Shown: positions 1-64,000 of the stretch, one piece after another | Position numbering within the stretch: position 1 is the stretch's first letter | Layout of the letters: each line of letters opens with the position of its first letter | Source of the DNA: an uncultured Pseudomonadota bacterium | GTDB taxonomy: Bacteria > Myxococcota_A > UBA796 > GCA-2862545 | Assembly (NCBI GenBank): GCA_913061235.1 | Contig: CAJXTB010000005.1 | Location: forward strand, 248,001 to 312,000 | Reading direction: 5' to 3' | DNA length: 64,000 bases | Made by a program: the position numbers and the translations under genes | Notes under the pieces: generated by a model | What the model was told of the DNA's origin: nothing | Databases searched by the model: none | Seen by the model: the letters and a program-made list of their open reading frames with translations, nothing else

Positions 1-116
1 ACCTAGCAGCCATGGAGCGCGATCCTGTTGCGGTTGAACGCGCTGTCGCTGACGAACTGGGCTACGCCAAAGAAGGCTCTACGCTCTACCGCTTTGACCC
101 CGTGGACGACGAGTAG
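1..116 (+). CDS. ftsB: FtsB/DivIC-like septum formation initiator, C-terminal fragment
   Basis: Only the last codons of this gene are in the window; the 5' part lies upstream of base 1. The frame ending at the TAG at 114-116 reads ERDPVAVERAVADELGYAKE, then a YRFD motif. This matches the C-terminal pattern of septum formation initiators (D-P-x-x-I-E-x-x-A-R-E-E-L-G-x-x-x-x-G-E-x-x-Y-R), small bitopic division proteins that work with FtsL and FtsQ. The stop lies 10 bases from the convergent stop of the next gene. The call rests on about 30 residues, so it is tentative. Confidence 0.6.
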   Translation, partial: LAAMERDPVAVERAVADELGYAKEGSTLYRFDPVDDE

Positions 117-126
117 CCGTCAGACG

Positions 127-570
127 CTACTGGTCGTCGTCGCTGCCGGCCTCGGTGGCAATCGCGAGCCGCGTAAGTCCAGTGACCCGCGCAGCGTCCA
201 TCACCCGAACGACGTCTCCGTGGGCCACTCCCTGGTCCGCTTTCATGACGACGAGCGTCTCCAGGTCCACCGCCGCTGCGTCTTGGAAGGCAACTTCCAG
301 CTGGGCCAGCGTGGTGGGCTCAGAGCCCAGGTGGAGCTTCGTACTTCCGCAGGCAGCGCCACCACTAGGAACACAGCTCAACCACACATTCAGGTCGTCG
401 TCCGATGCTTCCAAGGTCTGCGCACTGCTTCGCGGCAGGTCGACCTGAATACCGGGCGTTGAGACGAAGGTCGTGGACACCATGAAGAACAGTACGAGCT
501 GGAACACCACATCGATCATGGGTGTGACATCCACAATCGGGTCGGGGCGACGTGGCGAGCCGAACTTCAT
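127..570 (-). CDS. exbD: ExbD/TolR family biopolymer transport protein
   Basis: A small bitopic inner-membrane protein that forms a proton-driven stator with ExbB/TolQ. The start is followed by MKFGSPRRP and a single transmembrane helix containing D-V-T-P-M-I-D-V-V-F-Q-L; its second Asp is the protonatable residue of the family. A periplasmic domain of about 110 residues follows, of normal ExbD size. An upstream GTG in frame at 609 would add 13 residues, but the family begins near the chosen ATG. Neither start has a strong Shine-Dalgarno. It lies 160 bp downstream of its ExbB partner on the same strand. No TonB-like gene is visible on this side of the window, so its energised target is unknown. 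Confidence 0.85.
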   Translation of the reverse strand: MKFGSPRRPDPIVDVTPMIDVVFQLVLFFMVSTTFVSTPGIQVDLPRSSAQTLEASDDDLNVWLSCVPSGGAACGSTKLHLGSEPTTLAQLEVAFQDAAAVDLETLVVMKADQGVAHGDVVRVMDAARVTGLTRLAIATEAGSDDDQ

Positions 571-730
571 AGCGCTGGCCAAAGACGATGGTGGAAGGAG
601 TACGGCCACTGATGCGTGCGGGGCGTGCGACAGCTGACGACGGTGTAGCTGGCTATCCAGAGGAAGCCGGGGGGCGAACCGGGCGTGCCAGTGGCATGCA
701 ATCCGACATCAGCGTTGAGGTCCAGCGCTA

Positions 731-1351
731 TCACTGGGCGGTCTCCACATCCTCGCCGACCGTCGCATCGACGAGGTCCAGCGCAATGTCTTCAAGGTCG
801 ACCAACAAGGCGTCAACTCGCGAGAGCAGGTAACGATTTGCAACCACCGCCGGAATGCCCACGGAGAGGCCGGCGAAGGTTGTGATCAGGGCTTCACTGA
901 TGCCGCCAGCCAGACTGCCGACGTCTCCCATTCCCGCTGTCTGGATGATGGCAAACGTCCGAATCATTCCGCCCACTGTTCCGAGTAGACCGAGCAACGG
1001 AGTGATCGACGCAATCGTTCCGATGATTGGGGTCCCACGCTCCAGAAGTGCAGCTTCACGTCGACCGACTTCCTCAAGCCGTTCTTTCAACCCGGCTCGA
1101 CTCAGCTGGCGTGACTCAATCGCCACCATGGCCAAGCGCGTCACCGCGATGTCGCGCGTGAGACACAGGGCTCGTGCTTCATCCCACTGCTCAGAGGCCA
1201 TGCGCGCAATGATGGCTTCCGCCAAACTACGTGGCAGCGTGTGTTGACGACGCAACGACCACAGACGCTCCACGAACACCGCCAGCGCTACAACCGAGCA
1301 CAAGGCAATGGGAATCATCACGGGCCCGCCGGCCATCAGCGTTTCAATCAC
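731..1351 (-). CDS. exbB: MotA/TolQ/ExbB family proton channel
   Basis: The channel partner of the adjacent ExbD. I chose the GTG at 1351 because GAGGAG lies 7 bases upstream and the protein then starts VIETLMAGGPVMIPI, with the first membrane helix right at the N-terminus as in TolQ/ExbB. About 206 residues with three hydrophobic segments: residues 8-28, around 105-130, and around 145-170 with the G-x-x-x-x-L-x-x-T-x-x-G channel pattern (TPLLGLLGTVGGMI). Longer starts would add a non-hydrophobic arginine-rich stretch. It is divergent from the aminopeptidase gene at 1514. The likely role is converting proton motive force into movement of a periplasmic partner. Confidence 0.88.
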   Translation of the reverse strand: MIETLMAGGPVMIPIALCSVVALAVFVERLWSLRRQHTLPRSLAEAIIARMASEQWDEARALCLTRDIAVTRLAMVAIESRQLSRAGLKERLEEVGRREAALLERGTPIIGTIASITPLLGLLGTVGGMIRTFAIIQTAGMGDVGSLAGGISEALITTFAGLSVGIPAVVANRYLLSRVDALLVDLEDIALDLVDATVGEDVETAQ

Positions 1352-1513
1352 GCACCAACTCCTCGAAGTGCGACCGTATCGCATGCACACAGGGAAGGCC
1401 GACGCCAACCCGGAGGTCCACCCCTATACAGTGTCGCGTACGTGCCTATCCGTCACAGCATTTGCTGACGTGCTCGCGCAGACGGTTTCGTAGACACAGG
1501 CTACCCTGCGCCC

Positions 1514-2602
1514 ATGACTCGTAAACGCGTACTCATCGCTGTAGGCATTCTTGCAGGCATTGCCCTGTTGATTGTCCTCTCCGCCATTCCTCGCAGCACA
1601 AAGACTGGGTATGTGGCCCGCCAAGGCTACTATCAGCTAGAGCTTTTGTGGGGCCGGGTTCCCCTCGATCAGACGGGCCAGTACCGCGACGTGACGCCTG
1701 CAGAACAGACGCGATTGGATTGGATCCCAGAGATTCAGGCCTACGCGCGCGAGCTTGAGCTGGAAGCTGACGGCCACTACAACACCATCAACCCCACCTG
1801 GGACCGAACCATCTGGAATGTGTCGGCCAGTGAGCCTCTGGCGTTCAAGACGGTCAGATGGTGGTTCCCTATCGTTGGCCGGGTTCCGTACTTGGGCTTC
1901 TTTAGTGAAGACGACGCAGACCGACGCATGGCGGGGCTGTCGGCACAAGGACTCGACACCTACAAGCGCACCGCAGGCGCCTACTCGACTCTAGGCTGGT
2001 TCAACGACCCGGTTCTGCCCGGAATGCTGAAGTGGAGCGAGTCGAAGCTGTCCAACACCCTGTTTCATGAGCTCGCCCATGTGACGCTCTGGATTCCAGG
2101 CTCGGTGAAGTTCAACGAGAGCTTCGCTAGCTTCGTGGGTGACGTGTCCGCCGAGCGCTACCTCCTAGACAAGTACGGCCCCGACAGCGAAGAAGTGGCC
2201 AGAGAGCGAGACCGCGTTCACGACCGCAGAGAGTTCCGACTCCTGATGACGCAGCTGTACAAAGATCTGGACGCCCTGTACAAAGACGACCAGATTTCGG
2301 ACACGGTGAAGCTAGAGCGCAAAGCATCGCTCATTGACAGCCTACCAAGTCGAGTCTCGGAATCTGACCTTCGCGCCAAAGAACGCTATTTGGCCTATGT
2401 ACAGAAGGAGCCGTGGAACAATGCACGGCTGGGCCAGTTCCGTACCTACAACAAGAGTCCAGAGCACTTTGGGCTACTTCTCGAACAAGTAGACGGCGAC
2501 TTACCACGCTTCTTCGAGCGTATTGACGAGATTACCCGGAACGCCGACGACCCATACGACGCCCTTGCAGCGGCAGTCGGAGCAGAAACGGACGACGGTT
2601 AG
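1514..2602 (+). CDS. Predicted membrane-anchored zinc aminopeptidase (PF10023-type)
   Basis: A 362-residue protein with an N-terminal membrane helix or uncleaved signal (residues 5-25) and a periplasmic metalloprotease domain. The zinc motif HELAH is at residues 185-189, with NESFASFVGD at 201-210 supplying the third ligand region, the layout of the predicted aminopeptidase family. An R-Q-G-Y-Y-Q-L-E-L-L-W-G motif near residue 36 is also typical. Substrate and role are unknown for most members. The gene stands alone between a divergent ExbB gene and the sigma factor gene. Confidence is high for the family and low for any physiological role. Confidence 0.82.
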   Translation: MTRKRVLIAVGILAGIALLIVLSAIPRSTKTGYVARQGYYQLELLWGRVPLDQTGQYRDVTPAEQTRLDWIPEIQAYARELELEADGHYNTINPTWDRTIWNVSASEPLAFKTVRWWFPIVGRVPYLGFFSEDDADRRMAGLSAQGLDTYKRTAGAYSTLGWFNDPVLPGMLKWSESKLSNTLFHELAHVTLWIPGSVKFNESFASFVGDVSAERYLLDKYGPDSEEVARERDRVHDRREFRLLMTQLYKDLDALYKDDQISDTVKLERKASLIDSLPSRVSESDLRAKERYLAYVQKEPWNNARLGQFRTYNKSPEHFGLLLEQVDGDLPRFFERIDEITRNADDPYDALAAAVGAETDDG

Positions 2603-2763
2603 CACCCATCGGACGGACCCGCTCAGTCTTTCGTCAAAATTTTCGGACACTGTTGGGTTGTCGGACGCCGCCGTCGCGGTGTTTGAACATGTAGGCCAAG
2701 TCCATGACGCGCGCTGAACGACCAAACGCCGGCAATACCCACAAACAGCACTCTGAACAGATC

Positions 2764-2780
2764 TGGCACGCCCATTGCAT
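2764..2780 (+). promoter_or_regulatory. Sigma-54 (RpoN) promoter of the sigma-factor gene
   Basis: TGGCAC, five bases (GCCCA), then TTGCAT. This matches the -24/-12 consensus TGGCAC-N5-TTGCW exactly, with 10 bases between the GG and GC dinucleotides. Predicted transcription start is near 2790, 18 bases before the ATG at 2808, which has a GGAGGT ribosome-binding site. The site implies that the downstream sigma-70-type factor is switched on by RpoN and an NtrC-like activator; two such activators are encoded at 19060 and 58597. Confidence 0.8.
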
Positions 2781-2807
2781 TGAACCCCCCAGACGTGGAG
2801 GTCACCA

Positions 2808-3683
2808 ATGGCGCGAATTGCAACGGTTTCGAGGAACAAGGGCTCGGTTGAGCTGGTCAATCAGTACTTGAAAGCCATGGGCTCGTTCCGACTCTTGTCT
2901 TCCCAAGACGAAGTCGAGGTCGCCCGACGCATTGAAGACGGTGGGCCGGACGCCGAGATTGCCCGCGCCGCCCTCATCAACGCCAACCTCCGCTTGGTCG
3001 TCTCCATCGCCAAGCAGTACATCTACCGGGGCATGCCCTTCTCGGACCTCATCCAAGAGGGCAACATTGGCCTGATGAAGGCTGTTGAGAAGTTCGACCA
3101 CACCCGTGGCTTCAAGTTCTCGACCTACGCCTCATGGTGGATTCGCCAGTCCATCATCCGCGCCATCGAGTCGCAGATTCGCACCATCCGAATCCCGATC
3201 TACAAGCTCGAAGTGGTCAACCGCGTCAAGCACGTCCAAAAGCACCTCCACAACAAGCTTGGACGCGACGCCACCCTCGTAGAGATTGCCGCTGACCTTG
3301 AGATCGAAGTCAGCGAGATTGAAGAGCTCTTGAAGCTCATCCGCGAGCCGGTCAGCCTCGACAAGAAGGTCGGCGAAGACAGCGACTCGTGCATCGGCGA
3401 CTTCATTGAAAACCCAGACGCCGAAGACCCCGGTGACGCGGTCGAGAACGCTGCACTGCGTGCGGAGATTGATGAAGTCCTCTGCTCCCTCACCCCGCGT
3501 GAAGAGAAGGTCGTCCGCATGCGCTTTGGCATTGCCGAGCCGTGCCAGTACTCCCTCGAAGAAATCGGTGCTCGCTTTGCGCTGACCCGTGAGCGCATTC
3601 GCCAGATTGAGATCAAGGCGCTTCGCAAACTTCGCCACGCGACCCGCGTTGAAGCTCTACAGTGCTTCGCTCAAGCCAGCTAA
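2808..3683 (+). CDS. RNA polymerase sigma factor, sigma-70 family group 2 (RpoS/SigB-like)
   Basis: A 291-residue sigma factor without the long N-terminal region 1.1 of housekeeping RpoD. Region 1.2 ([11 protein letters not shown]), region 2 ([20 protein letters not shown], then [18 protein letters not shown] and the [10 protein letters not shown] -10-binding helix), region 3 and region 4 ([13 protein letters not shown], then a helix-turn-helix [16 protein letters not shown]) are all visible. It is shorter than E. coli RpoS (330 residues) and resembles the stress or development sigma factors of myxobacteria. A consensus sigma-54 promoter lies immediately upstream. Its stop codon overlaps the stop of the convergent 90-residue gene and starts an 18-bp palindrome. 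Confidence 0.93.
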
Positions 3684-3948
3684 TTCCCTAGGGAATTACG
3701 CAGAAGCCCGCGACGGCGTGCCTCAATTTCTGAGGCCGCTTCGCGGGCTTCGCTGTATCCAGTCTGCCACGGCTGAACCGACATCCACTCACGGTGGACG
3801 TCCACCCAAATTGGATTGCTAGGGTCCTGTTCGGCAATGCTCAACGCATAGTCGTGGAGCGCCTGAGCGCGCACCACGTCCCCATGCGGAAGCTGCCAGA
3901 GGCCGATACCGCTGAGCAGTAGCACAGCGGCCCAACCCCAACGCCGAC

Positions 3949-3952
<4 letters not shown>
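3680..3952 (-). CDS. Small hypothetical protein with N-terminal membrane helix
   Basis: A 90-residue protein not recognised as a known family. It has one hydrophobic helix (residues 6-20), then a soluble segment with a [11 protein letters not shown] motif and an Arg/Glu-rich C-terminus. It starts at a GTG that overlaps the gcvP stop (GTGA), so it is probably translated by coupling and is the last gene of the gcvH-gcvP operon. Its 3' end is convergent with the sigma-factor gene, overlapping by 4 bases. Its last 25 codons contain a long double-stem inverted repeat (3703-3751), so part of the coding sequence may be constrained as a terminator or RNA structure. Confidence 0.6.
3681..3698. repeat. 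18-bp perfect palindrome at convergent gene ends
   Basis: TAATTCCCTAGGGAATTA is a perfect palindrome that includes the TAA stop of the sigma factor and the last codons of the convergent 90-residue gene. As RNA it could form a 7-bp stem with a CTAG loop in either direction. It has no T-tract. Confidence 0.6.
3703..3751. terminator. Double-stem hairpin downstream of the sigma-factor gene
   Basis: The outer arms GAAGCCCGCGA (3703-3713) and TCGCGGGCTTC (3741-3751) pair perfectly over 11 bp. Inside them GCCTCA (3720-3725) and TGAGGC (3731-3736) form a 6-bp stem with a 5-base loop. It begins 20 bases after the sigma-factor stop and is a candidate terminator or 3' stabiliser for that transcript. 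There is no clear U-tract, so intrinsic termination is uncertain. It lies entirely within the antisense 90-residue coding sequence. Confidence 0.5.
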
Positions 3953-6779
<2,827 letters not shown>

Positions 6780-6783
<4 letters not shown>

Positions 6784-7160
6784 CCCCCAACCTTGGCGGA
6801 GTACGCCGCAGCATCCATTAGTGGTGCGAACTCAGCGTCGTCTGCAACGCGCAGCTTCATCAGCCAGCCGCCCTCGTAGGGGTCGGTGTTGATAGTCTCT
6901 GCGCCGTCTTCAAGGGCTTCGTTGACGGCAATGACAACGCCGCTGACGGGTGCGAAGACCTCGGCTACTGCCTTGACCGACTCGACTTCGCAGGCGACCT
7001 CGCCCGTGGCAAGCTCAGTGTCTACTTCTGGCAGATCAACGAAGACCAACTCGCCGAGTTCGCTCTGGGCGAAGTCGCTGATGCCGAGAGTGACGGTGTT
7101 CCCGTCGCGTTTGACCCACTCGTCGTGGTCCGTGTATTGGCGGTCGTCGGGGAAGTTCAT
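6780..7160 (-). CDS. gcvH: Glycine cleavage system H protein
   Basis: The lipoylated carrier that shuttles the aminomethyl intermediate between GcvP, GcvT and the L-protein. It is 126 residues from the ATG at 7160, chosen because GGAG lies 6 bases upstream; the ATG at 7172 has no ribosome-binding site. Family features: Y-T-D-H-D-E-W-V near the N-terminus, [18 protein letters not shown], and the lipoylation motif E-S-V-K-A-V-A-E. It is the first gene of gcvH-gcvP-small ORF. The aminomethyltransferase gcvT is not here but 3 kb away with folD. Confidence 0.96.
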
Positions 7161-7298
7161 CGCGCGCTCCATAGGGTTTGCGGAGAGGCTGACAAGCCGC
7201 CTGAGTACCGCTGGCCAGGGCGCGCTATTAACCGGAGCATGCCGGGTCGTCGTGCCGCCAATTGCCGCGCGATCACAGATGACCTCACAAACGAGAAC

Positions 7299-7336
7299 AG
7301 GCCCCGTGCCGCAGACGAATCCGCGACACGAGGCCT
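7299..7336 (-). terminator. Terminator-like hairpin downstream of the peroxiredoxin gene
   Basis: Read on the minus strand, two 17-base arms pair along their whole length (three G-U pairs) around a TTCG tetraloop. The left arm starts AGGCC and the right arm ends GGCCT. It begins 21 bases after the ahpC stop and precedes gcvH. The tail is GTTCTCGTTTG, only moderately T-rich. It probably separates the ahpC transcript from the gcv operon. Confidence 0.65.
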
Positions 7337-7357
7337 GCTCATCAAACCAGGGAAAGC

Positions 7358-7927
7358 CTAGTTGATAGTTGCCTTGACGCCGTCGAGGCTCTCAGCCATG
7401 CCGTCGTTTCCGTCTTCCCAGTTGGCTGGACAGGTGCCGCCATGCTCGCGCACGTACTGGAAGCCCTTGAGGGTGCGCATGACTTCAGCAACGTTACGGC
7501 CGACAGCGAGGTTGTTGACGGTCGCGCTCTGAACAACACCATCGGGGTCAATGATGAAGACGCCGCGAAGAGCCTTGTCGTGGTCGAGCACGTCAAAGTT
7601 GGCAGCAATGCTCTTGTCGAGGTCCGACAGGAGCGGGAAGTCGAGGTCGCCAACACCAGCTTGGCTGCGTGGGGTGCGCATGTAGGCCAAATGGGTGTGC
7701 ACGGAGTCGACGGAACAGCCGATAACTTCGGTGTTCAGAGCCTTGAAGGTGCCGACCGATTCGTTGAAGGCAACGATCTCAGTCGGGCAGACGAAGGTGA
7801 AGTCGAGCGGGTAGAAGAACAACACAACCCACTTGCCAGCGTAGGTATCGTTGGAGATGTTGATGATCTCGCCTTCGTGGGCGGCTTCGCCAGCGAAGCT
7901 GGGCGCGGTCTTGCCGATGATGCTCAT
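7358..7927 (-). CDS. ahpC: 2-Cys peroxiredoxin (AhpC/Prx1 type)
   Basis: A cytoplasmic thiol peroxidase that reduces H2O2 and organic peroxides. It is 189 residues from the ATG at 7927, which has AGAGG six bases upstream. The peroxidatic Cys47 sits in the motif F-T-F-V-C-P-T-E-I and the resolving Cys166 in G-G-T-C-P-A-N-W. Both are present, so this is a typical 2-Cys enzyme, recycled by a thioredoxin- or AhpF-like reductase that is not in this window. It is divergent from htpG with about 190 bp between them; I could not identify a convincing promoter there. A hairpin terminator follows. Confidence 0.95.
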   Translation of the reverse strand: MSIIGKTAPSFAGEAAHEGEIINISNDTYAGKWVVLFFYPLDFTFVCPTEIVAFNESVGTFKALNTEVIGCSVDSVHTHLAYMRTPRSQAGVGDLDFPLLSDLDKSIAANFDVLDHDKALRGVFIIDPDGVVQSATVNNLAVGRNVAEVMRTLKGFQYVREHGGTCPANWEDGNDGMAESLDGVKATIN

Positions 7928-8116
7928 AGGAAACCTCTGCAATGGGGAGTGTGGCTCGTCAAAGCGAACCTTGGAATGGCCGGCTGCATAACGGTCAGGG
8001 CCGCCCTGTCACATGCAGCAGCACATTCTGAGACAGTGGTTGACGTGCTCGGATCCGCGGGCATCTGGGCCTGCGACCGGAGGTACCACACGCCTCCATT
8101 GCATTGGAGAATCGCT

Positions 8117-9991
8117 ATGACTGCACGTGAACTAGGGTTTAAGGCCGAAGTCCAACAGCTACTGGATCTTATGATTCACTCGCTCTACTCGGACCGAGAG
8201 ATCTTCCTGCGCGAGCTGGTGTCCAACGCCGCAGACGCCTTGGACAAGGCTCACTTCATGGGCCTGACCCATGACAACCTCGTGGACATCGTCGGAGATG
8301 CACCGGGTATCCGCATCACATCGGACGAAGAAGCTGGAACCATCACCATCGAAGACGATGGCGTGGGTCTCACCGCTGAAGAAGCCGAAGAGAACCTGGG
8401 CACCATCGCGCACAGCGGCAGCAAAGCGTTCATCGAGAAACTCAAGGCTGGCGAAGGCTCCGACACACCCGACCTCATCGGTCAGTTCGGTGTTGGGTTC
8501 TACGCATCCTTCATGGTTGCCGACCGCGTTGTCGTCGAGTCCCGTTCCGTTCTGCCGGATGCAGAGCCGGTTCGCTGGATCAGCGAAGGCAAAGGTACGT
8601 TTACTGTCGAGGTCGGTGAGCGGACCACGCGCGGCACGTCCATCACGCTGCACATGCGCGACGACGCCACCGATTTCGTCAACCCACACACCCTCAACCA
8701 CATTGTGCGCAAGCACAGCAACTTCCTGCCCTGGCCCATCCTTGTGGACGGCGAGAAGGCAAACACTGGAAAGGCACTGTGGGCCGAGCAACCGAGTCAG
8801 GTCTCGACCGAAGAAACCAACGAGTTCTACAAGACTCTGACCAATGACTTCGAAGAGCCAGCACTCACGGTTCACGTCAGCGTCGACTCGCCGCTTCAGT
8901 ACCACGCACTGTTGTTCATCCCAAACAACCGTCCGTACGACCTGTTCAACCCAGAAGCGACCGTCGGCCCACGCCTGTACGCACGTCGGGTGCTTATCGC
9001 TGAGAACGCCGATGACATGCTGCCCAAGTGGCTACGCTTCGTTCGCGGCGTCGTAGACAGCGAAGACATTCAGCTCAACGTCAGCCGAGAAATGGTCCAG
9101 AAGACCCCGGTCGTCCGCAAGATTCGCGACGCCCTGACCAAACGCATTCTCAAGCAGCTTGGCAAGCTCGCCAAGAAGGACGGCGTTGCTGGAGAAGGCA
9201 CTCCATACGCGGACGTCTGGAACAACTTCGGTGTGGTGCTCAAGGAAGGCTACTACCATGCTTCCTCCAAGGAAAAGGAGCTGCTGCTGCCGCTGCTTCG
9301 CTTCAACACCTTGTCGCACGATGACGACGAAGGCCTGATGTCCCTGGCCCAGTACAAAGAGAACATGTCGGAAGGCCAGGACAACATCTGGTTCATCACC
9401 GCAGAGTCGCGCACAGCGGCCCTCGCCTCGCCGCATCTCGAAGCCCTCAAGGCCAAGGGCTACGACGTCCTGCTACTCACCGACCCCGTCGACGAGTGGC
9501 TCACCAACCTGCTCACCGAGTTTGATGGCACTGAGCTGAAGTCGGTCGCACGTGGCCAGCTAGACCTGGACGAAGACGACGACTCCGCTGAGAAGGCCGA
9601 CCTTGGCGCCTTCACGCCATGGCTCAAGGACCTGATGAGCAACGACGTTGCCGACGTGCGAACCAGCACCCGCCTCACCGACTCAGCCTGTGTCTTGGTC
9701 GACGCGGACGACGGCATCTCGAGCAACATGGAGCGCATCCTGAAGGGTGTGAACCAAGACGTGACCGCCAGTAAGCGTGTCTTGGAGCTCAACGCCAAGC
9801 ACCCGCTCATCCGCGACTTGGTTGCACTGCACGAAGCTGGAAAGAGCGACGTTGCTGAGCCGCTTGCACGCATGCTGTACGACGACGCCATGCTGCTTGA
9901 GGGCGCTGTGAAGGAGCCAGCGGCAGTGGGCCGACGCCTACAAGCGTTGCTCGCGCAGGTTGCATCGAGTGCGCTGAACGCACCGGCGTAG
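8117..9991 (+). CDS. htpG: Molecular chaperone HtpG (bacterial Hsp90)
   Basis: A dimeric ATP-dependent chaperone, 624 residues from the ATG at 8117, where the family N-terminus begins (M-T-A-R-E-L-G-F-K-A-E-V-Q-Q-L-L). GGAG lies nine bases upstream. The GHKL ATPase domain shows the Glu/Asn motif R-E-L-V-S-N-A-A-D-A, the D-D-G-V-G-L-T motif and the lid glycines G-Q-F-G-V-G-F-Y-A-S-F. The middle domain carries the catalytic-loop region (L-N-V-S-R-E-M-V-Q). The C-terminal dimerisation domain is complete. The frame stays open much further upstream, but that part is antisense to ahpC. Confidence 0.97.
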   Translation: MTARELGFKAEVQQLLDLMIHSLYSDREIFLRELVSNAADALDKAHFMGLTHDNLVDIVGDAPGIRITSDEEAGTITIEDDGVGLTAEEAEENLGTIAHSGSKAFIEKLKAGEGSDTPDLIGQFGVGFYASFMVADRVVVESRSVLPDAEPVRWISEGKGTFTVEVGERTTRGTSITLHMRDDATDFVNPHTLNHIVRKHSNFLPWPILVDGEKANTGKALWAEQPSQVSTEETNEFYKTLTNDFEEPALTVHVSVDSPLQYHALLFIPNNRPYDLFNPEATVGPRLYARRVLIAENADDMLPKWLRFVRGVVDSEDIQLNVSREMVQKTPVVRKIRDALTKRILKQLGKLAKKDGVAGEGTPYADVWNNFGVVLKEGYYHASSKEKELLLPLLRFNTLSHDDDEGLMSLAQYKENMSEGQDNIWFITAESRTAALASPHLEALKAKGYDVLLLTDPVDEWLTNLLTEFDGTELKSVARGQLDLDEDDDSAEKADLGAFTPWLKDLMSNDVADVRTSTRLTDSACVLVDADDGISSNMERILKGVNQDVTASKRVLELNAKHPLIRDLVALHEAGKSDVAEPLARMLYDDAMLLEGAVKEPAAVGRRLQALLAQVASSALNAPA

Positions 9992-9999
9992 TGAGCTTC

Positions 10000-10028
10000 G
10001 GTGATTCGTCGCGGTGCGATGAATCACC
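10000..10028 (+). terminator. Stem-loop after htpG
   Basis: GGTGATTC (10000-10007) and GAATCACC (10021-10028) form a perfect 8-bp stem nine bases after the htpG stop, with a 13-base loop. No T-tract follows, so it could be a rho-assisted terminator or a 3'-end stabiliser. Confidence 0.4.
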
Positions 10029-10074
10029 AAAGCCCTCGGCGTTGCGCAGCCATGAATCGTCGTAATCCGGGAGT

Positions 10075-10209
10075 TCAGAGGTCAGACATCAGAGGTCAGA
10101 GCAACCGGCTTGCGCCGGGTGCATTCCGTCCAAGTCGCGCCCCCTCCCAGCACCTTCACGCTGGCGCCGCTGGCGGGGCCCGCTCTGACATCTGTCCTCT
10201 GACGTCTGA
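10075..10209. repeat. Intergenic element A: inverted arrays of 7-bp units around a 79-bp core
   Basis: The left array is four tandem heptads, TCAGAGG, TCAGACA, TCAGAGG and TCAGAGC (10075-10102). The right array is the inverted counterpart, GCTCTGA, CATCTGT, CCTCTGA and CGTCTGA (10182-10209). The 79-bp core holds a short GGC/GCC hairpin and, 19 bases in, CATTCCGTCCAAGTCGC. The same architecture occurs at 15353-15483. It lies between the convergent ends of htpG and gcvT. It resembles no named element I can identify; a REP/MITE-like or terminator function is possible. Confidence 0.7.
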
Positions 10210-10237
10210 CATCCGTCCGCCAAGCTCTTCTTCAGCG

Positions 10238-11329
10238 CTAGAGCGTCGTGAACGAGCCCTTGTGAATGACGGCGGCTGCGCGCTTACCCCGCACGTCCAC
10301 CTCTACTTCGGTCCCTGGACGCCCATAGCCACGTCCAACGTAGGCCAATGCAATGCCCTTACCGGTAGACGGTGAGCGGGTTCCGCTGGTGATGCGGCCA
10401 ATGCATTCATCGCCAACGTACAGGTCCATGTCGTCGCGGGGAATGCGTTTGTCGGTGACAACTAGGCCAACCAGGCGCTCAGTGGCCTTGCCCTTCTGGG
10501 CGGCCAGCGCTTCACGACCAATAAATCCGCCCTCTTTGTCCATCTTGATGGTCCAGCCGAGACCGGCTTGCCACGGCGTGGTCTCGTCGTTGATCTCGTG
10601 CCCATACAGACAGTTGCGGGCTTCTAGACGCAGTGTGTCCCGCGCCCCTAGTCCACAGCTGACCAGCCCGGTAGCGGGGGCTACCGTCTGGATGGCGTCC
10701 CAGACTACCTGCGCTTGAGCGACAGGAATAAACAGCTCAAAGCCGTCTTCTCCAGTGTAGCCGGTACGTGCGACAAGCACGCCGGATGCGGCACCCACAA
10801 AACGCTCGGTGAACGTCCGGTCCGCCTGCTCGCGAATCGCTTCGCCGCACAGGTAGGCCATGACATCGACAGCCTTAGGGCCTTGGATGGCCAGCTGTGC
10901 CCAGTCGTCGCCTTCGTCGGTCAGCTCGGCGTCATCATGGGTCCAGTGCGCCTTGAACCACTCGCGGTCTTTGTCGCGGTTGGCAGCGTTGACGCACACC
11001 AAGAAGTCGTCGTCGGCCAAGCGGTAGGCGTAGACGTCGTCCACCACCCCACCCTGTTCATTGACCAGCATGTGGTAGCTGGCCTCACCAATCGCCATGC
11101 CCACAATGTCGCCAGACAGAAGCTGGGACAGCTGTGCAGCAGCACCGGGCCCCTTTACGCGCAGCTCGCCCATGTGTGACACGTCGAACAAGCCGGCTGC
11201 GGTGCGCACGGCATTGTGCTCTACCGCGATGCCATGCGGATACTGAACGGGGAGCTCAAAGCCAGCAAACGGGACCATCTTGCCGCCGAGTGCGACGTGT
11301 TGCTCATAGAAAGGCGTACGACGAAGCAT
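10238..11329 (-). CDS. gcvT: Aminomethyltransferase, T-protein of the glycine cleavage system
   Basis: Transfers the methylene group from aminomethyl-GcvH to tetrahydrofolate, giving 5,10-methylene-THF and ammonia. It is 363 residues from the ATG at 11329, which has GGAGG four bases upstream; the family start M-L-R-R-T-P-F-Y-E-Q-H follows. Visible motifs: F-A-G-F-E-L-P-V-Q-Y, F-D-V-S-H-M-G-E-L-R-V-K-G (folate-site Asp in the GcvT family), R-T-G-Y-T-G-E-D-G-F-E-L and G-L-G-A-R-D-T-L-R-L-E-A. It is 16 bp downstream of folD, whose product uses the methylene-THF made here, so the operon links glycine breakdown with C1 supply. Confidence 0.96.
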   Translation of the reverse strand: MLRRTPFYEQHVALGGKMVPFAGFELPVQYPHGIAVEHNAVRTAAGLFDVSHMGELRVKGPGAAAQLSQLLSGDIVGMAIGEASYHMLVNEQGGVVDDVYAYRLADDDFLVCVNAANRDKDREWFKAHWTHDDAELTDEGDDWAQLAIQGPKAVDVMAYLCGEAIREQADRTFTERFVGAASGVLVARTGYTGEDGFELFIPVAQAQVVWDAIQTVAPATGLVSCGLGARDTLRLEARNCLYGHEINDETTPWQAGLGWTIKMDKEGGFIGREALAAQKGKATERLVGLVVTDKRIPRDDMDLYVGDECIGRITSGTRSPSTGKGIALAYVGRGYGRPGTEVEVDVRGKRAAAVIHKGSFTTL

Positions 11330-11345
11330 GGAGCCTCCAAGCCCT

Positions 11346-12197
11346 TTACGGGCGATTCGATTGGCGTCGCTCACTGGCGACGAGGGTGTTGCGCATCAGC
11401 ATGGCGATGGTCATGGGACCGACGCCACCTGGGACGGGAGTAATGGCGCTAGCGACCTGTGCGACCGCGTCAGTGTCGACGTCTCCGCACAGGGAGCCAT
11501 CAGCGAGGCGGTTGATGCCGACGTCGATCACAACGGCACCGGGGCGAACCCAGTCGGCACCGACCATCTTCGGGCGTCCAACAGCGGCAATGAGCACATC
11601 TGCTTCGCGTGTGATGCGTTCCGGGTGCTTTGTACGGCTGTGGCAGACAGTGACCGTTGCATTGGCCTGTTCAAGCAGTCTAGCGATGGGCCGCCCCACA
11701 ATATTGCTGCGACCGAGAACAACAGCGTGTGCTCCCGATAGGTCAACGCCAGTCGCCTCAATGAGGTGCATGCAGCCTGCTGGAGTACACGGGACGAGGA
11801 GCGGGCGGCCGATAGCGAGCAGACCGGCGCTCGCTGGCGTCAGGCCGTCCACGTCTTTGTCTGGATGAATGCTCTCTAGGACAGCGTCTGAGTCCAAGTG
11901 GCTTGGCAGTGGCAGCTGTACCAGAATGCCGTCCACAGACGGATCTGCATTCAGGGTATCGATGACCGCATGCAGCTCGTCTTGTGTGGTCGCTGCCGGC
12001 AGGGTCAGCTGTTGGTGCTGAAAGCCAAGCCGTCCAGCAACAATGCCCTTGCGACGTACATACACTTCAGACGCAGGGTCTTCACCCACAAGCACAACAG
12101 CCAGACCTGGCGGACGCGTCAACGATAGGGCGCGCTCGCGAGTGGCTCGATTGAGCCCCTTCGCGACCTGACGACCATCGATGCGTACGGCACTCAC
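11346..12197 (-). CDS. folD: Bifunctional methylene-THF dehydrogenase / methenyl-THF cyclohydrolase
   Basis: Interconverts 5,10-methylene-, methenyl- and 10-formyl-THF. It is 283 residues. The catalytic lysine motif Y-V-R-R-K is present (S-E-V-Y-V-R-R-K), followed by D-G-I-L-V-Q-L-P-L-P, D-K-D-V-D-G-L and the NAD(P)-binding V-V-L-G-R-S-N-I-V-G-R-P. The C-terminal P-V-P-G-G-V-G-P-M-T signature is intact. The GTG start overlaps the stop of the zinc-ribbon gene (GTGA), so fmdB-like gene, folD and gcvT form one transcription unit. Confidence 0.96.
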   Translation of the reverse strand: MSAVRIDGRQVAKGLNRATRERALSLTRPPGLAVVLVGEDPASEVYVRRKGIVAGRLGFQHQQLTLPAATTQDELHAVIDTLNADPSVDGILVQLPLPSHLDSDAVLESIHPDKDVDGLTPASAGLLAIGRPLLVPCTPAGCMHLIEATGVDLSGAHAVVLGRSNIVGRPIARLLEQANATVTVCHSRTKHPERITREADVLIAAVGRPKMVGADWVRPGAVVIDVGINRLADGSLCGDVDTDAVAQVASAITPVPGGVGPMTIAMLMRNTLVASERRQSNRP

Positions 12198-12427
12198 GAC
12201 TCACTACCGCCGCTGCTCTTCGGAGGGGTCGTCGTGGAAGAGGAGCCTGGCTTGCTGTAGCCGTCCTTGTACCACCCCCCGCCTTTCAGCGAAAAGGCAG
12301 CAGCACTGACCTGCTTCTTGACCTCAGTAGCGCCACACTCTGGGCACTCTGGCTTGGGGTCCGACATGCGCATCAGCTTCTCAAATCTGCTTGAGCAGGA
12401 CTCGCAGACGTATTCGTACAGTGGCAC
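12194..12427 (-). CDS. FmdB-family zinc-ribbon protein
   Basis: A 77-residue protein starting at a GTG with GGGAGG four bases upstream. It reads PLYEYVCESC then C-P-E-C-G-A: two CxxC pairs forming a zinc ribbon, the hallmark of the FmdB/CxxC regulatory family. After the ribbon, K-K-Q-V-S-A-A-A-F-S-L-K-G-G-G-W-Y is the usual C-terminal family motif, then a Ser/Thr/Pro tail. The function is unknown; regulation of formamidase genes was proposed for the founding member. It is first in the operon with folD and gcvT. Confidence 0.88.
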   Translation of the reverse strand: MPLYEYVCESCSSRFEKLMRMSDPKPECPECGATEVKKQVSAAAFSLKGGGWYKDGYSKPGSSSTTTPPKSSGGSES

Positions 12428-12488
12428 GGCGCCTCCCTTGGTTGAGAGCCGATATAGGTGCGCGCACGACCCCTGGCAAGACGCCAGA

Positions 12489-13343
12489 TTGTCCTTTGCC
12501 GAGCCCCCCATCGAGCTAACCGCCCCGCTGCTGATTCTCCCCCTAGGACTCCTCATTTGGGGATGTATACCTGCGCTTGCTGGTGTTGCCGTACAAGCAT
12601 CTGACACCGGAGAACACTTCCAGCTAGCACGCAAGACTATTGCGGTTGTTGCGCGCGAAGGCGCGGTTCGCAGCTTGGTACGCCTGCTCAAACCCTTCGG
12701 TCGAGATGGTGACCCGGTCCGTACGGAAGTGTCAGAGGTGAGAAGCGGGGCACTACCGGTGCTACTGATCCCCTCACCTCCGGCGAACCGCGCGGCAATG
12801 ACCTTCCTGGCTACGTTTTTGACGCATCGCGGACTGCCTTGGGTTCACAGCGTCAACGTCAGCAAGGGCACCACGCTCGACGCTCAGGCGACTGACCTTG
12901 CCGAAAAGGCTGCGAAATTGGCCAAAGCCGCCGGGGTCGACAAGATCGACGTCGTCGCCCACGGGATCTCCGGCCTGGCCGCCGCGTGGTGGATTCGGCA
13001 CCTCGGCGGAGACGCTCACGTTCGCCGCCTCATCACGATTGGTACACCATGGTCCGGTACCCGTATGGCTGTCTTTCAGCGCGGCACCCTGGCGCGAACT
13101 CTGCTGCCAGGCGCCGCTATTCTCGACGACCTCGTGCCCAAGAACGTTCCGACCATCGCCATCGGCTCTCCGACAGACCCATTTGTCGTCCCTTCAGCCA
13201 GCGCCCACCCTGAAGGTGCCGTAGCTGTGGTGCTGGATGGCGCAGGGCACACGGATCTTCTCATCTCAGCGCGCGCCTTCCGAGCCGTCTTCACTGCATT
13301 GTCTGAACCCATGGGCGACAGCTCACCCGCGGAGGTCTCGTGA
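12489..13343 (+). CDS. Membrane-anchored lipase-fold protein with missing nucleophile Ser
   Basis: About 284 residues, with an N-terminal membrane helix (about residues 10-35) and an alpha/beta-hydrolase domain. The nucleophile-elbow region reads V-V-A-H-G-I-S-G-L-A-A-A-W-W-I, followed by R-R-L-I-T-I-G-T-P-W-S-G-T. Against the usual lipase G-H-S-M-G-G-L motif, Gly159 replaces the catalytic Ser. The acid (S-P-T-D-P, D230) and His (G-A-G-H-T-D, H254) are retained. The start is uncertain: the frame is open upstream across the fmdB antisense, and the TTG at 12489 is my estimate because the membrane helix follows. The stop overlaps the start of arsA1 (GTGA), so translation is coupled to the two ATPase genes. 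Confidence 0.72.
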   Translation: MSFAEPPIELTAPLLILPLGLLIWGCIPALAGVAVQASDTGEHFQLARKTIAVVAREGAVRSLVRLLKPFGRDGDPVRTEVSEVRSGALPVLLIPSPPANRAAMTFLATFLTHRGLPWVHSVNVSKGTTLDAQATDLAEKAAKLAKAAGVDKIDVVAHGISGLAAAWWIRHLGGDAHVRRLITIGTPWSGTRMAVFQRGTLARTLLPGAAILDDLVPKNVPTIAIGSPTDPFVVPSASAHPEGAVAVVLDGAGHTDLLISARAFRAVFTALSEPMGDSSPAEVS

Positions 13344-14272
13344 CCGTCGGAGTCAACAAGCGCCTGCTCGTGGTCACTGGAAAGGGTGGCGTAGGCCGTT
13401 CCGTCGTGACCGCTGCTCTAGGCGTCGCGTCTGCCAATGCCGGTCGGACAACCACAACTGTCGAGTTCGATGGTCTGTCTTCTTTGGCCCAGCTGCACGG
13501 ACTGAGCGGACGCCAGTTCGACCCCCGAACAGTCACCCCAAAGCTGGACACCATGTCGCTGACGGTGATGGAGTGCTTGGGTGATTTCGGACGCCGCGTT
13601 CTGAAGATTGGCGCCTTAGTGCGTGTGGTCTTTCAAAACCGCATTGTTCGCGCACTCGTCGACGGGGTTCCAGGAATCCACGACCTGCTTCAGCTCGGCA
13701 AGCTGCGTAATCTGATCGCGGAGCCGCTCCCGCGAGACCGAAAATACGACCTTGCCATCTTGGATGCGCCTGCCACTGGACACGGGCTGACCCTGCTCGA
13801 TTCAGGCCTGACCATGGCCGAGCTGACCCGGGTCGGCCCGCTGCATGAAGAAGCCAACCAGATCGAAGCATGGCTCGGAAACAGCGAGCTGACAGGCATC
13901 GTCATCGTCACCCTCGCGGAGCGACTTCCAGTGCAAGAGGCCTTGGAGATGCTCGACAACTTGGGCGCCAAACGAACCCAAGTCGTCGCCGTCGTGCTCA
14001 ATCAGACCCAGCTCACCACGGAAGATGTCGCGGTGACCGAAGCCTTGCACGCCGCAGTCCGCGGTGCTGGTCGAGAGGACTTGGCGCTGTTGCTCGACCG
14101 AGAGCGGGCGGTGGCCAACCGGCAGGCACAGGCGGCGGCTGTCCTTCGTGACGGGCTCGAGGAGCGTGGCTTGACCCACATCGACCTCATCATCCTTCCC
14201 AAGCTTCGGACCACGGTAGACCGGAGCGGAATCGACACTCTCGCCGCGCACATGGAGGTCTTCAGTGGCTAA
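13340..14272 (+). CDS. ArsA/Get3-family ATPase, subunit 1 (P-loop Lys replaced by Arg)
   Basis: A 310-residue soluble ATPase of the ArsA/Get3 branch of the SIMIBI P-loop NTPases. The deviant Walker A reads G-K-G-G-V-G-R-S (residues 14-21). The signature Lys15 that acts across the dimer is kept, but the P-loop Lys is Arg20. Switch motifs follow (A-I-L-D-A-P-A-T-G-H). GTG start, coupled to the lipase-like gene upstream. It overlaps the second ATPase gene by 8 bases. Known bacterial two-gene ArsA systems, such as mycobacterial Rv3679/Rv3680, act as heterodimers; I infer the same here. No arsenical pump (arsB) is nearby, so arsenite export is unlikely. Confidence 0.87.
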   Translation: MTVGVNKRLLVVTGKGGVGRSVVTAALGVASANAGRTTTTVEFDGLSSLAQLHGLSGRQFDPRTVTPKLDTMSLTVMECLGDFGRRVLKIGALVRVVFQNRIVRALVDGVPGIHDLLQLGKLRNLIAEPLPRDRKYDLAILDAPATGHGLTLLDSGLTMAELTRVGPLHEEANQIEAWLGNSELTGIVIVTLAERLPVQEALEMLDNLGAKRTQVVAVVLNQTQLTTEDVAVTEALHAAVRGAGREDLALLLDRERAVANRQAQAAAVLRDGLEERGLTHIDLIILPKLRTTVDRSGIDTLAAHMEVFSG

Positions 14273-15320
14273 GGCAATCCACATCTGTTGTGGTGTTGGT
14301 GGAGTGGGCAAGACCACTGCCGCAGCGGCACTCGCTGTTGGACTCGCACGCCAGGGAAAGCGCGTGGCGGTCATGACAATCGATCCAGCTAGGCGCCTCG
14401 CCGACGCTCTAGGGGTGGAACTTAGCAACGACCCACAGCCCGTTCGCGGCGTCGATGGCCTGTGGGCGCTGATGCTGGACCGAAAGCAGACCTTTGACCA
14501 GGTTGTGCGACGCTACGCGCCAGACGGTGACACCGGCGACCGCCTCATTGCCAATCGCTACTACAACGCAGTCAGTACACGCCTCTCTGGTAGTCAAGAG
14601 TACATGGCCATGGAGAAGCTGCTGGCCCTCGACGAAGACCCGCGCTTCGACACCATTGTTGTGGACACGCCCCCAACCCGCCACGCCCTCGACTTCCTGC
14701 GAGCACCCGAGCGCGTGCGCAGTGTCCTCGACAAGCGAGTCCTGGGTGCTGTCGTCAACCCCACCGGTGGCGGCCTGTTTTCACGTGCCAGCAAGCGTGT
14801 CCTGGGCGTGGTCTACAAGATGGCCGGCGACTCGGTTCTCTCGGACCTTCAGGAGTTCTTCGGACTTCTCGGTGGCCTGTCGCAAGGGTTCCGCGACCGG
14901 GGCGCCAAGGTTCGCAGCCTGCTCGAACACGCCGAGACCTTGTACTGGCTTGTGCTCGGGGCCAACGACCCGGGTCGAGATGACGCGTTTGAGTTCTTGG
15001 ACACACTCAAGGCCGAGAAGCTGCACATAGGCGGCATCTTGGTGAACCGAGTAACGCCCACGCCCAATCCGGACGCTGTTCCCGATCTACCAAAGCCAGA
15101 CGGCATTGATGCCAGTCTGTGGTCTGAACGACTCACGGCACTGCGGACCCGTCACCAGGAAACGGTCACCCTCGCCAAGACCCAAGAACTGGCGCTGTCG
15201 GAGGTCAACCTACGTAGTGGGCCAGCACCAATGCTTCACATTGCCGATCGGTCCGAAGGGGTGCAAGACCTCAGCGACCTGGCCGAGATTGGCGACGCGA
15301 TTGTGGCGTCGATTCGGTAG
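14265..15320 (+). CDS. ArsA/Get3-family ATPase, subunit 2 (signature Lys replaced by Val)
   Basis: A 351-residue partner of the preceding gene. Its Walker A reads C-G-V-G-G-V-G-K-T-T (residues 9-18). The P-loop Lys16 and Thr17 are canonical, but the signature lysine of the GKGG motif is Val11. Switch I (D-P-A-R-R-L-A-D-A-L) and switch II (V-V-D-T-P-P-T-R-H) are intact. The middle of the protein (residues about 160-215) is hydrophobic and Gly-rich, as in the client-binding region of Get3. GTG start inside the end of arsA1 (8-base overlap). A composite ATP site using Lys16 of this subunit and Lys15 of subunit 1 is the natural inference. Confidence 0.9.
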   Translation: MAKAIHICCGVGGVGKTTAAAALAVGLARQGKRVAVMTIDPARRLADALGVELSNDPQPVRGVDGLWALMLDRKQTFDQVVRRYAPDGDTGDRLIANRYYNAVSTRLSGSQEYMAMEKLLALDEDPRFDTIVVDTPPTRHALDFLRAPERVRSVLDKRVLGAVVNPTGGGLFSRASKRVLGVVYKMAGDSVLSDLQEFFGLLGGLSQGFRDRGAKVRSLLEHAETLYWLVLGANDPGRDDAFEFLDTLKAEKLHIGGILVNRVTPTPNPDAVPDLPKPDGIDASLWSERLTALRTRHQETVTLAKTQELALSEVNLRSGPAPMLHIADRSEGVQDLSDLAEIGDAIVASIR

Positions 15321-15352
15321 CCGAAGTGCTGGGAACTTCGCGGGTTGGGCTT

Positions 15353-15483
15353 TCAGCTTTCAGCCATCAGAGCTCGCACCTCACGGCGCTCTCATTCGCT
15401 ACAAGTGGCAGATTCACTTCAGACCACAATCCAGCGACAACCCCGCGGCGTAGCCGCTCTGAAAGCTGACCGCTGATAGCTGA
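15353..15483. repeat. Intergenic element B: same architecture as element A
   Basis: The left array is TCAGCTT, TCAGCCA and TCAGAGC (15353-15373). The right array is GCTCTGA, AAGCTGA, CCGCTGA and TAGCTGA (15456-15483). The core is 82 bp and has CATTCGCTACAAGTGGC 19 bases in, at the same offset as the related string in element A and identical at 13 of 17 positions. Both elements end the left array with TCAGAGC and begin the right with GCTCTGA. It lies 32 bp after the arsA2 stop, before the convergent secreted-protein gene. Confidence 0.7.
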
Positions 15484-15581
15484 CCACCTGCGGTGCCCAA
15501 AACTGCGCAAAGCGACATCCGCACTACAGCATACTTCGCAAAGCTAAACTCACTTCGCGAAGTTCAATACAGAGCGCGTGA

Positions 15582-16508
15582 TTATTCGAAGCGGACTTCG
15601 CTCATGCACAGGTCGTTGTACTCACGACCTGCAGTGACGCCGGTCAACGTCATGGTCACCGAGCTCGCTGCGCGTGGCGCGAACTCTGCGGTCTGCGGCA
15701 TGATGGTGGGCTTGACCTGGATGGTCTCCGTCGAACCGTCGGAGAAGGTCAAGGTCGCAGCGTTGCCGCGGTTGGCTGCCATCCACAGACGGAGGCTGGA
15801 GCCGATGCCGTTGATCATGTGGACCTTGGAGAGCGTTGGATTGCCCGCAAAGGTGAACTCGAGGGTCTCTCCTGTGCCGTCGCCATCTGTTCCTTCACAC
15901 CACATGGTGTCGGTGATGCCGTCTTGCACGTTGGCGGTCTCGTAGTTGCCGTCGCCGTCTGCGGGCAGCATGGAGCTAGCGGTGATGGCGCTTGCGGGCT
16001 TCTCGGTGCCTGCGGTTGCGTCGAAGACTTGAACCTCAGAGATTCCAGTGTCGAGCCAGGTTGTTCCGTTGTGAACCGACTTCACCCGAACTTCGACAGT
16101 GGTCGTCGTGACTGCTGCGGGAAGCGCGAACTCTTGCGCGACCATCTCGTCCGACATCACAAATGCCTGCGAGGTGCCGTCTGAGAAGCGGAACTCGATG
16201 TCTTTCGGCCGATTCGCACGGGTCCAGTACTCGTGGGAGTTCCACATGCCGCCCCAGACCTTGACCTTCTGAACAGACGTCTCTGCAGGAAGGGTCACAC
16301 GAACCCAGCTGCCAAGACCGGAGCCATCTGCGCCTTCGACCCAAGAGGTAGAGACCTTTCCATCCATCACGTGGCTGGCTTCGTAGGTCTCGTTGCCTTC
16401 TGGCGGGTAGGTCGTGCTCGCCTCGGCGCTTGCAGCGTCCAGTCGGCTGGCGCTGGCGCTGGCCATGGTGAGTACGGAGCAGGCCAGAACGGTCAGGCTG
16501 GTCTTCAT
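15582..16508 (-). CDS. Secreted protein with two discoidin-like (F5/8C-type) beta-sandwich domains
   Basis: A 308-residue protein with a cleavable signal peptide (M-K-T-S-L-T-V-L-A-C-S-V-L-T-M-A-S-A-S-A). Two tandem domains follow (about 30-165 and 170-308). Each has the pattern of a substitution-rich sandwich that binds glycans: an A-x-x-x-D-G-x-x-x-x-x-W motif (V-M-D-G-K-V-S-T-S-W and V-Q-D-G-I-T-D-T-M-W), a later I-x-x-x-F-S-D-G-T/S and a terminal I/M-S-E-V-x-V/F. This pattern is seen in F5/8 type C and NADase-type glycan-binding domains. ATG start with AGGGGA upstream. Probably exported to the periplasm or surface; the ligand is unknown. Confidence 0.7.
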   Translation of the reverse strand: MKTSLTVLACSVLTMASASASRLDAASAEASTTYPPEGNETYEASHVMDGKVSTSWVEGADGSGLGSWVRVTLPAETSVQKVKVWGGMWNSHEYWTRANRPKDIEFRFSDGTSQAFVMSDEMVAQEFALPAAVTTTTVEVRVKSVHNGTTWLDTGISEVQVFDATAGTEKPASAITASSMLPADGDGNYETANVQDGITDTMWCEGTDGDGTGETLEFTFAGNPTLSKVHMINGIGSSLRLWMAANRGNAATLTFSDGSTETIQVKPTIMPQTAEFAPRAASSVTMTLTGVTAGREYNDLCMSEVRFE

Positions 16509-16607
16509 AGAGGTCCCCTTGAATGTGTTGAGCGGTGCGCTTGTATCGCGCTCGCTGCCAATGTGTTGTGCGCAGGGCAGACCCGTCAGAGCAGCCCCGT
16601 AATCCCA

Positions 16608-16632
16608 TGACTGTCCACTTTCTGGACAGTCA
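16608..16632 (-). terminator. Hairpin after the beta-barrel gene
   Basis: TGACTGTCC and GGACAGTCA form a perfect 9-bp stem with a 7-base loop, located 8 bases after the stop of the gene ending at 16641. It is a likely terminator for tlpA plus barrel. No strong U-tract follows. Confidence 0.55.
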
Positions 16633-16640
16633 ATGCAACC

Positions 16641-18362
16641 CTAGAAGCTACCGACAGCTGCAGCACGAATGCCGCTGAAGCCCGGAAGGACACGACACTG
16701 GCCGCCAGCGCAGCGCAGTCCCTCCTTCTGCGAGCCACCGAACAGCTTGAGCGTCAAAGCATCAGACGGTTTGACCTGAACTTCAAGCGCACCGTACAGA
16801 GCTTCGCTGATGTTGCCCTTGCTGCTGACCAGTGGATTGTTGGTGAAGTCGGTGTACCAGATGATGGCCCAATCGGACCCGTGAAGTGCAGAGATAGAGC
16901 TTGTGAACTCCACATAGTCTTCTTGCTGAAGCGGATTTACGCCCCATCGGAACCACTCACCTTGCCCGGCTACATCGAGGTGTAGATGCTTTCCGATCGG
17001 GAACTTAATGTCGAGGTCCGTGTAAAGCTGACGGTCGGTTCCGGAATCGTTCCCGTCGCGAATGTCGCTGCGGTAGCCGACGTTGACAATGGCTGCGGTC
17101 TCCCCAGGAAACCACTCAATGCCGACAAACGGATGCACGATGGTCTCGGGCACCGTGTTGAAGTGCAACGGGCCGGTGTCCCAGTCGCGAAAGATGCCCA
17201 AAGACGCATATGGAGTCAGTCTTCCAGGATCTGCAGCCCAGTCTACCCTCAAGCGCCCACCCGCGATGTCGTCGCTGTTGACGGCACCTGAGCTGTCTTC
17301 GGTGATGGCCAGGTCGTACTCAAGCGTGGGTGCAATCGCGAGCTCGTATTGCTCATCACCGAGCGGACCGTTGACCGTCTCAGTGTTTAGGTAGCGCTTG
17401 CCTTCAAACTGCCAGGTGGTCGGCCCCACGTACGCCGTGGCTGAAGCGTATGCGGCGTAGCCCCAGTCATCTCCGTTGGGAGTGATGAGATCGCCTGCGC
17501 CGTAGTAAAAGGCATCGGCCTCGGCCAGCCAGTCAATGCCGCCCACGCCGTACAGCTCAGTCGACGCGCCAGCCACAACGGCGTCAGGACCACCAAGCTG
17601 GGAGAAGGACGGCCCAAAGCCTGTGTCTTGCACGTAGTCAACCATCACAGCGTGCGCGCCTACAGCGGCAGGACCGAGACCATAGCGATCAGCACGTACG
17701 CCAGCGACTAAGTGTCGACGGTCACCCATGATGTCCAGGTTTGGGTTGTCTTGGAAGACCTGCTGGCGATTCAGCTGCCCAACGAGAGCCACGACATCCC
17801 ACAGATCCGACGAGTAGGTCACGCGTGCACCCTGGATGGACGAGTCGATGTCCACCTGGGGATTACGGTTGACCGACAACGCAACGCCATTTCCAAACGT
17901 TGCGTAGAAGTCGCCCAGCGTGACCTCAACATTGCCACCATCAAAGCTGGCCGACAGCTTCTCGGGGTTGATGTACAAGAAGTTCGGCAGCGGTGTGTAC
18001 GCGGAGGGACCGACCAATTCGCGTTCGTTGACCAGCTCACCGTCTAGGCGGTAGCGGTTGGCGAACAACGCGACCTGATCAATCTGTGCCCAGGCAGACC
18101 ATTTCCCCTTCCCAATGCTGATATTGGTCCGGTTCACCTGCTCCATGTAGTTGAAGACAGCCCGGTCGGGAAAGCTCGGAACGCGCTGGTCGCGGACCCA
18201 ATAGCGGAACTCAAAGTCGTTCGTCACAGCAACGCTGACGCCGTTTCCAGAAGACTCTTGCGGTGACGCCGTGGCCGCCACGACCGGCTCATCGACTGGT
18301 TGAGCGACGCCCACCACAGGGTCTGCGGCCAACGCCGACGCAACTAGCAACCAAATGACCAC
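16641..18362 (-). CDS. Outer-membrane beta-barrel protein (DUF6029-like)
   Basis: A 573-residue exported protein with a signal peptide (V-V-I-W-L-L-V-A-S-A-L-A-A). The body alternates short beta-strands with polar turns and ends in Phe (A-A-A-V-G-S-F), as outer-membrane barrels do. The C-terminal pattern with two cysteines (G-L-R-C-A-G-G-Q-C-R-V-L-P-G-F-S-G-I) recalls the DUF6029 family. GTG start with GGAGG close upstream. It lies 53 bp downstream of a TlpA-like thioredoxin on the same strand, which suggests the pair cooperate in folding or reduction of the Cys pair. The transported or bound substrate is unknown. Confidence 0.72.
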   Translation of the reverse strand: MVIWLLVASALAADPVVGVAQPVDEPVVAATASPQESSGNGVSVAVTNDFEFRYWVRDQRVPSFPDRAVFNYMEQVNRTNISIGKGKWSAWAQIDQVALFANRYRLDGELVNERELVGPSAYTPLPNFLYINPEKLSASFDGGNVEVTLGDFYATFGNGVALSVNRNPQVDIDSSIQGARVTYSSDLWDVVALVGQLNRQQVFQDNPNLDIMGDRRHLVAGVRADRYGLGPAAVGAHAVMVDYVQDTGFGPSFSQLGGPDAVVAGASTELYGVGGIDWLAEADAFYYGAGDLITPNGDDWGYAAYASATAYVGPTTWQFEGKRYLNTETVNGPLGDEQYELAIAPTLEYDLAITEDSSGAVNSDDIAGGRLRVDWAADPGRLTPYASLGIFRDWDTGPLHFNTVPETIVHPFVGIEWFPGETAAIVNVGYRSDIRDGNDSGTDRQLYTDLDIKFPIGKHLHLDVAGQGEWFRWGVNPLQQEDYVEFTSSISALHGSDWAIIWYTDFTNNPLVSSKGNISEALYGALEVQVKPSDALTLKLFGGSQKEGLRCAGGQCRVLPGFSGIRAAAVGSF

Positions 18363-18415
18363 GTGACCTCCGACGGGTGTGAGGCCACGCGAACAGCCGC
18401 CTCTACCGCTCTAGT

Positions 18416-18955
18416 TTACTCGGCAGGTGCCGCTGTTGGGGCAGTCTCAACCGCCGGAGCCGCTTGAGAGGGCGCTCCGTGTGCCAGAAGCTCTTCAATC
18501 TCTGCCCGTAGAGCGACTTCGTCACCAGGGTTGTAGCCGCTGTGCAGCGATGCCACTTCACCATCTCGGCCAACCAAGACCGCAAACGGGAGTGTTTTAC
18601 CTGGGTTGTACGCCGTGAGGACGTCACTCTGGGTATCGTACAGAACCGGGAATGAGAACTGGCTACGACGGATAAAGGGCTTGACCTTCGCCTTGTCGCG
18701 GGCGTCATCCGTTGAGACCGCCAACACTGTAAAGCCTTGGTCACCTAGCTCGGTGTACATCTCTTGGAGGTGCGGCAGCTCTTGCTTGCAGGGTCCACAC
18801 CACGTGGCCCAGAAGTCGATGAGCACGACCTGACCGGCATGTTGCGACAAGGTGACCGTGTCTCCGTTGAGATCTCGCAGCGAAAAATCGGACGCCGGGT
18901 CGGCCATGGCGGAGAGTGGCAAGACGAGGGCGGCGAGAGCCAACAGATGACGCAT
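18416..18955 (-). CDS. TlpA/ResA-like periplasmic thiol-disulfide oxidoreductase
   Basis: A 179-residue protein: signal peptide (residues 1-18, ending A-M-A-D), then a thioredoxin fold with the active site F-W-A-T-W-C-G-P-C-K. The C-terminus is an Ala/Pro-rich tail. The cis-Pro region is T-L-P-F-A-V-L-V-G. ATG start with GGAGG upstream. Members reduce periplasmic disulfides, for example in cytochrome c maturation or in partner outer-membrane proteins. Its immediate operon partner is a beta-barrel that ends with a Cys pair. It is divergent from the NtrC-type regulator at 19060. Confidence 0.9.
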   Translation of the reverse strand: MRHLLALAALVLPLSAMADPASDFSLRDLNGDTVTLSQHAGQVVLIDFWATWCGPCKQELPHLQEMYTELGDQGFTVLAVSTDDARDKAKVKPFIRRSQFSFPVLYDTQSDVLTAYNPGKTLPFAVLVGRDGEVASLHSGYNPGDEVALRAEIEELLAHGAPSQAAPAVETAPTAAPAE

Positions 18956-19059
18956 TTAGGTTCCTCCGGAGATGACGCGCTAACCCACTGGGTACTCTAT
19001 TCAGTCCCACTGCGGTCGATGCGTACGGCAGACGCTCGACCTAGGTTACGCATTCAGCC

Positions 19060-20418
19060 ATGAACGCCCGTGTACTGATCGTCGATGACGAGCCCTCTAT
19101 CCGCAAGGTCCTCGCCGCCCACCTCGGCCGCATGGGCTACGACGTCGCTACTGCCCAAGATGGAGCGGAGGCTATCTCGGCATTGGAAGACGACTTATTC
19201 CACGTCGTCGTCAGTGATATGCAGATGCCTGTGGTCAACGGACTGGACCTGCTGCGCTGGGTCCGAGAGCACCAACCAGGCCTCCCTCTCATCCTCATTA
19301 CAGCGCACGGCACCGTCGACAGTGCGGTCCAAGCGCTCAAGGACGGAGCCTTCGACTACATCAGCAAGCCGTTCGACCAAGACGAACTCCAGGCGTCCAT
19401 CGCCAAGGCGCTCGCTACCGAGCGGCGTAACGCCCACCATGCAACCGCAGACCCAGGCGAGCGCGGCATTATTGGTGAGACGCCCATCATGCGCGGCATC
19501 TACCAGCTGGTGGAGAAGGTCGCGCCGAGCCCAACGACAGTCCTGATTACCGGCGAATCAGGAACCGGGAAGGAGCTGATCGCTCGCGCTATCCACGAAG
19601 GAAGCCCAAGGGCGAATGCCCCGTTCATCCAAATCAACTGTGGTGCGATCCCCGAGAACTTGTTCGAAGCCGAGCTCTTCGGTTTTGAACGTGGCGCATT
19701 CACAGGGGCCGTTCAAGAGAAGCCTGGTCGCTTTGAGCTGGCAGACGGCGGCACCCTGTTCCTGGACGAAGTCGGCGAGCTGCCGCGCGAGATGCAGGTC
19801 AAGATTCTGCGCGCGCTTCAAGAGCGCTGCATCGACCGTGTTGGAGGGCTGCGTCCCATTGACGTCGACGTCCGCGTCGTTGCCGCAACCAACGCGGATC
19901 TGCAGGCCGAGGTCAAGGCCGGAACCTTCCGCGAAGACCTGTACTACCGCCTCAACGTCGTCCCCATTCACCTGCCCCCCTTACGGGAGCGCTCCGCCGA
20001 CATCCCCCTTCTCGCCGAGCACTTCATTGGGCGCTTCAACCAGCGCCTAAACAAGCAAGTCAAGCAGATCGCACCGGACGCTATGGCCACCATGCTGGCT
20101 CACGGCTGGCCTGGGAACATCCGCGAGCTCGAGAACCTCATGGAGCGCTCAGTGCTGTTGTCCGATGACGACACACTGCGCATTCACGACCTCATCGGCC
20201 TCACGCGCGCCGCGGAGATGGTTGAGGGCGTGGAAGAGCACGAAGAACTCGGCCTAAAAGAGTACGTTCGTGTGCACACGGTCAAGCTGGAACGCGCGCG
20301 AATTGGCCGCGTTCTAGAGGCTACAGACGGCAATGTCACGCGTGCGGCCCGCCGGTTGGGCATCTCGCGAAAGTCGCTTCAAACAAAGATGAAAGACTAC
20401 GGACTGCGTGAGCGTTGA
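19060..20418 (+). CDS. NtrC-family sigma-54-dependent response regulator
   Basis: A 452-residue enhancer-binding protein. The receiver domain (1-120) has acidic residues D9/D10, phospho-acceptor D53 (V-V-S-D-M-Q-M-P) and K103 (I-S-K-P-F). The AAA+ domain has Walker A G-E-S-G-T-G-K-E (residues 165-172) and the sigma-54 loop G-A-F-T-G-A (212-217). A C-terminal Fis-type helix-turn-helix follows (G-N-V-T-R-A-A-R-R-L-G-I-S-R-K-S-L). No histidine kinase is adjacent, so its sensor is an orphan elsewhere. Its TGA overlaps the TTG start of the following barrel gene. A consensus sigma-54 promoter exists at 2764. Confidence 0.95.
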   Translation: MNARVLIVDDEPSIRKVLAAHLGRMGYDVATAQDGAEAISALEDDLFHVVVSDMQMPVVNGLDLLRWVREHQPGLPLILITAHGTVDSAVQALKDGAFDYISKPFDQDELQASIAKALATERRNAHHATADPGERGIIGETPIMRGIYQLVEKVAPSPTTVLITGESGTGKELIARAIHEGSPRANAPFIQINCGAIPENLFEAELFGFERGAFTGAVQEKPGRFELADGGTLFLDEVGELPREMQVKILRALQERCIDRVGGLRPIDVDVRVVAATNADLQAEVKAGTFREDLYYRLNVVPIHLPPLRERSADIPLLAEHFIGRFNQRLNKQVKQIAPDAMATMLAHGWPGNIRELENLMERSVLLSDDDTLRIHDLIGLTRAAEMVEGVEEHEELGLKEYVRVHTVKLERARIGRVLEATDGNVTRAARRLGISRKSLQTKMKDYGLRER

Positions 20419-21503
20419 CGTCACGCTCGATAGCCCGTAGCCTCGCCGCGGAGGCCGTCATCGCACGCTTGCTTGCACTTCTTGCCCTACCTGGACTCGC
20501 TTTAGCGGCGGAAGTCACTGACATGCCCCCTGCCCTGCGTGGGGACGCTGAACTGTCGTACTCCGGAGCCTTCTTTAGCGGGCCCATCGTCGAAGATGGC
20601 GAACGCATCATCGGCACCCGTCGGCAACGCCACGACCTCGACCTGTCTCTGGCTTTTGCAGTCACCGATGGACTCGCTGTGACCGCCGGACTCGACATCA
20701 CCCCGTCGCTAGGCGTCTCCTTCACGGACGACGGCACTCAAATGGCGTACGACCCCGTCACCAACAGCGGCACGTACACGGGTGGCCCAGAGCTCGGCGC
20801 TGGCCCCAACCGGTCTGGTGGTGGCTTGGTCGGTGTGTGGCTAGGCGTTGCAGCTGGGCCTTACGGCCGATGGATGAAGACACCCGAACAGTTCTCCTGG
20901 CGCGTAGACGTTGGCGTGCGCGTTCCGAACAGCGGTGGAACCTTCTTTGAGGCCGCAGATGGCAGCCGTGGCGCAGCCCCTGGTGGAACGGGATTCCGCA
21001 TTGCTGGCGCGTTTGCCGTTGAGCGCGGTTCCTTCGAGCCGTACATGCGCATGGCCTACCAGTACGAGAGCCGTGCCGTCATCGACATAGGTGATGAGCA
21101 AGGTGACGCCATCATCGACGCCACGGTGCAAGCGCCATCGCTGTTCGACCTGATGGGAGGCGTCGAGTTTATCTTGGCGGAAAACCGCGAGATCGGGCAA
21201 CGCATCGCCCTAGACGTATTCGTATCTACTGGGTACCGAACCCGTGGTGATGGGGCGTCGGGTGTCTACTTGCCAGACGTCATCGAGCAGAGCCGTAGCT
21301 TGGTTGTCACAACATCCGAGCACTTGGTCGGAGGCGGCGGGCTCGGACTCATCGTCAATCCAAACGAGTACATCGGCTTCCGTCTGGCTGGCGACATCTC
21401 GGCCTTCACGCCCTACCGGATCGAGCACCCGTTCCCAGTGTACCAAGGTGCAGGCTCACACCAGATCGGCGTCAACGCGTCGGTCCGAGGCCACATCCGC
21501 TAG
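20415..21503 (+). CDS. Exported beta-rich (outer-membrane type) hypothetical protein
   Basis: About 362 residues from a TTG that overlaps the regulator stop (TTGA). The signal-peptide core V-I-A-R-L-L-A-L-L-A-L-P-G-L-A-L-A-A starts some 15 residues in, so the true start may be slightly different. The mature part alternates beta-strands and Gly-rich turns (for example L-A-F-A-V-T-D-G-L-A-V-T-A-G-L-D) and ends in a strand without a terminal Phe (S-V-R-G-H-I-R). I do not recognise a family. Coupling to the NtrC-type gene suggests co-expression rather than a known functional link. Confidence 0.6.
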   Translation: MTSRSIARSLAAEAVIARLLALLALPGLALAAEVTDMPPALRGDAELSYSGAFFSGPIVEDGERIIGTRRQRHDLDLSLAFAVTDGLAVTAGLDITPSLGVSFTDDGTQMAYDPVTNSGTYTGGPELGAGPNRSGGGLVGVWLGVAAGPYGRWMKTPEQFSWRVDVGVRVPNSGGTFFEAADGSRGAAPGGTGFRIAGAFAVERGSFEPYMRMAYQYESRAVIDIGDEQGDAIIDATVQAPSLFDLMGGVEFILAENREIGQRIALDVFVSTGYRTRGDGASGVYLPDVIEQSRSLVVTTSEHLVGGGGLGLIVNPNEYIGFRLAGDISAFTPYRIEHPFPVYQGAGSHQIGVNASVRGHIR

Positions 21504-21538
21504 ATAGCCCAAAGCCGCTCCGAACTTCGTGTCGCGGC

Positions 21539-22345
21539 CTATGGAGTGGCGAGGCTGCGTTCCCAGTCCAGAAGCATCTGGTAGACAGCCCGCCTCTTTT
21601 GACCGGTTCGTGCAGCCAGCGCCGCAGCGATGTCTTTGAGGCTCGCGTCTTCGGTCACAGTCGCCACCTCCTTGGTGACCACCTCTCCGGGGCCGAGGAC
21701 CAGGACACACTCTCCACGGATTCCCTCACCCGCAGCCAGCTGCTCAGACAGCTGACGAGCGGGCAGACGGCAGACCTCTTCGAAGCGCTTGCTGATCTCG
21801 CGACACATACACAGTTCACGCTCAGGCAGTCGATCTGCGATGCGGTCCACCAAGTCCCGCAGACGACCAGGCGCTTCATAGATCACTACGGTCTCTGGGT
21901 GTGACAGCAGTCCGTCCACCCAAGCATCCCGTCCCTTACGGGCTGGGAAGCCAATGAAGGTCGATGGCGCAGCGGGAAACCCACTCGCAGCCAACGCCGC
22001 AGCAAGTGCACTGGGCCCAGGAACCGACAACACCTGCACGCCTTCTTGGTGTGCTCGTGTCACCACCCGTGAGCCAGGGTCCGAGACTCCAGGCGTACCG
22101 GCGTCGCACACAAGTGCCACCGTCTCAGTTCGGGCGCGTTCGACCAACTTCTCGGCGACCGCATCTTCGTTGTGGGCATGCACAGCGACCAGCTCCGGCG
22201 CCTTGACCCCGAGCAACCCGAGTAGCTTTCGCGTGCTCCGAGTGTCCTCACAGGCCACGACGTCCGCAGTCCCGAGAACCTGCTGGCTTCGCGGCGATGC
22301 GTCTCCCAACGTGCCAATCGGCGTTGCCACCAACCACAGAGCCAT
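21539..22345 (-). CDS. rsmI: 16S rRNA (cytidine1402-2'-O)-methyltransferase
   Basis: An SAM-dependent enzyme that methylates C1402 of 16S rRNA. It is 268 residues. The N-terminus L-W-L-V-A-T-P-I-G-T-L-G-D is the family signature, followed by A-D-V-V-A-C-E-D-T-R-S-T and V-C-D-A-G-T-P-G-V-S-D-P-G. The C-terminal helix-turn-helix-like RsmI domain is present (S-L-K-D-I-A-A-A-L-A-A-R-T-G). It is the last gene of the rpsP operon, 3 bp after yraN, and is convergent with the barrel gene ending at 21503. Confidence 0.95.
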   Translation of the reverse strand: MALWLVATPIGTLGDASPRSQQVLGTADVVACEDTRSTRKLLGLLGVKAPELVAVHAHNEDAVAEKLVERARTETVALVCDAGTPGVSDPGSRVVTRAHQEGVQVLSVPGPSALAAALAASGFPAAPSTFIGFPARKGRDAWVDGLLSHPETVVIYEAPGRLRDLVDRIADRLPERELCMCREISKRFEEVCRLPARQLSEQLAAGEGIRGECVLVLGPGEVVTKEVATVTEDASLKDIAAALAARTGQKRRAVYQMLLDWERSLATP

Positions 22346-22348
22346 CGC

Positions 22349-22717
22349 TCACCTCACGTCGAAAGCGTTGTCGATCCACTCAATCTTCCAGGGGGTCCCG
22401 GTACTCACCAAGGCCACCAGAAAGGCGCACTCATTCCGTGCACCGTGCTCTAGCAGCCACGTGCGAGCCGCACTGACTAGCCGCCGACGCTTGCTGTCTG
22501 TCACAGCGTCTGCCAGCGTGGGATCCGCCTCTGCGCGAGCCTTGACCTCAACGAAACGAAGGACGCCATCGCGTTCAACGACAACGTCCAACTCACCGTT
22601 CCCACCGCGCCAGTTGCGAGCGAGAACAGTCCATCCATCGGATTCAAGAGCATCCGCAACAGCACGTTCCGCGCGAGCTCCAAGCTCAAGCGCGGTACGA
22701 CGGTCGGAAGTAGACAC
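22349..22717 (-). CDS. yraN: YraN/UPF0102 family nuclease-fold protein
   Basis: A 122-residue protein of the UPF0102 family. It has L-G-A-R-A-E-R-A-V-A-D-A-L-E near the N-terminus and the restriction-endonuclease-like core G-N-G-E-L-D-V-V-V-E-R-D-G-V-L-R-F-V-E-V-K-A-R (Asp...Glu-x-Lys). The family often sits beside rsmI and rplS, as here. Biochemical function is poorly defined. GTG start; the ribosome-binding site is weak, so it may depend on translation from rplS 11 bp upstream. Confidence 0.9.
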   Translation of the reverse strand: MSTSDRRTALELGARAERAVADALESDGWTVLARNWRGGNGELDVVVERDGVLRFVEVKARAEADPTLADAVTDSKRRRLVSAARTWLLEHGARNECAFLVALVSTGTPWKIEWIDNAFDVR

Positions 22718-22728
22718 CGTGAGGTGCT

Positions 22729-23097
22729 CTACTTCTTGCGCTTGAAGTCACGCATAGGCTTGAGGCGTGCCGACTTGCCGCGACGGTTGCGCAGGAAGTG
22801 GAGCTTGGCGCGACGGACCTTGTGACGGGCCGTAACTTCAATCTTTTCGATGTTCGGAGAAGCGGTCGGGAAGACACGCTCAACGCCAACACCCGAAGAG
22901 ACCTTACGGACGGTGATGGTGGTACGTGGACCGCCATTCTTGATGCGGATGACCGCGCCTTCGAAGATCTGAACGCGGCTACGCTCGCCTTCAGTGATGC
23001 GCACGTGGACGCGAACAGTGTCGCCGGGGCGCACATCAGCGTCGTCACGGGTACGACGGGCCAGGGTCTCTTGCTCGAGAGTTTGGAGCAGGTTCAT
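22729..23097 (-). CDS. rplS: 50S ribosomal protein L19
   Basis: A 122-residue large-subunit protein at the 30S-50S interface. Typical motifs: [29 protein letters not shown] and the basic tail [20 protein letters not shown]. It follows trmD by 59 bp in the classical rpsP-rimM-trmD-rplS order. Confidence 0.98.
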
Positions 23098-23156
23098 GGT
23101 ATTCCTCGGTTCAAATCAGACCGCCCGCCAATGGGGCACGTCCGGACCGGCGCGAC

Positions 23157-23861
23157 TTATTCGCCGGAGCGTGCTTCGTCAACGTCCAGGCCCATGTCTG
23201 CGGCTAAGTCGGGCCGACGAGCGACCGTGCGCTGGCGAGACTGCTCGCGACGCCAGGCTTCGATCCGACCATGGTTACCGGACAACAGTACATCTGGGAC
23301 GTCTTTGCCGTCATGCGACCGAGGCCGTGTGTATTGCGGGTATTCCAGCAGACCGTCCGAAAAGGACTCGTCAACCGAGCTCATCGCGTTGCCAAGCACG
23401 CCTGGTAGCAAGCGCACTGTGGCATCTACAAACGCGACAGCCGCCACTTCACCGCCTGTGAGGACGAAGTCCCCCAGCGACAGCTCTTCGTCGATGAGCG
23501 TCTCTATGCGTGCGTCGATGCCTTCGTAGTGACCACACAGCACGATCAGATGCTCACACTGCGACAAGCGCTCAGCGTCTGCTTGACTGAATCGCTTGCC
23601 AGCCGGCGAGGTCATCACCACATGAGCGTTTTCAGTCCGGACCGCCTGCAGGGCGTCCGACACAACATCCACGCGCATCACCATGCCCGCGCCGCCTCCG
23701 TACGGGGCGTCGTCAACCGACCGGTGCTTGCCACGACCGTGGTTTCGGATGTCGTACACGTTGATGTCAACACGACCCGCTGCCGCGGCCCGACCGACAA
23801 TCGACGACGAGAGCGGCACCTCGACCATCTCGGGGTGCAGCGTCAGAACCGTAACTTTCAA
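23157..23861 (-). CDS. trmD: tRNA (guanine37-N1)-methyltransferase
   Basis: A knotted SPOUT methyltransferase that makes m1G37 and prevents +1 frameshifting. It is 234 residues. Motifs: V-L-T-L-H-P-E-M at the start, D-D-A-P-Y-G-G-G-A-G-M-V-M, the SAM-knot region L-C-G-H-Y-E-G-I-D-A-R and S-L-G-D-F-V-L-T-G-G-E. The start is TTG, overlapping the rimM stop (TTGA), so translation is coupled. Confidence 0.97.
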   Translation of the reverse strand: MKVTVLTLHPEMVEVPLSSSIVGRAAAAGRVDINVYDIRNHGRGKHRSVDDAPYGGGAGMVMRVDVVSDALQAVRTENAHVVMTSPAGKRFSQADAERLSQCEHLIVLCGHYEGIDARIETLIDEELSLGDFVLTGGEVAAVAFVDATVRLLPGVLGNAMSSVDESFSDGLLEYPQYTRPRSHDGKDVPDVLLSGNHGRIEAWRREQSRQRTVARRPDLAADMGLDVDEARSGE

Positions 23862-24421
23862 CCCAACAGCTCGCGTGCTGCGGGATGAAGCTGAATCGGG
23901 TCAGCGCGAATGTCGGCAATATTCTCAGCAAGTGCCGGAATGTAGCCAACTTCACCCTCAGCCAGAGCCACCTCAAGGATGTCTACGGGGCCAGTCTGAT
24001 GGATCTGGGTGACAGTTCCCATCACCTCGTCCCCGAGGGCCACACCACAGCCAATGACGTCAGCCAGGTAGAACTCGGTGGCTTCAAGCTGTGGCAGCGA
24101 TGCCTTAGGCACCGCAATCTGCCAGTCTCGAAGCGCTGCCGCATGCTCACGCGTCCGAAGGACGCCAAGGTTGCCGAGCACACGTGCTCCGGCGCCCGAG
24201 CGACACTTCAACTCAGCGGAGAACCGCTTGCCTTTTCCGTCCACCAGAGCAATGCTCCGGCGTTTGCGGAAGTAGGTGCTTTCGCGGTTGTACAGGTGAA
24301 CGCGAACGTCACCAGACGTGCCAAAAATACCAGAGACGAAGCCGACAGCGACTTCGTCTTCTAGAATTCCTTGGCCAAGTAGAGGGGCGAACCCCTCTCC
24401 ATCACTCTTCTTCGTCGCCAT
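23858..24421 (-). CDS. rimM: Ribosome maturation factor RimM
   Basis: Assists 30S maturation through binding of S19. About 187 residues with two beta-barrel domains: the N-terminal one around V-A-V-G-F-V-S-G-I-F-G-T-S-G-D-V-R-V and the PRC-barrel around E-F-Y-L-A-D-V-I-G-C-G-V. The ATG at 24421 leaves a 25-residue extension before the family core and overlaps the end of khpA by 20 bases; no better in-frame start is visible closer to the core. It lies in the rpsP-khpA-rimM-trmD-rplS operon. Confidence 0.93.
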   Translation of the reverse strand: MATKKSDGEGFAPLLGQGILEDEVAVGFVSGIFGTSGDVRVHLYNRESTYFRKRRSIALVDGKGKRFSAELKCRSGAGARVLGNLGVLRTREHAAALRDWQIAVPKASLPQLEATEFYLADVIGCGVALGDEVMGTVTQIHQTGPVDILEVALAEGEVGYIPALAENIADIRADPIQLHPAARELLG

Positions 24422-24677
24422 CTTCGTCGTCTTCGTCTTCGAACTCAGAGAGGGCGTCGACGAGCTCGACGGTGGCCTTACGGCTTCCGGCGGCTGCAGA
24501 GAGGATGCTACGTACGCTGCGCAAGTTGCGAGCGTCATCACCTTCGAGAACCGCGCGGTCGTCTTCGTGGGTGACCACTTCGACGATCAACACTGCATCG
24601 GATTCCACTTCCTGAATCACGATGGATTCGGGGTGGGACACGATGGGCTCAAGAAGATGGCGTACCAAGGCTTCCAT
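24402..24677 (-). CDS. khpA: KhpA-like KH-domain protein with GDDA in place of GxxG
   Basis: A 91-residue single-KH protein in the position where khpA normally lies, after rpsP. The C-terminal helix R-N-L-R-S-V-R-S-I-L-S-A-A-A aligns with the family pattern after the nucleic-acid-binding loop. The loop itself, normally G-K-Q-G or G-R-x-G, reads G-D-D-A (residues 46-49). In other KH domains GDDG is the engineered change that disables RNA binding without unfolding. A very acidic tail (E-F-E-D-E-D-D-E-D-G-D-E-E-E) is added. Its ATG overlaps the rpsP stop (TAATG). RNA binding is therefore doubtful here; KhpB is not in the window. Confidence 0.82.
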   Translation of the reverse strand: MEALVRHLLEPIVSHPESIVIQEVESDAVLIVEVVTHEDDRAVLEGDDARNLRSVRSILSAAAGSRKATVELVDALSEFEDEDDEDGDEEE

Positions 24678-24940
24678 TAAGCTTCGACCGGAGCGGCATC
24701 AGCAGCGATGCGTGCCTTGGCGATCAAACGAGCAACGGTGTCCGACGGCTGTGCGCCAACGGAGATCCAGTGATCAATACGGGCGAGGTCAAGCTTGACG
24801 TCGCTCGGAGTGGTCATTGGGTTGTAGTGGCCGAGTTGCTCTAGAAAGCGGCCGTCGCGGGGCGAGCGGCTATCGGCGGCGATGACCCGGTAAAAAGGGC
24901 GCTTCTTGGCGCCGAGACGGGTGAGGCGAATACGAACCAT
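24677..24940 (-). CDS. rpsP: 30S ribosomal protein S16
   Basis: An 87-residue small-subunit assembly protein. It begins [24 protein letters not shown], the S16 signature, and contains [12 protein letters not shown]. First gene of the seven-gene ribosome/RNA operon running to 21539. Its stop shares a base with the khpA start. Confidence 0.98.
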
Positions 24941-24975
24941 TGTGGTCTTCCTTGAACAGGTATTAACGACGGGCG

Positions 24976-25004
24976 CCCTTAAAGCGCCGTGGTGGCGATG
25001 TCAA
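24976..25004 (-). promoter_or_regulatory. Candidate sigma-70 promoter of the rpsP operon
   Basis: A perfect -35 hexamer TTGACA (minus strand, 24999-25004), a 17-bp spacer and a weak -10 TAAGGG (24976-24981), between the pccB stop and rpsP. The spacer and -10 region contain a GGCGC inverted repeat. The -35 is good and the -10 is poor. Confidence 0.4.
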
Positions 25005-25025
25005 CGGGATGATTCCGGCTCACAT

Positions 25026-26570
25026 CTACAGAGGCAGATTGCCGTGCTTCTTAGGCGGGTTGGTGTCCCGCTTGTCCTGAAGACTGTCGAAGGCCTGGAT
25101 AAGACGCTTGCGAGTATCTTCTGGGCGCAGAACCTCATCAATATAGCCGAGTGCTGCAGCACGGTAAGGATTGGCATGCGACGCGCGGTAGTCCGCGACC
25201 AACTCAGCCTTCTTGGCAACGGGGTCTTCGGCTTCGGCGAGCTCGCGACGGTAGATGATGTTGACGGCACCGTCTGGCCCCATGACCGCAATCTCAGCGG
25301 TTGGGTACGCGAAGTTGTAGTCGGCACGGATGTGCTTGCTACTCATCACGTCATACGCGCCGCCGTACGCCTTGCGGGTAATGAGCGTCACCTTAGGCAC
25401 AGTCGCCTCTGCATACGCATACAGAAGCTTGGCGCCGTGTTTAATGATCCCGCCATACTCCTGGGCGGTCCCTGGCAAGAAGCCGGGCACGTCCACGAGG
25501 GTCAACAGCGGAATGTTGAAGGCGTCACAGAAGCGAACAAAGCGTGCGGCCTTGAGTGAGCTCTCAACGTCCAAGCAGCCAGCCAGGTGCTGGGGCTGGT
25601 TGGCAACCACACCTACGCTGCGTCCACCCATGCGGCAGAAGCCCACCACAATGTTCTTGGCGTACTGCGCGTGGACTTCAAGGAAGTGTCCATCATCTGC
25701 GATGGTGCGAATCACCTCATTGATGTCGTAGGGCTTGTTCGGGTTGGTCGGAACCAGGTCAACAAGCTCGTCACACGAGCGGTCAACGGGGTCTTCCGTC
25801 TCACGGCGTGGCGCCTCTTCCATGTTGTTCTGCGGCAAAAAGGACAGCAACTCTCGCAACAACGCGGTCATCGCGGCTTCGTCTGGAACCGCAAAGTGCG
25901 CCACACCACTCTTGGCGTTGTGCGTAGCCGCTCCACCAAGGTCTTCCTTGGTGACCTCTTCGTGGGTGACAGTCTTGATGACGTCTGGCCCGGTCACGAA
26001 CATGTACGACGTGCCCTCCACCATCGCGATAAAATCGGTGATGGCTGGCGAGTAGACTGCGCCACCTGCACATGGCCCCAGAATCGCGCTGATCTGCGGG
26101 ATCACTCCGGAAGCCAACGTGTTTCGCAAAAAGATGTCTGCGTACCCACCTAGAGACGCCACACCCTCTTGGATGCGAGCGCCGCCGGAGTCGTTGAGGC
26201 CAAAGATTGGGGCGCCGTTGCGAAGCGCCAAGTCCATGACTTTGCAGATCTTGCGAGCATGCGCCGCGGACAGCGATCCGCCGAAGACGGTAAAGTCTTG
26301 TGCGAACACGTACACCAAACGGCCATCGATACGTCCCTGACCGGTGACCACTCCGTCTCCGGGAATCACGCTGTCGTCACGAACGATGTCGCCATCTGTG
26401 ACGAACTTACCGATCTCCAGGAACGTTCCCGTATCCAAGAGGTCATCGATACGTTCGCGTGCTGTCCGCTTTCCAGCGGCATGTTGACGCTCAGCTCGTG
26501 CCTCGCCACCCCCTAGTCGGGCACGACGCTCCATCTCATCTAGGCGGTCGACCAATTCCTTGCGCTGCAT
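25026..26570 (-). CDS. pccB: Acyl-CoA carboxylase beta subunit (propionyl-CoA carboxylase type)
   Basis: The carboxyltransferase subunit that moves carboxybiotin CO2 to propionyl- or another acyl-CoA. It is 514 residues from the ATG at 26570, chosen for GGAGG five bases upstream; the frame stays open further upstream without homology. Motifs: [44 protein letters not shown], and in the C-terminal half [17 protein letters not shown] and [11 protein letters not shown]. The biotin-carrying alpha subunit is not in the window. A methylmalonyl-CoA decarboxylase alpha role cannot be excluded. Confidence 0.93.
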
Positions 26571-26653
26571 CCAGTCCTCCACGGCCGGTCCGATTAACTC
26601 CCTCTCCACACAATGGGGGTGTACACGACCAGACAACAACCCCTTCCCGTCAC

Positions 26654-26682
26654 CTGACACCGGCGTTCGCCGAGAGTACGTT
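26654..26682 (+). promoter_or_regulatory. Candidate promoter of the beta-helix lipoprotein gene
   Basis: CTGACA (26654-26659), a 17-bp spacer and TACGTT (26677-26682), some 27 bases before the ATG at 26709, which has AGGAG upstream. The match is moderate. Confidence 0.3.
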
Positions 26683-26708
26683 ACTGGCCGGGCTCTCAGG
26701 AGATCAGC

Positions 26709-29345
26709 ATGCGTTCCGTTATTGCCATCATCGCACTCACCGTACTGGCTGGTTGTCCAGGGGGAGGCAACGGAACCGACCTTCCAGAAGGGTGCAACAC
26801 CGTCAACGGCGCCTCCGGCTTCCAGTTCTTGGCGGATGCCCTGACCACCGTTCAAGACGGCGATGAGGTGCAGTTGTGCGGTGAAATCACCGACACCATC
26901 ATCATTGACCGGCCGCTCACCCTCACGAGCCCGTTCAATATGGAAGGTCAGTTCACTTCGCTGTGGACACCACCCGACAACGAACCAGCGATTCGCGTAG
27001 TTGAAGGCGGTGAGTTGACCCTCGATGGCATCTACATTGACACAACGCGCAACGGCATCACCGTTGAAGAAGGCGGGGTGTTGGACATCCAGCGCAGCTT
27101 CATCCAGGTACAAAACCCAGGCTCGTACGGAATCGAGATCATCGGTGGCACCGTCACCGCAGACAGCCTCGTCATCAATGAAGCCTTCTGGGGAGCCATC
27201 CAAAACACAGGTGGTGAGCTGACACTTTCGAACTCGGACCTGGTGAACTCAAGCCGTTGGGGCGTACGCCTAGACAACGGGGCCAGCGCTACGATCTCCG
27301 ATACATTGATTGGTGGCACGCGCATCTCGGACGAGACTGGCGCCAACAATGACGGCTGGGCCGTGTTTGTGTGTGACACCTGCAGCGTTGTCATGAACGA
27401 CGTCGACCTGCAGTCGAACGTCCTCGGCGGCCTCTACGTCGAGCTGGGCATTGCAGACGTGAACGGAGGCGAGTGGCTCGGCAACTTCACCAGCGCGTGG
27501 ATTGACGGTGGTACCGCCACAATTACCGATGTCGACGTGATTGACCCGATTCGCTACGGCATCGTCTCCTTGTCCGGCAACGTGACCCTCAACGACGTGC
27601 GCATGGACGCAGACCCCGAGGCGTCCCCTTTCGAAGACCCAACCACCAACAACCTTGAGGGCGGGTACGGCTTGCTCGCTATCGACGGCGAAGTCACCTG
27701 GATTGGCGGCTGGGCCAAAGAGTTCAACGGCGGCGGCATCTTCGCCCAAGGCAACCAAGCAGCACAGCTTCCCTTGGTCCTTCAAGACGTCAGCATTGCG
27801 GACAACGCAACCCAGGGCGTGATGGTGACCCTCACGGACCTCGAAGCCACCAACGTTAAGATCACCGGTACACGCAGCTTCCCAGAGATCTGCCAGCTAA
27901 ACGGTACGTTCAGCTGCGATTGGGGCCTCGCCGGTTTTCAGTCCGACATTGACTGGATCGGCGGCAGCATTCGCGACAATGAGGCCATCGGAGCCGTCAT
28001 CAGCGACGGTCCGTCCGATTTTACCGGCCTAGAGCTCGCCAACAACGACTTCTTCGGAATCTGGGCGCTCCAAGGCGTGGTCAACCTCATCGGAGCAGAC
28101 ATCCACGGTTCGGGTGACGTCGCCTTGGAGATGAACCAAGGGTCGTTCCTCACCGTCGAAGACTCGATCTTCCATGACCGAGACCACGTCTCGGTGTTTA
28201 CGTCCGGCGAGTTTGAGTACCGGACCTCCTTCGCAGCGACTGAGATTGAAGCGGTCGGCTCCACCGTCGAAGTCAACAACACCACCTTCCGTTCCGGAAA
28301 CCGCGGCATCTTTGGCCTGCGCGATTTTGCCAGTGGCAACGGAAGTAATGTGGTCCTGACCAACAGCACATTCACCGACTACGTCCGCTTTGGTGCCCAG
28401 GTCAGCGGTGCGGGCAGCGTCATCGAAGTCGACACCGTGACCTTCGAGCGTATGGGCGGAGACACCATCGTCTGTTCTGGCGACGCAGAAGCAGCCCTGA
28501 CTCGCGTTGACTTCTTGGGCATCACTAAGGTGCAGAACGTCTTTGAGACGTGGCGCGAAGGAGTGCTCGAGAACAGCTCGCGTAGCACCACAAACCTGCC
28601 GGCAATTCGTGGCAACCGCTGCCAGCTCGAAGCGAGTCGCATGACCTTCGAGAACCTGGAAGGTCCGGCGATTGACCTGACCGAAGGAACAATCGACGAG
28701 CTCGACCGGGTCAACATCCGCGGCGCCAACCTGGGTCGCGAGCCCAACGTCACCGTTCAGCCCATCATCGATGTGACGTGGTCGCTCGAACCGCCCGAAG
28801 CATCGATCAGTGGCCTCAACATCTCCGGTGTGCCCGCGGGCGTCGGCCTCAAGTTGACCAGCACCACGCCAGCCGAGACCGGGATTGCCACCGAGGTACG
28901 CCTAGAAGACATCTCCATTGGTGATGTCAACGGCCACGGCGGAATGGGCATTGAGCTCCAAGGACTCGATGACGTGGAGCTGACCGAGTTTTCGGTCACC
29001 GGTGCACAAGGAGTCGGCGTGAGCCTGACCACCGTCGCTGGACTGATTGGCTCTGACGCCGCAGACAGCACGGTCACTGGGACCACGGCTGAAGGCATGC
29101 TGATTCAAGACAGCACCGCAGCAGTGTCCTACCTGACCATCTCAGGCGCGGGTGCTGACGGCGTTCGCGTCGTAGGTGGAACGCCCACACTAGCGAACGT
29201 GACCATCGACACGGCCACCGGCTACGGAATGAGCTGTGTGACCGATGCCGCCGCCCCCACCTGCACCGACGTCATCTCGGCGGGTGCCTTGGGCGAGCAT
29301 GACGGCTGTCTGGCCTGCTTCCCAGAGTCGATTCCCACGCCGTAA
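26709..29345 (+). CDS. Large right-handed parallel beta-helix lipoprotein
   Basis: An 878-residue exported lipoprotein. The signal peptide ends in the lipobox L-A-G-C (Cys16), followed by P-G-G-G-N-G, a flexible linker. Almost all the rest is repeated 20-25-residue units of the pattern [hydrophobic]-x-[hydrophobic]-x-G/N-G-x-[T/S], for example [22 protein letters not shown] and [10 protein letters not shown]. These are typical of parallel beta-helices (PbH1/NosD-like). No pectate-lyase catalytic motif is evident. A few Cys pairs (C-D-T-C, C-L-A-C) occur. Likely a surface or periplasmic adhesin or enzyme of unknown substrate. Confidence 0.8.
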
Positions 29346-29353
29346 TCACAAGT

Positions 29354-30385
29354 CTAGCGTGTGATGGCTTGGCCCTGCATGACGACGGTCACCGGCTCCG
29401 GGCCGGCAGCAAGCCTAGTCAACACCGCTGTTGTGTCGTTGTGGTCGCGCACCTCAAACACGGCGGCATGCACGCCATCGGGTCGCACGAGCGGCACGTT
29501 GGGCCCAGTTAAGATGCGGACTTCGTCTCCCACACGCCAAACATCTCCTAGATCGTGCCCGGAAACCAGCTCTCCGGTGGTCGGCATGTCGGCAAACGGC
29601 TGTGGGGGTGGATCTGACCGACTGGGAGGTGCGGCGGCCAGCAACACAACGGCAGGCAAGGACGCACGACGCTCACCGGACCACAGCTGAAGGGGCCCAA
29701 GGCGCACCTCTCCAGCCCCCGTGATGCGGAACGTCCAGGTGAGGTCCCGCACATCCCCTGATGTGGAGGGGCTCGTGTCTTCAACCATCCCCACCAGCTG
29801 CACCGGTCCGCTGACAGTCTCGGCAGTCAGTGACAGCGGTCCAGCCGAAGCGCCAACCACCCGTAAACGGACCGCAAACTCCGTCCCCCAGAACAACGTC
29901 CCAGAGGGCGCTTCAACGCTCACCTGCAAGGCGGTGACCGGCAAAAACTCAAAGGCTTCCTGCATCAAATGCGGAGAGAAATCGGGGTCTTCCACCACTT
30001 CACGTGTGCTCACCACACCGTCATCCAGCACGCGACGCAGATCCCGTGCCGCCCCCTCAAAATCTCCGGCACGACACGCGTAGGCCGCCCGATTGTAGCG
30101 GGCTTCACCAAAGTGCGGGTCTCGCTCAAGCGCCAGGTCCAGAGCCACTCGTGCCCGTACAAGGTCCCCCGACTCCGCCAGCGCTTTCGCCTCCCATGTT
30201 AGCAAGACGGAGTTGAGCGGCAGGTGAATGCGTGCATCACGAAAAGCCAGAGACGCCCCCACAGGGTCGTCGCTAAGGATCTCCCGCCCATGACGCCACA
30301 GATCCAACGCCTCACGCTGGGCCACCAAGTCTTCGTCCACTGCGCGACAGCCCAGCACCAGCAAGAGAAGCCACCCCTTATGCAC
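29354..30385 (-). CDS. TPR lipoprotein with BatD-like and C-terminal beta domains
   Basis: 343 residues from the GTG at 30385: V-H-K-G-W-L-L-L-L-V-L-G-C, a signal peptide with lipobox Cys13. Residues about 25-130 contain two to three TPR-like helical repeats (W-E-A-K-A-L-A-E-S-G-D-L-V-R-A-R-V-A-L-D-L-A-L and Y-N-R-A-A-Y-A-C-R-A-G-D-F-E-G-A-A-R). A beta-sandwich like the BatD/aerotolerance N-domain follows (about 150-255). A small beta domain ends the protein. The GTG overlaps the last 8 bases of pgeF, so it is expressed with it. Longer starts would lie antisense or inside pgeF and lack a signal peptide. Function unknown. Confidence 0.68.
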   Translation of the reverse strand: MHKGWLLLLVLGCRAVDEDLVAQREALDLWRHGREILSDDPVGASLAFRDARIHLPLNSVLLTWEAKALAESGDLVRARVALDLALERDPHFGEARYNRAAYACRAGDFEGAARDLRRVLDDGVVSTREVVEDPDFSPHLMQEAFEFLPVTALQVSVEAPSGTLFWGTEFAVRLRVVGASAGPLSLTAETVSGPVQLVGMVEDTSPSTSGDVRDLTWTFRITGAGEVRLGPLQLWSGERRASLPAVVLLAAAPPSRSDPPPQPFADMPTTGELVSGHDLGDVWRVGDEVRILTGPNVPLVRPDGVHAAVFEVRDHNDTTAVLTRLAAGPEPVTVVMQGQAITR

Positions 30386-31139
30386 GAAGCACAATGACCC
30401 CGGCAAGCCGCCCCGTGACGCCATTGTCACCGCGGTAGCTGAACAGGGTGTCGTCGGTCGCGGTGTCCCGTCGAATGTGCTCAACACAGACACCTAAACG
30501 ACGCAGCTGCACATCAACAACGGCACGCACATCGGCATGTTCGCGCTCCCAAGGTCCGGGAGGGCCCGCAACACTACGATCGACGCCGCTACTCACCAAG
30601 GCATCGACAACCTCGGGCCCGGTCTCGTAGCTCTCCGCGCCAATGCACGGCCCAACCCACGCTCGAACCGAAGACATCGGCTGCCCCGTCGCCTCTGCAA
30701 GCGCCAGCGCGGCCTTGGTGACAATGTCCCCCGCCGCTCCACGCCAGCCCGCATGGGCAACCGCAACGCCTCCGGGTGCGTAGAACAGCACCGGTACACA
30801 GTCCGCTACCCGGACCGTCAGCAGCACTCCAGGTTCTGTACACACCGCCGCGTCTGCTACCGCAACCACGTCCAGCGGTCCGGCCGGAGCCACAACGCGA
30901 GCCACGTCACAGCCATGAACCTGTGTCAACAGAGCGACCTGCTCCACGGAGACCTGCATAGCTGCTGCAACACGTCGCCAATTCTCCACAACAGCGCTGT
31001 CGGTATCGCCAGCGGTTCGGGCAAGGTTGAGCGTGGCCAACGGGCCAACAGACACACCGCCAAGGCGGGTTGTGAACGCGTAGCTCACCCCTGAAGGGCA
31101 CGTCTCGGAACCACGAAGAAGGGGCAAGGCGGGCTTCAT
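30378..31139 (-). CDS. pgeF: Peptidoglycan editing factor PgeF (YfiH/DUF152, laccase-domain)
   Basis: A copper/zinc-site protein of the YfiH family. It removes mis-incorporated L-Ser from UDP-MurNAc peptides; some members also show polyphenol oxidase or purine nucleoside activity. The metal ligands are visible: Q-V-H-G-C-D-V (His), V-A-D-C-V-P-V-L (Cys) and A-V-A-H-A-G-W-R-G-A (His). About 253 residues from the ATG at 31139; an ATG at 31172 is also in frame. Upstream is a divergent Kelch lipoprotein gene and downstream a coupled TPR lipoprotein. Confidence 0.93.
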   Translation of the reverse strand: MKPALPLLRGSETCPSGVSYAFTTRLGGVSVGPLATLNLARTAGDTDSAVVENWRRVAAAMQVSVEQVALLTQVHGCDVARVVAPAGPLDVVAVADAAVCTEPGVLLTVRVADCVPVLFYAPGGVAVAHAGWRGAAGDIVTKAALALAEATGQPMSSVRAWVGPCIGAESYETGPEVVDALVSSGVDRSVAGPPGPWEREHADVRAVVDVQLRRLGVCVEHIRRDTATDDTLFSYRGDNGVTGRLAGVIVLRA

Positions 31140-31151
31140 AGCGATGCTCGG

Positions 31152-31180
31152 TTGACAGAGGAGGCACGCCATCAATAACG
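31152..31180 (+). promoter_or_regulatory. Candidate promoter for the Kelch lipoprotein (near-leaderless)
   Basis: TTGACA (31152-31157), a 17-bp spacer, then ATAACG (31175-31180). If used, transcription would start at or within a base or two of the GTG start at 31188, and no Shine-Dalgarno precedes that codon. A leaderless mRNA is thus possible. The -10 is weak. Confidence 0.3.
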
Positions 31181-31187
31181 TCTCACT

Positions 31188-32690
31188 GTGCGTACTTCCC
31201 CCATCATTGCCGCCCTCGTCCTGACCGCCTGCCTCGACAGCAAGGTGCAGTCAGATTTCAACGTCGACTTGGTTGTTCAAGCGCCGTTCAACCAAGAGCC
31301 AATCGAAGGCGCCGCAGCTATCGGTATTGTGCTTCGCGGGTCCGATGTCCGCGTTTTGGACCCGGCGGATACCGAAGGCGCACAAGAGGCGATGGAGCTG
31401 GGCCCGCTGACCGACACGCGTCTGGGATTGGTGGGTGTTGAGAGCCTCGCCGACATTCCCGCTGCGAGTGTGTTCAGCTACGGAGATGTCGGACCCTTCA
31501 CCTTGGGACGCGACGAGCAGCCCCAGACCGTAGATGTCCTGGTGGCGGAGGTCGAGCGCATTGGCAACTTAGGCGCACTGATGGGTGCTCAGACCGCTGT
31601 AAACGGCGCTGTTGCTGTTGTCTCGACTGGAGACGCGTTCCTGTTTGGCGGCGTCTCAACAACGGGCTCACCGTCTGACGCCATCTCACGCCTCACCGAC
31701 CTGGATGCCGGCGCTTGGTCCTTCACCGCCATCGGTGCCATGCCCGGCGGCCCCCGCATTGGTGCATCGGCCACCCCAGTCGACATGAATGGGTCTGAAG
31801 CGATCTTGGTCGTTGGTGGTCAATCCGCTGTCGACGACGATGACACAGCGCTCGATGCCGCCTTCCTACTCAGCGCGAGTGATGGTCTGGTTGCCTGGTC
31901 AGGAACTAGCCGCAGCGCCCGCTCTGGCCATCGCTCGGTACTGTTGGCCAACGGACGAGTGCTGCTCGTAGGCGGCGTTAGCCTCGATATTGACGGGCTG
32001 CCTACGGAGACCGCGACCTTTGAGGTGTTCGACCCGGGCTTTCAGGTCTTCAACACCGGACAATCACCGCTCGACATCCCAGCCCAAGGGTTTGCTGTGG
32101 CGGATGTTGGCTCCGAAGGCGTGTTGGTCTGCGGCGGCCACACAGTCACAGATGCTGACCCGCAGCAAGCAGTGCCATCGGACGTCTGCAACTGGATCTC
32201 GCCACTGGGTGCGGTTCGAACGGCCCCGTCACTACCGATTCCGCTCACTGGCTTGGCGATGGCCGCCATCGGCGAGCGCCATGTCGTAGCGACAGGTGGA
32301 TTGACCGGAACGCGGGATTCTGACGAGGCCTCAACAGCATCGGCCCAAGTGTTCTTGTACACCCTAGCGAGCGATTCGTGGCAAGAGGTCGAGCCCTTAG
32401 TCAGCCCACGCGCCCATCACAGGGCCGTCGCCAGTGTAGATGGTCGGGTGGTGCTTGTCGGCGGTGTCGGTCGGGCGAACGCCTCTGCTGACAGCGTGCT
32501 TGACCCCGTGGCCTGTACCGAGGTCTACGACCAAGTCGACCGCTCCATCAATGAAGGCGGCTGTAGCGACACCGGCTCTGGGGCACAACCGGCGTTCGGA
32601 ATCCACCCTGCCCATGGTGCTGTGGTCTTCTCGGGTGGTGGAACCGCAGGGCAGGGATACGGCATCATCCCCTTCCCACCTTTGTTCTAG
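31188..32690 (+). CDS. Kelch-repeat lipoprotein
   Basis: A 500-residue protein from a GTG. The signal peptide I-I-A-A-L-V-L-T-A-C ends in the lipobox L-T-A-C (Cys15). From about residue 130 there are five to six beta-propeller blades with Kelch-like G-G hallmarks: F-L-F-G-G-V, I-L-V-V-G-G-Q, V-L-L-V-G-G-V, V-L-V-C-G-G-H, H-V-V-A-T-G-G-L and V-V-L-V-G-G-V, each followed by a Trp or Phe region. The propeller is probably surface-exposed for binding. Its stop overlaps the convergent nadD stop. No enzymatic motif seen. Confidence 0.8.
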   Translation: MRTSPIIAALVLTACLDSKVQSDFNVDLVVQAPFNQEPIEGAAAIGIVLRGSDVRVLDPADTEGAQEAMELGPLTDTRLGLVGVESLADIPAASVFSYGDVGPFTLGRDEQPQTVDVLVAEVERIGNLGALMGAQTAVNGAVAVVSTGDAFLFGGVSTTGSPSDAISRLTDLDAGAWSFTAIGAMPGGPRIGASATPVDMNGSEAILVVGGQSAVDDDDTALDAAFLLSASDGLVAWSGTSRSARSGHRSVLLANGRVLLVGGVSLDIDGLPTETATFEVFDPGFQVFNTGQSPLDIPAQGFAVADVGSEGVLVCGGHTVTDADPQQAVPSDVCNWISPLGAVRTAPSLPIPLTGLAMAAIGERHVVATGGLTGTRDSDEASTASAQVFLYTLASDSWQEVEPLVSPRAHHRAVASVDGRVVLVGGVGRANASADSVLDPVACTEVYDQVDRSINEGGCSDTGSGAQPAFGIHPAHGAVVFSGGGTAGQGYGIIPFPPLF

Positions 32691-33226
32691 CTGTACACGC
32701 CGTCAGCCATCTGTTCGAGAACGACGGACGGAACCCAGGGTGACACGTCTTCACCGGCGGCGAGCATGCCGCGAATACGAGTGGAGCTAATCTCTGGGAA
32801 GACGACCGCGCCCTCAGGCGATGGATAGCCAGCACGACCCACGACAATTGGCGCGTAGGACGCAGCAATCTCGTCCCATGCCTTCCACTTGTCGAGAACC
32901 AACAGGTTGTCACTGCCAATGACGAGGCGAAAGCGATGCTCGGGATGCCGTTTCGCAAGCGCATTGAGGGTGTCGATACTGTACGACGGCGTCGGGAGCT
33001 CAGACTCAATGGTACAGACGCGAACAGCAGGCCCCAAGCTCTCAGCCAGCGCTTCGCACCAAAGAACGCGCTGACTCCAAGGGGCCATCTGCTTACCGAA
33101 GGCATGGTTGTAGGTCGGCAACAGCCAGACTTCATCCGCACGCGCGGTCCAGTGCAGCCAGCTGGCCACCAAGGCGTGACCGATGTGCGGCGGGTTGAAG
33201 CTTCCACCGTAGACAGCAATGTCCAT
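32687..33226 (-). CDS. nadD: Nicotinate-nucleotide adenylyltransferase
   Basis: Adenylates nicotinate mononucleotide in NAD synthesis. It is 179 residues from the ATG at 33226. The nucleotidyltransferase signatures are intact: Y-G-G-S-F-N-P-P-H-I-G-H (residues 6-17, with the HxGH His pair) and I-S-S-T-R-I-R. Middle motif P-S-Y-S-I-D-T-L. Divergent from murI; convergent and overlapping by 4 bases with the Kelch gene. Confidence 0.95.
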   Translation of the reverse strand: MDIAVYGGSFNPPHIGHALVASWLHWTARADEVWLLPTYNHAFGKQMAPWSQRVLWCEALAESLGPAVRVCTIESELPTPSYSIDTLNALAKRHPEHRFRLVIGSDNLLVLDKWKAWDEIAASYAPIVVGRAGYPSPEGAVVFPEISSTRIRGMLAAGEDVSPWVPSVVLEQMADGVYS

Positions 33227-33299
33227 ACGACCTCCGCGTACCTCCCTATCGCGGAAGCTACGACCCCCATGCGGGTTACGCATGGGCGATGGAGGGCCA

Positions 33300-34124
33300 G
33301 TGCGCATTGGTGTGTTCGACTCGGGAATTGGCGGGCTGACCGTTCTACGGACTCTGGCAGACGCGCTGCCTGGCCACGACTTGGTCTATTTGGGCGATAC
33401 CGCACGCGTGCCATACGGTACCCGGTCGCCGCAGACGGTGATTCGTTACTCGCTTCGGGTCGCCAGCTATCTGTACGAGCAGGACGTTGGCGCCATCGTC
33501 ATTGCCTGCAATACAGCAACGACCTGGGCTATGGACGCCCTGCAGCGCGCCGGCCAAGCCGTAGGCGTGCCGGTCTTCGGTGTGGTAACGCCGGGTGTCT
33601 CGGCGGCCCTAAAGGTCCACAAGACAGGCGCTATCGCTATCCTCGGCACCGAAGGAACCATTGCTGGCGGAGCGTACCAGCGGGGTCTCGCCGCGGCTCA
33701 TGCGGGTGTGACGGTGATTCCTGTCGCATGTCCTCTGCTCGTGCCACTCGCTGAAGAAGGCTGGGTGACTGGCGACGTTCCCCGGGGCGTTGCCGAGCAC
33801 TACCTGGGCGGCCTGCGCGGACAGGTCGACACCGCGATTCTTGGCTGCACCCACTACCCGCTCTTGAGTTCCGTCATCGCAGAGGCCCTGCCAGACGTCA
33901 CACTTGTCGATAGCGCCCAAGAGACCGCCAATGTTGTTCTCAAGGAGCTTGGCCCCGGAGACGACACCAACCGAAGCATTCGCTTCTTGGTGACCGACCA
34001 TGTCGAGCGCTTCAAGCGTGTGGGTGCCACCTTCTTCGGCACCGAACCGACCCATGTCACGTGGGTCGACTTGCCCGAACCCAGCGGTGAATTCGCCGCG
34101 CCCTCCCGGACGGACACGGCATGA
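33300..34124 (+). CDS. murI: Glutamate racemase
   Basis: Makes D-glutamate for peptidoglycan. It is 274 residues from the GTG at 33300, chosen for GGAGG five bases upstream and the family start R-I-G-V-F-D-S-G-I-G-G-L-T-V. Catalytic cysteines: Cys70 in I-A-C-N-T-A-T-T and the second in L-G-C-T-H-Y-P-L-L. The partner acid motif Y-L-G-D-T-A-R-V-P-Y-G is present. Its stop overlaps the start of the C-terminal processing protease gene by 4 bases. Confidence 0.95.
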   Translation: MRIGVFDSGIGGLTVLRTLADALPGHDLVYLGDTARVPYGTRSPQTVIRYSLRVASYLYEQDVGAIVIACNTATTWAMDALQRAGQAVGVPVFGVVTPGVSAALKVHKTGAIAILGTEGTIAGGAYQRGLAAAHAGVTVIPVACPLLVPLAEEGWVTGDVPRGVAEHYLGGLRGQVDTAILGCTHYPLLSSVIAEALPDVTLVDSAQETANVVLKELGPGDDTNRSIRFLVTDHVERFKRVGATFFGTEPTHVTWVDLPEPSGEFAAPSRTDTA

Positions 34125-35431
34125 AACGCATGCGCACCGCTACTGCAACGATGCTCGTTGCTGGCTTGATGGGCTCGGGCCTCTTTCTCGGCTCTGCCAC
34201 CGGAAGCTGGGCCGCCGACAGAGCCACAGACCCGTACGCGTCCTTGGACACGCTGGCCCAGGCCATTACCATCATCGAGAGCCGGTACGTCGATGATGTT
34301 GCCCCTGACGACCTCGTTACCGCGGCCATTCGCGGCATGACTGCGGACCTGGACCCACACACTCGCTGGCTCACCCCGGAAGAGACACGCCGGTTGATGT
34401 CCAGCACCGAAGGTAGCTACGAAGGCGTGGGTCTGGAGACATCGATAGTTCCCGAAGGTGTGCGTATTGAGCGCGTCTTCGCGGGTGGGCCGTCCGAACG
34501 CGCAGGCCTACTCGCTGGGGACATCATGGTATCTGCCGACGGCATCTCACTCGTGAATATGCCTGACCCCGCCGTCACAGAGCTACTCCATGGACCACGT
34601 GGAGAACCCGTTGATATCGGTATCCTGCGTGAAGGCACCGAAGACGTTCAGGTCATTCAAGTCATCCGAGACCGAATCGTCACAGATCCCGTCGAGGCCG
34701 CTGCTCTCGGAGATGTCGCCTACGTCCGCCTCATGCACTTTCAAAAGGGTTCTGGCGAGGCTGTCACCGAAGCACTCATGGGACTGCGTGCCGAAGGTGC
34801 CACGGCGGGTGTCATCTTGGACTTGCGAGACAATCCAGGCGGCGTGCTAGACGAAGCCGTCATCATCGCTGATCTGTTCTTGGACGACGGTCCCATCGTC
34901 TCCACACGAGGACGAACCGAGTCCGAAGAAGTCCACAGCGCCACACCCGGAGGCATCCCAGCGGATGTCCCCGTAGTCGTGCTGATCAACGGTATGTCCG
35001 CCTCTGCGAGTGAAATCGTGGCCGGTGCCTTGCAAGACACCGGCCGGGCCACTCTTGTAGGCGTAGACAGCTACGGCAAAGGCTCTGTCCAGGTCCTCTT
35101 TGAGACCCGTGACGGCGGTGCTCTAAAGCTCACCACATCGCTGTACTACACCCCGTCCGGAACACCCGTGGCCGCCGAGGTCGGACGCCTAGCAGACATC
35201 CCAGTGCGCATGGACGACTCGCTGTCTGCACTTCAGGCGCTGCGGCAGGCCGTGCAAGAGCAATCGGATGCCACCGAACGTGCCCGACTCTTAGAGTTGG
35301 TCGATGCCCTTGATCCAGACGACCTGCCGCGCGAGTTCGTCCCCTGGGACATTGCCCCCGCCGACCGCTTGGACCAAGACCGGCAGCTAAGTGCAGCCCT
35401 CGCCCACCTACGCGCGAGTGAAGCCCCGTAG
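34121..35431 (+). CDS. ctpA: Carboxyl-terminal processing protease (S41 family, CtpA-like)
   Basis: A 436-residue periplasmic serine protease. A signal peptide or anchor (residues 10-32) precedes an N-terminal helical part with the usual D-P-H-T-R-W motif (D-L-D-P-H-T). A PDZ domain occupies about 95-180 (G-V-G-L-E-T-S-I, G-P-S-E-R-A-G-L-L-A-G-D). The S41 catalytic core has L-D-L-R-D-N-P-G-G, the Ser region M-S-A-S-A-S-E-I-V-A-G-A-L-Q-D and the Lys region D-S-Y-G-K-G-S-V-Q. Coupled to murI (4-base overlap), linking it to envelope biogenesis. The 3' end overlaps the convergent glycosyltransferase gene by 24 bases. Confidence 0.93.
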   Translation: MKRMRTATATMLVAGLMGSGLFLGSATGSWAADRATDPYASLDTLAQAITIIESRYVDDVAPDDLVTAAIRGMTADLDPHTRWLTPEETRRLMSSTEGSYEGVGLETSIVPEGVRIERVFAGGPSERAGLLAGDIMVSADGISLVNMPDPAVTELLHGPRGEPVDIGILREGTEDVQVIQVIRDRIVTDPVEAAALGDVAYVRLMHFQKGSGEAVTEALMGLRAEGATAGVILDLRDNPGGVLDEAVIIADLFLDDGPIVSTRGRTESEEVHSATPGGIPADVPVVVLINGMSASASEIVAGALQDTGRATLVGVDSYGKGSVQVLFETRDGGALKLTTSLYYTPSGTPVAAEVGRLADIPVRMDDSLSALQALRQAVQEQSDATERARLLELVDALDPDDLPREFVPWDIAPADRLDQDRQLSAALAHLRASEAP

Positions 35432-36139
35432 ACGCGCCCGTTGGGTCTGTTCCTGTAAGTCGCTGTGCAGCTCGGCAAGCTCTCGCAGAGCCTTGATGAT
35501 GACCCGAGGCGAGGCCCCGCTCTGCTCTCCAGAGACCCGAGGAAAGTGGGTGACGGGAACTTGTAGAATGCGCTCACCATCTGCCCGTGCGCGGACCAAA
35601 ATCTCGGTGTTGACCAGGGCTCCCACGCTGCGCAAGTCAAAGCGGTCGAAGATGCGGCGGTCGAAGACCTTGAAGGCGCAGTCGACGTCTCGCACATTCA
35701 GATCAAACAGCGCTCCCACCAGTCGCGACCAGCCGTAGCCGAGCAGACGTCTGCTCAGCGGGTCACGCCGCGGATGACGGTACCCAGCAACAATGCCGAA
35801 GCGGTCTGAGTGACGCAGGAGAAGAGCAATCTCGGCAACATCGAACTGTAGGTCGGCGTCCGTGAAGAACACGCGGTCCATCTTGGCGGCAATCAAGCCC
35901 GTTCGAAGCGCCGCGCCATAGCCACGATTCTGCGGATGGTGAATCGAGTGCACCGCCGCGTCTTTGCTGGTCAGTGTACACAACACTCGACGGGTCGCAT
36001 CACGAGAGCCGTCGTCCACAACAATGACCTCGAACGGCACGTCGAGGGTGCGTCCAACATCCACACAGCGCTGAACAGCACTGGCGATGTTCTCCGCCTC
36101 GTTGAAGGCGGGTAGCACAAAAGACAGCGACTTCGTCAC
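35408..36139 (-). CDS. Family 2 glycosyltransferase (dolichyl-phosphate mannosyltransferase type)
   Basis: 243 residues, GT-A fold: L-P-A-F-N-E-A-E-N-I at the N-terminus, V-I-V-V-D-D-G-S-R-D, and the metal motif T-D-A-D-L-Q-F-D-V. It resembles polyprenyl-phosphate sugar transferases that lack the C-terminal membrane helices. The donor and acceptor are unknown; a polyprenyl phosphate acceptor is likely. GTG start overlaps the rimO stop (GTGA). The C-terminus overlaps the convergent ctpA end by 24 bases. Confidence 0.88.
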   Translation of the reverse strand: MTKSLSFVLPAFNEAENIASAVQRCVDVGRTLDVPFEVIVVDDGSRDATRRVLCTLTSKDAAVHSIHHPQNRGYGAALRTGLIAAKMDRVFFTDADLQFDVAEIALLLRHSDRFGIVAGYRHPRRDPLSRRLLGYGWSRLVGALFDLNVRDVDCAFKVFDRRIFDRFDLRSVGALVNTEILVRARADGERILQVPVTHFPRVSGEQSGASPRVIIKALRELAELHSDLQEQTQRARLRGFTRA

Positions 36140-37485
36140 GCCGAGAGGGTCCCGACAACCTCGCCGACCAAGTCGTAGTCGCCGGCTTCGGTGATGCGCA
36201 CGGCGCGAATCTGGCCAATCTCAACATCTTCCGGGGCCATATTAATGTAGACCTGACCGTCGACGTCCGGGGCCTGGAACCAGGTGCGTCCCCGCAACAA
36301 CAGCTCGGACTCTTCGGCAGTGCCTTCGATGAGCACTGGCAAGACCGTTCCAACGTGTGCATGGAGCTTCTTGCGGCTGATCTCGGCTTGGATGCGCATG
36401 ATCTCTGCCTGGCGAGCCACCTTGACGTCTTCGTCTACCTGGTCGGGAAGCAGGGCCGCTGGCGTTCCGTCTTCCTGGTAGTACGTGAACACGCCCACAT
36501 GATCGAACTCTTGGTCGCGAACAAAGTCGCACAGCTCGGCGAAGTCCTCGTCCGTCTCGCCTGGGAAGCCAACGATGAACGTGGTGCGCATGCTGACGTC
36601 TGGCACGGCCTGATGGATGCGCTCGAGGATGCGTTCCTGCCCTGCCCGCTTCACGCCACGGCGCATGGCCTTGAGCATGGGGCCAGAGGCATGTTGCAGC
36701 GGCATGTCCAGGTACGGAACAACCTTTGGCTCGTCACGAAGGGCTTCGAGAAGGCCGTCTGGAATTCCGATGGGGTATGCGTAGTGCAGGCGAATCCACT
36801 GGATACCGTCGACCTTGGCCAACGCACGAAGCAGGTCGCCCAGTCCCGTCTTGGTACCTAGGTCCTTGCCGTAGGCGGTCGAATCCTGGCTGACCAGGTT
36901 CAGTTCCACGACACCCTGCATGGCAAGAGCGGTGGCCTCGGTCACTAGGGACTCGATGGTACGGCTACGAAGCACACCGCGCAGCTGCGGGATGATGCAA
37001 AAGGCGCACTTATGATTGCAGCCTTCGCTGATCTTCAAGTAGGCGCTGCACTGCGACCATGAGTTGACCCGTGGAGCCATCTCGTCGTGAATGTACATAG
37101 GAACGTCTACGAAGGACTTTGGCGTTGCCGAGTCGCGTGCGTCGAGCACGTCACGGATTCGGTGGTACTCGCCGGTGCCGAGGAAGTGGTCAACTTCGGG
37201 TAGTTCACCTTCCAGCGATGTTCCGTAGCGTTGGACCATGCACCCGGTGACGACGAGCTTCTTGCACTTGCCTTCTGTCTTGAACTTGGCCATGTCCAGC
37301 ACAGTCTCAATGGACTCTTCGGTCGCTGGCTGGATGAACGAGCAGGTGTTGACCACAATGACGTCCGCGTCATCTGCAGCATCCACAAACTCGTAGCCGC
37401 CCTCCATTAACGAGCCGACCATGACTTCTGAGTCGACCCGGTTCTTTGGGCATCCGAGACTAACGAGGTGCACGCGTTGCTTCAT
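36136..37485 (-). CDS. rimO: Ribosomal protein S12 methylthiotransferase
   Basis: A radical-SAM enzyme that adds a methylthio group to Asp89 of S12. It is 449 residues. The N-terminal UPF0004 domain has S-L-G-C-P-K-N-R-V-D-S-E, N-T-C-S-F-I and T-G-C (auxiliary cluster Cys). The radical-SAM cluster is C-N-H-K-C-A-F-C-I-I-P. A C-terminal TRAM domain ends the protein. RimO rather than MiaB is supported by the C-P-K-N-x-V-D-S-E motif. Coupled to the glycosyltransferase gene downstream. Confidence 0.95.
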   Translation of the reverse strand: MKQRVHLVSLGCPKNRVDSEVMVGSLMEGGYEFVDAADDADVIVVNTCSFIQPATEESIETVLDMAKFKTEGKCKKLVVTGCMVQRYGTSLEGELPEVDHFLGTGEYHRIRDVLDARDSATPKSFVDVPMYIHDEMAPRVNSWSQCSAYLKISEGCNHKCAFCIIPQLRGVLRSRTIESLVTEATALAMQGVVELNLVSQDSTAYGKDLGTKTGLGDLLRALAKVDGIQWIRLHYAYPIGIPDGLLEALRDEPKVVPYLDMPLQHASGPMLKAMRRGVKRAGQERILERIHQAVPDVSMRTTFIVGFPGETDEDFAELCDFVRDQEFDHVGVFTYYQEDGTPAALLPDQVDEDVKVARQAEIMRIQAEISRKKLHAHVGTVLPVLIEGTAEESELLLRGRTWFQAPDVDGQVYINMAPEDVEIGQIRAVRITEAGDYDLVGEVVGTLSA

Positions 37486-37559
37486 GGCTGGCTCCTAGAG
37501 CGAAGGCCGCCAATAGCGCGGCCGAGCCCTACGTGCCTACTTTGCACCCGAGGGACGCT

Positions 37560-38195
37560 CTACAGCGTGCCTGCGTCTACAACAATTGCACCATCGGGGA
37601 CGTCAAAGACGAACAGGCTGTCCGGCGTCGGAAGGTTCAATTGCATACCTTCAAAGTCGATTTCGGTGACGCTATCGTAGGCATCGACAATGGCGACCTT
37701 GTCTACAAGCAGCTCAGCATTCAGCGTCAGCGTGACCGTCTTAAACTGCCCTTCGTCCTTGGGCTCCAAGGTCAGCACTGTGGGGTCAGACGACACCAGG
37801 CTCACGTTGTACAACTCATCAAGCGTGTCCAGAGAGGACAGCAACGACTCGGCACCACCAGCAGTTGCGGTGAACCCGTCGTACTGAATCACTTGGTTTT
37901 CGGCTTGGGTGTAAATCCACATGGTCGAGCCATTGGTGACGAACTGCCGTGCGCCATCACCGAAGTTCCACCGCATCTTTGAGGGACGGGCGAGGGTGAC
38001 TTCACCCGACTGCACATCGTCTCCAAACATCGGGTTGCGTACGGTCTGGACAAACTGGGCGTTCATCACATTCACGTCACTGTACTTGGCTTCAACGGCG
38101 GCAATCGCCTCTTCCACCGTAGCAGGGCTGTCTGCCATTGCGGCGGCGGGAATGAGCAAGCTGAGCGCAAGCGACAGGGCCGTGCGTGCCATCAT
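37560..38195 (-). CDS. lolA: LolA-like outer-membrane lipoprotein carrier
   Basis: A periplasmic chaperone that carries lipoproteins from LolCDE to the outer membrane. About 211 residues from the ATG at 38195 (GGAG six bases upstream), with a signal peptide ending A-A-A-M-A. The half-barrel family motifs are visible: F-V-Q-T-V-R-N, G-E-V-T-L-A-R-P-S-K-M-R-W-N-F, G-S-T-M-W-I-Y and I-D-F-E-G-M-Q-L-N. A plausible consumer is the many lipoproteins in this window. Directly downstream of ftsK on the same strand, as in many Proteobacteria. Confidence 0.9.
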   Translation of the reverse strand: MMARTALSLALSLLIPAAAMADSPATVEEAIAAVEAKYSDVNVMNAQFVQTVRNPMFGDDVQSGEVTLARPSKMRWNFGDGARQFVTNGSTMWIYTQAENQVIQYDGFTATAGGAESLLSSLDTLDELYNVSLVSSDPTVLTLEPKDEGQFKTVTLTLNAELLVDKVAIVDAYDSVTEIDFEGMQLNLPTPDSLFVFDVPDGAIVVDAGTL

Positions 38196-38312
38196 GAGAA
38201 TCTCCAGAGTCATGTTCGAAGTGCAGCCGTTGGGGTCGGCTGCCGTGTCGTGTGTCTATACGTTCACACGGCCTGTACCTTCACCGCACTTACTGTCGGT
38301 GACCTAACGCTG

Positions 38313-41300
38313 CTACAGGACCTCACGGGGGCGGGCGCCGTCGGCAGGACCGATCACGCCAGAAGCCTCCATGTAATCAATGATTCGAGCGGCGCGGTTG
38401 TACCCAATCTTGAGGTGACGCTGCACCATAGACGTCGATGCTTTGTCGGCATTGATGACGATTTGCACAGCCTGGTCGTACAACTCGTCCTTCTCGTCCT
38501 CATCGACACCATTAGCGTTCTTACTCTCGTCCGTGATGTCGCCAATGTAGTCGGGCTCATCCTGCGCTCGCAGGAAGTCAGTGACGCGAGCCACTTCTTC
38601 GTCAGACACAAAAGCACCATGACAGCGCACGAGGTTTCCGGTTCCTGGTGGCAAGTACAGCATGTCACCACGACCGAGTAGGGCTTCGGCGCCGGCAGCG
38701 TCCAAGACCGTACGCGAGTCAATGCGGGTACGTAGCTGGAAGCTGATCCGAGTCGGAAGGTTGGCCTTGATCAGACCGGTGACAACATCCACCGACGGCC
38801 GCTGGGTGGCTACGATGAGGTGAATGCCGCAGGCACGCGCCTTTTGAGCGATTCGTGCGATGGACTCTTCCACTTCCTTACTGGCGACCATCATCAGGTC
38901 CGCGAGCTCGTCGATGACAATGACAATGTACGGCATGTGCTTCGGAGGCTCGGGGAGTCCGTCGCACTCCATCCAGTCCTTTGGTGCGTACTTGCGAGCA
39001 CGTTCCGCGTTCCATGACTCGATTTCTTTCTCGCGCTTCTTGTTGAAGCTGACAATGTTTCGCGTGCCCCATCGCGCAAGAATCTCGTAGCGATTGTCCA
39101 TCTCGCGACACGCCCAGGCCAGCGCCGTTGCTGCACGCTTCGGGTCTGTGACGACGGGATGAAGCAGATGCGGAATGCCTTCATACATCTCGAATTCAAG
39201 CATCTTCGGGTCGATGAGAAGCATGCGCAGGTCATCAGGCGATGACGTGTACAGCATGCTCATCAGCATGCCGTTGACCCCAACCGACTTACCCGCACCG
39301 GTTGTTCCACCGATGAGCAAGTGAGGCATCTTGGCCAAGTCACCAATGACTGGCTTGCCGCCAACGTCCTTGCCTAGAATGCATGGCAACGCTGCGTGGC
39401 ACTCCTTGAATGCAGGACTGGCGAGCACTTCCCGAAGGTAGATGGTCAGGCGCTTCGCGCTCGGAATCTCGATGCCCACACAGCCCTTTCCGGGGATGGG
39501 CGCAACAATGCGAACCCTGACGGCGCGCAGCGCCATGGCCAAGTCGTCGGACAACCCGGCGATGCGGGACACCTTGATGCCAGGTGCTGGCTCGAATTCA
39601 AAGATGGTTACGACTGGACCTGGTCGAACGGCAGTGACCTCACCACCAATCTTGAAGCTCAACAGCTTCTCTTCAACAGTCGCCGCCATCTCACGCAGCT
39701 CTTCTTCGTCGATTCCAGTGTCCTGATACGGGACTTCATCGAGCAGGCGCAGCGTGGGTAGGTGGAAGCTCTTCTTCTCCTCTACGACCGCCTCACCGTT
39801 GTCTTCGACCTTCTGGTCGTCCAAGTACGCTGCACGATGAACCGTGATTCCAGCGCCACGAATGCTCGCAGTTGTCGGGCGTGGAACATCGCCCATCGCC
39901 GGGACCGCGGCACCGATTGGTGCTGGAACGGGGGCGACAGGTGCTGTCGAGGCGGCGACAGGTTCAGGATGTGAAGGGACGAATGCTGCTGGCGGCGTGA
40001 CGCGTGGAGCGGGCACGACGACCGGCGGCGGCACTGTGGCCGCAGCGACGGGTGGCGTAGCAGGTGGTGCGACGGCAGCGACTACTGGAGCCACAGAGGC
40101 CGCTACTGGTGCGATGGGCGCGACGGGCGCGACGGGCGCGACGGGCGCGGCAACTGGAGGTGCTGCTGATGCGATGGGCGTGGCAACTGGAGGTACAGGG
40201 GGCGCTACTGATGCGACGGGCGCGGCAACTGGAGATGCAGGCGGGGCTACCGATGCGACGGGCGCGGCAACTGGAGGTGCAGGCGGGGCTACCGATGCGA
40301 CGGGCGCGGCAACTGGAGATGCAGGCGGGGCTACCGATGCGACGGGTGCGGCAACTGGAGATGCAGGCGGGGCTACCGATGCGACGGGTACTGATTCAGG
40401 GACCGCAAGCGAAGCGACAGGCGCGGCTACTGGAACCGAAGGGGCTGTAGCTGGAGAGACGGGCGCGGCCACTGGAGCCGTGACCGCCACGGGCGCTGTT
40501 GAAGCGCTGGTAACCTTCGGCACCACGACTACGGGAGCCGAAGGGGCCACGGCGACAGGTGCAGGTGCAACCACGACCGAGCGTGCAACCGCAGGCGAGA
40601 TGGCCGGCGTCGCTGGTGCCTGTGGGGTTGCTGGCGAGGCTACTGGGAGAACAGCGGACACCGGGGGTGAAACGACAGGCGCAGCCGTAACTATGGGCTG
40701 CGGCGTCACTTTCTGAGTCGAGACAGGCTGTGAGTAATGAGAGTCACCACGCTCGAGCTGCACGCGTCGTGACGCGGCATGCACGGCCGGCGTTGCCGTC
40801 GCTGGAGCCGCTACTACTGGACGCTGGGCAGTCTGTATTGGGGTCGCCCGTGCTGACGGCACAGCATGCCCAACTACAGATGGAGACTGCACTGACACAC
40901 TGGGTGTCGCCAACGAAACCGAGGGCGGTATGTGGATCACAAGGGAAGAGGCGGCCCTTGCATTGGGCTGAACCTGCTCTGTTGTTGCACCCACTTCCGG
41001 CATGACCACGGATGGTTCAGACGCGTTTACAGCCTTTGCCTCGGGCATACTCGACACCGAAGCAACCGGCTTCGACCGACGACGAGGCTTCGGCCTCACG
41101 GCTTGGCGAGCGTTGCGCTCATCGAAGGATGGGAACATGTCCAGCAGGTCACTCCCCTCACCCATGGGCTCGGGTGCAGCGTGCACTGCGGGCTGCTGAG
41201 GACCAGCCACAATACGACGTGGTGCTGGAGCACCGACCGCCACAGCGCTTGGACGCTGCCGAGGTCGAGTCTCGCGAATGATGGTCTCCGCCTCTCCATC

Positions 41301-42164
41301 TACACTCGTCGCGTGGACGGCCTCGAAAGGACGGTAACCAAGGTTCGGATCAATCCCGTCTGCTTCTCCACCAAATGTGCTGGGGTCGAAAGTGTCTTCT
41401 ACCTCTTCGACTTCCCACTCACCGGCGTCTCCACCACGGACCGAGTCCCACATACGAGCCAAGGTACGCCCGACACTGCGGCTCCCGGCAACAATCGCGG
41501 CCCACGATGCCGACGCTGTGCCCTTGGCAGCCCGAGCGCCGAACTGGCCTGCACCCGAGACCGCGCGACTTCCGGCATCGCGGACGACCGGGCCACGGGC
41601 TTCCACGCCTTCAACAAGCGCAGCTGCAACGCCCCGCCATCGAACACGGAACAATGCGGTACCACCGAGTACAAGCACGCCAAATAAGAGGAACAGCGCC
41701 CCCCAATAGCCAGCGACACCCTGGATACCCCCACCGAAGGTGGAACCAAGTGCTCCGCCTGCGGGGTAGCCAGCGATCTCACCCAACACAACATGCATGA
41801 GCCCGAGCACGGCGCTGTAAGTGATGAGCGCACCCAGCCAACGGCGCCAGTCAGCCACAGTTCTGCCAGCGAGCCGAACCATCGTCACGCTCAAAAGCAA
41901 GACGATTCCCCAGGCGCCAAGTCCAAAGCCGGCACGTAGGATGTGGGCCACATGTGCCCCCAACGTTCCGCAGGGATTGGTCACACGTCCAGAGCCCGTC
42001 TGAAAGACGGTAGGGTCGTGGGCGTCCGCACCAGCCAAACTGACAAGGGCAAACGTGAGAACAAGCGACACTCCTAAAAGCGCGAGCTCGGAGCGGCGTT
42101 CACCGACAATCGAGTTCAAGCGAGTGGCGACAGCGGACGTAGTAGTAGTGACTGAGGTACTCAT
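38313..42164 (-). CDS. ftsK: DNA translocase FtsK/SpoIIIE with long Pro/Ala/Val linker
   Basis: 1283 residues. The N-terminal domain has four membrane helices (about residues 20-170). A long low-complexity linker rich in Pro, Ala and Val spans about 330-770 and includes a run of 14-residue repeats (P-V-A-A-P-V-A-S-V-A-P-P-A-S). The RecA-like motor has Walker A G-G-T-T-G-A-G-K-S-V near residue 955 and Walker B I-V-I-V-I-D-E-L-A-D-L. The C-terminal gamma winged helix is present (M-V-Q-R-H-L-K-I-G-Y-N-R-A-A-R-I-I-D). It pumps DNA and aids dif resolution at the septum. ATG at 42164. The upstream region contains a candidate structured RNA leader. Confidence 0.97.
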   Translation of the reverse strand: MSTSVTTTTSAVATRLNSIVGERRSELALLGVSLVLTFALVSLAGADAHDPTVFQTGSGRVTNPCGTLGAHVAHILRAGFGLGAWGIVLLLSVTMVRLAGRTVADWRRWLGALITYSAVLGLMHVVLGEIAGYPAGGALGSTFGGGIQGVAGYWGALFLLFGVLVLGGTALFRVRWRGVAAALVEGVEARGPVVRDAGSRAVSGAGQFGARAAKGTASASWAAIVAGSRSVGRTLARMWDSVRGGDAGEWEVEEVEDTFDPSTFGGEADGIDPNLGYRPFEAVHATSVDGEAETIIRETRPRQRPSAVAVGAPAPRRIVAGPQQPAVHAAPEPMGEGSDLLDMFPSFDERNARQAVRPKPRRRSKPVASVSSMPEAKAVNASEPSVVMPEVGATTEQVQPNARAASSLVIHIPPSVSLATPSVSVQSPSVVGHAVPSARATPIQTAQRPVVAAPATATPAVHAASRRVQLERGDSHYSQPVSTQKVTPQPIVTAAPVVSPPVSAVLPVASPATPQAPATPAISPAVARSVVVAPAPVAVAPSAPVVVVPKVTSASTAPVAVTAPVAAPVSPATAPSVPVAAPVASLAVPESVPVASVAPPASPVAAPVASVAPPASPVAAPVASVAPPAPPVAAPVASVAPPASPVAAPVASVAPPVPPVATPIASAAPPVAAPVAPVAPVAPIAPVAASVAPVVAAVAPPATPPVAAATVPPPVVVPAPRVTPPAAFVPSHPEPVAASTAPVAPVPAPIGAAVPAMGDVPRPTTASIRGAGITVHRAAYLDDQKVEDNGEAVVEEKKSFHLPTLRLLDEVPYQDTGIDEEELREMAATVEEKLLSFKIGGEVTAVRPGPVVTIFEFEPAPGIKVSRIAGLSDDLAMALRAVRVRIVAPIPGKGCVGIEIPSAKRLTIYLREVLASPAFKECHAALPCILGKDVGGKPVIGDLAKMPHLLIGGTTGAGKSVGVNGMLMSMLYTSSPDDLRMLLIDPKMLEFEMYEGIPHLLHPVVTDPKRAATALAWACREMDNRYEILARWGTRNIVSFNKKREKEIESWNAERARKYAPKDWMECDGLPEPPKHMPYIVIVIDELADLMMVASKEVEESIARIAQKARACGIHLIVATQRPSVDVVTGLIKANLPTRISFQLRTRIDSRTVLDAAGAEALLGRGDMLYLPPGTGNLVRCHGAFVSDEEVARVTDFLRAQDEPDYIGDITDESKNANGVDEDEKDELYDQAVQIVINADKASTSMVQRHLKIGYNRAARIIDYMEASGVIGPADGARPREVL
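40182..40391. repeat. Tandem 42-bp repeats inside ftsK
   Basis: Five near-identical 42-bp units, preceded by a shorter related 33-bp unit and 9-bp GCGACGGGC repeats at about 40115-40145. They encode the 14-residue repeats in the FtsK linker. All are in frame, so copy-number change would alter linker length without a frameshift. Confidence 0.85.
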
Positions 42165-42212
42165 TGTGCGGAACCTAGCACCTCTTGACGCGTCAGGCCC
42201 ACCCTTCGAGTA

Positions 42213-42295
42213 GGTTCTAAGAGTCGGCTGGATCGAAATCCAGATCCGTCCGTCGTTTCCGTCTAATGCAGGAAATCGAGGAGGTACCTAGAACC
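42213..42295 (-). ncRNA. Candidate structured RNA / ftsK leader (three-way junction)
   Basis: An 83-base region closed by GGTTCTA (42213-42219) and TAGAACC (42289-42295). Inside are CTGGAT-TTCG-ATCCAG (minus strand, 42228-42243), a 6-bp stem with a UUCG tetraloop, and a TTTCC/GGAAA stem (42256-42260 with 42271-42275). Read on the minus strand this is a three-helix junction in the 5' region of ftsK, ending 49 bases before its ATG. It is not a tRNA: the loop sizes and T-arm do not fit. I match it to no known riboswitch. Confidence 0.45.
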
Positions 42296-42530
42296 AATGC
42301 GCGAATGGCGCACAACGCCTGAATCCCGACATCAAACAGCGCCCCGAGCACGTCGGTTCGCACGGACAAGCAGCGTCAGCGCGCGGTTGAATCTGACCGT
42401 GTTGGCCCGCCCACACTCGCACCACGCCATGCATGAGTGGCAGCAAAGAACTGCGAGCCAGGCATGCACTTCGAATCCCATCCCAGATGGGCAAAGCTAG
42501 ACAAACAATTGCGACGAGGACATTAGCAGA
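42296..42530. other. Intergenic stretch with no recognised gene
   Basis: Between the candidate leader and the terminator of the barrel gene. Both strands carry only short unsupported open frames. It has small inverted repeats: TGCGC/GCGCA near 42300 and CCCATC/GATGGG at 42477-42491. I could not recognise RNase P, tmRNA, SRP or 6S RNA signatures. Confidence 0.5.
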
Positions 42531-42548
42531 GGGGCATTCAACTGCCCC
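42531..42548 (-). terminator. Hairpin after the outer-membrane barrel gene
   Basis: GGGGCA and TGCCCC form a 6-bp stem with a 6-base loop, 12 bases after the barrel-gene stop at 42560. Only a short pyrimidine run follows. Probable terminator of the Glt/Nfs-like cluster. Confidence 0.45.
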
Positions 42549-42559
42549 GTCCATGCCAA

Positions 42560-43846
42560 TCAGTAGGTGAAGGTAGCCAACAAGTGGATATTCACGTCGT
42601 CGAATTCAAGGCTTTGGTCCACTACGTCGCTCGTGGCGCGTTGAATCCAAGCAGCGCCTGTAGTCACGGACGCGTAGTCTTGGAAGTAGTAGGTCAGGTC
42701 ACCGTTCGCCTGAAGGCGAATGTCGGCACGTGATTCCTGGCCAAAATGGTTCTCGAACCGCATGCGGACGCCACTGGAGAGTCCAAAGCGGGACCCCAGC
42801 CGACCGGTGTAGGTTCCGTACAACTCGTTGAATGCGGTGTAATTGGTGAACCAGGAATCAATGAAGTCCTTGCGGTACCCAATTGCAACACGTTGCCCTA
42901 CACCAAAGTCATACTGAATCTGGGTGGTGACGAGCAGGTTGTCGATACCCTTCACGTCTTGCGCGTAGGCATCTTCGTTGGAGTCCTCACAGCCGTCAAC
43001 CGACTCTTCCAGGTAGCGGCCTGAACCGTAGCCACCCGTCACAACAACCGTCATCCGTTCGGTGATGCGGCCACGAAGACCTGCCTGCATCTTAAGGTGG
43101 TTGTTGTCCGGCAGTGCCAGAGACGACCCTAAGGGCTGCTGGCTATTGCCCGTAGAGATGCAGGTCGCTCCCCAACGCTGAATGTCGTAGGAACCAAAGT
43201 ATACGACTGCAGTTCTTGGAAAGAACGTCCAATCGGCTGACCAAGTCGGCCCATACGAGTCACGGAAGTTGAAGGCTCGCAAGCGCCCCGTGTCATCAAA
43301 GACTTCGGGAACCCGGTAGCTGTCCACGCGATAGAAGCCACCCAACGTGAACGCTAGTGTGGGCCCAACACGAATGACGGAAGCACCGTCAAACCGGTTT
43401 CGGAACTGTGTGTGATAGCTACCAGTCTGGTCACCAGACGGATTGCTGTCGATACCCACGCGGTCCGAGAACCGGAAGCCGATGACTTGGTCCTTCAGTA
43501 CATCAACGCCCGCGTCAACGTTAAACTGGTTGAACCGGTCCAGGTTGGTCAGCCGTTCGGAGAAGAACTTGATGAGCTGGTAGTCGCCACCGATACGGAG
43601 GTCGACCTCTTGACTCTCAAGGGTCATCTCGACACGCGGCGCAATGCGCATATTGACGCCGGGAAGCGAATTCGCTTCCAAGCGGAGTGGGTTGGTGCGG
43701 TACTCAAGACCTACATCGAGTGACGGCGTGATGGTTGCATCACCGATTCGGATGTGGTCGCCCGGGTCGGCAACAGCCAACGATGAGACACCGAGAATCG
43801 CACAAGCGGCGATGCTCCAGCGATTTGGGATGTTGGCGACGGTCAT
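42560..43846 (-). CDS. Outer-membrane beta-barrel (BBP2-like), Glt/Nfs-like cluster
   Basis: 428 residues from the ATG at 43846 (a TTG one codon earlier is also in frame). The signal peptide ends S-S-L-A-V-A. The mature start I-T-P-S-L-D-V-G-L-E-Y-R-T-N-P resembles the putative beta-barrel porin 2 family. Amphipathic strands run to a C-terminal aromatic (L-L-A-T-F-T-Y), the outer-membrane insertion signal. Last gene of a cluster with AgmX-, ExbB/D- and TPR-type genes. GltA/GltB and NfsA/NfsB barrels occupy this place in Myxococcus systems, so it is probably the outer-membrane exit or anchor of the machine. Confidence 0.78.
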   Translation of the reverse strand: MTVANIPNRWSIAACAILGVSSLAVADPGDHIRIGDATITPSLDVGLEYRTNPLRLEANSLPGVNMRIAPRVEMTLESQEVDLRIGGDYQLIKFFSERLTNLDRFNQFNVDAGVDVLKDQVIGFRFSDRVGIDSNPSGDQTGSYHTQFRNRFDGASVIRVGPTLAFTLGGFYRVDSYRVPEVFDDTGRLRAFNFRDSYGPTWSADWTFFPRTAVVYFGSYDIQRWGATCISTGNSQQPLGSSLALPDNNHLKMQAGLRGRITERMTVVVTGGYGSGRYLEESVDGCEDSNEDAYAQDVKGIDNLLVTTQIQYDFGVGQRVAIGYRKDFIDSWFTNYTAFNELYGTYTGRLGSRFGLSSGVRMRFENHFGQESRADIRLQANGDLTYYFQDYASVTTGAAWIQRATSDVVDQSLEFDDVNIHLLATFTY

Positions 43847-43936
43847 CAAGCTAAATCCACTCTTGCCCGGGGGAAAACGTAGGCGCGCGGCGGCGACCCT
43901 TAAGCCATGAGGCGTACATGCGCGAGGGTTCCACGT

Positions 43937-44548
43937 CTAGAAGAAAGGGCTCGCGTCGGGCGGGTCAAAACTGACATCGTACTCAACCGGGAAGTCTGGA
44001 GCCTTTGTGTCTTCATCAGACCCAACTTCACCGCCTTCAACCACCAAAGTAGTCGAACCGTCCCGCAAAGCGCCGCTGTCCGTGCAACGTTCAGCCTCAG
44101 CCATCAGCTGACGGGCCTTGGCCAAAGCGACGGCAATTTTCCGGAATTCGTGATCGGCTCGTTCCAAGTCGCCAGCTTCAAGGCGCTTTTGCATGGCATC
44201 TTCGGCCGACTCACTCACGCCGCGCAGTGCACGGACCGCGGTCAGCTTGTTGTTCAAACACTGAAGCTGTTCAACGTCGGAATCACGACGCGCTGCCTCA
44301 ACCAACTTGGTGATAGCCTTGACGACTTCGTCGACTTCGGTATTCGCCGCAGAGGCGTAGTCCATCTTCTCTTCGGGAGTCGTGCTCGCGGTTCGCTCAA
44401 GGTCACCAACCACACCCACTTCGCCGTCTTGGGCGAACGCGGTGCTCGTGGTCAGGGTGAGTCCAAGAAGCGCGATGGCGATGGCGCCGCCGAGCCGAAC
44501 GAACGACACGCTACTGCGTCTCGTATTGAAAAAGGTCTTCATGAGCAC
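43937..44548 (-). CDS. Exported helical hypothetical protein
   Basis: About 203 residues. Signal peptide L-G-G-A-I-A-I-A-L-L-G-L-T-L-T-T-S-T-A-F-A. The mature part is helical and charged (residues 60-165), with two cysteines (L-Q-C-L-N-N and E-R-C-T-D) that could form a disulfide, and ends D-A-S-P-F-F. The GTG at 44548 has AGAGG eight bases upstream; the ATG two codons later is an alternative. No family recognised. It lies between agmX and the outer-membrane barrel gene, so it is probably a periplasmic component. Confidence 0.65.
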   Translation of the reverse strand: MLMKTFFNTRRSSVSFVRLGGAIAIALLGLTLTTSTAFAQDGEVGVVGDLERTASTTPEEKMDYASAANTEVDEVVKAITKLVEAARRDSDVEQLQCLNNKLTAVRALRGVSESAEDAMQKRLEAGDLERADHEFRKIAVALAKARQLMAEAERCTDSGALRDGSTTLVVEGGEVGSDEDTKAPDFPVEYDVSFDPPDASPFF

Positions 44549-44704
44549 TTGGATACCTCTCCGGACGGCCTTGCGTCAACACCCCGACGCAAAGTCGGTT
44601 TTGTTGGGCGCAAGCTTCGGGTTGCTCTTGGTTTGACACCACAGGCTCTTGAATCCATCATAGATTTCTCAACAAACCTGAAATCCTGCCCGGATAGCCA
44701 CTTT

Positions 44705-46066
44705 TCAACCCTTCGGCGAGAAGACAAACGGGTAGAGAATCTCGCCCTCGACTTCCGTACTGAAGCGCCAGCGTCGGATCTTGCCAACGATGCATTCGCC
44801 CAAGGCCGCGTTCGACGTAGTGTTCGCAAAGACCGTTGCGCTTGTGACACGCCGGTCACGCACGAACCACTCCACTTCCACTCGGCCTGCGAGACTAGGA
44901 TTCGCACGCAGTTGTTGCTCGTAACAATACTGAAGCTGGCCAAAGTTGCTCTGCACAACCTGACGGACAGACTCTGCATCACCAATGCCCTCGTCAATCT
45001 GGCCGGAGCCTAGGTTGACTTCGCCTTGAACTTGAACTTCAGGACCGGCGTCGACAGTGGTCGAGCCGCCCTTCACACCCGCCAGGTCGCCGATGTCTAC
45101 GTCCTCGTTGCCAACACCTGCTCCACCGCGCTGCCCTTGCGGCGTAGCGGTAGCTACTTCAACACCGCCGACTTCCCGCAATGCTGCGTCCAAGTCACCG
45201 ATACCAGAGTCTCCGTTGGCAAAGAGGTCGGCAGCGACCCCCTCACCATTGTCACCAGCAGTGGTGATTGCCATGATCATGAGCGAACGCTGCATGACTT
45301 CCGCAGCAGCATCCGAAGCCTGCTGGGCCTTCTGCAAGTCACTGGCTGGCTCTTGGTCTTGCGGCTGCTCACTCGGCTCCGGCTCTGGCGTCTCACCGTC
45401 TGGCTGGGGCTCAACTTCGGCCTTCTGATTTGGGTCCACCAAGTCGGTCTCCAGCTCTGTCGTCTCGATGACTTCGGGCGGATCCAAAATTAGCTGGGTG
45501 AACCGGTCAGGAATCTCTTCCATCGTGAGCTGGCGGGGCGGAGGCGCATTCCACACCCAAATCATCAACACAGCGGCCAGGCCGGTGAACACAGCCATGG
45601 CACCAAGGAAGACGGGATCATCCTCTTCGAACAGCCGAGGCCGGAAGTCCATGGCGGCGAGAGGCTTGACCGCCTGTACCGGTGGGGGTGCGACGAACTG
45701 AAACAGCACGGTGACGTTGTCAACACTGACCTTGCCACGGTCCTGTTGGGTGAGCGGCAATCGCCACTCATCGCCTTCTTTGGTGACCGTAGGGTCGGAC
45801 CGCAGCTTGTCGAGTCCAACAACGGCGCCACCAGAAGAGATCTTTCCCTTCATCTCTTCGGTAAACGCAAGACAGTAGCCGTCATCCGTCACACGGAACA
45901 GCTCAAACGTTGAAGGAAGACGTGTCTTCGGAAAGACAAACGTATTGTCGGCGCCGTCTCCAACGGAAACGCGCTCACCCGCCTTGACCAACCGTTCTTG
46001 GACGATTTTGCCGTCCTGAATGATGCCAATGCGAAGTACTTTCTTGGCTTGTGCTTGCGCCGCCAT
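44705..46066 (-). CDS. AgmX/GltJ-type TonB-like energy transducer
   Basis: 453 residues. The N-terminal cytoplasmic domain (about 1-130; V-L-R-I-G-I-I-Q-D-G-K-I-V-Q-E-R-L) is the conserved AgmX/PglI N-region, of FHA-like beta type. One membrane helix (about 152-172) follows. Next come a Pro/Glu-rich periplasmic linker and a Gly-rich segment with D-I-G-D-L. A C-terminal TonB-like domain ends it (V-V-Q-S-N-F-G-Q-L-Q-Y-C-Y-E-Q-Q-L-R-A-N, then C-I-V-G-K-I-R-R-W-R-F). The Cys pair in that domain is typical of the family. In Myxococcus, GltG and GltJ of this type link the AglRQS motor to the outer membrane. Confidence 0.87.
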   Translation of the reverse strand: MAAQAQAKKVLRIGIIQDGKIVQERLVKAGERVSVGDGADNTFVFPKTRLPSTFELFRVTDDGYCLAFTEEMKGKISSGGAVVGLDKLRSDPTVTKEGDEWRLPLTQQDRGKVSVDNVTVLFQFVAPPPVQAVKPLAAMDFRPRLFEEDDPVFLGAMAVFTGLAAVLMIWVWNAPPPRQLTMEEIPDRFTQLILDPPEVIETTELETDLVDPNQKAEVEPQPDGETPEPEPSEQPQDQEPASDLQKAQQASDAAAEVMQRSLMIMAITTAGDNGEGVAADLFANGDSGIGDLDAALREVGGVEVATATPQGQRGGAGVGNEDVDIGDLAGVKGGSTTVDAGPEVQVQGEVNLGSGQIDEGIGDAESVRQVVQSNFGQLQYCYEQQLRANPSLAGRVEVEWFVRDRRVTSATVFANTTSNAALGECIVGKIRRWRFSTEVEGEILYPFVFSPKG

Positions 46067-46395
46067 CTAACGCCTCTGGGAGGGGAGGAACAGGGAGTGG
46101 CCATGCCACCCACCGTGTGAGACACCATTGCGCGGGAACGGTTCGATGTCTAGGCACTCGCTTCTGCGAGAGCAGGCGAACCGTCTGGTATGAGATTTGG
46201 ATGAATTCATGTTCCGGTTCCGCCTGGATTCGATCTCTGCGGGCCACTGCGGTGGCACAAATCAGAAATCCTACTCGTCTACGATAGGCGCCTCTGTAAC
46301 CAATGACAAGGCCACCGCCGCGCTCGATACAAGCATCGGACCAAAAGCCGTCCGCTTGAGTACAGACATTGCATTCTGCGAGGGTGCCCAAAACC
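46067..46395. other. Intergenic region between exbD and the AgmX-type gene
   Basis: About 330 bases with no supported coding frame. It holds the AGAGG ribosome-binding site of the AgmX-type gene and a candidate promoter (46281-46309). Otherwise I see nothing convincing. Confidence 0.5.
46281..46309 (-). promoter_or_regulatory. Candidate promoter of the AgmX-type gene
   Basis: Minus strand: TTGTCA (46304-46309), a 17-bp spacer and TATCGT (46281-46286). It lies downstream of the exbD terminator and about 215 bases before the ATG, so the AgmX-secreted-barrel part may be a separate transcript from exbB-exbD-exbD. Confidence 0.45.
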
Positions 46396-46423
46396 AAAAA
46401 AACCCGGAGGCAAGCCCCCGGGT
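46396..46423 (-). terminator. Intrinsic terminator of the exbB-exbD-exbD operon
   Basis: Minus strand: ACCCGGGGGC-TT-GCCTCCGGGT followed by TTTTTT, beginning 24 bases after the exbD stop. A GC-rich stem with a U-tract makes it the clearest rho-independent terminator in the window. Confidence 0.88.
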
Positions 46424-46446
46424 CGCGGTTCAGAGCAACGGCTGAA

Positions 46447-46977
46447 TCAGCCGCCGCCCTTGATGACGACAAAGCGGAAGTTACTGAATTGCGCCTGCCC
46501 GGCCGTGTACATGACCTCGCGAATTAGCGAGAACGGCAGAGTACTGTCGCACTGCAACAAGATCTCACCCTTAAACTCCAGGTCTTCGCGCTGAGTACGC
46601 TGAGCCTGGGTCTTGGCCGTCTCGGCCTTGGTGAGCAGCTTCTCGTAGAGCTTCTGGATCATTTGACCCTGCTTCTCGTCTGCCGGGATGGAGGGAACCT
46701 CGGCACCAGACACAGGATCAGTCGCCGTTCCCAGCGACATGACAGCAACGCCGTCAACAAGAATCTGGCTCTTGCTTACCACGACCTGGACTGCCAACTT
46801 CGGGGCCTTCTCCGCAGAGGAGATGGGCACCACAAGGTCCGCAGACGGTGTCACCGAGATGTCCTCGGTAGAGTAAGACTTGAGCAGGAAGATCAGGATG
46901 ATGGTCATGATATCCATCATCGAAGTGATGTTCAGACCTTCATTACCGCCGTTGCGACGTGTAGATTTTCTAGCCAT
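46447..46977 (-). CDS. ExbD/TolR-like stator protein with channel Asp
   Basis: 176 residues. The single membrane helix reads N-I-T-S-M-M-D-I-M-T-I-I-L-I-F-L-L and carries the protonatable Asp. A periplasmic domain with a long Lys/Gln-rich helix (about 95-130) follows. Pairs with the ExbD at 46990, which lacks this Asp. It probably corresponds to AglQ/AglS-type subunits of the Myxococcus motor. Last gene before an intrinsic terminator; 12 bp after the previous ExbD. Confidence 0.88.
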   Translation of the reverse strand: MARKSTRRNGGNEGLNITSMMDIMTIILIFLLKSYSTEDISVTPSADLVVPISSAEKAPKLAVQVVVSKSQILVDGVAVMSLGTATDPVSGAEVPSIPADEKQGQMIQKLYEKLLTKAETAKTQAQRTQREDLEFKGEILLQCDSTLPFSLIREVMYTAGQAQFSNFRFVVIKGGG

Positions 46978-46989
46978 AATAGCTCCCGC

Positions 46990-47544
46990 TTATTGACCGC
47001 CGCCAGCAATGACGACGTAGGGGAAAAGTTCTTTGTCGCGCATGGACGACACACCGTTCGGGTCCGTGTACTGCTCTTTCTGCGTCGCATCCTCACGAGT
47101 AGCGTCCATCGTCATGATGATGATGTCGTACCGGATGTGGGATTCAGGCACCAAGATGACGTTCTCCTCATGGGAGTACTCGTCCTTGATGGTCGACAAC
47201 AGTGTCGTCAGTGCCTCGAAGTCGTAGCTCTCGATGCCGGGGCATCCAGACTGGCGACAAGGAACTGTCGGACCGTCGCTACCCGCAGAGGGGAGCACCG
47301 CTACATCCGTCGCGATGGTGAACCCTTCCGAGGTGACAAGCACCTTGAGGTTCAACGGCGGAGTGTCGGGCTCGTCTTGGGCCTCGGTCGGCGCGCCAAT
47401 GGCAGGCAACGTCGAGTCGATGACGGCGAGATTTACAAACGAGGAGGCCATCAGGAGGAATGGAATCAAGATCGTGACCATGTTCATGATCGGGATCAAG
47501 TCCAGCTCTTGAGAGTCTGCAGCGCGTTTCTTCTTTATAGCCAC
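46990..47544 (-). CDS. ExbD/TolR-like stator protein with Asn in place of channel Asp
   Basis: 184 residues. Basic N-terminus M-A-I-K-K-K-R-A-A-D-S-Q-E-L, then the helix D-L-I-P-I-M-N-M-V-T-I-L-I-P-F-L-L. The family Asp position is Asn, so this subunit should not conduct protons by the usual route. The periplasmic domain has a Cys pair (P-C-R-Q-S-G-C-P). Encoded between exbB and a second, Asp-bearing exbD; a hetero-dimer in the ExbB pore is the likely arrangement. Confidence 0.87.
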   Translation of the reverse strand: MAIKKKRAADSQELDLIPIMNMVTILIPFLLMASSFVNLAVIDSTLPAIGAPTEAQDEPDTPPLNLKVLVTSEGFTIATDVAVLPSAGSDGPTVPCRQSGCPGIESYDFEALTTLLSTIKDEYSHEENVILVPESHIRYDIIIMTMDATREDATQKEQYTDPNGVSSMRDKELFPYVVIAGGGQ

Positions 47545-47618
47545 AATGGGCTCCAGTCAGTGAGACGGGAAAGGCAGGAGCGGTGAGCCAGATTGGCCCA
47601 CCGCGTGCACGCGGCCAA

Positions 47619-48272
47619 TTAGGCCTGTGCGGCTTCCTTCAGGGTGCCTTCGCGGCGTGCGGTCAACAGGTTGACCGTCTTCAGACCGTACTGATCGACA
47701 TCGTCCAGGACCTTGTTCGTGCGAGCGACGATCAGGGAGTGAAGGACGAGAGTCGGAATAGCGGCCATCAGACCACCAGCCGTGGTGTACATAGCAACGG
47801 AGATACCAGCAGCGAGCATTGCTTGCTTCTGGTCGGCCGATGCGACGGCAACAGCCTTGAACGCTGCCACGAGACCAAAAATGGTTCCGAGCAGGCCAAG
47901 AAGCGTTGCGACGTTGGCGAGCATGGCGAGGTAGCCAGTGCGCTTGTTGAGCTTCGGGCCGACCTCAAGGGTGGCTTCATCAACAGCGTTGGAAATCTCT
48001 TCCGGCTTGCGGTTGGCACGGGTGAGACCAGCCTTAACGACGCGCGGCAGAGCAGCGTGAGGCTCGGCGTTGCACAGCTTGATGGCACGGTCGATGTTGT
48101 TCGCCATGATCAACTTCTGCACCTGCGCCATGAACGCGGTGGAGTTGATATTCGCGCGGAAGATGATGAAGAACATCCGCTCGAACGCAATCGCCATTGC
48201 GATCACAAGGCAGAACAGAATTGGGATCATGAAGAACCCGCCTTCCATGAACATCTCTACGGGATTGACCAT
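47619..48272 (-). CDS. MotA/TolQ/ExbB proton channel (AglR-like)
   Basis: 217 residues with three membrane helices: M-I-P-I-L-F-C-L-V-I-A-M-A-I-A-F-E-R (about 15-32), the pore helix A-T-L-L-G-L-L-G-T-I-F-G-L-V (about 120-140) and a third at about 155-178. GGAGG lies eight bases before the ATG. Forms the motor with the two ExbD genes downstream and drives the AgmX-type transducer. A long leader with strong hairpins precedes it. Confidence 0.9.
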   Translation of the reverse strand: MVNPVEMFMEGGFFMIPILFCLVIAMAIAFERMFFIIFRANINSTAFMAQVQKLIMANNIDRAIKLCNAEPHAALPRVVKAGLTRANRKPEEISNAVDEATLEVGPKLNKRTGYLAMLANVATLLGLLGTIFGLVAAFKAVAVASADQKQAMLAAGISVAMYTTAGGLMAAIPTLVLHSLIVARTNKVLDDVDQYGLKTVNLLTARREGTLKEAAQA

Positions 48273-48302
48273 TTATCATGCCTCCAGAAAAACTTTGTAT
48301 AG

Positions 48303-48435
48303 GTCGAAGCTTGGGGAAATGGAGTTGCTGAACGCAACGCCGTGCTTCGACTCTGTGACCCGGGCATCCTTACTCGTTCGCCCTGATCACGTCATTGAGG
48401 GATTGTGAGGAGCGTGTCAGAGCTTGGCTGACACG
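48303..48435 (-). promoter_or_regulatory. Structured 5' leader of the exbB operon
   Basis: Two perfect inverted repeats. GTCGAAGC/GCTTCGAC (48303-48310 and 48344-48351) encloses a GTTGC/GCAAC hairpin (48324-48338). CGTGTCAG/CTGACACG (48413-48420 and 48428-48435) has a 7-base loop. The first lies 30 bases upstream of the exbB ATG. No ligand-binding riboswitch class is recognised. Confidence 0.5.
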
Positions 48436-48745
48436 ACCCTCGCTGGGTTCGGATGGATTGACCCGTCCTGTGGGAATCGGTTCGTCAAGGAATCGACAAG
48501 TGCCGGAAAACTAGTTTAAAAGATACGTCCGACCTACGACAATCTTGGCTAAGGAACTACGTTCCAGCGATGTTGACGTTTCTTGTGTCACTGTATTCCC
48601 AGAAGCGAAAAACGCGCAAGCTGGGTGCTGAACCTGACCTCATACGACATCAGGACTCAGCTGAAGTGCCAACACCGAATTCAGCTCGTCGGATGCTGTA
48701 GCCGTGCCGGTCACAGCGATCACCAGCACCAAATGGCGCACCCCT
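48352..48745. other. Long intergenic region upstream of exbB
   Basis: The stretch between the small gene ending at 48746 and exbB is 473 bases in all, with no supported coding frame. It contains the leader hairpins and a candidate promoter (48513-48542). The gap is unusual for this densely packed cluster. Confidence 0.5.
48513..48542 (-). promoter_or_regulatory. Candidate sigma-70 promoter of exbB-exbD-exbD
   Basis: Minus strand: TTGTCG (48537-48542), an 18-bp spacer and TAAACT (48513-48518). This predicts a leader of about 230 bases containing the inverted repeats at 48303-48435. Confidence 0.45.
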
Positions 48746-49003
48746 CTAGAAAGGAGCCTCATCGAGAGCCTCAACAATCTTGGGCAAGAAGCTCTCTTTG
48801 AGCTCTAGGTCATAGGGGTCATTGAGATTCTGACGTGTGATGAGCACCGAGACTTGTGGTCGCTGCACCTCACCTTCGACCTCTGTCACCTCAAACACCA
48901 TGCGACGCTCTGCATCTGCAGTGTCGGGCATAGACAGCACGCTAGCCAAGCCAACGACTGCGACCAAGCGAATTGCCCAACGAAGGGTGGGACGAATCTT
49001 CAT
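48746..49003 (-). CDS. Small exported protein of the Glt/Nfs-like cluster
   Basis: 85 residues with a signal peptide (residues 9-30, ending D-T-A-D-A). The mature part E-R-R-M-V-F-E-V-T-E-V-E-G-E-V-Q-R-P-Q-V-S-V-L-I-T-R-Q is beta-rich, then a helical end. Its start overlaps the TPR lipoprotein stop by 4 bases. Small proteins of this type accompany AgmX/TPR clusters in deltaproteobacteria; I cannot name it. Confidence 0.7.
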   Translation of the reverse strand: MKIRPTLRWAIRLVAVVGLASVLSMPDTADAERRMVFEVTEVEGEVQRPQVSVLITRQNLNDPYDLELKESFLPKIVEALDEAPF

Positions 49004-50289
49004 GGAGTACTCGGTGCTGGGGTTTCAGTCGGAGGGCTCTCTGGCCCCGCGGGTGCGGTTGGCGCACTTGCTTCTGCTTCTCGCAGCAGTTCCTCGCGAC
49101 GAAGGCGCTCTGCATCACGGGCCTCGGCATCCGCATCTGCCTGACGACGACGCGCAGCACGACGCTTCTCCTTTTCAAAGTCGGAGATATACTCACCGGC
49201 AGCAGCCGACTCATCTCCGCCACGCTCAACATACCCTTCAAGCAGGGTAATTGCGCGCTCATAGTCCTTGAGGTAGTCGCCTACCAAGATAGCCAAGTTC
49301 AACTGCGGCTCGACGTTAGCGGGGTCTTCTGTCAGCGCAGCTTTGTAGAGCCGCTCGGCATCATCAAAGCGCTCGACACCCCGGTAAGTCACGCCAAGGT
49401 TCACCATCACCCCATGATTGGTAGGGTCGGCGGCGTAAGCGCGCTCCAATAATGGAAGCGCATCAGCAAAGTTGCGGTCATCCAGGTAGACCTGTGACAG
49501 GTACACCAAACCAGGAATCCCATTGGGGTCGAACTCTACAGCCTTTTCTAAGTAAAACCGCGCTGTAGTCAGATCGTTTTCAATGAGGAATGTCCGACCA
49601 AGGTTGGTGTGCAGCCAGGCGTCATTTCGCCCCTCTGGAACTCCGTCGATTCCCTTTCGGAAAACGAACTTGGCCAGTTCCAGGTCTCCCTTGTCCATGT
49701 ACGCCAACCCTAGGTTGTTGTAGAGAGCCAAGTTGTTGGAGTTGAACTTCAGCGCTTCTCGGGCTTCGGCAATGGCTTCATCCAGCTCACCACTCTCGCG
49801 TAGCGCTTGAACAAGCGCTGCACGAAGGCCATTATGGTCGGGAGCCCGACGGATACCAGACCGAATCGTTGCCAAACCAAGGTCTTCGCGGTCAGATGCC
49901 ATCTGAGCAAGGCCCAAATACAGCCACGCGTCGCCGTTTTCAGAGTCAGCATCGGATGCCCGTTGGTAGCTAATCCGCGCTTCAGACATGTTGCCTAGGC
50001 GTTGGTGAGCAATGCCCAGGTCCAAGTGTGCAACGGCATTGTCAGGCTCTTCTACGAGGACACCTTCCAAGATCTCTTTGGCCCGAGTGACGGACTCGTC
50101 CCCTCCCCGTTCCAGCAAATCGACGGCATCATTGATGCGCTGTTCGATAGGCACATTTTGTTCGGCGACCACGTCCGTAACGGTCGGTGCGTCCGGCTCG
50201 TTGAGCAGGTCGTTGTTTGGATTCTCAGGCGGAGCCTTGGGACAACCGACCAGGAGTGCGAGTGCGAGCAACGCTGTGGGTGAACGCAT
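49000..50289 (-). CDS. TPR-repeat lipoprotein (Glt/Nfs-like cluster)
   Basis: 429 residues from the ATG at 50289 (GGAG 7-8 bases upstream; a GTG at 50295 overlaps the preceding stop). The signal peptide ends in lipobox L-V-G-C. Residues about 40-360 hold eight to nine TPR units (for example A-W-L-Y-L-G-L-A-Q-M-A-S, L-Y-N-N-L-G-L-A-Y-M-D-K-G-D-L-E-L-A). A charged Arg/Glu-rich helix and a Pro/Thr tail end the protein. Probably an outer-membrane-attached scaffold in the trans-envelope complex. Confidence 0.85.
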   Translation of the reverse strand: MRSPTALLALALLVGCPKAPPENPNNDLLNEPDAPTVTDVVAEQNVPIEQRINDAVDLLERGGDESVTRAKEILEGVLVEEPDNAVAHLDLGIAHQRLGNMSEARISYQRASDADSENGDAWLYLGLAQMASDREDLGLATIRSGIRRAPDHNGLRAALVQALRESGELDEAIAEAREALKFNSNNLALYNNLGLAYMDKGDLELAKFVFRKGIDGVPEGRNDAWLHTNLGRTFLIENDLTTARFYLEKAVEFDPNGIPGLVYLSQVYLDDRNFADALPLLERAYAADPTNHGVMVNLGVTYRGVERFDDAERLYKAALTEDPANVEPQLNLAILVGDYLKDYERAITLLEGYVERGGDESAAAGEYISDFEKEKRRAARRRQADADAEARDAERLRREELLREAEASAPTAPAGPESPPTETPAPSTP

Positions 50290-50291
50290 AA

Positions 50292-53200
50292 TCACTCTCC
50301 CCCTTCTTCGGTTTCTTCGACGGGAACCGGCCGAATCGGCGTAGGTTCAAAGACCGAGGATGCTTCGGTCTCTCCCCGAACCTCGGTCTTGTCTGCTGGG
50401 TAGTTGATCGGGTCACTCTCATTGAGCGCAGTCTTGGCCTGGCCTACGTACTCGCTGTAGCGCTTGCGCTCGGTGGCGAAGTCGATGACCCGCTGCAAGC
50501 GCGCTCGGCCCTTGTCCTGCACGTTGTCCAACCGAGGGTAGACGTTCGTCTCCAACGCTTCGAAGAACGCATCTTCGAGCTCGGGTGGAAGATCAGCAGG
50601 CGGCTCGATCGAGTACCCGACCGTCACATAGTGAAGGTATGCCTGGCCAATCCGCAACAGGGCGGCGGTCGAGTATTCAAAGTCACCGTACTTACCTACA
50701 TATGCTGCGGCAGCTTCTTCGAACGCCAACATCTTCTCTGGCATGGTGGTAATGATGAGGTCGACATCGCCTTGCTCATCACCGGTAAGAACCAGCGCAT
50801 CGAAGGCGTCGAACTCAGATTGAATGTCACGGAATGCGGCTTCCGCTGCGTAGTGACGACCCATTTGGCCCACTTCCACGCCGTCTGCGACCATGCGGTC
50901 GTAGTCAGCGATAATGTCGTCGCGGATTCCGCTGGCACGACGCGTATCGCCGCCTTCGTCGAAGAACTCGGCCTGGCGTTGCTTAGCCGCAAACGCGTGG
51001 TCCGGGTTGTTCATACCGAAGCGCTGCAAGTACCGGCGGTAGTAGGTCTGGGCCGCATCGGGCGAGATTGCTTCCCACTGCTCGGCTGCACGCCAGAACA
51101 CTTCTTCTGCGTCTGGCTTGTCCGGGTATTGGGTGGCGTAGCGCTCAAAGCCTTCGGCTGCGTCTTGGTTACGGCCTAGACCGATCTTCAAGAAGGCCGC
51201 ATTGTATAGGGCATCTGCCGCATTCTGGTCATCTGGGAAGTTGCGGATGAGCTGCTCGTAGTAGCCAATGGCTTGGTCGAGTTCCAACGTAGACTCGTAC
51301 GTTGCTGCAATCCGAAAGTACAGACGACGGGCTTCTTCACTATCCGGGTACTCGGCGACGTATCGCTCGAACAATTCGATAGCGCGCTCGCTCTTTCCCG
51401 CGACGTCGTAGCTATTAGCAGCGTTGTACAACGCCACGCTTGCGTACTGCGACTCAGGAAACTCTTCGACGAAAGCTAAGAAAGCCTCGGCAGCCGCCTC
51501 ACGGTCTGTCTCGACGAGATTAAGAGCCGCCTTAAAAGTCGACCCTTCCAGCGTGTCAGCTAAGCCTGCAATGAGGTCGTCTCGCGACTGACCATCGAGC
51601 GGTCCTGGCATATCGACGAGGTACTGCTTGGCGAGCTCACGCACCTGCCCGAGGTCGCCTAGATAGGTGTACATGTTGACGTGAAGACCAGCTGCGTAGC
51701 CAGCTTCAACCGAGCGTCGGTCTTCCGCAATCACAGCTCGAATCAGCTCTTCGGCCTTTTCGAATTGGTTGTGAGTGTAGTAGACCTGAGCCATCATGTA
51801 TGCGTACTTTGGACGCCTAATCTCGGCTACTTCGCGCAAGTCTGGAGCGTCTTGCACGTCATCTGGAGGCTCAAGGAAAGTATGCGCGTTGAACGCAGTG
51901 TGGCCGGCAATGAAGTCTTCGTGCCATGCGGACAGCGCGTAGACTGGGTACTCGAATCCGCTCGAGGCCGTCTCCATGCGCTCGATAAAGCCAGCAGCAG
52001 GAACCGACCAGAGTGGCGCTTGAACCGCCTCCGCACGTTCACGCGCACTCTCGTCAAAGGCGTCCAGCGGCGCACCCTCAACAGCCTGTTCCATGCGTAG
52101 GCGCGAGGCCTCTGCGATACGCAGGAATCCAATGTCCGCGTACGGATGATTGTCCGTAGAACGAATCAAAGACGCGTACTCGTCGGACGAGTCATCGTAG
52201 GCCTTGGCCTGAAACAAGGCGTCTGCCAAGTAGAATTGCTTCTGATAGAAGTCGTCCGCAATCGGGAACTTCTCCAGGTACTCACGGTACTTATCAGCCG
52301 CTTCCAAGTAGTCGTTGACGTCCCCACTCTCGCGAGCACGGGTGTGGTAGTCCACCGCGACGTCTGCAAGGGAGTCCTCAATAAACCGCCGCGCAACGGC
52401 GAGAGCATCGGGATTATTACGGTTAGCGGCCCACCAATCGGTGTCGTCATTGTAGCGTTCGGTCAGCTCTACAACAGCGGCGTAGGCGGCATCCTGGTCC
52501 GCATCGATACCCGACGCGAGTAGCTCCGCCACCTTGTACATCAACGATGGGTTCTCAGGCCGGAGGGTCCAGCGTGGGTCGTCCTGCATGTAGCGGTAGA
52601 CCTCAACGGCCTCGCCAAAGCGCGCCTGCTGGGTCAGCGTCTCGCCCAGTTCATTGAGGATGTCCCACTCGTAGTCTCGCCGCGGAGACGTGGTCTCAAA
52701 ATGGCGAAGCGACGACTGCAGTGCGGAAGTCCCCTCGTCAAAGTCCGAGATGTCGGAGAACGAGATGGCCATGTACTTGAGGGCATCCGGGGCGTAAGCA
52801 CTCTCGCGGCCCTCTTCCGCCATCAGTACATCCGCACGGTCCATGATGTCGGTGAACAAGCCCAGTGCCAGGCCATATGCAGGCCGGCCCATAGAGATCT
52901 CGTTCGTTGTGGGGCCCGCGAGCTTGTAGTAGGTCCACGCCAGTTGATAGATGGCGTTGTCGAAATACGCGCCTTCATCACCTTTGTCGTAGACGGCGCT
53001 ATAGCGGGCGATTGCCTCGGGGAAGTCATTGTTATCGAAGGCAATGTTGCCCAGGAACAACTGGGCTGCGTCGACCAGTTGGGAGTCCGGCGACACCCGA
53101 ATCAAGTCCAAGAAGGCTTGTTTCGCGAGTACTTCGTCCCGCTGCTCACTGGTGGACTCGTTGTAAGAGAAACCGAGCATGTAGTAGGAGCCATCAAGGT

Positions 53201-53759
53201 GCTCGTACTGCTGTTCCGGAGGCAACTGTACGTTGTCGCGAATGATGCGCTGGTACAGCCCAATCGTAGGCCCCAAGTCAACCATGGGTTGGGGCGGAAT
53301 CTCGTCCCAGCGCTCTTCGTCGATGAGTTGCGCTTCGAGCACGCTGTACTCTTCGCTCGTGCGCAACCACTCGGTCTTAGCAGCGACGTAGAGCAGGTCG
53401 GCGAGGCGGAAGCGGACGTGTGATGCGTAGGAGGTGTCCGGATACTGCTCCAAGAACGCTTGCATGCGCTCACGGGTCAAGAGCCGATTGTCATCCTCCA
53501 TCTCGGAGAGCGTGCTGATGAGCTGGTCATAGCCGCTGACGAGCTTGCCGCGTTCCTCTACCTCTCGCAGGGACAGAAACCGGCGCGTATCCGCATCCAG
53601 TTCGGCCATACGATCGGTGTAGCGCGACTCAATCGCGCGGTAGTCCTCAGCATCAACGGAAGCCGAGCCGCTGTCTGCAACAGCGTCATCAGACACCTGA
53701 GCCGAGGCAACGCTGGTCATGAGCGCCAAGCCCACTACAAGTGGAAATCCGTACCGCAT
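50292..53759 (-). CDS. Large periplasmic TPR protein (Glt/Nfs-like cluster)
   Basis: 1155 residues: signal peptide (M-R-Y-G-F-P-L-V-V-G-L-A-L-M-T-S-V-A-S-A), then mostly helical TPR-type repeats of the YfgC/BamD-like kind. Examples are A-L-Y-N-A-A-N-S-Y-D-V-A-G-K-S-E-R-A-I-E-L-F and A-L-Y-N-A-A-F-L-K-I-G-L-G-R-N-Q-D-A-A-E-G-F, with F-P-x-S/D between repeats. The C-terminus is acidic. ATG shares a base with the preceding stop (TGATG); its stop overlaps the TPR lipoprotein region by 4 bases. Glt proteins such as GltD/GltE have similar architecture. A scaffold role is inferred. Confidence 0.83.
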   Translation of the reverse strand: MRYGFPLVVGLALMTSVASAQVSDDAVADSGSASVDAEDYRAIESRYTDRMAELDADTRRFLSLREVEERGKLVSGYDQLISTLSEMEDDNRLLTRERMQAFLEQYPDTSYASHVRFRLADLLYVAAKTEWLRTSEEYSVLEAQLIDEERWDEIPPQPMVDLGPTIGLYQRIIRDNVQLPPEQQYEHLDGSYYMLGFSYNESTSEQRDEVLAKQAFLDLIRVSPDSQLVDAAQLFLGNIAFDNNDFPEAIARYSAVYDKGDEGAYFDNAIYQLAWTYYKLAGPTTNEISMGRPAYGLALGLFTDIMDRADVLMAEEGRESAYAPDALKYMAISFSDISDFDEGTSALQSSLRHFETTSPRRDYEWDILNELGETLTQQARFGEAVEVYRYMQDDPRWTLRPENPSLMYKVAELLASGIDADQDAAYAAVVELTERYNDDTDWWAANRNNPDALAVARRFIEDSLADVAVDYHTRARESGDVNDYLEAADKYREYLEKFPIADDFYQKQFYLADALFQAKAYDDSSDEYASLIRSTDNHPYADIGFLRIAEASRLRMEQAVEGAPLDAFDESARERAEAVQAPLWSVPAAGFIERMETASSGFEYPVYALSAWHEDFIAGHTAFNAHTFLEPPDDVQDAPDLREVAEIRRPKYAYMMAQVYYTHNQFEKAEELIRAVIAEDRRSVEAGYAAGLHVNMYTYLGDLGQVRELAKQYLVDMPGPLDGQSRDDLIAGLADTLEGSTFKAALNLVETDREAAAEAFLAFVEEFPESQYASVALYNAANSYDVAGKSERAIELFERYVAEYPDSEEARRLYFRIAATYESTLELDQAIGYYEQLIRNFPDDQNAADALYNAAFLKIGLGRNQDAAEGFERYATQYPDKPDAEEVFWRAAEQWEAISPDAAQTYYRRYLQRFGMNNPDHAFAAKQRQAEFFDEGGDTRRASGIRDDIIADYDRMVADGVEVGQMGRHYAAEAAFRDIQSEFDAFDALVLTGDEQGDVDLIITTMPEKMLAFEEAAAAYVGKYGDFEYSTAALLRIGQAYLHYVTVGYSIEPPADLPPELEDAFFEALETNVYPRLDNVQDKGRARLQRVIDFATERKRYSEYVGQAKTALNESDPINYPADKTEVRGETEASSVFEPTPIRPVPVEETEEGGE

Positions 53760-55990
53760 CAGGGCTGCCCCATCTTCTGGCGAATGATGTCGAAGCGCAT
53801 GTCGAGGTCCGTAAGCAACCGCGACTTCTCTTCCGCAACGCGAGTGCGCTGGTCAACGATGTCCAGGGTCCGTGCCCAGTACACATCAACAATTCCCATG
53901 TCCGCCCGCAAAATACTGTCTGCGAAGAAGTCTTCGAGGCGTCCAAACCCACGACGGGTCAAATCCGATGACACGCCCGAGGCTTCGTCCAAGGTCAGTT
54001 CGTATTCCACCCGTTGCTGGGCAACTTCCTTGACCTCGTGTTCGAAACGAGCACGAATACGAGCCAATTCAGACGATTCCATGGAGGATAGCCGAGCACG
54101 CAATGCCGTCATCCGGCCCAAGCTGTACTCCAAGCTGCCATGGAGAGCATCAACGCGCGTGGCGATGAGGTCGGCATCTCCGCCGGACACGCTTCCTCGA
54201 AGGTCACGGTAATCTCGGCGCAAGCCCGCGACGTCATCCGAGAACTGTTGCTCGGCGGTCGCTCGCAGGTCTTCCCAATCGCTGCGAGGTCCGACGGAGC
54301 GCAGCTCGTCCAGGGTGACCAGGACGTCATCGAGGTCTTGTTCGACGCGGCGCAGATCAATCTCGCTACGTGCAGACTCTGGCGCTTCGGGGTTCGCGTC
54401 CAGACTTGTCTGGAGGCCGCGCGCTTCGCCCTGAAGGTCCGTGACTTGCGACTCGAGTAGAGCCAGTTCTTCGAAGTAGCGCTGCCGTGCACGACGACGC
54501 TCTTCCACGCCTAGGTCGTTCGACAATCCTTCCATGCGCATCTGGATAGCTTCCCGACGTGCCGACAGCGGTCCGACGAGCCGGCGCACTTCCGTGCCTC
54601 CTCGGTCCGCCAGCCATGCCTCTTCCACTTCGAGAAGGCGCAATGTTCGGGACGTCGCCTTTTCTTGCTGGATGGCCATGGCATAGCGAAGGTGCTCGAA
54701 TCCACCAAGGCCAACATCACTGCTGAGCACGGCTTCCAGCTCTTCAATGAGCCCTTCAGATGCCGTTATCTGCTGTGATTGCCGCTCAAGGTCTGCGTAG
54801 ACGTCGATGGCACGGCCCACTTCTTCGTCAGCTGCCATCATGGCGAATGCGTACCCAGGCAACTCTCCGTCGTCGTACAGACCGGAGTCGTTCGCAGACA
54901 AGATCTGCTCAAAGTACGGCGTGGTGTCTGCGGTCGCCATGGCCAGTGCCTGCATCTGGTCGCGAATAGGCTCGTAGTTGAGAACCACACCCTCATACGC
55001 GATGAGCGCTGACTCGTAGCGGCGCTTCTCCATGCTCAAGTGCCCTTCCAACAGCTGGAGTTGGGCGGTGTACTCGTGCTCTGGGTATCGAATCAGGAAG
55101 ATCTCAACAGCGTCGAGCGCGGCTTCGTACTCTTGCTGTTTGATGAAGGTCCACACGATTTCGTACAGTTGGTCGGCTTGGTAGTCCGAATCACCGCCAA
55201 TCCGACTGTAAAAGTCGCTGGCAAGCTGAAACTCACCCTGTTCATAGTGGATGCGGCCCATGGCCAGCAGGGCCAAGTCCAAGATCTGACGGTCTTGGTA
55301 GGAGTCGACCGAGCTGTCCAGCAACGGCGTAAAGTGGCCCATGGCTGCGTCTAGGTCGCCGTCAATGACATCCAAGGCGCCAAGAGCGTACTGGGACCGG
55401 CTCCACCACGGGCTGTCAACGCTGACCTGCTCGTAGTTCTGGCGGGATTCCGTCAGCTTGCCCTGAGCATAGAAGCTCTTGGCCAAGCTGTAGGTGATGA
55501 GGTCCGATGGGCGTACGCGGCCGTTCAGGATTTCTTCGCGGTAGTACCGATCGAATGATGCGATCTGGCCAGTCTCTGCGTACAGTTCGAGGAGGCGACG
55601 CACTGCATCTTCGCGAAACGGATGTTGAAGGTCGTCCGCAATCACCAGATACCGGGCTTCGGCCGTAGCTACGTTCCCCATCTGATAGAGCGATTCCGCC
55701 AGGTACCACTCAGCATCCCGGTGAAGTCCAGCGTCTCCTAGAGCGGCGGTGGTCACCAACGTGAAGAAGCCTTCGGCGGCGAGGGTGTGGTCGCCAATCA
55801 TGTGCAAGTAGACGTACTCGCGGTAGCGTTCCAGAGCCTGACGCTCGCTGATGAAGCCTCGGCCAGGAGCGACCTGACTCTCCAGACGTTCGACGCGGTC
55901 AGCTACAGCCTGAACGTCAATTTCGACCGCTGCAATGTCTTCTAGCGTATCGGTTGCGGCGAACACAGAACCAGACAGAACACACCACAT
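53759..55990 (-). CDS. Periplasmic TPR / coiled-coil protein (Glt/Nfs-like cluster)
   Basis: About 743 residues. A short signal peptide (M-W-C-V-L-S-G-S-V-F-A-A) precedes TPR-like repeats (about 60-370, for example L-A-E-S-L-Y-Q-M-G-N-V-A-T-A-E-A-R-Y). From about 430 to 740 there is a long Arg/Glu coiled-coil (V-E-E-R-R-R-A-R-Q-R-Y-F-E-E-L-A-L-L-E). GTG at 55993 is an alternative start. Coupled by a one-base overlap to the next TPR gene. A G8 tract lies 65 bases upstream. Confidence 0.8.
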   Translation of the reverse strand: MWCVLSGSVFAATDTLEDIAAVEIDVQAVADRVERLESQVAPGRGFISERQALERYREYVYLHMIGDHTLAAEGFFTLVTTAALGDAGLHRDAEWYLAESLYQMGNVATAEARYLVIADDLQHPFREDAVRRLLELYAETGQIASFDRYYREEILNGRVRPSDLITYSLAKSFYAQGKLTESRQNYEQVSVDSPWWSRSQYALGALDVIDGDLDAAMGHFTPLLDSSVDSYQDRQILDLALLAMGRIHYEQGEFQLASDFYSRIGGDSDYQADQLYEIVWTFIKQQEYEAALDAVEIFLIRYPEHEYTAQLQLLEGHLSMEKRRYESALIAYEGVVLNYEPIRDQMQALAMATADTTPYFEQILSANDSGLYDDGELPGYAFAMMAADEEVGRAIDVYADLERQSQQITASEGLIEELEAVLSSDVGLGGFEHLRYAMAIQQEKATSRTLRLLEVEEAWLADRGGTEVRRLVGPLSARREAIQMRMEGLSNDLGVEERRRARQRYFEELALLESQVTDLQGEARGLQTSLDANPEAPESARSEIDLRRVEQDLDDVLVTLDELRSVGPRSDWEDLRATAEQQFSDDVAGLRRDYRDLRGSVSGGDADLIATRVDALHGSLEYSLGRMTALRARLSSMESSELARIRARFEHEVKEVAQQRVEYELTLDEASGVSSDLTRRGFGRLEDFFADSILRADMGIVDVYWARTLDIVDQRTRVAEEKSRLLTDLDMRFDIIRQKMGQP

Positions 55991-56078
55991 CACGCCAATG
56001 GCGGACGTGCGCGAGCCAACGGCGGGAAAGCAGGTCAGGAGATTGCGAAAACGGGGGGGGCAGAGCGGAGAGATGACG

Positions 56079-56768
56079 TCACTCCTCGCGCAGGTCAGCG
56101 GACAGCACGTCGTACTCTACGTACAAGCGGTCCATGAATGTACGGGACAAACCTGAACGTTCGTCGGTAATGACGCGTAGGTTCACAAGATTTCCGTCGC
56201 TTACGTCAACTTCGTAGCTGGACTGAAGCTTGAAACTGTAAGTCCGCAGGTAGCTGAAGACACCGAAGCCGCTTCCGCGAAGAACAAACTGGACTTCCAC
56301 GACATGGGCACCCGGAGGCACAGTCTGTTCATGGACCTTCATCTCGCGCAGGTCATCCAACGAGCCGCTTGGGTCTACCCGGCGGAAAATCGACTTTCCA
56401 TCAAGATAGTAATCCATCGACTCAAGCGTGTACGCTGGCCCCATCCGGTTCACGTGCCACACCGCGATCCTCGAGCCGAGGGTAGCGCCCTCAATCACAA
56501 GCTCTTTGAGGAGCTGAAGCGTGGCCTTGGAGCGAAATACGCGCTCTTTGAGGCGCTTGACCTCCTCCTCCACGGTGAGCAACTCGCGTGACATTTCCAA
56601 GTCTGCTTGTGCCAAGGCTTGCGCCTCCGCTGCTGCAGCTTCGTCAAGCTCGGTTGACAGTGTAGTTTCGGCCTCGCCTTCCGAGCCAGGGTCTTGGGCG
56701 AAGACCAACGGTCCCCACAGAAGAGCAGCAAAAGGAAGGGCGAGAAGCCATCGCTTCATCGGCATCAT
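56079..56768 (-). CDS. Exported protein with coiled coil and C-terminal beta domain
   Basis: About 229 residues, first gene of the cluster. Signal peptide W-L-L-A-L-P-F-A-A-L-L-W-G-P-L-V-F-A. An Ala/Glu-rich coiled coil follows (about 40-95), then a beta-rich domain (R-I-A-V-W-H-V-N-R-M-G-P-A-Y-T-L-E-S-M-D-Y-Y). That beta-domain pattern (V-P-P-G-A-H-V-V-E-V-Q-F-V-L-R-G-S-G) recurs in deltaproteobacterial AgmX/TPR clusters. Several starts are possible: GTG at 56777, ATG at 56768, or ATG-Lys at 56759. Confidence 0.72.
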   Translation of the reverse strand: MMPMKRWLLALPFAALLWGPLVFAQDPGSEGEAETTLSTELDEAAAAEAQALAQADLEMSRELLTVEEEVKRLKERVFRSKATLQLLKELVIEGATLGSRIAVWHVNRMGPAYTLESMDYYLDGKSIFRRVDPSGSLDDLREMKVHEQTVPPGAHVVEVQFVLRGSGFGVFSYLRTYSFKLQSSYEVDVSDGNLVNLRVITDERSGLSRTFMDRLYVEYDVLSADLREE

Positions 56769-56796
56769 GAGGTCCACCTAGGGTTCCGCGCGGGGC

Positions 56797-56802
56797 ATTG
56801 TA
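56797..56802 (-). promoter_or_regulatory. Candidate -10 box upstream of the TPR cluster
   Basis: TACAAT on the minus strand, five of six to consensus, 29 bases before the first ATG of the cluster. The -35 region is poor. Just upstream, 56827-56841, a CGGGG/CCCCG hairpin follows the dacB stop and may be its terminator. Confidence 0.35.
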
Positions 56803-56874
56803 GCCGACCCACGAATGAATGCACATCGGGGGCTCGCCCCGAAAGTTGATGAGAAAGTGAAAGACACACCTGAC

Positions 56875-58368
56875 TCATGGTGTGGCTTCTTCGTCGTCCG
56901 GATCGGCATCAACGAGGAACATCTCGCGTGCGAACCGGTCATGCAGCTCGCGTACCTGCCAGATTCCACCAGACACATCGTTGACGAGAAAGGCGAAGGC
57001 GTAGCGCTCACCGTCTGCCGCTTCTACGTACCCAGCCAAGCAATGAATTCCGTCGATCGTGCCGGTCTTGCCGCGCAAACGCCCCGGCTCATCCCGCAAA
57101 CGACGCCAGAGCGTACCGTCTTGGCCAGCGATGGCCAACGAGCTCTGAAACTCAGCGCCAACCCGGCGGTCCGCAGCCATATCCACCAGAACGGCGGTGA
57201 GGTGAGACGGGGCGATGCGCGTGGAACGGCTCAAGCCGCTGCCGTTGACGAGCGTGAACTCCTCTTCCGGAATGCCAAGTGAGACAAGGTAGTCGTGAAC
57301 CGCCTGAACACCGGACTCGGTCGTACCGGGTGAGCCGTAGGTCTCTGCCCCCACGGTTCGCAGTACAGTCTCGGCAATGAAGTTGTTGGACAGCTTGTTC
57401 ATGTCCATCAGCACGGCAGCGAGCGGCGGTGACCGAAGTGTGAGTAGCTTGTTGGCGCCATCAGCCGGGGTGCTTCCCATGTGATGCGAGCCGCTGACAG
57501 CGACACCGTGCACCGCGAGCATTTCTTCGAAGGCACCGCGGAAGTGCGCTGCAGGGTCGTCAATGGTTCGGTAGATCCGATCGACGCCGTTGCCCGAAGG
57601 GGTTGAGCCCGTCACTGTGAACGTAGTGGTTCCGCCTTCAACCTCACGTTCAATACCAATGCGAGCGCGTGAGCCGCGACCGCTCGTCGTCGCTTGATTG
57701 TCGACCACCACAACCTCACCCGCAGGCGTCTCCAGGAGGACGCGGGCAGGGCCACCGATTTCGGCACCAGGTCCTACCAGCAACGCAGCGGTGTTGAAGT
57801 TAAGGGAAAGCGCACCAATCGGCGGGTAGTACGAGGGCCCCCGCGCGATGTCTTCAGGCTTGTCCCACCCAACGAGGTGGTGGTCAGGACCAAAGAAATC
57901 TTCGTCGTAGATGACGTCGCCGTCGATTCGGGTGAGCCCCTCCGCCTTCAGATCGAAGATGAGCTTCCACAGCTTCTCGACCACTAGTGTGGGGTCCGCA
58001 CCGCCCTTGATGTACAAATTGCCGCGCAAAACCCCAGCAGCGTCAATGCGGCCGTCGCTCCAGATTTCGGTCTTGAACCGATAGCTAGGCCCCAGAGTGC
58101 GCAGTGCCGTGGCCGCTGTAAGTACCTTCATGGTCGATGCGGGGATGAGTCCTCGGTCCGCGTCTCGCGCAAACACCTCTTCCCCAGTGCGCAGGTTGAC
58201 CACTTGGATGGCCGCATCACTCCGAGTAAAGGTCCGATCACTAACGATGGGCGCCAGAACCTCCTCTAAACTTGCAGAGGGCGCCTGGATCGGCGGATCT
58301 GCAAAAGCAAACGAAGGAAGTGCGAAAGCGAGCACTGCAATAGCAGTGCGAAACGTGCGGATGGGCAT
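56875..58368 (-). CDS. dacB: D-alanyl-D-alanine carboxypeptidase/endopeptidase (PBP4 class)
   Basis: 497 residues from the ATG at 58368, with signal peptide A-I-A-V-L-A-F-A-L-P-S-F-A-F-A. The three penicillin-binding motifs are present: S-T-M-K (residues 78-81), S-N-N (in L-S-N-N-F) and K-T-G (G-K-T-G-T-I-D-G). The large insertion between SxxK and SxN marks the class C/PBP4 type that trims peptidoglycan cross-links. Divergent from the NtrC-type regulator at 58597 and upstream of the envelope cluster. Confidence 0.95.
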   Translation of the reverse strand: MPIRTFRTAIAVLAFALPSFAFADPPIQAPSASLEEVLAPIVSDRTFTRSDAAIQVVNLRTGEEVFARDADRGLIPASTMKVLTAATALRTLGPSYRFKTEIWSDGRIDAAGVLRGNLYIKGGADPTLVVEKLWKLIFDLKAEGLTRIDGDVIYDEDFFGPDHHLVGWDKPEDIARGPSYYPPIGALSLNFNTAALLVGPGAEIGGPARVLLETPAGEVVVVDNQATTSGRGSRARIGIEREVEGGTTTFTVTGSTPSGNGVDRIYRTIDDPAAHFRGAFEEMLAVHGVAVSGSHHMGSTPADGANKLLTLRSPPLAAVLMDMNKLSNNFIAETVLRTVGAETYGSPGTTESGVQAVHDYLVSLGIPEEEFTLVNGSGLSRSTRIAPSHLTAVLVDMAADRRVGAEFQSSLAIAGQDGTLWRRLRDEPGRLRGKTGTIDGIHCLAGYVEAADGERYAFAFLVNDVSGGIWQVRELHDRFAREMFLVDADPDDEEATP

Positions 58369-58596
58369 AGTGGGGACCGCGTGGAGGCTGGGGAGAGAGT
58401 CGGAACAACGTAGGGTGCCATCAGAATGGAACCGCGAGGGCCGACATCTTATCCCACTAGGGGTCATTCTACGCGGTCGCAATCCGCGACTGACTCCATC
58501 ACGATGTAAGATGCCACCGGTCATGGCGCTGAACACCTCCTGCACAAGCAGTTGGACACCCATGCAAGCATTCGGTGTCACCAACGAGGGGTTTCC

Positions 58597-59979
58597 TTGA
58601 GTTCTGCACAACTTTTGGTGGTCGATGATGACCGGGGTGTGCGTACGGCACTTCGGGTAAACCTTAGCAAAGCCGGACATACCGTCACGCTAGCGACCAA
58701 TGCCGACGAGGCTCTACAGGCCCTACGGTCCAGCCCGTTCGATCTCGTAATTACCGACGTCAAGATGCCAGGCGAGACCGGACTGACCCTCTTGGGTCGA
58801 GTGCGCGAGGCGTGGGTGGACACACCTGTGATCGTCATGACTGGGTACGGTTCTGTTGAGGACGCAGTCTCGGCCATGAAGGCGGGAGCTGCCGACTACA
58901 TCATCAAGCCGGTTGAGAAAGCAGAGCTCCTGTTGTTGGTGGACCGCGCGTTGCAGACGCGCGCACTACGCGCCGAGCTGATTGCTCTGCGTCAGGAAGT
59001 CGAAGACAAGTACGGATTCGACAACATTATCGGTACATCCGACGCGATGGTACGGCTGTACGAGGACATCTCGGCGGTCGCTGACAGCTCAGCGACGGTC
59101 TTGCTTCATGGGCCAACAGGGACAGGCAAGGAGTTGTTGGCACATGCCATCCACTACCGAAGCGCCCGACGCTCGGGTCCCTTGGTGCCAGTGAACTGCG
59201 GAGCGATTCCAGAACAACTGCTGGAGAGCGAGCTTTTCGGGCACGAGCGTGGTGCGTTTACGGGAGCTGTACGTCAGCACCTCGGTAAGTTCGAGCAGGC
59301 AGACGGCGGCACCATCTTATTGGACGAAATCGGTGAGATGGACCTTCACATGCAGGTCAAGCTCCTCCGTGTCTTGCAGTCCGGTACATTTCAACGGGTT
59401 GGGGGTACCAAGACTCTCACTGTTGATGTCCGCATTGTGGCGGCAACCAATCGCGACCTCCGGGAAGAGGTCCGCGAGGGACGTTTTCGCGAGGACTTGT
59501 TCTATCGACTCAACGTTGTTGCCTTGGCCGTTCCCCCACTGCGCGACCGTCGAGATGACATTCCCCTGCTCGTCGACCACTTCGTGGCAACGTTCTGCAA
59601 GAAGGACAAGCGAGATGTTCCACGGCCCAGCCATGAGACGGTTCAGCGCCTGATGTCGTACGCGTGGCCAGGCAATGTCCGTCAGCTCGAACACGTCATC
59701 GAGCGCGCGGTCATCTTGCACCGTGGTGGCACGAGCCTCGAGATCCCGACACCGGAGGACCTGCGGCCATCACGGGACGAGCACGACCCCCTCCCGCCTG
59801 CCGGAACGGCCCTGCCCGACTTCCTGGCCGAACACGAGCGCCACGCCATCATCGCAGCACTCAAGCTCGAGAACGGGGTCCAGGCGCGCGCAGCACGTCG
59901 ACTAGGCATCAGCCGAAGCAATCTGAACTACCGCATCCAGAAGCTCGACATCACCATCAAAGACGTGGCCTACGAGTAG
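58597..59979 (+). CDS. NtrC-family sigma-54-dependent response regulator (second)
   Basis: 460 residues from the TTG at 58597, chosen for GAGGGG five bases upstream and because the receiver begins S-S-A-Q-L-L-V-V-D-D-D. Receiver D54 (V-I-T-D-V-K-M-P) is the phospho-acceptor, with I-I-K-P-V. The AAA+ domain has G-P-T-G-T-G-K-E and G-A-F-T-G-A. A Fis-type helix-turn-helix ends it (A-R-A-A-R-R-L-G-I-S-R-S-N-L-N-Y-R). Its sensor kinase is not adjacent. Divergent from dacB, so it may control that gene or the envelope cluster. Confidence 0.94.
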   Translation: MSSAQLLVVDDDRGVRTALRVNLSKAGHTVTLATNADEALQALRSSPFDLVITDVKMPGETGLTLLGRVREAWVDTPVIVMTGYGSVEDAVSAMKAGAADYIIKPVEKAELLLLVDRALQTRALRAELIALRQEVEDKYGFDNIIGTSDAMVRLYEDISAVADSSATVLLHGPTGTGKELLAHAIHYRSARRSGPLVPVNCGAIPEQLLESELFGHERGAFTGAVRQHLGKFEQADGGTILLDEIGEMDLHMQVKLLRVLQSGTFQRVGGTKTLTVDVRIVAATNRDLREEVREGRFREDLFYRLNVVALAVPPLRDRRDDIPLLVDHFVATFCKKDKRDVPRPSHETVQRLMSYAWPGNVRQLEHVIERAVILHRGGTSLEIPTPEDLRPSRDEHDPLPPAGTALPDFLAEHERHAIIAALKLENGVQARAARRLGISRSNLNYRIQKLDITIKDVAYE

Positions 59980-59982
59980 ACG

Positions 59983-60291
59983 TCAGTCGACCGGTGCATA
60001 CAAAGCCATGACTTCGTCGCAGGACAGCTCTGCGAGCACATCACGCCCATCACCGCACTCGTTGAGTCCGAGTTCGATCTGCCAGCCGTCCAGGTCTGAC
60101 CGCAGCGCCTCCCAGTCCTGCCCGCACTCGCGCACGTATTCTTGCCGATTGCGCGCCCCCAAGTCCTCCCAGCTAGCCGCCACAGTCCGACACTCCGCCA
60201 GCCGCCGCCCCAGGTCGCCGCAGAGCCGGTCGCACCGGTCCCCGCACGCACTCAAGCCTAGGACGACCAGGATGGCGGCAATGGGCCTCAT
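59983..60291 (-). CDS. Small Cys-rich lipoprotein
   Basis: 102 residues. The signal peptide I-A-A-I-L-V-V-L-G-L-S-A-C has lipobox L-S-A-C (Cys16). The mature part has a C-x3-C-x3-C cluster (C-G-D-R-C-D-R-L-C) and further Cys at C-R-T, C-G-Q-D, C-G-D-G and C-D-E, suggesting disulfides. No known family. Convergent with the regulator gene, 3 bp apart. Confidence 0.65.
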   Translation of the reverse strand: MRPIAAILVVLGLSACGDRCDRLCGDLGRRLAECRTVAASWEDLGARNRQEYVRECGQDWEALRSDLDGWQIELGLNECGDGRDVLAELSCDEVMALYAPVD

Positions 60292-60546
60292 GACGTCACC
60301 ACTACAGCGAAGCCCAATGGCGTCGGAGCAGAAGCATCAGAAGACCGTTGTGTCTGAAGTTGCATCACCCATCGTCCTTGGGAAGCTTCTCGGCCTCTAA
60401 CCTCACTGCGCCATTCTTTTCAGAAACGGTGCTGCGGTCACGAACGTGAAGGACAAGGCGCTAGGATGGAGCAGGCCCTTGGGCCTGACACTGACGCAGC
60501 AACAGAGTTGTTCGCTATTGTGTCCGACAACGTGTTCTGAAAAAGG

Positions 60547-60619
60547 TGGCCAGAGAGGGACTCGAACCCCCGACACAGGGATTTTCAATCCCCCGCTCTA
60601 CCAACTGAGCTATCCGGCC
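60547..60619 (-). tRNA. tRNA-Phe (GAA)
   Basis: Minus strand. A 7-bp acceptor (GGCCGGA/TCTGGCC) is followed by the D-arm GCTC-AGTTGGTA-GAGC, the anticodon arm GGGGA-TTGAAAA-TCCCT with anticodon GAA, a 5-base variable loop and the T-arm GGGGG-TTCGAGT-CCCTC, then discriminator A. 73 bases. CC follows but the terminal A is T, so CCA is not fully encoded. A T-run follows. Confidence 0.97.
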
Positions 60620-60708
60620 ATCAACTTTTCACAATGTATGCTGCAAGGCATCTCTGCCTGCCAGCGGCGCCCGATTAACCAAACCAGAGCGCACCGTCAA
60701 CGGACTAA

Positions 60709-60987
60709 TCACATGCCGGGCGCAAGACTCAGCCGAACGTCGGAGAGAACCTGACATTGGCAGGCCAAACGATGCGAAGGAGAATCCAAAAAGGCTTCCT
60801 CTTCTTCGACGAGAGGACTCAGGCTGCTCATCTCGCTCACATCTACGCGGCACGAGTTGCACGCTGCGAAACCACCGCAGGCAGACTCAATGGGAACACC
60901 GTTCTCTTCACAGGCGTCTAGCAAGCAAGTGCCGACACTGACAGTGAACGTCTCGTACCCCTCGACTTGAACGGTGGCGATGCTCAT
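60709..60987 (-). CDS. fdx: 2Fe-2S ferredoxin
   Basis: 92 residues from the ATG at 60987, overlapping the IscA-family stop by 4 bases. Cysteine ligands C37, C43 and C46 (A-C-G-G-F-A-A-C-N-S-C) and C76 or C78 (L-A-C-Q-C-Q-V) give the CX5CX2C...C pattern of adrenodoxin-type ISC ferredoxins. Electron donor for iron-sulfur cluster assembly or other redox partners. Coupled with the A-type carrier gene upstream. Confidence 0.88.
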   Translation of the reverse strand: MSIATVQVEGYETFTVSVGTCLLDACEENGVPIESACGGFAACNSCRVDVSEMSSLSPLVEEEEAFLDSPSHRLACQCQVLSDVRLSLAPGM

Positions 60988-61307
60988 AGGTCGAACGAGC
61001 TTCCGCACCCACAGGCGCGCTTGACGTTGGGGTTGTCGATGTCGAACCCCGTCTCCATGATCTCGTCCTTCCAGCCAATGACCGAGCCTTCAAGGTGCGC
61101 TTGGTGCTCTGGATCGACGAACACGCGGACACCGTGCTGCTCAATGACCGTGTCCGACTCAGTTGGTGACGGCTGGAACTCAAGAATGTAGGAGTAGCCG
61201 CTGCAGCCACCATCCCGAACGCCGAAACGGAGCCCGTAGGTCTCCCAGGACTTCTTTTCGAGCATGGTCCGCATGTGGGTCGCAGCTTCTGGGGTCACGG
61301 TAATCAT
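60984..61307 (-). CDS. iscA: A-type iron-sulfur carrier (IscA/ErpA/HesB family)
   Basis: 107 residues. The three conserved cysteines are present: C35 in R-D-G-G-C-S-G-Y-S-Y and C99/C101 in A-C-G-C-G-S-S-F. They bind and deliver iron-sulfur clusters. GGAG lies close to the ATG. Which member (IscA, ErpA, SufA) it is cannot be decided from sequence alone; the coupled ferredoxin argues for an ISC-type role. No iscS/iscU is in the window. Confidence 0.93.
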   Translation of the reverse strand: MITVTPEAATHMRTMLEKKSWETYGLRFGVRDGGCSGYSYILEFQPSPTESDTVIEQHGVRVFVDPEHQAHLEGSVIGWKDEIMETGFDIDNPNVKRACGCGSSFDL

Positions 61308-61340
61308 TGGGTCTCCTCGCCGTCCTACGCAGTAACCACG

Positions 61341-61697
61341 TCAGGCTGGAGCGGAAGTCTCAATCTGCCCCGACTGGTCCTGCTTGCGGCTGAACATCTT
61401 CCACAAACGGTATGGAATCTGGCCTGCAACCAACAAGAACAGCGGAGGACCGATCTTGTTCATGCCCCACGCCGCTGCAGGTGAGCCGTGTCCCATGAAC
61501 ACGAACGACCGGGTCAGTCCGCAGCCCGGACACTCAACACCCAGCCACCGGCGCCAAGCGCACATTTCTGGAACTTCAAACCCACCAAGGTGAAGAAAAC
61601 CGGTGGAGGGAGACATCAAGACCGCCAACAAGACAATGACACTGGACAGAACGAGCGTGAACGCGTCGCTGCTCCACAGTCGATTCCAGCGGGTCAT
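61341..61697 (-). CDS. DUF2752 membrane protein
   Basis: 118 residues from the ATG at 61697, which overlaps the stop of the MazG-type gene (ATGA). The family motif E-C-P-G-C-G-L-T-R-S-F is present, with membrane helices at about 12-30 and 78-96 and a further hydrophobic part around 50-65. Function unknown; the Cys pair could bind metal. A longer start two codons upstream is possible. Confidence 0.85.
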   Translation of the reverse strand: MTRWNRLWSSDAFTLVLSSVIVLLAVLMSPSTGFLHLGGFEVPEMCAWRRWLGVECPGCGLTRSFVFMGHGSPAAAWGMNKIGPPLFLLVAGQIPYRLWKMFSRKQDQSGQIETSAPA

Positions 61698-61999
61698 GCC
61701 CACCGCGTAGAGTCCCGAATTCGGTACTTCTTGAGGACGCCACCAAGGGCTTCATCCAAGTCAATCCCTTGCTTATTCGCCATGCAAATCAGGATAAACA
61801 GCAAGTCACCGAGCTCGTCTTCGATGCTCGATTCTGCCTCACTAGACTTCTTCTTCTTCTGACCAAACTGGTGGTTGTACTCGCGGGACAACTCGCCCAC
61901 TTCTTCGACGAGCCGAGCCAGCATGGACATCTCGTCCCAATACCCGCCGTTGACGGAAATCCAGTCATCAACAGCTTTTTGTAGTGGGGCAAGCGGCAT
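61694..61999 (-). CDS. MazG-like nucleotide pyrophosphohydrolase (YpjD type)
   Basis: 101 residues. All-alpha NTP-PPase motifs: L-V-E-E-V-G-E-L-S-R-E and E-D-E-L-G-D-L-L-F-I-L-I, the EExxE and ExxD pairs that bind Mg. Likely cleans non-canonical or damaged nucleotides. The K-K-K-K insertion (Q-K-K-K-K-S-S-E) between the motifs is typical of YpjD. ATG shares a base with the nusB stop. Confidence 0.9.
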   Translation of the reverse strand: MPLAPLQKAVDDWISVNGGYWDEMSMLARLVEEVGELSREYNHQFGQKKKKSSEAESSIEDELGDLLFILICMANKQGIDLDEALGGVLKKYRIRDSTRWA

Positions 62000-62448
62000 T
62001 ACTTCTCCGGGAGACGGCCCGCGTTTCGCGCGAGCCGGTCGACGATACCATTGACGAAGGCGCGAGATTCAGCAGTTCCGAATCGCTTCGCAAGTTCGAC
62101 TGCTTCGTTGATACTCACCGTAGGCGGAATGTCATCGCAGCCTAGAAGCTCGAACGAAGCGATTCTGAGAACATTGCGGTCCACAACGGGCATACGGGCA
62201 AGCCGCCAGTTTGTGGAGCATTGTTCGATGAGGCCGTCAATCTCTTCCTTTCGGGAGACCACGCCTAGCGCCAAGCGCTTGGCGAAGTCGACTTCGTCCC
62301 CCTCCGCAGGGCGCTGTTCATCCACGCCCTCGCCTTCGATCAGACCCGCCCATAGGCCGGTCAGTGCATCGGAAACCGCCACACCGCTCACATCAGCATT
62401 GTACAGAGCTTGCAGCGCGAACTCGCGGGCGCGACGACGGGAACCCAT
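61999..62448 (-). CDS. nusB: Transcription antitermination protein NusB
   Basis: 149 residues from the ATG at 62448. Begins M-G-S-R-R-R-A-R-E-F-A-L-Q-A-L-Y, the NusB signature. The C-terminal helices are also typical (L-R-I-A-S-F-E-L-L, N-E-A-V-E-L-A-K-R-F-G, F-V-N-G-I-V-D-R). Binds boxA RNA with S10. One base separates it from ribH; the ribH-nusB pair is common in bacteria. Confidence 0.96.
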   Translation of the reverse strand: MGSRRRAREFALQALYNADVSGVAVSDALTGLWAGLIEGEGVDEQRPAEGDEVDFAKRLALGVVSRKEEIDGLIEQCSTNWRLARMPVVDRNVLRIASFELLGCDDIPPTVSINEAVELAKRFGTAESRAFVNGIVDRLARNAGRLPEK

Positions 62449-62449
62449 T

Positions 62450-62923
62450 CTAGCCTTCCAGCGTGCGGAGCAAGGAGACCATCTCAATGGCGGCCATACC
62501 AGCGTCGGCACCCTTGTTGCCGGCCTTGGTGCCTGAGCGCTCAATCGCCTGCTCGATCGTGTCGGTAGTCAACACGCCGAAGATGATCGGTACGCCAGTA
62601 TCTAGGCCGACCTGACCCACACCCTTCGCGACTTCGTTGGCGACAAAGTCAAAGTGTGGCGTCGAGCCTCGAATCACGGCGCCGAGCGAAATGACCGCCG
62701 CGTAGCGACCAGACCGAGCAGCTGCCTGGCAGACCATTGGAATCTCGAACGCGCCTGGCGCCCAGATGACATCCACACGGGTGTCAGGGTCAATGCCATG
62801 CCGACGCAACACGTCTTCACAGCCGGAAATGAGCGGCTCAGTGATGAAGGTGTTGAACCGGCCGGCGACAATGGCGAACTTGCCACCAGGGTCAGTGAGG
62901 TGGCCTTCGAGGACGCGTGACAT
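62450..62923 (-). CDS. ribH: 6,7-dimethyl-8-ribityllumazine synthase
   Basis: 157 residues; condenses ArP with dihydroxybutanone phosphate in riboflavin synthesis. Motifs: [42 protein letters not shown] and the C-terminal N-K-G-A-D-A. ATG with AGGAG upstream. Follows ribB by 65 bp. Confidence 0.97.
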
Positions 62924-62988
62924 TCTGGACTCCTATCGAGCCCGCCGCGTATCGTGTACAGCGGGCAAGGTCGATGTCCCTGACGTTG

Positions 62989-64000
62989 TCAGACGTCCAG
63001 CGACACACGCTCGACGATGTTTAGGCCGTAGGACTCGATGCCTACGATGGGTCGCGTGCTGCTAGTGAGCAGTCGCAAGTCCTTGCAACCTAGATCAACC
63101 AGGATCTGGCATCCCGCCCCCAGGTCCCGCAACGCTTCCGCTGTGGCTCGTGGCAGCTCTGGCTTGGTCCCAGCAAAGTCACGACGCCACGCGGCTTCGA
63201 GCTCTGGCGCACCACCACCATTTTGGTGCATCAGAACCAAAGCACCGCCGTGCTTGGCAATCTCTGCCATGGCGGCTTGTGCCTGGCGCGCGGCCTTCGA
63301 CACCGGCTCACCAAGGAAAGACCATGGAGGAGGTGACGCTTGAACGCGAACGGTGGTCATTCCGCTGCCGATCTCGCCCTGCCACAGAGCCATGTGGTGC
63401 TCTCCACGCATACCTTCGTACAGGCGAGAATTGAAGGTACCAAGTCCAGGAACCTCAACGGTGCCATCTTCAACGGGGGTCACAATGCGCTCATTGCGCA
63501 TGCGGTACTTGATGAGGTCTGCCACCGCGACAATGCGCATGTTGTGCTCTGCGCCGAACTTCATCAGGTCAGGCATACGAGCCATCTCGCCGTCATCACG
63601 GATGATCTCGCAGATGACTCCGGCTGGCATCAGGCCAGACATGCGCGCGAGGTCTACAGAGCCTTCGGTCTGGCCGACACGCTCAAGGACACCGCCAGCA
63701 CGAGCACGTAGCGGGAACATGTGGCCTGGGGTCACAATGTCGCGTGGGGTCGCATCTGGCTGAATCGCAGCACGAATGGTCTCGGCTCTGTCCGCAGAGC
63801 TGATGCCGGTCGTGACGTTGTGACGGGCTTCAATGCTCACGGTGAACGCGGTCTCGTAGGCACTCTGATTGTTCGTCGCCATCATGGGCAACGCAAGACG
63901 TTCGATCTGCTCGTTGGTCATGGACAAGCAGACCAAGCCACGAGCATGCATGACCATGAAGGTGATGGCTTCTGGCGTACACATCTCGGCGGCGATGACG
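62989..64000 (-). CDS. ribB: RibB fused to degenerate GTP cyclohydrolase II domain (RibBX-like), partial
   Basis: The 5' end lies beyond base 64000; the frame continues upstream of the visible start (V-I-A-A-E-M-C-T-P-E-A-I-T). The visible part contains most of dihydroxybutanone-phosphate synthase (T-P-G-H-M-F-P-L-R-A, T-E-G-S-V-D-L-A-R, A-G-V-I-C-E-I-I). It continues into a cyclohydrolase-II-like domain without the zinc motif (C-L-T-G-D...C-x-C): the region reads A-S-P-P-P-W-S-F-L-G-E-P. The C-terminal G-A-G-C-Q-I-L-V-D-L-G and Y-G-L-N-I-V-E-R remain. So it probably has only RibB activity, as described for RibBX proteins. Confidence 0.9.
   Translation of the reverse strand, partial: VIAAEMCTPEAITFMVMHARGLVCLSMTNEQIERLALPMMATNNQSAYETAFTVSIEARHNVTTGISSADRAETIRAAIQPDATPRDIVTPGHMFPLRARAGGVLERVGQTEGSVDLARMSGLMPAGVICEIIRDDGEMARMPDLMKFGAEHNMRIVAVADLIKYRMRNERIVTPVEDGTVEVPGLGTFNSRLYEGMRGEHHMALWQGEIGSGMTTVRVQASPPPWSFLGEPVSKAARQAQAAMAEIAKHGGALVLMHQNGGGAPELEAAWRRDFAGTKPELPRATAEALRDLGAGCQILVDLGCKDLRLLTSSTRPIVGIESYGLNIVERVSLDV

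Follow-up and report, generated by a model that had tools for sequence, protein, structure and literature searches.

A membrane lipase-fold protein encoded with a BagAB-type pair of Get3-like ATPases: subunit asymmetry and repeated loss of the lipase serine

The operon described here lies within a 64,000-nucleotide stretch of DNA (hereafter the window) and consists of three genes, referred to as LIP, ArsA1 and ArsA2, which are arranged head to tail on the plus strand with overlaps of 4 and 8 bases. The genes and their surroundings are as follows:

11346-12197, minus strand: folD; a syntenic landmark in 47 related loci
12194-12430, minus strand: FmdB-like zinc-ribbon gene; a syntenic landmark by the operon in 50 related loci
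12431-12488: gap of 58 bases between the divergent zinc-ribbon and LIP genes; presumed promoter region
12489-13343, plus strand: LIP, membrane lipase-fold protein of 284 aa; TTG start, uncertain
13340-14272, plus strand: ArsA1, BagA-type Get3-like ATPase of 310 aa; GTG start; deviant Walker A GKGGVGRS
14265-15320, plus strand: ArsA2, BagB-type Get3-like ATPase of 351 aa; GTG start; GVGGVGKT
15582-16508, minus strand: F5/8-type gene, encoding an NADase-translocation F5/8 type C domain (PF25302) and a second F5/8 domain; downstream of the operon
16641-18362, minus strand: gene of a DUF6029 protein; downstream of the operon

Both GTG starts are preceded by GGAGG motifs; no consensus promoter was found in the 58-base gap upstream of LIP. 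The setting of the operon is conserved across families: folD and the zinc-ribbon gene are found upstream in divergent orientation, and downstream the F5/8-type gene is syntenic in 22 related loci and the DUF6029 gene in 17. Together with gcvT, these four make up the identified neighbours. The original prediction, made from the sequence of the window, had described three coupled genes with the motifs AHGISG in LIP, GKGGVGRS in ArsA1 and GVGGVGKT in ArsA2, as well as retention of the Asp and His of the lipase triad, and all of this is confirmed by the sequence.

The NCBIfam models scoring best against ArsA1 and ArsA2 are those of BagA and BagB, respectively (NF053622 and NF053621), ahead of the ArsA and Get3 models. 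The closest solved structures, by sequence, are the two chains of the corresponding mycobacterial complex, 6bs3_A for ArsA1 and 6bs3_B for ArsA2 (E 5e-54), and Foldseek likewise ranks 6bs3_A first for the predicted ArsA1 model (pLDDT 93); a structural comparison of the two gives a Z of 29.1 and an rmsd of 3.6 over 301 aligned residues. Kinship of the pair to BagA/BagB is, on these comparisons, almost certain; because the scores (104 bits for ArsA1, 252 bits for ArsA2) are below the curated equivalog cut-offs of 400 and 521, the two proteins are to be filed by sequence as relatives, not equivalogs, of the mycobacterial proteins. In Mycobacterium tuberculosis, BagA-BagB (Rv3679-Rv3680; PDB 6bs3-6bs5) is a Get3-like heterodimer which has the same fold as the window's pair and is encoded, like it, by adjacent genes in the same order. 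Mycobacterial BagB also lacks the signature Lys (CCGAGGVGKT), as does ArsA2, whereas mycobacterial BagA has a full GKGGTGKS in place of the GKGGVGRS of ArsA1; further, the mycobacterial BagAB loci examined contain no LIP match, unlike the operon of the window.

Since both ArsA1 and ArsA2 also score above the Pfam ArsA_ATPase cut-off, they might be taken for the ATPase of an ArsA-type arsenite or anion pump. However, the ArsA models are outscored by those of BagA and BagB, neither sequence has the metal-site Cys pattern (ArsA1 has one Cys, ArsA2 two adjacent ones at the P-loop), and no gene of the arsB type is among the identified neighbours. A pump function is extremely improbable, which agrees with the earlier view that arsenite export does not explain the operon. 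Another close system is Get3/TRC40, which targets tail-anchored proteins and shares with ArsA1 the deviant Walker A and the fold (Z 25–27 to Get3 structures). There, the homodimer has both Lys, while in the window's pair it takes both subunits to make up a full Walker A; the CxxC zinc motif of the Get3/TRC40 dimer interface is absent from the ArsA1 and ArsA2 sequences; and Get3/TRC40 operates with Get1/Get2, whereas the operon partner in the window is a lipase-fold protein. Among the Get3d proteins found in cyanobacteria and plants (NosGet3d, PDB 3igf), some have a P-loop Arg and are still ATPases, but Get3d carries a C-terminal alpha-crystallin domain (PMC10248533 for both points) and, unlike ArsA1-ArsA2, is not encoded as an A-B pair.

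BagAB-type pairs are present in many bacterial phyla, with the A gene preceding the B gene in the taxonomic order of the window's organism as well as in other phyla. Within the order, BagB-type matches were found in 62 of 63 genomes, most of which have two copies; the analysis of the first pair comprised the sequences of 55 ArsA1, 57 ArsA2 and 35 LIP, one of the last belonging to an outgroup family. A wider set beyond the order, from many other phyla, contained 79 ArsA1-type proteins and 76 ArsA2-type neighbours. ArsA1 sequences from the genome-contig scan were excluded as evidence on the signature Lys, as the search pattern itself required that residue.

In ArsA2 (motif CCGVGGVGKTTA) the P-loop Lys and the switch-I DPA are kept and the signature Lys is missing. 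The same holds throughout the order, where the signature Lys occurs in 0/57 ArsA2 and the P-loop Lys and switch-I Asp in 57/57 each; in the wider set, a signature Lys is found in 1/76 and the switch-I Asp in 76/76. The ArsA2 of one locus (L159), scored there with Arg, reflects a split reading frame, the Lys P-loop sitting in another frame. On these counts, the defect of ArsA2 is ancient and shared by BagB-type proteins at large. Both Lys together (GKGGVGKT) were seen in a single BagB-type protein, from a planctomycete record (L179:4744-6201).

ArsA1 (motif VTGKGGVGRSVV) shows the reverse, with the signature Lys kept and the P-loop Lys replaced by Arg. While the signature Lys is found in all 55 ArsA1 of the order, the P-loop position is occupied by Lys in 40 and by Arg in 15; all the Arg are in the window's own family (15/17, the position being either Lys or Arg in every one of the 17). 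Lack of the P-loop Lys, as claimed for ArsA1 originally, is therefore true of the window and of most of its family but not of the rest of the order, which has Lys in 38/38; in the wider set, Arg occurs in 4/79. The replacement in ArsA1 is encoded by CGT and common to 14 related genomes, and that in LIP (see below) by GGG; because of these codons and of the shared Arg, neither change is a simple single-base error. On the tree, the Lys-to-Arg replacement is derived, with 3 state changes. The switch-I acidic residue is missing in 52/55 ArsA1 of the order, the window's ArsA1 being one of the three with it (Asp); because Glu or Asp is mostly kept at this position in the wider set, its loss is a trait of the window's order, not of BagA-type proteins generally. 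Matched, complementary P-loop defects, as had been proposed, are thus not what was found: the defect of ArsA2 is general, while the Arg of ArsA1 is derived, present in most of one family and sporadic elsewhere, and it is seen from the sequences as a later, recurrent step, taken in the subunit whose own site lies opposite an ArsA2 lacking the signature Lys. In two other families (f15 and f11; L072:5346-8965 and L066:5416-9427), a solitary ArsA1-type protein with GKGGVGRS is encoded, no ArsA2 match adjoining; there, the gene is followed by two genes resembling paired M16 zinc proteases (HLLEHL, read by eye).

Judged from the sequences compared, asymmetry as such is common to BagAB-type pairs in general. 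The signature Lys is known to work across the dimer (PMC10248533), and by homology to the solved 6bs3 we infer that a heterodimer is formed in the window's organism as well. ArsA1 and ArsA2 would then assemble into a Get3-like heterodimer that hydrolyses ATP at one site only, in which ATP is held by the P-loop of ArsA2, the switch-I Asp is contributed by ArsA2 and the signature Lys is provided by ArsA1 across the interface. A single composite ATP site, as originally predicted, fits both the asymmetric conservation and the homology to the BagA-BagB heterodimer, and we consider it quite likely. The second site, on ArsA1, has opposite it a subunit that lacks the signature Lys; for this reason it would probably bind nucleotide with slow hydrolysis or none and be retained for a structural or regulatory purpose. 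Its reduced role may have made the P-loop Lys replaceable by Arg.

It is also conceivable that both sites hydrolyse ATP, the replacement of Lys being simply tolerated in a normal two-site ATPase. NosGet3d, which has Arg at the P-loop position, hydrolyses ATP with a kcat of 0.28 per min, compared to 1.10 for plant Get3d and 2.7 per min for yeast Get3 (PMC10248533), and by analogy ArsA1 with its Arg may still do so, the window's ArsA1 moreover having Asp at the switch-I position. The restriction to Lys or Arg in the family suggests that the pocket is still under selection, and no relaxed evolution of ArsA1 was seen after the replacement, the mean difference between ArsA1 and ArsA2 identity being -0.03 in the window's family and -0.03 in family f4. 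Lys-to-Arg is a conservative change, and ArsA1 may still be able to bind ATP without its P-loop Lys. Given these three points, the absence of other residues, the unaccelerated divergence and the active NosGet3d, the ArsA1 site should, on its sequence, be regarded as a retained nucleotide site whose catalytic power is doubtful rather than as a dead one. Nevertheless, it faces an ArsA2 without the signature Lys in 57/57 cases and mostly has no switch-I acidic residue of its own, which argues against two hydrolytic sites; we regard such an enzyme as unlikely.

LIP is predicted (pLDDT 91) to consist of a single long N-terminal transmembrane helix (residues 8–40), a linker helix (48–71) and an alpha/beta-hydrolase domain. 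Its core resembles that of Bacillus subtilis LipA (Z ~22) and of the marine Streptomyces lipase MAJ1 (7v3k; Z 24.1), and the same fold is found in the membrane phospholipase A 6i8w, also a membrane protein. From LipA-like lipases and 6i8w it differs in having Gly for the catalytic Ser, in its extra linker helix with an Arg-Glu pair, and in being encoded with BagAB. The Gly of the nucleophile motif (VVAHGISGLA) falls exactly on the nucleophile position in an alignment of all 35 LIP; Asp (SPTDPFVVP) and His (GAGHTDLL) are kept, so that in the window the Ser-Asp-His triad is incomplete within a modelled lipase fold. Across the LIP set, Asp is kept in 34/35 and His in 33/34. The R56-E57 pair of the linker helix, which is outside the catalytic machinery, ranks with the best conserved residues of LIP, ahead of the catalytic Ser, and is invariant in the aligned subset.

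The catalytic Ser itself is kept in 26/34 copies of the order, namely in all 18 from other families and in 8/16 from the window's own. In the eight others it is replaced by Gly (6), Asp (1) or Ala (1), and the LIP tree, the distant outgroup LIP included, calls for a minimum of five changes between Ser and another state. The original prediction had named an intact lipase Ser in relatives as grounds for its refutation, and this is what most copies show; the notion of a dead lipase, which may apply to the window, thus describes a lineage trait and not the protein at large. In one close pair of Ser-less loci (L041/L042), the only one for which it was calculated, dN/dS is 0.05 for LIP, 0.09 for ArsA1 and 0.08 for ArsA2; with this low value, LIP is there under purifying selection and not decaying, which points to a non-catalytic role. 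Coupling of the Ser loss to the Lys-to-Arg change in ArsA1 was considered and rejected: L044 has no Ser but retains the Lys, and Ser is combined with Arg in eight genomes of the family. LIP probably descends from an active serine hydrolase; catalysis would have been lost in the window's species and several relatives, and the protein retained as a binding or docking partner. Docking of the ATPases to the membrane via LIP is a tentative proposal, to which we give somewhat less than even odds; both the contact and any cargo are inferred.

The gene order is conserved, since LIP lies directly upstream of ArsA1 in all 32 loci in which the contig continues (the window included), spread over four families within the order plus one outgroup family; three further LIP sit at contig ends and are not among the 32. 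Families f3, f4 and f6 have the ATPase pair but no LIP, as do two genomes of the window's family (L045, L046), and wherever LIP was seen at this locus the pair was present too. LIP thus behaves, as far as gene content tells, as an accessory of the ATPases that is not essential to them. Since a strongly diverged LIP is found at the same place in an outgroup genome (L063, family f7), LIP probably predates the order and has since disappeared on several occasions.

Two other explanations of LIP need to be considered alongside an accessory role. It could be a mere passenger, sharing the operon with BagAB but linked to it neither physically nor functionally, as the pairs without LIP would allow; indeed, a common operon alone is no proof of contact. 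In families f2 and f5, the ATPases also diverge more slowly than LIP, and the window's genome encodes a second BagAB-type pair (contig C9, L059:4713-6781, minus strand; GKGGTGKT and GSGGVGKT) with no LIP match beside it. However, the unbroken adjacency to the 5′ side of ArsA1, the overlap of the genes in the window, the invariance of R56-E57 in the aligned subset and, in the single pair tested, the purifying selection on a Ser-less LIP are not expected of a passenger, which makes this explanation rather unlikely. Alternatively, LIP may still be an enzyme in the window's species, using another nucleophile. Retention of both Asp and His in all eight Ser-less copies would be in keeping with this, but the residue that takes the place of Ser varies, and the Gly of the oxyanion loop is gone too in several of these copies (PSPP in the window, PDPT in L041, AEPG in L087); activity of this sort is very unlikely. 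We therefore favour, with a probability of roughly 0.6, a BagAB-type module in which the one-site heterodimer has LIP as an accessory membrane partner.

What is new here is an asymmetric ATPase of the BagAB type that comes with a conserved lipase-fold partner at the membrane, the Ser of which was lost in several lineages, the window's among them; no published lipase-ArsA operon was found in a literature search. To our knowledge, there is no agreed cargo for BagAB-type pairs, and a conserved membrane partner provides a tangible clue to their site of action. That the Ser of LIP was lost repeatedly while the remainder of the protein was retained amounts to a natural experiment in which catalysis proved dispensable and something else did not, and from the strict asymmetry between the subunits one expects a single hydrolytic site, which is directly testable. 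A function in lipid or membrane-protein targeting is hypothetical. That the module would be a counterpart of the GET system, with the membrane-anchored and repeatedly catalysis-stripped lipase as receptor for a single-site BagAB delivering hydrophobic protein or lipid-linked cargo, is a speculative extension and distinctly unlikely. In M. tuberculosis, BagAB has been linked to tolerance of glycerol and nitric oxide, according to work cited in PMC10597346.

Elsewhere in the window, which is part of a genome of 7.2 Mb, a 42-base repeat is present in about five copies at 40168-40388, inside a long reading frame on the minus strand (38313-42164).
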